A DNA stretch of 23,909 bases from Saccoglossus kowalevskii (Eukaryota; Hemichordata; Enteropneusta; Harrimaniidae). The DNA lies in contig NW_003133845.1 of assembly GCF_000003605.2 (NCBI RefSeq), positions 312,255 through 336,163 of the forward strand, read 5' to 3'. Below are positions 1 to 23,909 of this stretch, piece by piece. Made by a program: the position numbers and the translations under genes. The notes below the pieces were generated by a model that was given only the letters and a program-made list of their open reading frames with translations, did not search any database and had not been told where the DNA came from. Position 1 is the stretch's first letter; every line of letters begins with the position of its first letter.

Positions 1-59
1 CACCCAAACAATCTTTTCAGCGAAAATTAAATCCCGCTAAAATAAATTATTTTACAGTA
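1..59 (-). mobile_element. Partial TA-flanked MITE, cut by window edge
   Basis: This is the end of a short inverted-repeat element. Its reverse complement begins TACTGTAAAATAATTTATTT and continues through the cgctgaaaag and tttgggtg blocks that also form the left end of the copy at 5676-5887. It therefore lies in the opposite orientation and continues to the left of the window. Family assignment rests on this match alone. Confidence 0.7.
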
Positions 60-533
60 GTACTGCATTAAATTCACAAGACAAATTGTGTGCTTGATAA
101 CATATGGTCATGGATTGTGACTTTTCAAGCAATTCTTTCTTCATGAAAAATATTTAAAGATGAGTGAATAGCATTTAGCACTAGAAGTCAAAACGTAATC
201 ATAAAAATTTGTACAACACAAGAAATCGATCAAATGAGGGGAACATGCACAGACAACAATGACAATTTCTACTCCTAAGTGCCTTTAATATACTACTGTG
301 GCTTTTTTGGTGATTTGTTGTGACGTTTATAAATATGTTTGTTGCTATTTCATGCTCCGTTTACTAATTCATGAATAATTAATCACATGATATAATGCTT
401 AGTGGCGTTATTTGGTGTATAATTTTATTTCAAAAAAATCTTTTGATTTTCCAAAAAATAATACCGGTACTTGTGATGTTAAATGTAACAGACTGTTTAT
501 TAAGGATCTGGTGACCATGTTTTTATCTTGTAG
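60..533 (+). other. Intron of the PIGB-like gene (3' part)
   Basis: AT-rich non-coding sequence upstream of the first visible PIGB exon. It ends with a usable acceptor (tttttatcttgtag) at 520-533. An open frame that begins at 412 runs through the acceptor into the exon, but its intronic part shows no PIGB similarity. No other gene, RNA or repeat was recognised in it. Confidence 0.6.
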
Positions 534-714
534 CCACTTACATTTCAATGCGGCACTGAGATTCCTGGATTGTTCACCTAATTTAAAGAATAAAACCAAC
601 TACGTTGAGGAGGCTGATAGATTCTATAAGAATCCCAACAAGTGGCTGAAGACAAGATACAGTAAACCAGGAACTCAGCCAAGTCTGTTGGTTTTCTATA
701 CTGTCCTGAAACCA
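534..714 (+). CDS. PIGB: GPI mannosyltransferase 3 (PIG-B-like), third-from-last coding exon, gene partial
   Basis: This exon encodes about 60 residues of the C-terminal region of PIG-B, the GT22-family ER enzyme that adds the third mannose (alpha-1,2) to the GPI-anchor precursor from dolichol-phosphate-mannose. Seen: HLHFNAALRFLDCSPNL followed by YVEEADRFYKNPNKWL. From memory, human PIG-B has the parallel features HVHC..MRFLQCPPDL and YLDEADVFYLNP.NWL. The exon starts after an AG at 532-533, taking the last base of a serine codon. It ends in phase 0 before GTAAGT at 715-720. The catalytic N-terminal and multi-span membrane part of the gene lies to the left of the window. The assignment combines this motif match with the CCPG1-like neighbour, which is also PIGB's neighbour in human. 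Confidence 0.85.
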
Positions 715-1349
715 GTAAGTATCAGAGATTGCGGTCAAAACCTTGCGCTCATCCAAACCATTCGTTCCAAGCATACCTGCCAAACTTATCGCAAATCAGT
801 TATCTATCAGGTAGCAAATTTGATAGCCATCTTGCAAAACGGCAGTTCCATGTGCATGAGCCCCACCTGTTGCCATTGCTTGTGATATTCTCAGGTCATT
901 TATGCATGATAATTTACCATATGTACTTGGGCACAGAAATGCTATGCTTCAACTTTCAAGAAGCACTAAGAACATTGGAATGTTAATTACTGTGAAACCA
1001 TTTATTTTCACTGGCATTTAATTTTGATATTTTGATCAATTTCACTGAGTTATAAGTTCACAAACTTGCCAGGTAAGTACAAAGATCTATTGTTATTTCA
1101 CATGTTCACATATGTTTAATTTCACTTATCTGCGAAAATAGCAAAATTAAAAAAACAGTGAATATTTAATGTGTTTACAGTATCGCTATTGTTACAAATA
1201 GTATATGCAAATTAGATTGTATCATTATGCAAATTATCCACCATGTTTTTTGCATTTCTCTAGGGAGGGGGACACTGCACTCTAAAAACATAAATCACTT
1301 TTCACTTGTATCCAATCACTATCTGATATTGTTTTGTTTCTATTTTCAG
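715..1349 (+). other. PIGB-like intron
   Basis: GT-AG intron between two phase-0 exon ends (GTAAGT donor at 715, ctattttcag acceptor ending at 1349). It holds a diverged inverted-repeat element at 988-1182. Two perfect POU octamers, ATGCAAAT, lie at 1205-1212 and 1227-1234. Nothing coding is supported in it. Confidence 0.75.
988..1182. mobile_element. Diverged TA-flanked MITE (TACTGT...ACAGTA)
   Basis: The left end tactgtgaaacc plus tttattttcactggcattta is mirrored at the right end by ...aacagtgaatatttaatg and tttacagta. The same termini and the 'ttcactgg' sub-terminal block occur in the copies at 3793, 5676 and 11172. Internal sequence is eroded, so this is an older copy than those at 3793 and 5676. 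Confidence 0.5.
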
Positions 1350-1388
1350 AGAATCAAAGAATATTTGATAGAGCATAATTACAAAGAG
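1350..1388 (+). CDS. PIGB: PIGB-like, penultimate coding exon (39 nt micro-exon)
   Basis: Thirteen codons, RIKEYLIEHNYKE, lie between a T-rich acceptor (tattttcag) and a GTGTGT donor at 1389. Both ends are in phase 0, matching the exons on either side. The NYK core followed by the next exon corresponds to the ..SNYK..FFHTHLPEGR stretch of PIG-B. At 39 nt it would be missed by simple ORF finding, and it is called from phase and homology. Confidence 0.8.
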
Positions 1389-1665
1389 GTGTGTATAAAG
1401 ATTGATCGCAAACTTGTAATGATAAACTAGCCAATTAAATTTTTTTTACAGCAATTGCTGAAAAAAAAGTGTAGCAATGTCATTGGTTTCCCTTGCAATG
1501 TTATAGAACGGCTACTACTTAATTTTTAATTGGTCAAAAAACCCTGAAAAGTTAAGGAAAAATTATCAAAATCTTAAAAATTTTGATAGATTTTGTGCTC
1601 CTATTTGTTAGGTAGAATACTAGCAGTCTACTTTGATGCAATAATTTGTTTCATTTGCTTTCCAG
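1389..1665 (+). other. PIGB-like last intron
   Basis: 277-nt GT-AG intron, phase 0, ending in a good polypyrimidine tract (tttcatttgctttccag). No other element was recognised in it. Confidence 0.8.
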
Positions 1666-1779
1666 GGTGCAAAGTTCTTCCACACCCATTTCCCTGAGGG
1701 CAGAGTTGGAAAGAAAGTGGTTGTGTATCGTAAAACTTCAAAGGTGCCACCAGAATTTGAAGACATGAAAAATAACTAG
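1666..1779 (+). CDS. PIGB: PIGB-like, last coding exon with stop
   Basis: This exon encodes GAKFFHTHFPEGRVGKKVVV and then YRKTSKVPPEFEDMKNN, ending at TAG 1777-1779. The FFHTH-PEGR-G-VYRK pattern is the recognisable C-terminus of PIG-B (human FFHTHLPEGRIG..YVYERK, from memory). With the two preceding exons, 110 C-terminal residues of the enzyme are visible. The reading frame is continuous through all three exons with no break, so the gene looks intact over the part seen. Confidence 0.87.
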   Translation, partial: GAKFFHTHFPEGRVGKKVVVYRKTSKVPPEFEDMKNN

Positions 1780-1923
1780 TTATATATTGAGGTCATGTTA
1801 GACGTTAAGATGGATATAATATTTGGCGATTGTTAAACGAAAAGATGATTTCAGTGATGAGATATCGTTTCATCTACAGTGTGCGTCTCCACTTTTTATG
1901 AATTTTGTGACAGTGTGATTTAG

Positions 1924-1929
1924 AATAAA
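1924..1929 (+). terminator. Candidate polyadenylation signal of the PIGB-like gene
   Basis: An AATAAA hexamer (tagaataaaact) lies 145 nt after the PIGB stop codon. It is the first canonical signal downstream on this strand. The cleavage site would be near 1945, giving a 3' UTR of about 165 nt. Placement is inferred from position only. Confidence 0.55.
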
Positions 1930-1945
1930 ACTAATATTAATTTTA

Positions 1946-3792
1946 GTTTAGTACTACTAACCTTTTTGCAGGAAAGTAGAAATAGATTATTTTCTGAGCT
2001 AGTGTAAACTCCAGTGATACATAATTGTCTAGTGTATGATCTTCCATTTTATACTGTATCTGAATATGAGCACAATCAAAGATGGATAAAGAAATAGGAC
2101 ATGCAACTGTGGCATTCACTGAGGGTCCCTGATCACAAGTGAGTCTGTGACAGAAATGGCCGGCGTTTATCTTTATCGTTTCCTAGTGTCAATGAATTCC
2201 TACTGCATGCTTTCATGAATAGAATGTCAGATTTCTTCTTTCATAATTACTTTTATGTCATTGTCTGATGTTAGCATTCAGAATGAGAATTTGTTCAAAA
2301 TATATCGCATCACATAATTTCAAAATCCATCATACATCATGAAAGTTGCAAACACATTACCTTTGCCGCATCAGGAAGCATCATCAGGTTCATTCATGGT
2401 ACCTTAATCTGGGTTTACACAGTATTATTTTTACACAACTTATTTATTAGAATTATTTGACATTTTAAGCATTATTTATCTCATTCTATATACTCAAGTA
2501 CTCTAATACAAGTCAGAATTTTAATTTAATAGATTACAATTTTGTTGAATTTGCATTATGAACTGAAGTGTATATGGCAAGCTGCAATAATTGTGCAATA
2601 TTAATAGTTACACATTAACTGTAACCTTTGAAGTGATCGTTATGGTCTATGATGGGTGTCGTTTTCACTTGCATTATATCAATGCAGGTCAGTTCACTCT
2701 GTGAAATTCTTTTGAGTTGGTAGACAAACTTTATTGAAACTCGCTTTCAGTTTCCATGTACACCATACTACTGCCACTCCACCATAAAGGTATTACAAGT
2801 CTTTCATACCACCAGGGTATTACCATTTTTTTTTAAACAGCAAAATCTGATTTTGTTCCATTCAAATCAAACACACCTTGCTGATCAATGGTTCATAAAA
2901 ACCATAAAGATACTTCACTTTGAGCGTTATTTTATTTTCCCTGTAAAATTTCATTTTCTGCATACGTTTTTTCCAAATAATAAAGTTTTCAATTGTCAAC
3001 TTATCAAGTTTGTAATTTCAGCGCATTTAATTTTTTTTAATTCAATAATTATGTATTTTAAATTCTGGCTTGTTCTCGTAATAAACTAAGTTTCCATATC
3101 CTCATCTTGAGTTTTTCTTTGTCCCCATTCAGACGTAGTCAGCAAACAGAAACTCATAATTTCGACCTCTGTATCCCAGACATGCCTGGACCAATGTCAT
3201 TCAAACTTTATTTTCTAAATATCAATATCAAACAGGTGGCAGCATACCATTGCAGAGAATTGTTAAATTGGATAGAAACTTGAGATATATATTGGCTGAA
3301 GAAATGGTTGATATACATTTCATATTGAAAAATGTAACAAACAAAATCGACTTGCACTTGTCTAAAGAAAAAAATTGTGTTAGGTTTTTGGACTGGTTTA
3401 TTGCATACACAAATTAAACAATATTCATTATTGCATGGCTCCAATATAACAATAACATAAAATACTCGGACAAATAGTATGGTAATATATCACTGGGTAC
3501 AATATTCAATACCTTCACCTATAAAACATTTCCTCTTAAATGCACACCTCAAAATCTAAAGCACACAACAATGTAAAGTTAGTTCACATGTACTGATCTA
3601 TTTTAATAATCTAGTGGCATATTGTGAGTCTCAGTACTGGTCTAGAGATAAAATACCATATTTACTCTATATGAAGCATCATCCCTTTAATATGAGCATG
3701 CATGTAAGTATACCAAGCTTATCTGTTAAACATTTTTTATGGTGTTCACAAATCAATATAATCAACTCTTATGATTCTGCACAAGAATGAAA
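1946..3792. other. Intergenic DNA, no gene recognised
   Basis: AT-rich sequence after the presumed PIGB cleavage site. Short open frames occur at 2853-3089 (+) and 3208-3444 (-). They have low-complexity composition, no recognisable family and no convincing splice context. No RNA gene or repeat unit was recognised. Several AATAAA hexamers (for example near 2979 and 3080) could serve longer PIGB 3' UTRs. Confidence 0.5.
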
Positions 3793-4004
3793 TACTGTAA
3801 AATACTTTTAGCTGGAATTAATTTTCGCTGAAAAAACATTTTGAGTGTTTTGTATGGAATTTACTTTCACTTTGTATGGATTTTTGACAACTTGAATGTA
3901 AAATATAGGAAAAAAGGTACATGTATATTCGCTGTATTTTATTTTCACTGAGTCATTCCTTCAGCGAAAATTTATTCCAAGCAAAAATAAAGTATTCTAC
4001 AGTA
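3793..4004. mobile_element. 212-bp TA-flanked MITE
   Basis: An inverted-repeat element. The left end TACTGTAAAATACTTTTAGC is mirrored by a right end whose reverse complement begins TACTGTAGAATACTTTATTT. The TIRs, about 45 bp, carry the words ggaattaattttcgctga and its mirror. The ends read TA-CTGT...ACAG-TA, consistent with a TA target duplication of the Tc1/mariner type. The interior shares aatgtaaaatatagg with the copy at 5676-5887. The copy is complete and non-coding. Confidence 0.8.
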
Positions 4005-4917
4005 CTTCAAATATGGGTCAGGTCGAATTCTTAACCACAGCAAAAAAGTAAAGGGTTACAATGAATAAACTTGACCTGTAAATGACATTAATCTACAATA
4101 GCTTACATTGACTTTTTTGAAAATTACAAAGACACCCTTCTACACATGAATGCTAATAACATTTCACAATTGGAGTCAAGTTAAGGTGGTTTGTACCAAA
4201 TGTATATATTATTACTGTTAGAAGTGCATCTCTAAACCAAGAAACCAATTTATGATATACCGGTACTCGATCATTAAAATACAACTTATTTTACATACCA
4301 CGGTAGATATATCTTTGTTATTGATGTAAGTGCACTACTAATAGAGCATATATGGCATACAAATTTTTTTTATTTAAATGGGTTGTTCTTCCTTTACTTT
4401 TCTAATAATATGAAGAAAATCCATGCACTGCAATTGCTCAATTAGTAATATATGCACATAGGTGAATCCAGGCGTGAACAGCACTTTATATGCACTCTAT
4501 TACAGATCTAAGACAGCATTTCTATCCAGGGAAACCAAATTCTTCACATCATTTACAGTAAACCATACCAATGACATGATTTGATTATCGTAAATCTGGT
4601 AGCTAGGTCCCATGCAATGTATTCTCGGGAGCTAAACTACATCACAGAATGTTCTACATTGCTCTATGCATTTCTAAGGGCTCTGCCCAAGCTGCTGTGG
4701 AACGCCGGTCAAGAGCTGCTGAAAACACCTTAAGTTGAGGAAACAGCACAAACTCAACTTTGAAGCAATCTGAGAGATTTTGGCCTTTGTTTTCACTGTG
4801 ATGCTTGCCTGGCAGTGAAAAGGCCCAGATGTCCTCCGTGAGAATACAATGTATTTAAACAAAATGCTGCTAACTCAAAATTCATTAGTTAAAAACTAAT
4901 GGCATGAACCTCCTTAA
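4005..4917. other. Intergenic DNA, no gene recognised
   Basis: AT-rich filler between two MITEs. The stretch 4670-4850 is slightly richer in GC (aagctgctgtggaacgccgg) and carries a 62-codon minus-strand open frame without recognisable motifs. It may be an old repeat. No support for a gene was found. Confidence 0.45.
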
Positions 4918-5228
4918 GGTAGAAGCCTAGTCATAATTTATGACAAAATTGGTCAAAAATCTCATGACAATGTTCATTAGTTTATTATGTACAAACATGA
5001 AGCTTATACCCCATGGTACAATGAAATAGCATTATCTTGTGTGATACAGTTACGCTTTTTGAGAAACATTTCTAATATTTCTTGAAAATTGCTATTTTTA
5101 GAACAATTCCATAGAACACAATGTTTCTCGAAAAAAAGGCTGGTGACCCCCCAACTATTTTAGGTCAATATCTTTATATGCAAAATGAATAAATTCTGGG
5201 TTTTTTAATTTATTAGTAGGCTTCTACC
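4918..5228. mobile_element. 311-bp MITE with TTAA target duplication
   Basis: TTAA at 4914-4917, then GGTAGAAGCCTA, is mirrored at the right by TAGGCTTCTACC followed by TTAA at 5229-5232. TIR similarity continues weakly for about 10 bp more. A TTAA duplication is typical of piggyBac and Kolobok DNA transposons. The interior has no open frame, so this is a non-autonomous copy. Its first five terminal bases (GGTAG) match the larger TTAA element at 16656-18900. Confidence 0.8.
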
Positions 5229-5232
5229 TTAA

Positions 5233-5675
5233 GGGCATAAATTTAGACTTCAATAATGTCTACAAAGCAAAAGAAAGAAACCTAAGTAATTTTAAGGTAA
5301 TGGAAATAATTTCCAAAGAAATTTTGATTGATTTTAAATTTGAAATGTTGGTAATTAGGAAGACAACTCAATTTTGATGCCTTATTTACTCCCACATGAT
5401 TATGAGCATTTTGTAAAACTTGACTTTTTAGTCTTACGATTAAATCATTTTTGCGTTTTTCATTGCATTTATATTAATATTGAAAAAAAGGAACTATAAT
5501 TTGTTTTAAACCTAAAAAAACAAACATTCTGATGAAAATTTTTATGAAATTGAATACCATTGATAAATTTCTGTTAGAAGGAAAAGCAATTTGCAAACAT
5601 TTAGTTCATTACCAATGCTGAATGGTTTTTTTTTTTTTTTTTTGTCTCACTATTCATGACATCACAGCAATTGAC
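5233..5675. other. Intergenic DNA with a T18 tract
   Basis: AT-rich sequence with no recognisable gene. An uninterrupted run of 18 T lies at 5626-5643. On the minus strand this reads as a poly-A tract, possibly the tail of an old retroposed copy, but no recognisable body was found beside it. Confidence 0.4.
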
Positions 5676-5887
5676 TACTGTGAAATACTTTATTTTCGCT
5701 GGAATTAATTTTCGCTGAAAAGGCTTTTTGGGTGTTTTGTGTGGAATTTATTTTCACTGATTTTTGATGAGTTTAATGTAAAATATAGGAAAAAAAGTAT
5801 ATTCGCTGGATTTTATTTTCACGGAAACATCCCTTCAGCGAAAATAGCGAAAATAAATTCCAAGTGAAAATAAAGTATTCTACAGTA
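5676..5887. mobile_element. 212-bp TA-flanked MITE, best preserved copy
   Basis: The left end TACTGTGAAATACTTTATTT is mirrored by the right end ...ataaagtattctacagta. TIRs of about 45 bp contain nested cgctgaaaa/ttcagcg blocks, giving strong hairpin potential. It has the same length and interior words as the copy at 3793-4004. The flanks are TA on both sides. It lies in the space between the convergent genes, near the inferred CCPG1-like 3' end. Confidence 0.82.
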
Positions 5888-6014
5888 TCTCAAATCTACA
5901 CAGGCACCTTGGCTAGGCACCTGCGAACACTCCTCACAACCCTAGTGCTTCATAAAAGTGGGTTTCATTTGTCAGTTAATGAACTTTCTCAATACTTCTT
6001 GAGATGTAACATGT

Positions 6015-6020
6015 TTTATT
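6015..6020 (-). terminator. Candidate polyadenylation signal of the CCPG1-like gene
   Basis: TTTATT on the + strand reads AATAAA on the minus strand, about 320 nt beyond the stop codon at 6342-6344. The choice among several AT-rich hexamers is uncertain. With this site the two convergent genes are separated by about 4 kb. Confidence 0.35.
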
Positions 6021-6341
6021 TCAATTACATAATTGAATTTCCTAATAATTTAAATATTAAATGGTCTATAAATTTAAATTTTCCAATCATGATAGTTCAA
6101 AATTTGAACTAAACCATTTGGCCCGATTGTTTGATCTACATTAAAGCATCCTTGTCCTTTTGGGGTATTTCTTCAACACGTTCTTACATATGAATTATTT
6201 AAATAACCAATCAATTAAGATATTTTATATTTATAGCACGAGTAAATAAGTTTCACCTAGAATAGAATATTTCAGTAAAGATCCCTAAAAGAGGAAACTA
6301 CAACCTGCAATTCTATGATTTATAAACAAAATTTTCACTGA

Positions 6342-9300
6342 TTAAGGTCTGCGAAGGAACCAGTTTGACTGATCGTCCATCTGGTATTTTCTCCACTCTT
6401 GGCGTTGTTCATACCGGTCAGCAAACCAGGTATACATATCCCACATGGTGAACCCCACACGCTGTTCATCGCGACTCCGAGCACGACTGAAAAACCAATT
6501 ATTCAATGTTTGGTCTTCCACATTGTATGTTAACAAGTGACGCTGCTCCTGGCGGTCCACTGCACGTTTGAAGAACCAGTCAGCATCACCTTTGCTTTCT
6601 TGACTTCCTGGATGGCCTGCACCTTTAATAGAATGTTTAAAAGCAGTCTCTTGATTAAACTCTCGTCTTACTGTGTTAGCATTACCCATTGCATGCTTCT
6701 TTTTCCTGTGACCATTTCCTTGCTTTTTTTCATCCTTCACTTCTTCTTCATCTTCAATGGTTTCCTTCTTCAATTCCTTGTCTGACTTCTGACGAATCTT
6801 TTCCAGTTGTTTTTCTTGCAGCTGCCTCTCTTTCTCCTGCTTCCTGTTGTGCTTCTTTGCTCTCTTCTCCATGTCTTCAAGAACATCCTCAAAATCTTCT
6901 TGCAGCTCATCCAGATCATTATCATCAGGGTGTGGGTCATCCATAAACTCTTCCAAATCATCCAGGAACTCTTCGATCTCTTTAATGTCTTTTTTGTAGT
7001 GATGGTCTTTCAGCCACTGACGATAGTGCAAAAGTTCCACATACAATTTTCTTGCACCCTCTACTTGTTTACCGATACATTCTTGGTTGCCATGGCAGTG
7101 GATATCACGGTCATCTTCAAAGTCATCCCAGCAATGTGCTGTGTCTTCTTGTCTGATTCCTTTACTGGTTTGTCTGGGCTGATGTTGCTTTCCTGTGTTT
7201 TCAGATTGTTTCTCAGCATCCATCATTCTTTCATACATGGTCTGTTCTTGTTCTTCATCAATTTCTGGTTTTGTTTCTACCTCATCATTCCAAAAGTTCC
7301 ATTGCCACAGTTTATCTTTAATCTCTTCTCCTGGAAACTTAATTGCTTTTAACCATTTTTTTGTTCTCTTTTGACCCGGAGCATTACCAGCCCTTCTGTT
7401 TTCCCGTGCTTGTTGCATTTTTCTCATCCAGGCTTTTTTAGCTTCCCTATAACTGTACTCTCCAGCTCTTCGGTCATGGATCCTCTCTGTCATTGTTTTC
7501 TCTTCTCCAGGTAATCTAATACTTCGCATCCAGCGTTTTTTACCTTTAGTTGGTTTCCCATTAGCACTATTCTCTTTCTTCTTTAGTACATGCTGGACTG
7601 TCTCCTTCACACCTTTCCATGTTGAGTCAACAGTTTTCTTGATGGTATCAGTCACAGAGCTTAGAGTCCCACTGGTATCTTCACCTTTAAGTATTTTTAC
7701 AGAATAATTCTGGACAGACTGCCAGGTTTTTTGAATACTCTCACCAAGCTTTGTCACTTTTGACTTGAACTCCTTGGACACTGTATAGTTTTTCAACTGT
7801 TGCCACTTTTCATGGAGTGTATCTGATACTGAAGACCAAGCAGATTTGGTTTTCTCGGAATATGCAGCAAACTCTTCTGATTTAGCAAAAGCTTTAATTT
7901 CATCTATTTTGTCTTTCAACAAATCATTTAGACTTAGAATGGCTTCTTTACTGGTTTCAACGTATGAACTGAACTCCTCAGACTGGGTGAAATGTAAAAC
8001 TTTCACCCACTGCTCTTTGAGTGTTTCCGTCAAGTTGACCAGTGTATCACCACTGCTACTGTAGTAATCAGCCATCGTTTCAGTAAAGTTTGTAAGCGGA
8101 GTAGCATTCATCTGTTTCATGATATCAGAAATGTCAACCCGAGGAACAAACATGTTGATGCATGTAAAGAAACTAAGACCAGGATCATTTGAACAAGATT
8201 CTTGCTTCTTTTCGTGTTCTTCAACAAACAGGCTTCTCCACATTTCGGCTCTTCCGTGTTCATATTCGAGACCATTCTGAAGTTGCATAACTTTGCGTTG
8301 ACAGGATATTATTTCTGGACTGAGTTCAGTTTCATTACTTTCAATTTCATCAGGCAGTGTTTGCTCATCATATAGTTCAACTGGTGTGTCCTCATCTACC
8401 ATGACAATAGTGGGATAAACAGTCTCCTGGTTATCACTGCCGATGAGTTCATCCACAGGTTCATCAATTTCAACTTCAATATTTTCGTTACTAATTTGTT
8501 CTTCCCAACTAGAAATTTCAGACTCATAATCCTCTGATCCAGTATCCCCTTTGGCATCATGTACACTCTTCAATTGCTCAGAAAGAGGCTTCTTAGGTGG
8601 CGCCAAAACAAGATTGAAACTGTCTAAGTCGTTGTCTTTTTCTCCCATTCGTTCATCTTCTGGTGCAGGAGAAACAAATTGAGGCCGGTGTGCAAAAAGC
8701 AGGCCAGTAGTACCTCCTCGATGTTTTCTTTCAATGGTATGGAATTCTTCTAATTTAACAGGTGAATTGCCTACAACCTGATCATCAACTTCTTGTTCTC
8801 CATGTACATCCTGGTATTTTAAGTGGATGATAGCGCTGTCTTGGTCATGTGCACTGACTTCATCACTGCCGATGACTTCATCAACAGGTTCATCAATTTC
8901 AACTTCAACATTTTCGCTACTAATTTGTTCTTCCCAACTAGAAATTTCAGACTCATAATCCTCTGATCCAGTATCCCCTTTGGCATCATGTACACTCTGC
9001 AATTGCTCAGAAAGAGGCTTCTTAGGTGGCGCCAAAACAAGATTCAAACTGTCTAAGTCGTTGTCTTCTTCTTCCATCAGTTCATCTTCTGGTGCAGGAG
9101 AAACAAAATTAGGCTGGCGTGCAAAAAGCAAGCCAGTAGTACCTTCTTGATGTTTTCTTTCATTAGTGTGGAATTCTTCTAACTTAACAGGTGAATTGCC
9201 TGCGAGCTGATCATCAACTTCTTCTTCACCATGTACATCCTGGTATTTTAAGTGGATGATAGCGCTGTCTTGGTCATGTGCACTGACTTCATCCTCTATG

Positions 9301-9823
9301 AAAACATCTGAACTATAGTGCTCTAACTGGACGTCCAGACTTTCTTGTACATTTAACTGAATATCAGAAACGACATCCTCTTCTGACTGTTCATATACCA
9401 TGTCATGTTCTTCTACCCATCCGTCATGACTGTCTTGATGATCTATCTGACTGTCATCTTCTATCTGTGCATATGCATCATCTTCACTCGCTGGCTCAGT
9501 CATATCATTTATTGGTAAAATGATAACATTATCATTTGTTTTCTCATCTTTGGATAGTGGTAACTCAATAACAGTTTGTTCATCACTGATGTCATCTGAC
9601 TCTGGTATGGGTGAAATATGAGCAGTGTCAGGCCGTTTTTCTTGCATCATAATAGTTTCATATTTATTTCTTTGTTGATCCAGCTCAGCCATCATGTTGT
9701 CTAATTCCAATTCCATCATTTCATCATTTTCTAGACACGTTAGCAGCTCATTCTGAAGAGACTTCAGTCTCAGTATCTGTCCTTCCTGTACTTTCTGTTT
9801 TTGAAGGTTTTCATTGCTTGACC
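6342..9823 (-). CDS. CCPG1: CCPG1/PBXIP1-like ER-phagy receptor, last coding exon (coiled coil and lumenal region)
   Basis: This 3482-nt exon encodes residues 315-1473. The acceptor is ttgtatttcag, ending at 9824. The first codon is split (phase 1) and fits the upstream exon, giving ..GHFIG-SSNENLQ. Residues about 325-375 are an acidic, Glu/Gln/Leu-rich heptad region. Next comes an acidic region with two 143-residue copies (about 492-777). Residues 828-850 (LEYEHGRAEMWRSLFVEE) match a conserved CCPG1 stretch (human LTFEQQRSDLWERLYVEA, from memory). A 34-residue repeat follows at about 895-1012 with SEEF/SEEF/SKEF. Sequons NATP, NFTE, NLTE, NYTV and NYSV lie at about 885-1020. Paired KRWMRSIRLPGEE and KKWLKAIKFPGEE occur at about 1074-1148. 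A strongly charged coiled coil and then WF repeats (1392-1473) end the protein at TAA. In mammals the part after the membrane helix is lumenal. The protein is about twice the length of human CCPG1 or PBXIP1. It is probably the single invertebrate counterpart of both. Confidence 0.9.
8433..8861 (-). repeat. Coding tandem duplication, downstream copy (143 codons)
   Basis: This is the C-terminal-side copy of a 429-bp in-frame direct repeat in the CCPG1-like lumenal region, residues about 635-777. It runs from EVSAHDQDSAIIHLKYQDVH to ..VDELIGSD. By eye the two copies differ at about 17 of 143 residues. The unit is acidic and includes APPKKPLSEQL and SEISSWEEQIS. Confidence 0.95.
8862..9290 (-). 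repeat. Coding tandem duplication, upstream copy (143 codons)
   Basis: This is the N-terminal-side copy, residues about 492-634, directly abutting the other copy with an exact 429-bp period (atcactgcc at 8433 and at 8862). The length is divisible by three, so the frame is kept. The acidic positions are the most variable between copies. Confidence 0.95.
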
Positions 9824-10749
9824 CTGAAATACAACAGATAAACTTGATGTCAACACAACAAAGTAGTAATTTAGAGTAATTAAAGTAACAAGTGTGTGAT
9901 GGGAAAGGCAAACAAAAACATGAAGTTTTACATCATGACTAGTTATAGAGAGTAGCTAAAAAGTCATGTACATATTTACAGACAAGTTTTATCATATACC
10001 TTGTATTGCCCGGCCTCCTAACACTAGGGTAAGTGCGCCGTGACATGTGTCATTCTTAATTATGTTTGAGGTCAAGGCATGGTAAAATGTAATTACACCG
10101 ATAAGATATATGATAAAAATTGTATGGACTAGATACGGCTTTTGCTCTTCTCTGTCGTACGGCTTACACGCCCTTACAAGCGTGGGTGCTTCTGCTGCAT
10201 GACTTTGGGCTTCAGGCTGCAAAAGCTGTATCCAGCCCATAAAGAACAATACAACACAATTGACAAGTCCAGATTATGCCATAGTTTTTTTGTAATGATA
10301 CTATTCTAGCTATGACTGAGCTAGGTTTAGCATTGTACAGCAATAATACATTTGAACAAACTATAGCATGAAATGCATATGATTACGGTAAAGACCAACC
10401 ACAAAACAGTTAAACAATTGTAATAGAACAGTAGAATATGTGCATGCCTAGTTCTGACAACAGTGTCGCTTTGGCACTAACATTAACTTTACACAGATAA
10501 ATAAATAATAGGTCCTCGGATTAATTATAAAAATAATTACATAAGAAAAGAATTGTAGAATACCCTCAAAACTGTAGAAAAACCTACATTTAAGTACAAA
10601 TAAGAGAAGGATCATTTTTGGTGTTGGACTTTAAAAATCAGGTTAAGATTACAACAAGAAAGCAAGATTTTGCCAAGATGAAGATGATTATTGCAAAGCT
10701 CAGTGTTTATAAGTTATGAAACATATAAAGATTGCTCTTACTAACTTAC
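9824..10749 (-). other. CCPG1-like intron between transmembrane exon and last exon
   Basis: 926-nt phase-1 intron, GTAAGT donor at 10749-10744. A GC-richer patch at about 10000-10250 contains an 85-codon minus-strand open frame with a hydrophobic stretch (YLVHTIFIIYLIGVITFY) and a GTATAT donor-like site at 9999. It could be an old repeat or an alternative exon and is not annotated as coding. Confidence 0.6.
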
Positions 10750-11010
10750 CAATAAAATGTCCTAGTCCAAGAGCCAGGCCAGCTGTCACCACAAGTATGA
10801 GCATCAAGTTGAGTTTTGTGTTGAGACCATCATCTCTATAATGACGATATCGACGTACAGCAGGCTTGAGAGCAACAGGCGAGATATCACCAAGTGTGGA
10901 ATAAAGTGAGTACTCGTCAACATAAGATGAGCTTTCATCCTCTTCGTTTAGATCCAATGTATCCGGACTGTCTGGTCTGTCACACGGATCATCTCCACCT
11001 TCCACTGGCA
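10750..11010 (-). CDS. CCPG1: CCPG1/PBXIP1-like, transmembrane exon
   Basis: 261 nt, residues 228-313 plus two split codons. The acceptor cctcttgcag ends at 11011, and the donor is GTAAGT at 10749. It encodes an acidic-serine stretch (NEEDESSSYVDEYSLYSTL), a basic patch (AVRRYRHYRDD) and then one transmembrane helix, LNLMLILVVTAGLALGLGHF. Human CCPG1 has DDESSSDE, then FRRRRARKK, then a helix ending MGFGHFYG (from memory), so order and spacing match. The basic patch on the N-terminal side of the helix supports N-in/C-lumen topology. YSTL at 263-266 fits the [WFY]xx[LIV] LIR core behind acidic residues, but is only a candidate. Confidence 0.9.
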
Positions 11011-11171
11011 CTGCAAGAGGAAAAACATCAACGTATGATATTGAGTTTCAAAGCATTACAGCACATTCATGCAATGCATTCACCAGGGTTATAATTACAA
11101 AACTGATGCTTTGTCCATACATTATGAGTATCAAACTATTCTATTGGCTTGCAGCATGCATTTATGCCCAG

Positions 11172-11376
11172 TACTGTAAATGAGTTAAATATTCACTGGT
11201 TTTAAATTTCCCTATTTTTTGCTGCTAAGTAAAATCTGATAAATTAAATGTACATATTTCTAAAATAACATTAGAACTTATTGTTTTCCTGCCTGGTTCA
11301 TGAACTTCAAACACGGTGAATTGCTCAAAACATTAAACTAGTTAAACCAAATGCCAGTGAAAATTATTTTACTGTA
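11172..11376. mobile_element. Diverged TA-flanked MITE
   Basis: The left end tactgtaaatgag then aatattcactgg is mirrored at the right by ccagtgaaaattattttactgta. Length (205 bp) and termini match the family at 3793 and 5676, while the interior is largely unlike them. The copy is old, or belongs to a related subfamily together with 988-1182. Confidence 0.55.
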
Positions 11377-12309
11377 TACTTTATGATTGCATGTACATGT
11401 ACTTTGTCATAGGTACTTGCATGTACCGGTACATGTAGAAAACAAACAAATGCCATTTGCTAGTTTTCACTTTGACCCATGTACTAAAACACAGGTACAT
11501 TTTAAATAGACAAATATTTGTTTATTTTGGCCAAAAGTGGCATGATTGTTACAACATTTTCAAAAATTGTGAAAAAATCAAGCAACCACACATGTAGATA
11601 TGAAATGATATGAAAAGAATTGTAACACTTATACAGGATTTAGGTATGTGTGATACTATATTTCATTACATGTATAGTGTTGTTTGAAATGATAATTAGA
11701 GGCTTGTTTGAGTGATTATATTACAACTACCAGGTAGCTACAAAAAGACAAGATGATATGGTGGATGTCTCTAAATTTAGATAATGTACAAAAATATCAT
11801 GTGATAATGATGTGGCTGTTTATGTGTGCATGACAATATACAGTAGAAGCCCTTGGGATTAAAATTTGGCATATTTTAAATATATTTCTTTTCAGTATGT
11901 CCAAATGAGAGCATTTGTCTTGGCTGACAATTCAATGTATTTCAAATTTTCCTTGCTAACACTTTTGTATAATAGTGTTCCAAAGCAAAGGACCACACAA
12001 AGATTCCCTTCTGTTCTGAATTACTGCATGCCCCAGTAATTTCGAAACAAGACAAAAATCCTTTTAAATCGTTTTTCTCTCTCAATGTATGCAATTCAGA
12101 TCATCAAATATTTTATAACAATCACAAGACCCCCAATGAAGCTTTATGTGCAACGTCAAATATTAAAGCATTCTAACACTCATCTATTAAAATGAATTAT
12201 GATTACAGCTTCAACATAGATGATAGCAAGTAATAGGAAGCTATGATACACAACCTACACTCTAAGCAATGATGGTTTTATTGTAACAGTAAATTCACAC
12301 ACAATTAAC

Positions 12310-12875
12310 TAGACTGGTGCAGTCAGGGCGATTAATTTGTTTTTGTAGTTTAAATAAAATAAAAAAAATTGCGAAATGGAGGTGTTAGTGCGAAATCCCC
12401 TGTAACTGCGAAATCACCCCGACTGGTTTATTCTGCATGGCCCTCTATCGACAGTGCAGGAACCAGTCAATTTTTCAACGGGTAATTATGTTAATGAGTG
12501 TTCTAATTGACAATCATCTAAGCCAATCACAACGTCTCTTCAATTAACCTCTGACCGAAAGGACGTTGGCTGATTGTAGCAGCCGATTTTTTTTTTTATT
12601 TTACGACTAGTACGAGTTACTTACACATTGTGACAAACTCGAATTTCAACGTGCCGCCATGTTGGGTCTGCAGTGTGACCTTTACCATGTTGACCTCATT
12701 ATGCATTTAATTCCACGCCCCCCCTCATTATAATATGTGCATTCATGAATATTTAATAGCAATGAATTTCCTGCAGAATGAACCAGTCATTTCGCGCTAA
12801 CACCTCCATTTCGCGAATTTTTTTATTTTATTTAAACTACAAAAACAAATTAATCGCCCCGACTGCGCCAGTCTA
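12310..12875. mobile_element. 566-bp MITE with 87-bp TIRs and 9-bp target duplication
   Basis: ACAATTAAC occurs exactly on both sides (12301-12309 and 12876-12884). The element begins TAGACTGGTGCAGTC and ends GACTGCGCCAGTCTA. The TIRs 12310-12396 and 12789-12875 agree at all but about five of 87 positions. A second inner inverted block (gactggtttattctgca / tgcagaatgaaccagtc) extends the hairpin. There is no open frame. A 9-bp duplication with long TIRs is typical of Mutator-like elements; Merlin or hAT types are alternatives. The interior has a perfect YY1-type site on the minus strand (CCAACATGGCGGC, 12653-12665) and a CCAAT box at 12515. Confidence 0.92.
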
Positions 12876-13836
12876 ACAATTAACATACATGTAGAATTCC
12901 TTCTAGAACACATGTAGTTCATGCATTTGGGGTAGCAGAGGTGATTTCATACTGAGATTTAACTGAATGTTTTCTGATTTGCAAATCTACAAACTTTCTG
13001 AAAATGTTTTTACTTGTCAAAGATGTATTGAATCTTGATAGACTGACACCATGCTAATATCAGTGTTAGCACTGAGTAAATTAGACATTGAGAAATTTAT
13101 TCAAAAGTCATTACAGGTAAATATTAATTTTGTTAGTGCTACTTGTGTGACACTTCATAACCAAAGTAAATTTTCGTTAACTTTCACAAAATAAAACCCA
13201 CATAATTCTTTTAAAAGTTTTGATAAAGAGTGTAGCCATCAGGAAATTTAATCTTTTTGACCCCAAAAATTATCAAAACACTAAAAAAAAGCCAAATGTT
13301 GCACCAAAATTTCTTCTGGAAAAATTATGGGTTGATGAAATTTCACTGAGCAACTAAGTGAGATCATTCAGCAAGTTTGGTGCAAATGAGGCAAGAAAAA
13401 AGAATGGTGTAGAAACAAAGTATTCCAAAATATGAAGCTCAACAAATTCACATATTACATGCAATTTGTCAATACAGACAGATGAGAAATATAATTGCAG
13501 TAAGTTTAAAATAAGGCAATTTAGAAAGCAGACATGGTGAAACACGACAATAACTGAAATATTTTGCATTCAATAGAGTAATATGGTGGTGTGCTAGAGC
13601 ATGCAGGTATCACATACTTGTGCAGTTAACCCTTTCAGAACTGAAGAGAGTAGAAACAAAACCCTTAAAAAAACCCATGCATACAATTGAATTACCATTA
13701 TCAAAAAGTTAGACATCACCCAAATATTAAAGAGTCTTACAAATACAAGTTAGATTAGTTATTGTACAATGCATGGTACACGACAGTACTGATAGGGTAA
13801 AATACTACACCACACCACTACCTTGTAATCTCTTAC

Positions 13837-14040
13837 GTGGAAAGAAACAAAAGGTGTCCAATGACGATCCTGCTGAAGATGTAAGCGAACCAGCAGCCTG
13901 TGTACTCGAAGTGTCTTCATTTTCATCTGGTATGTTTGAAGGATCTATCCGAACGTAATCAGAATCAGAATCACTACTAGAGCTGGGTTGACGTATTGGT
14001 ATTGGCTTGACAACAGCTGGTAGCTCAGCAGTTACATAGC
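13837..14040 (-). CDS. CCPG1: CCPG1/PBXIP1-like, cytosolic-region exon
   Basis: 204 nt, residues 160-226 plus two split codons, phase 1 at both ends. The acceptor is ttgttttttcttgtatag, and the donor is GTAAGA after ..CFFP-C. It encodes a proline-rich segment (YVTAELPAVVKPIPIRQP), then SSSSDSDSDYVRIDPSNIPD. The DSDYVRI core at 184-190 looks like the acidic-serine FIP200-binding motif of CCPG1 (human SDIVTLE, from memory). It also fits a LIR core (Y187-V-R-I190). The rest is serine/threonine-rich and probably disordered. The exon has no recognisable domain alone; it is assigned by phase agreement, composition and position between two recognisable exons. Confidence 0.8.
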
Positions 14041-14756
14041 CTATACAAGAAAAAACAAACACAACATGTCATTAAAATTAAATGTGTGATTAGAATTTTT
14101 ACAATGAAGGAAAAAACGTTTTATTACAACACGATTTACACATCGTCTGAATTTTACGGTGTGAAAATGAGTTAGGGTCTGTGGGAAAACAGTCAAACGC
14201 AAAATCTATATCATTATCTTCATCATGGAATGTTTTCAATTAGACTCAAGAGCTGGATGCAAAGCAATTTACGTCACTATGTTTTTCGGCCGGATTTGAC
14301 CTGAAATAACGTCCTCTGACCTAACTGGTCTAGTCTTTCAGTCAAAATGCTGTGTTGTATTGATGAAATTTTCCGAAAATGTCTGATTATTCTGATTAAG
14401 TGAATTACAGGAATGTTCAAATATGATTTCTCAGCATTGATTTTGACGAAAAACTGTTTATTTTTCCCCCCTGAAAACTGATGATTCGCAATGTTCAAAA
14501 GGTGAAACTGAGTGTGGAGGAAGTATTTAACAGCTTCCACTGTCCCAAAAGGTCATGTTGAAGCACTGTTTACTCGTTTCACACCCTATTCGCGATAGTA
14601 TTAACAAAAGTAAAACGATGTCCAATGACCAGGTTTCATGACTTTGACAGTCACATTTTTGGCGTTTTGAAATCTACCACTCAAAGAGATATGGATTACT
14701 TCAGAATTGCAACATCATCAACAACAGAAAAAATAGTCAAAGAAAGCTTAGAAAGA

Positions 14757-15969
14757 ACTCCCGTGTGCCGAGAGTATTGAAGACACATTAAAAATTAATT
14801 AAAAATTACTTGTACATGAGATATAGATGGAAAAGCTGAAAACTAATTATGTAAATCAGGTAACTAATATGAACAGAACAGAACAAAAAAATTATGAATT
14901 ATTATGCTAACTAGAGAATTAATATGAACAAATTTTAACCCAAAATTAATCAGGCCTAGAGTATTTATGTACCAAATTTTATTCAAATGTGATGATCAGT
15001 AATTGAGATATCAGTGTTAATTAATTATGTTAATTAGGTGATTAATAAGCATAAATATTTACCAAAAACTAATTGGGTCTCTCCATAGTTCTCTTTAAAA
15101 GTTTCGTTAAAATCTTAAGTACCAAGTGTCATTGATATGTGATGATTACTACTTGAAATATCAAAAGTTGAAAATTAATTAATTATGCAAATTAGTTAAT
15201 TAATATGTACTCATATTACCCTAAAAACTATCAGGTCTGTGCAGTGTCCTATGACGTCTATGCACCAAGTTTCATTGAAATGTGATAATTACTACTTGAA
15301 ATATCAAAAGCTGAAACTTAATTAATTATGCAAATTAGGTAATTAATATGTACTGATATTACCCTAAATACTATCAGGTCTGTGCAGTGTCCTATGACAT
15401 CTATGTACCAAGTTTCATTGAAATGTGATGATTACTACTTGAAATATCAAAAGCTGAAATTTAATTAATTATGCAAATTAGGTAATTAATATCTACTGAT
15501 ATTACCTTAAAAACTATCAGGTCTGTGCAGTGTCCTATGATATCTATGTACCAAGTTTCATTGAAATGTGATGATTACTACTTGAGATATCAGTGGAAAA
15601 GCAGAAAAATGATTAATCATTATGCAAATTAGGTAATTAATATTGCACAGATTTTTACCCAAAATTAATCAAATCTGCGCATTAGTTTGGAGCATCTATG
15701 TGCCTAGTTTCATCAAAATCCAAAGAGTGGTTCTTTAGTGGAACAGTCATGGAACAGCTAAAAATCAGCTAATTATCATGCAAATTAGGTAATTAATATG
15801 CATGGATTTTTACCAAAACCTAATCAAATCTGTGCATTGGCTCAGAGCATCTATGCACCAAGTTTCATCAAAAATCAATGTATGGTTCTTGAGATATCAG
15901 TGGAACAGACACACACAGACAGACACACTAACTGCAAAGACTCCCTTTTTGTGCTTCGCACACGGGAGT
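14757..15969. mobile_element. 1.2-kb element with short TIRs around a tandem array
   Basis: ACTCCCGTGTGC at 14757-14768 is mirrored exactly by GCACACGGGAGT at 15958-15969. Between them runs a head-to-tail array of units of about 143-156 bp, followed by a cagacaca microsatellite-like stretch and a terminal hairpin. No open frame and no clear target duplication were seen. The class is uncertain: a MITE or a satellite-bearing non-autonomous DNA element. Confidence 0.65.
14835..15900 (+). repeat. Tandem array of ~145-bp units carrying POU octamers
   Basis: The anchor word ttatgcaaattaggtaatta recurs at 15183, 15326, 15469, 15620 and 15774, with degenerate forms near 14850, 14906 and 15028. Spacing is 143, 143, 151 and about 155 bp. 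Other shared blocks are ctgtgcagtgtcctatga, ccaagtttcattgaaatg and gatgattactacttga. The central units (15183-15600) are nearly identical and the outer ones are diverged, as expected if the array expands from its middle. Confidence 0.9.
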
Positions 15970-15970
15970 C
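15939..15970 (+). repeat. Terminal stem-loop
   Basis: GACTCCC (15939-15945) pairs with GGGAGTC (15964-15970), and TGTGC pairs with GCACA around a TTC loop inside it. It marks the right end of the 1.2-kb element. Confidence 0.75.
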
Positions 15971-16655
15971 AAAAACCATATTGCATTGTTCGGCATTGCA
16001 CAGTGAAATTAATGCCATATGGCTCTTGTTAAAAAGAGATTATTGTACCAATCAAGATTTTTATGCAATAAAACACACTTATTACACAAATATTTTTAAT
16101 AAATTCAACCCATCGTCAACGTCTGGTAAAAAGCACCCTAGGCGTATAACCCGGGATGCCCTCAACTAATTAATGTTTAAAAATAAGAGGTAGGCTTATA
16201 CCCAGAGAGGGGTCTATGATCAGGGAAGTACAGTAATAGGGGGGGGATTATAATACCGGTATATAAAAATCATGCCTACCCATGTTTTTAGCCTGTTACT
16301 TGAAACACCGAATTTGTGTTATTTGGCATTAATACAAGAATTTTGTCTTTAATTGCAATATCATAAATTTGTAATCTTGAAGTTTTAAATATATTACTAT
16401 CTTATTAATATTTCCTTTTGTTTTCTATATTAATTTGCCACTTTATTTCACCAAGTCTAAAAATAATATATTGATTGATTATGATGACGAAGCCTGTATA
16501 TAATCTGTTTAATTTATACATGTAAAGTCTGAGAGAATACTAACAACTTATCAGGTTAATTGATATGCAGGCAATAAACACTTTTAGTTAGTTTAGAATA
16601 AAGACCAATAATATACAGTCCTGGATTATATAATACTACTTTACTAACCTTTTAA

Positions 16656-18900
16656 GGTAGCGAGAAGGGAAATTTTCACTTTTTTCTTTCAAAAATTGAT
16701 AAAACGGTTACTTTAGACCTTGATACATCATCCCAGGTTTACAAAAGATCGAAATTGAGAAATAACGTTGCTTAAATTAGTGTTTTAAAATGCTAGAACA
16801 AAAGACTACAACTGCCGTTTCCTGGATAATTGCATAATGTTTATCTTTGGAAGGGTTTAAATGATAACATCTTATCTGTATACTTTGTTGTTGACGATTC
16901 TGATATAACGGATGCTAAGCTTTCCGTCGCAAACAATGCGTGTTTATCTAACGTCCATTGTCAGCATTATTGTCAGTCGAGAAACTGAGAAACACGGTCA
17001 AACAGTCCGGGCATACAGTACTCATTTCGCCCAACCTTCCGCTTTTACATCAACCGCTTATCGCTTAATTTTCGACCATGTCCGACCGGAAACCGACCGC
17101 ATTTTAATCGCGTTTTTTTTTCCGCTAGCTCGCTCATTGAAACACCGACCGCTCGCCCAAACACGTATCACTGGCACATGAGTGGACGAAATGGTGGTTT
17201 TGATAGTAAAGTGTGAACATACAACTAGTATTAACTATTCCCGGTATTAAATTCTGAACGACACTTCAAATCTAATAGTTGTATGACACTTGTATCGTGA
17301 AAGCAACTGAACTGTGACCTCTTGTTACGTGTTTTGGGTGCTTCTTCTAGATGAACTATTTTTTTTATTAATTTTAATGATAGTTACGTGAAAAAAGCAT
17401 AGGTAACTCATTTTGACAGAGCAGAGAAACAAGGAAATGTTAATGATTAATTCCAAAAATAACGATATCGAATCCACATCGGTCCATGTCTGGTAAAATT
17501 TAATGAGTTCAGTCTATACCGTATACGCACCGTAAAAGTGTTCCCACAAAAAATATTTTCGACTAAAAACGGCCACATGCCCTGAAAAAATCGAACAGAG
17601 CTTGACATGTATGAATAATTTATTGGGCTTAAAAAAACGTGTCAAATTCAGTTATAGCCATAAATATTTGGTGACCAGTCGATGAACAATTCGTAACTCA
17701 GGATTCACACGGAGGTCCTTCAGGGCTGAAAATCATCGACCCTACTCTGGTTTACTTTTTTTCCCAACTTGCAGAGAAAACTGATTTGCCGTGGACTCTA
17801 ATGTATCTCAGCCTATTATTTTCTTTTTGAACTGAGGTCAAAATATACCGATGTTTTTCAGCGAATAAGTTTTAAAGCCTGTCACAGCACAAAAACACTA
17901 TGTGAATCGACGCCGAAAATTGGATGGTACGACGACCCTTCAATTAGCGTCAAATATGCTTTGTTACAACATCATTGATTGGTTGAAAGTCACATGATCG
18001 GAGCACAACCTGGGTCACAGAACCATATTTGTCAGTATTATCAACAGGACCACGCAAAAGAACCACACCCACATTTTCTATCTTTTTTAGAGCGAAAGTT
18101 GCCAACAAATGTCAAAAAACTCGTGAATTTCATGGATTCAAATAAAATAAAGCAAGCGATTGATAAGAAATCCGAACGTTCCTGGAGTACGGACTCAAAT
18201 GCCAGCAGTTTTCTTCATTTTTCACGCTCGAGCTTGAAATTATTCCTTATCTGACACTCTTTATGAGTTTTATGATATCAGAGGTTAATATTTTTGGCCA
18301 TTTTTAGTGTATATTTATAATAATGCAGCAAATCTACAGTGTTTTTATTAACCAAAATTGTTTTTCGCGTTTTTCTCGAGTTGAGGTTTCGACTGAGTAC
18401 GACTCATTGGGACCGCCGCCAAACCAAGTGCGTTCGGACTAGGACATTTGAACTCGCAGCTATCGTTCAAAAGATAATGATGGTGTGAAATATGTCTGGG
18501 TTTTTAAAGAAAATGCTTTGTCACAGAATAATAGTCTGTTAAAGGTGCCAAGTATGAAATAATTTGGGGACAAAAAAACAAACCTGCATAGAAATCGGAA
18601 TAATAGGTCTTTTGATTACCAGGGACACATTTCAATGGACTTGATTACGGACAATGCATGACGTAAATTTCACCAGAAAATTCTGCAGTGTGCTCTCGCA
18701 AACGCGGACTTAGTCATTTTTACAAGGTTCGCAATTTTTGATGTCACGTGATAATTATGTAAACAATGACTGTCCAGTTTGTACGAACTTGTACCTCTAT
18801 ACTTAGTCTTTTGAAATATATAAGCTAAATTACTGTTCTGAACGAGACAACAGACAGAGAATGTTTTATTCGAAAACGTCACAAAACCCTTCTCGCTACC
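16656..18900. mobile_element. 2.2-kb DNA transposon-like element with TTAA duplication, apparently non-autonomous
   Basis: TTAA at 16652-16655 followed by GGTAGCGAGAAGGG is mirrored exactly by CCCTTCTCGCTACC at 18887-18900 followed by TTAA at 18901-18904. A 14-bp TIR with a TTAA target duplication fits piggyBac or Kolobok families. The interior is visibly richer in CpG and GC than the host intron (for example around 17040-17165 and 18360-18470). Its longest open frames (16912-17181 and 17979-18254, both +, about 90 codons) carry no DDE transposase motif that I can recognise. It may be a deletion derivative that relies on a transposase elsewhere. Confidence 0.82.
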
Positions 18901-20725
18901 TTAATGGATATAATTTAATCTCAAAAACATTGAATGAAATAAGTTTTAGGGTTGATTTTAAGGTGAACTTTACACAAGAACTGCTAATGTCTGTCTTATT
19001 CACACTGAAATTTACACTAGCATATCAATTAATTAAACAAGAGTTTTAGGATTTTCATCCAGGTCCTCTCATTGACTTTTAGGCACTATGTTTAAATAAT
19101 TAAAAAGCTCCTCATGCCTTGTTGCTTAAGTACATGAAAACTCAGAGTGACTTTGATTAAATACATGTATCATAGTGAGAACAAATATGATTAGCCATGT
19201 TGAATAACAAAAAAAATATCCAGCAGTGAATATTCTACAATCGATTACTAAAATGTTGTTTAAAAATTTCCGGAAAATACTTTGTTATATTCCTAGACTA
19301 AAATGAATGCTGTGGGAAAATGCTCAGATTACAGCTCATACTATTTACATGTAAATACATCTATAGCTGGTTTACATCCTATACTTAAACCCTGTGATTA
19401 CAAATTAAATACAACTGGATAAACACAAATCTGGATTACAACTTTCTCATTTTACCTTGAGAATCCATTAGCGATGATAGTGCAAAGTATACTTGACTTA
19501 CAGGATATGCAATTATGATGTGTGTCATCAGCTATATTTAGATTCAAGTATATTTATTGACTACAAACTATATCTTCATATATGTGCACTGTCTCAACAA
19601 TTCACAAATCCCTCAGGTCATTACAGAAACTATTAACTGTATAAAAATAGCCAATAGTGATTGCAGAAACTGATTAAAATAGCATTGTTACTCCCCTATA
19701 AATAACAGAATGTGTATTTTTATCATGTTAAATTAACAGAATATTATTACCCTACAAATTACAGCTAATTTGTAAGCTACTTTAATTTGTTTTTAAAAGA
19801 ATGGCAAATACCCCGATAACGTCATTTTCTAAATTTAACTGACACAAAAGTGGGAATAGGTTGTTGTAGGGTTGGAACCTTAAAACTAATTGCATATGCA
19901 TGCATGCCAGGGAACATAAATAACATTTTATTATATCTTGCAATCCAAATACAATATATACCTACTCCCTGAATTTAGCAATTATAATACATTTTTAGTA
20001 TACACATGTACAGACTTAATAATTTCTCCTTCTGAAAAAGCTAATAATCTGCTGAAATTAGAATCAGGGAAAATGTGTTGTGAATGTATTTAGGTTCGCT
20101 TGAATTCAGAACACCAGTTGTGAAAGCTTTACACACAACAATGAAACAGGTATGGTCAAAGTTCATATACAGACAAAAAATGATCTTTACAGATAAACAC
20201 ATCAAAAAATAAATTGTAACTATTGCCCAGGCTTTGAGGACAATACATAATGCACCAAAAATGAGTGTCCAAAATTGTCAAGGTTACAGAGTGAGACGAA
20301 TTGTTAACTATGATATGCATATTAATTATGTGTTCTTTTATGACATAATTTATAAATGAGAGATCACATAGAAATATTTCTTTGGTCAAAATAAGTAATA
20401 TTTGAATGAGAAGAATACAATTAATGCACTAATGGTTAACATGACTCATTATTGGAGATGCACCGGTAATGCAAAACATTTTTGTAAGTTCACAGAGGCT
20501 TCAAATGCAATTGCCATGAATGCCAATCTTTACAGATATTCTCTACAATATTCTTATAGATATTGCATTAAAACTTGGTGCCCATTCCTAAGTGCAAGCC
20601 CCAAGATGGTATAGAGATGGCAAGTATCTGTATTGCACCAAACTAGGTCATATTGAAGAATTGAATATCATAAGATGGTATCACATGTGGAAACTCATGT
20701 ATCACAAAGTAAACAAGTAACTCAC

Positions 20726-21125
20726 CATCTTGTGTTCCTTCATTATTTATCAATGCGTGTAATACATCCTGTAAGGATTGACTGAATTCCATCTTAGTCA
20801 AGTCCTCAACTTCTTCATCATCAGAATCACCGGTTGCTGTGACAACATTTTCAACAGTCTTTTCTTCAGGAGTTGTTTCGATTGTGGCAACCTGCTCAGC
20901 TGGCATTTCAAAATATTTTATTTTAAGCTCTTGAATTTCATCTTTGACAGTTTGTGGCTCTTTAATCGATTCATTCTGATCATAAAGTGTTTCTGGCTCA
21001 GCAGCATTGGGTTGCTGGGCAACAGTTAGATCTGCATCTGCATCTTCTTTTTGTTTATGATATTCAACTGTATCTGTATTTTCCTCTAAAGTGACAAAGT
21101 CTGAAGAAGTCTCACTTTCATTTCC
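20726..21125 (-). CDS. CCPG1: CCPG1/PBXIP1-like, second coding exon
   Basis: 400 nt, residues 26-158 plus one base. The acceptor is aatacacag ending at 21126 (phase 0), and the donor is GTGAGT after ..NNEGTQD-G. It opens with GNESETSSDFVTLEENTD, which closely resembles the first FIP200-interacting region of human CCPG1 (SDDSDIVTLEP, from memory). F35-V-T-L38 also satisfies a LIR core. The remainder is highly acidic (EETVENVV..GDSDDEEVEDL) and predicted to be disordered and cytosolic. The exon fits in phase between the start exon and 14040-13837. Confidence 0.87.
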
Positions 21126-21401
21126 CTGTGTATTGACATTATTAAACATTTTAATAAAAAAGAGGAAATGATGTAATTAAGAGTAAGCGTTCTCCTTAAA
21201 TTGCAGTGTAACAGTACCAGTACATTAAAAAAAATGTCATTATTCCATTCAGTATTCAAGAATGTGTTGTTCTTTGTAATCATAGACCCTGTTTTTCTAA
21301 GTTTCACAGAAACTCTCCATCAATGCTCTATTACTAAAAGTTACCAAGGTAATTGTAGTGATAAACATCTTTCCTATTTGAAAAAGATGACAATCACACA
21401 C
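21126..21401 (-). other. CCPG1-like first coding intron
   Basis: 276-nt phase-0 intron with a GTGTGT donor and a T-rich acceptor region. No embedded element was recognised. Confidence 0.8.
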
Positions 21402-21476
21402 CTGGATTGTTCCTGCATTGTCTACCACTGTCCAGTCACCTAAGGAGACCTCACTGTCGCTGGAGTTGGCTGACAT
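21402..21476 (-). CDS. CCPG1: CCPG1/PBXIP1-like, start-codon exon with LIR motif
   Basis: Twenty-five codons, MSANSSDSEVSLGDWTVVDN followed by AGTIQ. Human CCPG1 begins MSENSSDSDSSCGWTVI (from memory), so both the start and the motif are conserved. D14-W15-T-V-V18 is a canonical LC3/GABARAP-interacting motif behind acidic and phosphorylatable serines. In mammalian CCPG1 this motif links ER fragments to autophagosomes. The ATG at 21476-21474 has A at -3. The frame stays open upstream, but a splice acceptor (tttgttctcag) ends at 21512, so the in-frame extension is 5' UTR or intron. The donor GTGTGT at 21401 is in phase 0. Confidence 0.92.
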
Positions 21477-21511
21477 AGTCAATGATTTATTCCATGAGAA
21501 AACAAAGTGTC
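21477..21511 (-). other. 5' UTR part of the start exon, with a two-codon uORF
   Basis: 35 nt between the acceptor ttggtttgttctcag and the main ATG. It holds ATG-GAA-TAA at 21495-21487, a minimal upstream ORF that stops 10 nt before the main start codon. The acceptor is strong; its use is inferred. Confidence 0.55.
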
Positions 21512-22278
21512 CTGAGAACAAACCAAGGATAATCTCATTTGAGGAAAAAAAAAGCTGCTGTCAAAATACTATCTAATTTTAGCCTCAAAATGATATTTGA
21601 AGCTCGTGTTGGCTTAATATTTAATATCTTGCTCAGAAATATTAACCAAGATTAGAAGATATAGCTGGCATAAATAGATAATATTTGTGATAATAACAGT
21701 CACTATGCAATACGATACCGTTCTGACGTATGGTAATGCAAATTATATTAATTCAGGTCACATGATTTGAGGGTCAACGGGTCTCGTGAGTAGAAACATT
21801 GAATAATAATAATATGAAGAGAAACAGCAAGCACGGCAATAAGAAACACGAAAATAAATGCAATTATCACTTTATGGAGATTTTCAATTAAATTCAAAGA
21901 GTGAATTTCAATAACGCTGTCCATTTAACCAATAAATAAACAGCAAAATAATAACAGACCGCCATGACGGAAGGAAACGGTGCACGCATTTACCGTATAA
22001 GAACTTATAACAACTCAAACACCATCGTGTACAAATAACTGTGGTAAAATATAGCACTCAAATTACGCAATAATTCAGTTTCTATACTTGATATACACGA
22101 AGATAATATGGCGAGGTATAGATAAAATAATTTGGCCTACACCCAGCACGTTGTGTAACGCAATAGTCGTATCAAAACATAAACACAGTCCGCCATATTC
22201 TTCATTACTTATCCGCGTAAACGATCAATTCTTCTTCATTATTTTCTCTCTATGCGTCTGGCACACCGACTACCTTAC
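21512..22278 (-). other. Proposed 5' UTR intron of the CCPG1-like gene
   Basis: 767 nt from a near-consensus donor (CAG|GTAAGG at 22278) to the acceptor at 21512. It contains two YY1-like words (CCGCCATATT at 22190-22199 and AATATGGCG at 22105-22113), which are common just downstream of promoters. A 24-codon + strand frame starting with a good context ATG at 21964 (MTEGNGARIYRI..) is not conserved with anything I recognise. Confidence 0.5.
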
Positions 22279-22350
22279 CTGTGAGCTGTCAAAATGTAAA
22301 TCCTTCTCTAGAAATAAATATGCAGGTTTCGAATAGTCTATAGTTCCGAG
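22279..22350 (-). other. Proposed non-coding first exon of the CCPG1-like gene
   Basis: Sequence immediately upstream of the CAG|GTAAGG donor. It contains no ATG. An AT-rich TATA-like word (ATATAAA on +, TTTATAT on -, 22371-22377) lies about 25 nt upstream of the assumed start, so the 5' limit given is a guess from that spacing. Confidence 0.4.
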
Positions 22351-22370
22351 AACAACTGCATGCAAGCGAC

Positions 22371-22490
22371 ATATAAACTCAACTAGGTGCTGATCGCAGT
22401 TTTCGTTGCTTCTATTTTGGGATAGTCCCTGACGTCATACCTATCACGTGCATTGAAGTAGCCAATCAGAAGTGACACATTCTAGCCAAT
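22371..22490 (-). promoter_or_regulatory. Probable CCPG1-like promoter: CRE, CACGTG E-box, two CCAAT boxes
   Basis: A palindromic CRE/ATF site TGACGTCA lies at 22430-22437. A CACGTG E-box in a TCACGTG context follows at 22445-22450. CCAAT boxes are at 22462-22466 and 22486-22490 in reverse orientation relative to the gene. They cluster within 61 bp, 55-120 bp upstream of a TATA-like word. bZIP factors of the unfolded-protein response and TFEB-type bHLH factors bind such sites, and mammalian CCPG1 is stress-induced. The link here is inference. The region could also drive a rightward transcript. Confidence 0.5.
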
Positions 22491-22499
22491 CGCAAAAGT

Positions 22500-23227
22500 A
22501 CTCGTACTCTGAAAACTCAAAGCGTGTTTTTTTTTCAGAAGGGCTTTTCGTCTACCCAAGACGACCGCTCGATGAATCCCACGTACACCTTGACATGAAA
22601 TCAATGCATTTATATTGCCTTTAACTTTTATTGTTATTGTTCATTGCCCTAAGCTGGAAGGTGCATAATCTCGGACCACTAATAAACCTCTTATTGCAAC
22701 ACCTTCTTCCAAGTTGTCTTTTTGCTTATTAGAGTGTTTTTTTGAGATCTGTAATTTTGTTGTAATTCTTGTTAGTGTGTTGTTGTGTTTTTTGTCGGTG
22801 AGTGTATGTTCACTGTGTTATGTAAGCATTTTAATTCCTTGTCTCTGATGACTCTGATGACTATTGCCCACGAAAGCGCCCAACTTTTTCAAGTTTACGT
22901 TTATAGAATAAACTGTGATTTTTTTTACACAAGTGAACTGCTTAAAAAGAGTAACTCAGATATTGTCAAACCAGTACCCTATAGTACCATATCCCTAAAA
23001 CGCGAGTTGTTTTATTATATATACTTCAAAACGTCACTGGTGTGGATGAATAATATAATTATCTCAGCGTATGCCAGTCTCATGCACATAGACAAAGAGC
23101 ATCAAAACTCGGGGTACCCAAACGACATATCCTGTATTTGTAAGGCCGTTAATTTGCCTATTTTAATATTGTTTTATACTTTTTTTTTTTCAAATTTAAA
23201 CAAACTTGATTTGATGATGCACCAGTA
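22500..23227. other. Sequence right of the promoter, no gene supported
   Basis: Contains an AATAAA at 22681 (+), a TTTATT at 22626-22631 (AATAAA on -) and a 140-codon + strand frame from the ATG at 22806 to 23228. The frame's product is hydrophobic and rich in Ile, Phe and Ser, with no recognisable domain. It contains a good donor-like GTGAGT just before its ATG (22798), and it ends exactly where the minisatellite starts. No homology is claimed. Confidence 0.4.
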
Positions 23228-23909
23228 AACAACTTGCAGCATTGCATTATACAGAGTCAACTTTTTGTAGCCAACGACTTGCAACATTGTATAATGCAAC
23301 TTTTGTAGACATCAACTTGCAACATTGCATTATACAGGGTCAACTTTTATAGACAACGACTTGCAACATTGCATGATGCAACTTTTGAAGACATCAACTT
23401 GCAACATTTAATAAAACAATGTCAACTTTTGGAGACAACGACTTGCAGCATTTCATGAAACTGAGTCAACTTTTGTAGACAACAACTTGCTACATTTAAT
23501 GAAACAAGGTCAACTTTTGTAGACAACAATTTTCAACATTTCATGCAACAATGTCAACTTTTGTAGACAACGAATTTTAGCATTTCATGAAACAGGGTCG
23601 ACTTTTGTAGACAACAACTTGCAACATTTCATGAAACAGGGTCAACTTTTGTTGACAACAACTTGCAACATTTAGTGAAACAATGTCAACTTTTGTAGAC
23701 ATCAACTTGCAATATTTCATGAAACAGGATCAACTGTTGTAGACAACAATTTTCAACATTTCATGAAACAATGTCAACTTTTGTAGACAACGACTTGCAG
23801 CATTTCATGAAACAGGGTCAACTTTTGTAGACAACAACTTGCAACATTTCATGAAACAGGGTCAACTTTTGTAGACAACAACTTGCAGCATTTCATGAAA
23901 CAGGATCAA
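23228..23909 (+). repeat. 44-bp minisatellite, runs off the right edge
   Basis: About 15 head-to-tail units built from caacttttgtagacaac, aacttgcaacatttcatg and aaacagggt. The period is exactly 44 bp between 23775, 23819 and 23863. The first units (23228-23400) are shorter and diverged, with gcattataca and a ten-base deletion. Units become more uniform to the right, so the array probably continues. The period is not a multiple of three and no frame stays open through it. Confidence 0.93.

Follow-up and report, generated by a model that had tools for sequence, protein, structure and literature searches.

A probable relative of CCPG1 in the acorn worm Saccoglossus kowalevskii with predicted dual ATG8/FIP200 motifs in its cytosolic tail

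The window, the whole stretch of DNA analysed here, comprises 23,909 nucleotides of the acorn worm Saccoglossus kowalevskii (contig NW_003133845.1, positions 312,255 to 336,163, assembly GCF_000003605.2). The mitochondrial code, with ATA=Ile and AAA=Lys, indicates a Saccoglossus-like hemichordate; a tRNA scan of the mitochondrial locus detected no tRNA-Lys whose anticodon could bear on it. Its minus strand carries a gene of five coding exons, all with GT-AG introns, that starts with an ATG at 21476 and is predicted from the DNA alone to encode 1478 amino acids. The features are as follows, in window coordinates.

535..1780, plus strand: 3' exons assigned to PIGB, a tail-to-tail neighbour, by position and similarity
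21402..21476, minus strand: exon 1, aa 1-25, with the start codon and the LIR
21423..21437, minus strand: D14-W15-T-V-V18, the predicted LIR, which fits the FIR consensus too
20726..21125, minus strand: exon 2, aa 26-158 (133 aa)
21084..21107, minus strand: SSDFVTLE, aa 32-39, FIR2-like with the aromatic core F35
13822..14040, minus strand: exon 3, aa 159-231, a cytosolic phase 1-1 exon that could be skipped without a frameshift
13943..13966, minus strand: DSDYVRID, aa 184-191, FIR2-like with the aromatic core Y187
10750..11010, minus strand: exon 4, aa 232-318, end of the tail and transmembrane segment
10892..10903, minus strand: YSTL, aa 268-271, fourth core with Leu at -1, judged to be chance or YxxPhi
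10751..10813, minus strand: transmembrane segment LNLMLILVVTAGLALGLGHFI, aa 298-318, at the hydropathy maximum
6342..9823, minus strand: exon 5, aa 319-1478 and stop codon, ER-luminal part on the predicted orientation
8430..9287, minus strand: luminal tandem duplication of 143 aa, aa 498-783 (NG86 dN 0.061, dS 0.099)

One hydropathy peak stands out clearly in the protein, at aa 298-318 (the next reaches 1.03), and the basic residues that precede it point to an N-in orientation. The predicted cytosolic tail consists of residues 1-297 (297 aa) and is acidic. Pfam scans of pieces of exons 2-5 yielded no family at cut-off, and an NCBIfam scan of exon 2, exon 5 and one PIGB exon gave nothing above cut-off. 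Searches of solved structures with exon 2, its first 52 aa and exon 5 returned no match, and with a PIGB exon only weak unrelated ones. As expected, no relative of exon 5 was found in the prokaryote and viral collections. Scans for Rfam families and for tRNAs found nothing in the window.

Next to the gene, PIGBOS1 was recognised by PF23670 (E 1.9e-13). The PIGB exons inside the window had no Pfam match, and those upstream of it carry PF03901 matches. Human CCPG1 adjoins PIGB as well, and the PIGBOS1-PIGB-CCPG1 neighbourhood is present at this locus. In human, PIGBOS1 lies opposite PIGB (PMC6814811). PMC4911550 lists variants whose targets include both PIGB and CCPG1, and PMC9315513 contains all three gene names. 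A literature search on the PIGB neighbourhood gave no title about such a gene block among the matches listed.

CCPG1 is a receptor that delivers endoplasmic reticulum to the recycling system of the cell (ER-phagy). For the comparisons, human sequences were used in provisional form; the first 241 residues of the provisional CCPG1 were consistent with 10 of the 10 published residue positions checked, and the middle and C-terminal stretches and PBXIP1 lie outside this check. Residues 1-45 of the acorn-worm protein aligned to provisional human CCPG1 1-45 with a score of 62 (best of 1000 shuffles 55), and its transmembrane segment aligned to the provisional human span with a score of 53 (best of 1000 shuffles 36). 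The N-terminal LIR, W-T-V-[IV] near residue 14, is present as W15TVV18. The human LIR is W14/I17 (PMC5791736) and reads CGWTVI (PMC7946963); the first motif occupies the same position as the known CCPG1 LIR, as had been proposed. Together, the N-terminus, the membrane span and the PIGBOS1-PIGB neighbours argue for a relative of CCPG1, probably its hemichordate orthologue, and for the CCPG1-type receptor tail of the original prediction.

The luminal part, where the cargo-interacting regions of CCPG1 would lie, gave a more mixed picture. Residues 818-1110 resembled the middle part of human CCPG1 (P 0.003) and residues 1195-1345 did not match its C-terminus (P 0.113), both with provisional sequence outside the above check. 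The same residues 1195-1345 matched the provisional C-terminal part of PBXIP1, a vertebrate relative (matched or beaten by 0 of 400 shuffles). The provisional PBXIP1 N-terminus does not match the tail (P 0.385), and its C-terminus scored against the tail at P 0.007, a value that acidic composition can inflate. Since its C-terminal part resembles provisional PBXIP1 and not provisional CCPG1, this could be a co-orthologue of CCPG1 and PBXIP1 alike. Searches of the acorn-worm genome matched only this gene and found no second copy; with exon 5, the sole match was its own place. A single-sequence structure model of aa 817-1478 had a mean pLDDT of 45 and was set aside.

Four cores of the form [WFY]xx[LIV] occur in the tail: W15TVV in exon 1, F35VTL in exon 2, Y187VRI in exon 3 and Y268STL in exon 4. 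The published FIR consensus (Psi-Theta-x-x-Gamma) asks for D/E/pS/pT, then a bulky hydrophobic or aromatic residue, then L/I/V at +3, and thus allows aromatics. W15, F35 and Y187, each preceded by Asp, fit both this and the LIR consensus. The original prediction, which held that every motif follows Ser, Asp or Glu, was right for these three in position, preceding residue and separate exons. It placed the fourth motif at 263-266, where the sequence reads DEYS. Apart from YSTL at 268-271 the tail has no further core, and YSTL fails both the proposed rule and the FIR consensus because its -1 residue is Leu. Y268 was therefore dropped as a LIR or FIR. The exons had also been described as four small cytosolic ones. 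The cores do lie in separate exons; exon 2, however, encodes 133 aa, and exon 4 encodes the membrane span too. The distribution of one core per exon has a chance of P 0.05-0.06, and exon 3 is the only purely cytosolic phase 1-1 cassette of the gene; as a statistical signal, the proposed exon modules are weak and not supported.

The strongest alternative, to which we give somewhat less than an even chance, is a CCPG1-like receptor in which W15 is a true LIR and F35 a true FIR, and in which Y187 and Y268 reflect chance, YxxPhi sorting or tyrosine phosphorylation. The tail was shuffled 20,000 times to test seven patterns (all P uncorrected), and the bare core was indeed at chance level (4 against 2.96 expected, P 0.34). 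The lumen, used as a control with 3,000 shuffles, has a similar core density (16 cores over 1160 aa, with 13.9 expected and P 0.31, compared with 4 over the 297 aa of the tail). Both YVRI and YSTL fit the YxxPhi pattern. The Asp-preceded subset behaved differently from the bare cores. With D/E at -1, 3 cores were found in the tail against 0.66 expected (P 0.024) and 2 against 3.1 in the lumen (P 0.84), and three FIR-type patterns gave P 0.013-0.022 in the tail. Looser requirements were less distinctive: D/E/S/T at -1 gave 3 against 1.24 (P 0.12), and D/E/S/T at both -2 and -1 gave 2 against 0.52 (P 0.09).

The comparison with human FIR2 bears on the same alternative. When the published human CCPG1 FIR2 peptide was run along the tail, the two top-scoring places were Y187 (28, P 0.027) and F35 (23, P 0.012), in agreement with the proposal that the second and third motifs resemble FIP200-binding motifs; the lumen too reaches scores of 23 and 22. 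SSDFVTLE is identical to the human claw-contact residues DSDIVTLE at 6 of 8 positions (P 0.003), with Ile replaced by Phe. DSDYVRID shares 4 of the 8, which is by itself not significant, and in 22% of shuffled tails a pair of 8-mers reaches 4 or more identities (P 0.22), as would suit a chance Y187. Against this stands the top peptide score of Y187 with its flanks, DSDSDYVRIDPSN, which includes the acidic run before the core and the [DE]P after it. Gapped alignment to provisional human CCPG1 96-125 gave P 0.009 for residues 176-200 and P 0.054 for residues 1-45. Overall, the Asp-preceded cores and their likeness to FIR2 are moderately above chance.

It could also be proposed that the three motifs are effectively plain LIRs that bind ATG8s only, and that FIP200 recruitment was added in vertebrates. 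We regard this as unlikely, although aromatic cores suit ATG8 and FIR1 is degenerate here: the place aligned to human FIR1 (aa 20-27, next to the LIR) reads T-I-Q-G-N, with no hydrophobic residue at +3. The degenerate FIR1 is not treated as decisive, because FIR2 is the major contributor in the human protein (PMC5791736). A FIP200 claw was found in this genome neither with the claw family, for which the control was silent as well, nor with a provisional human claw sequence, and both searches are uninformative. The Asp at -1, the preceding acidic/Ser run and the FIR2-identical SD-x-VTLE speak for FIR function, and aromatics are permitted by the FIR consensus. A superficial likeness between CCPG1 and an acidic but unrelated tail is very improbable: exons 2-5 gave no Pfam family at cut-off and acidic composition can inflate matches such as that of PBXIP1 to the tail, but the N-terminus and the span each aligned above all 1000 shuffles, the LIR position is of the CCPG1 type and the PIGBOS1-PIGB neighbourhood is in place.

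We therefore consider it likely that the gene encodes a CCPG1 relative, a type II ER protein with an acidic tail and predicted dual FIP200/ATG8 motifs. Luminal cargo or ER stress would cluster the receptor, and its Asp/Ser-rich FIR-type motifs would bring in the ULK complex via the FIP200 claw, more strongly once the serine ahead of the core is phosphorylated. Afterwards, the same motifs and W15 would dock LC3/GABARAP on the growing membrane. As the claw and ATG8 are competitors for a single peptide, a cluster with three dual motifs could hold both partners together or exchange FIP200 for ATG8.

Published work on human CCPG1 covers its LIR and FIRs as well as the claw structure and the competition with GABARAP (PMC7946963, PMC5791736). 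The acorn-worm protein shares with human CCPG1 the predicted type II topology in the ER membrane, the N-terminal WTV[IV] LIR, SD-x-VTLE and a long lumen, as well as the span LN...G-x-GHF-x-G and the PIGBOS1-PIGB neighbours (the human span in its provisional sequence). It is longer (1478 against 757 aa) and has two FIR2-like motifs, a degenerate FIR1 and a duplicated luminal block. In human CCPG1, Gly occupies position -1 of the LIR and the FIR cores are Ile, whereas the acorn-worm protein has Asp at -1 and Phe/Tyr in its FIR-like cores. Neither the LIR nor FIR1/FIR2 of the human protein fits both consensuses, and the anticipated difference in motif balance from mammals was indeed found. Optineurin and p62 likewise possess an aromatic-core, acidic-preceded motif for ATG8 or the FIP200 claw (PMC7946963, PMC7615515), phospho-tuned in optineurin; they are soluble, whereas the acorn-worm protein is a predicted membrane receptor with three such candidates. 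Yeast Atg39 is described as working in a similar way, with a single span, N-terminal Atg8 and Atg11 motifs and a luminal C-terminus (PMC6971691, PMC9126229).

A single motif that binds ATG8s or FIP200 competitively and is enhanced by phosphorylation has been published for optineurin and the mammalian CCPG1 FIR2 (PMC7946963). The overlap of LIR and FIR is thus already known, and the new part is the distribution of the motifs; the original prediction as a whole is partly supported. CCPG1 itself is described as vertebrate-specific, or as having no direct sequence orthologue outside vertebrates, in PMC5791736, PMC6971691 and PMC9126229. A literature search gave no title reporting an invertebrate CCPG1 among the matches listed, and automatic database annotation may already have named such genes. 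As a tentative and rather speculative reading of the sequences, CCPG1 would be older than vertebrates and its ancestral tail undifferentiated, with every motif a dual LIR/FIR; vertebrates would have split the jobs later, the Gly-preceded Trp motif going to ATG8s and the Ile-core motifs to FIP200. If the gene is a true hemichordate CCPG1, FIP200-coupled ER-phagy by a membrane receptor would date at least to early deuterostomes, and the acorn-worm tail would offer a natural test of how a single core residue, Ile as against Phe/Tyr, decides whether ATG8 or the FIP200 claw is bound.

The CCPG1-like gene on the minus strand of the window is predicted to encode a product of 1478 aa in five coding exons, with introns all of the GT-AG type.

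Predicted coding exons of the CCPG1-like gene
21476-21402, minus strand, exon 1
21125-20726, minus strand, exon 2
14040-13822, minus strand, exon 3 (phase 1-1)
11010-10750, minus strand, exon 4
9823-6342, minus strand, exon 5

A predicted hydrophobic span at aa 298-318, the top hydropathy peak, lies between an acidic 297-aa tail and a luminal part of roughly 1160 aa, and a Pfam scan of exons 2-5 returned no family at the cut-off. In the lumen, a 143-aa block is duplicated in tandem (window 8430-9287, minus strand); the codons of its copies differ by 18 amino-acid-changing and 6 silent changes (dN 0.061, dS 0.099), and the duplication is judged recent and weakly constrained. A basic W-x-x-x-I-[RK]-[LF]-PGEE-like luminal segment occurs in two copies (KKRWMRSIRLPGEE, TKKWLKAIKFPGEE; 7320-7550, minus strand), and four Trp-rich segments form a luminal repeat at the C-terminus (WFFKRAVDRQEQR, WFFSRARSRDEQR, WFADRYEQRQEWR and WFLRRP; 6342-6620, minus strand). 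AT-rich repeats, partly a 143-base tandem array (14894-15908), lie in the intron that follows exon 2, and the one that follows exon 3 contains an 87-base inverted repeat with 94% complementary arms 392 bases apart (12310-12875), which could be a small mobile element. A 44-base unit is repeated in about 16 tandem copies at 23228-23909, extending to the window end.

The original prediction was a multivalent, phospho-switchable receptor tail with four acidic- or Ser-preceded [WFY]xx[LIV] motifs, one per exon. The tail contains four such cores, one each in exons 1-4, opened by W15, F35, Y187 and Y268. The first three lie where they had been placed, each after Asp, but residues 263-266, proposed as the fourth, read DEYS; the sole matching core, YSTL at 268-271, follows Leu and was rejected. 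The tail was shuffled 20,000 times, with seven patterns tried and P values uncorrected. The bare pattern is uninformative because shuffled tails average 2.96 cores, versus 4 observed (P 0.34 for four or more). Cores with D/E at -1 were enriched (3 versus 0.66, uncorrected P 0.024), as were cores of the FIR type (the docking motif for the FIP200 claw) after D/E (7 versus 2.65, uncorrected P 0.013). The excess was not significant for D/E/S/T at -1 (3 versus 1.24, P 0.12) or at both -2 and -1 (2 versus 0.52, P 0.09), and in the lumen control (3,000 shuffles) neither bare cores (16 versus 13.9) nor D/E-preceded cores (2 versus 3.1) were in excess. Exon 3, which carries Y187, is the only exon skippable in frame without loss of the membrane span, so that splicing could change the number of motifs.

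The published peptide of FIR2, a human CCPG1 motif (SDDSDIVTLEPPK; PMC7946963), was slid along the tail and scored at each place. It scored highest at Y187 (28, P 0.027) and second at F35 (23, P 0.012 for an equal or better second-best); in the lumen, about four times as long, it also reached 23, plus 22 in a twin copy. With the eight residues DSDIVTLE (human 103-110) as reference and 50,000 shuffles, the F35 motif SSDFVTLE is identical at 6 of 8 positions (P 0.003 for any such place), and the Y187 motif DSDYVRID at 4 of 8, an unremarkable count (P 0.22 for at least two places with at least four). When aligned with gaps, aa 96-125 of a provisional human CCPG1 sequence gave P 0.054 against aa 1-45 of the product and 0.009 against its aa 176-200. 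Based on these scores, identity counts and alignments, we regard the F35 motif, backed by exact residues, as a well-supported FIR2-like candidate and the Y187 motif as a probable one. Among the contact residues, human T108 is described as bonding claw E1563 through its side chain (PMC7946963); the F35 motif also has Thr at this position, and the Y187 motif has Arg. Phosphorylation of mammalian S104 is reported to strengthen binding to both GABARAP and the claw (PMC7946963), and both motifs have serine at this position (S33 and S185), which makes phospho-tuning possible.

D-W15-TVV, D-F35-VTL and D-Y187-VRI each fit the FIR consensus and that of the LIR, the docking motif for LC3/GABARAP (ATG8). 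In contrast, none of the three human CCPG1 motifs fits both, because the LIR, CGWTVI, has Gly before Trp (PMC7946963) and the FIR cores are Ile (PMC5791736, PMC7946963). Unlike in human CCPG1, the FIR1 place reads T-I-Q-G-N and fails as FIR. The idea of motifs serving ATG8 or FIP200 is already published and hence not new: the FIR consensus allows aromatic residues (PMC7946963), OPTN and p62 motifs serve as both LIR and FIR (PMC7615515), and mammalian FIR2 is described as binding all six ATG8s, with GABARAP and claw as rivals for one motif (PMC7946963). From sequence features, the direct support for this model, we infer binding, order and regulation: the receptor would likely be anchored in the ER, its FIR-type motifs would recruit the ULK complex via FIP200, its LIR function would hold the growing membrane, and rivalry for the same peptides would likely permit sharing or hand-over inside a receptor cluster.

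For family assignment, a provisional human CCPG1 sequence was used, its N-terminal 241 residues agreeing at 10 of 10 positions checked from PMC5791736. Scores against it were 62 for the N-terminus and 53 for the membrane span, above the respective maxima of 55 and 36 among 1000 shuffles each. P was <0.02 in three of 12 further comparisons with provisional segments; aa 818-1110 matched the CCPG1 middle part (P 0.003), and the score of aa 1195-1345 against the provisional PBXIP1 C-terminus was reached in 0 of 400 shuffles. That C-terminus also matched the tail (P 0.007), a score probably misled by acidic composition. No match was obtained between the tail and the provisional PBXIP1 N-terminus (P 0.385), or between aa 1195-1345 and the provisional CCPG1 C-terminus (P 0.113). 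Searches of the genome itself (572 Mb in 4830 contigs) gave, among the matches listed, only the CCPG1-like gene. The simplest reading would be one gene akin to both vertebrate genes, CCPG1 and PBXIP1, with a front of CCPG1 type.

The mitochondrial code of the genome was read from COX1, which is on a contig of 17,037 bases. Its nine ATA codons were compared with the best match among solved structures (7o37, from mouse): five fall at Ile, two at Val, one at Leu and one at Met, and the single AAA codon falls at a Lys. ATA=Ile is described for echinoderms and hemichordates, AAA=Asn for echinoderms and AAA=Lys for Saccoglossus, with AAA absent from Balanoglossus; the pterobranch Rhabdopleura likewise combines ATA=Ile with AAA=Lys (PMC3121625, PMC2697986). 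On this small sample, nine codons of one gene, the code indicates a hemichordate and most likely a Saccoglossus-like acorn worm.

On the upstream side of the window, the contig carries a PIGBOS1 gene next to PIGB exons (pieces L005 and L006, each with its own coordinates).

Features of the PIGBOS1-PIGB neighbourhood
L006:5629-5853, minus strand, PIGBOS1 microprotein gene (PF23670, E 1.9e-13, 50.8 bits, cut-off 27)
L006:6257-6643, plus strand, PIGB exon (PF03901, E 5.2e-7, 29.6 bits, cut-off 23.8)
L005:1271-1489, plus strand, PIGB exon (PF03901, E 2.9e-5, 23.9 bits, cut-off 23.8)

The final PIGB exons reach into the window at 535-1780, tail-to-tail with the CCPG1-like gene. In the human genome, CCPG1 presumably comes after PIGB. 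Human PIGBOS1 lies opposite PIGB (PMC6814811). The PIGBOS1-PIGB-CCPG1 block, present here in a hemichordate genome, may be older than vertebrates. CCPG1 was termed vertebrate-specific by Smith et al. (2018; PMC5791736), a label repeated in a 2022 review (PMC9126229), and a third paper gives it no direct sequence orthologue beyond vertebrates (PMC6971691); judged from its sequence, the CCPG1-like gene of S. kowalevskii argues against this restriction.
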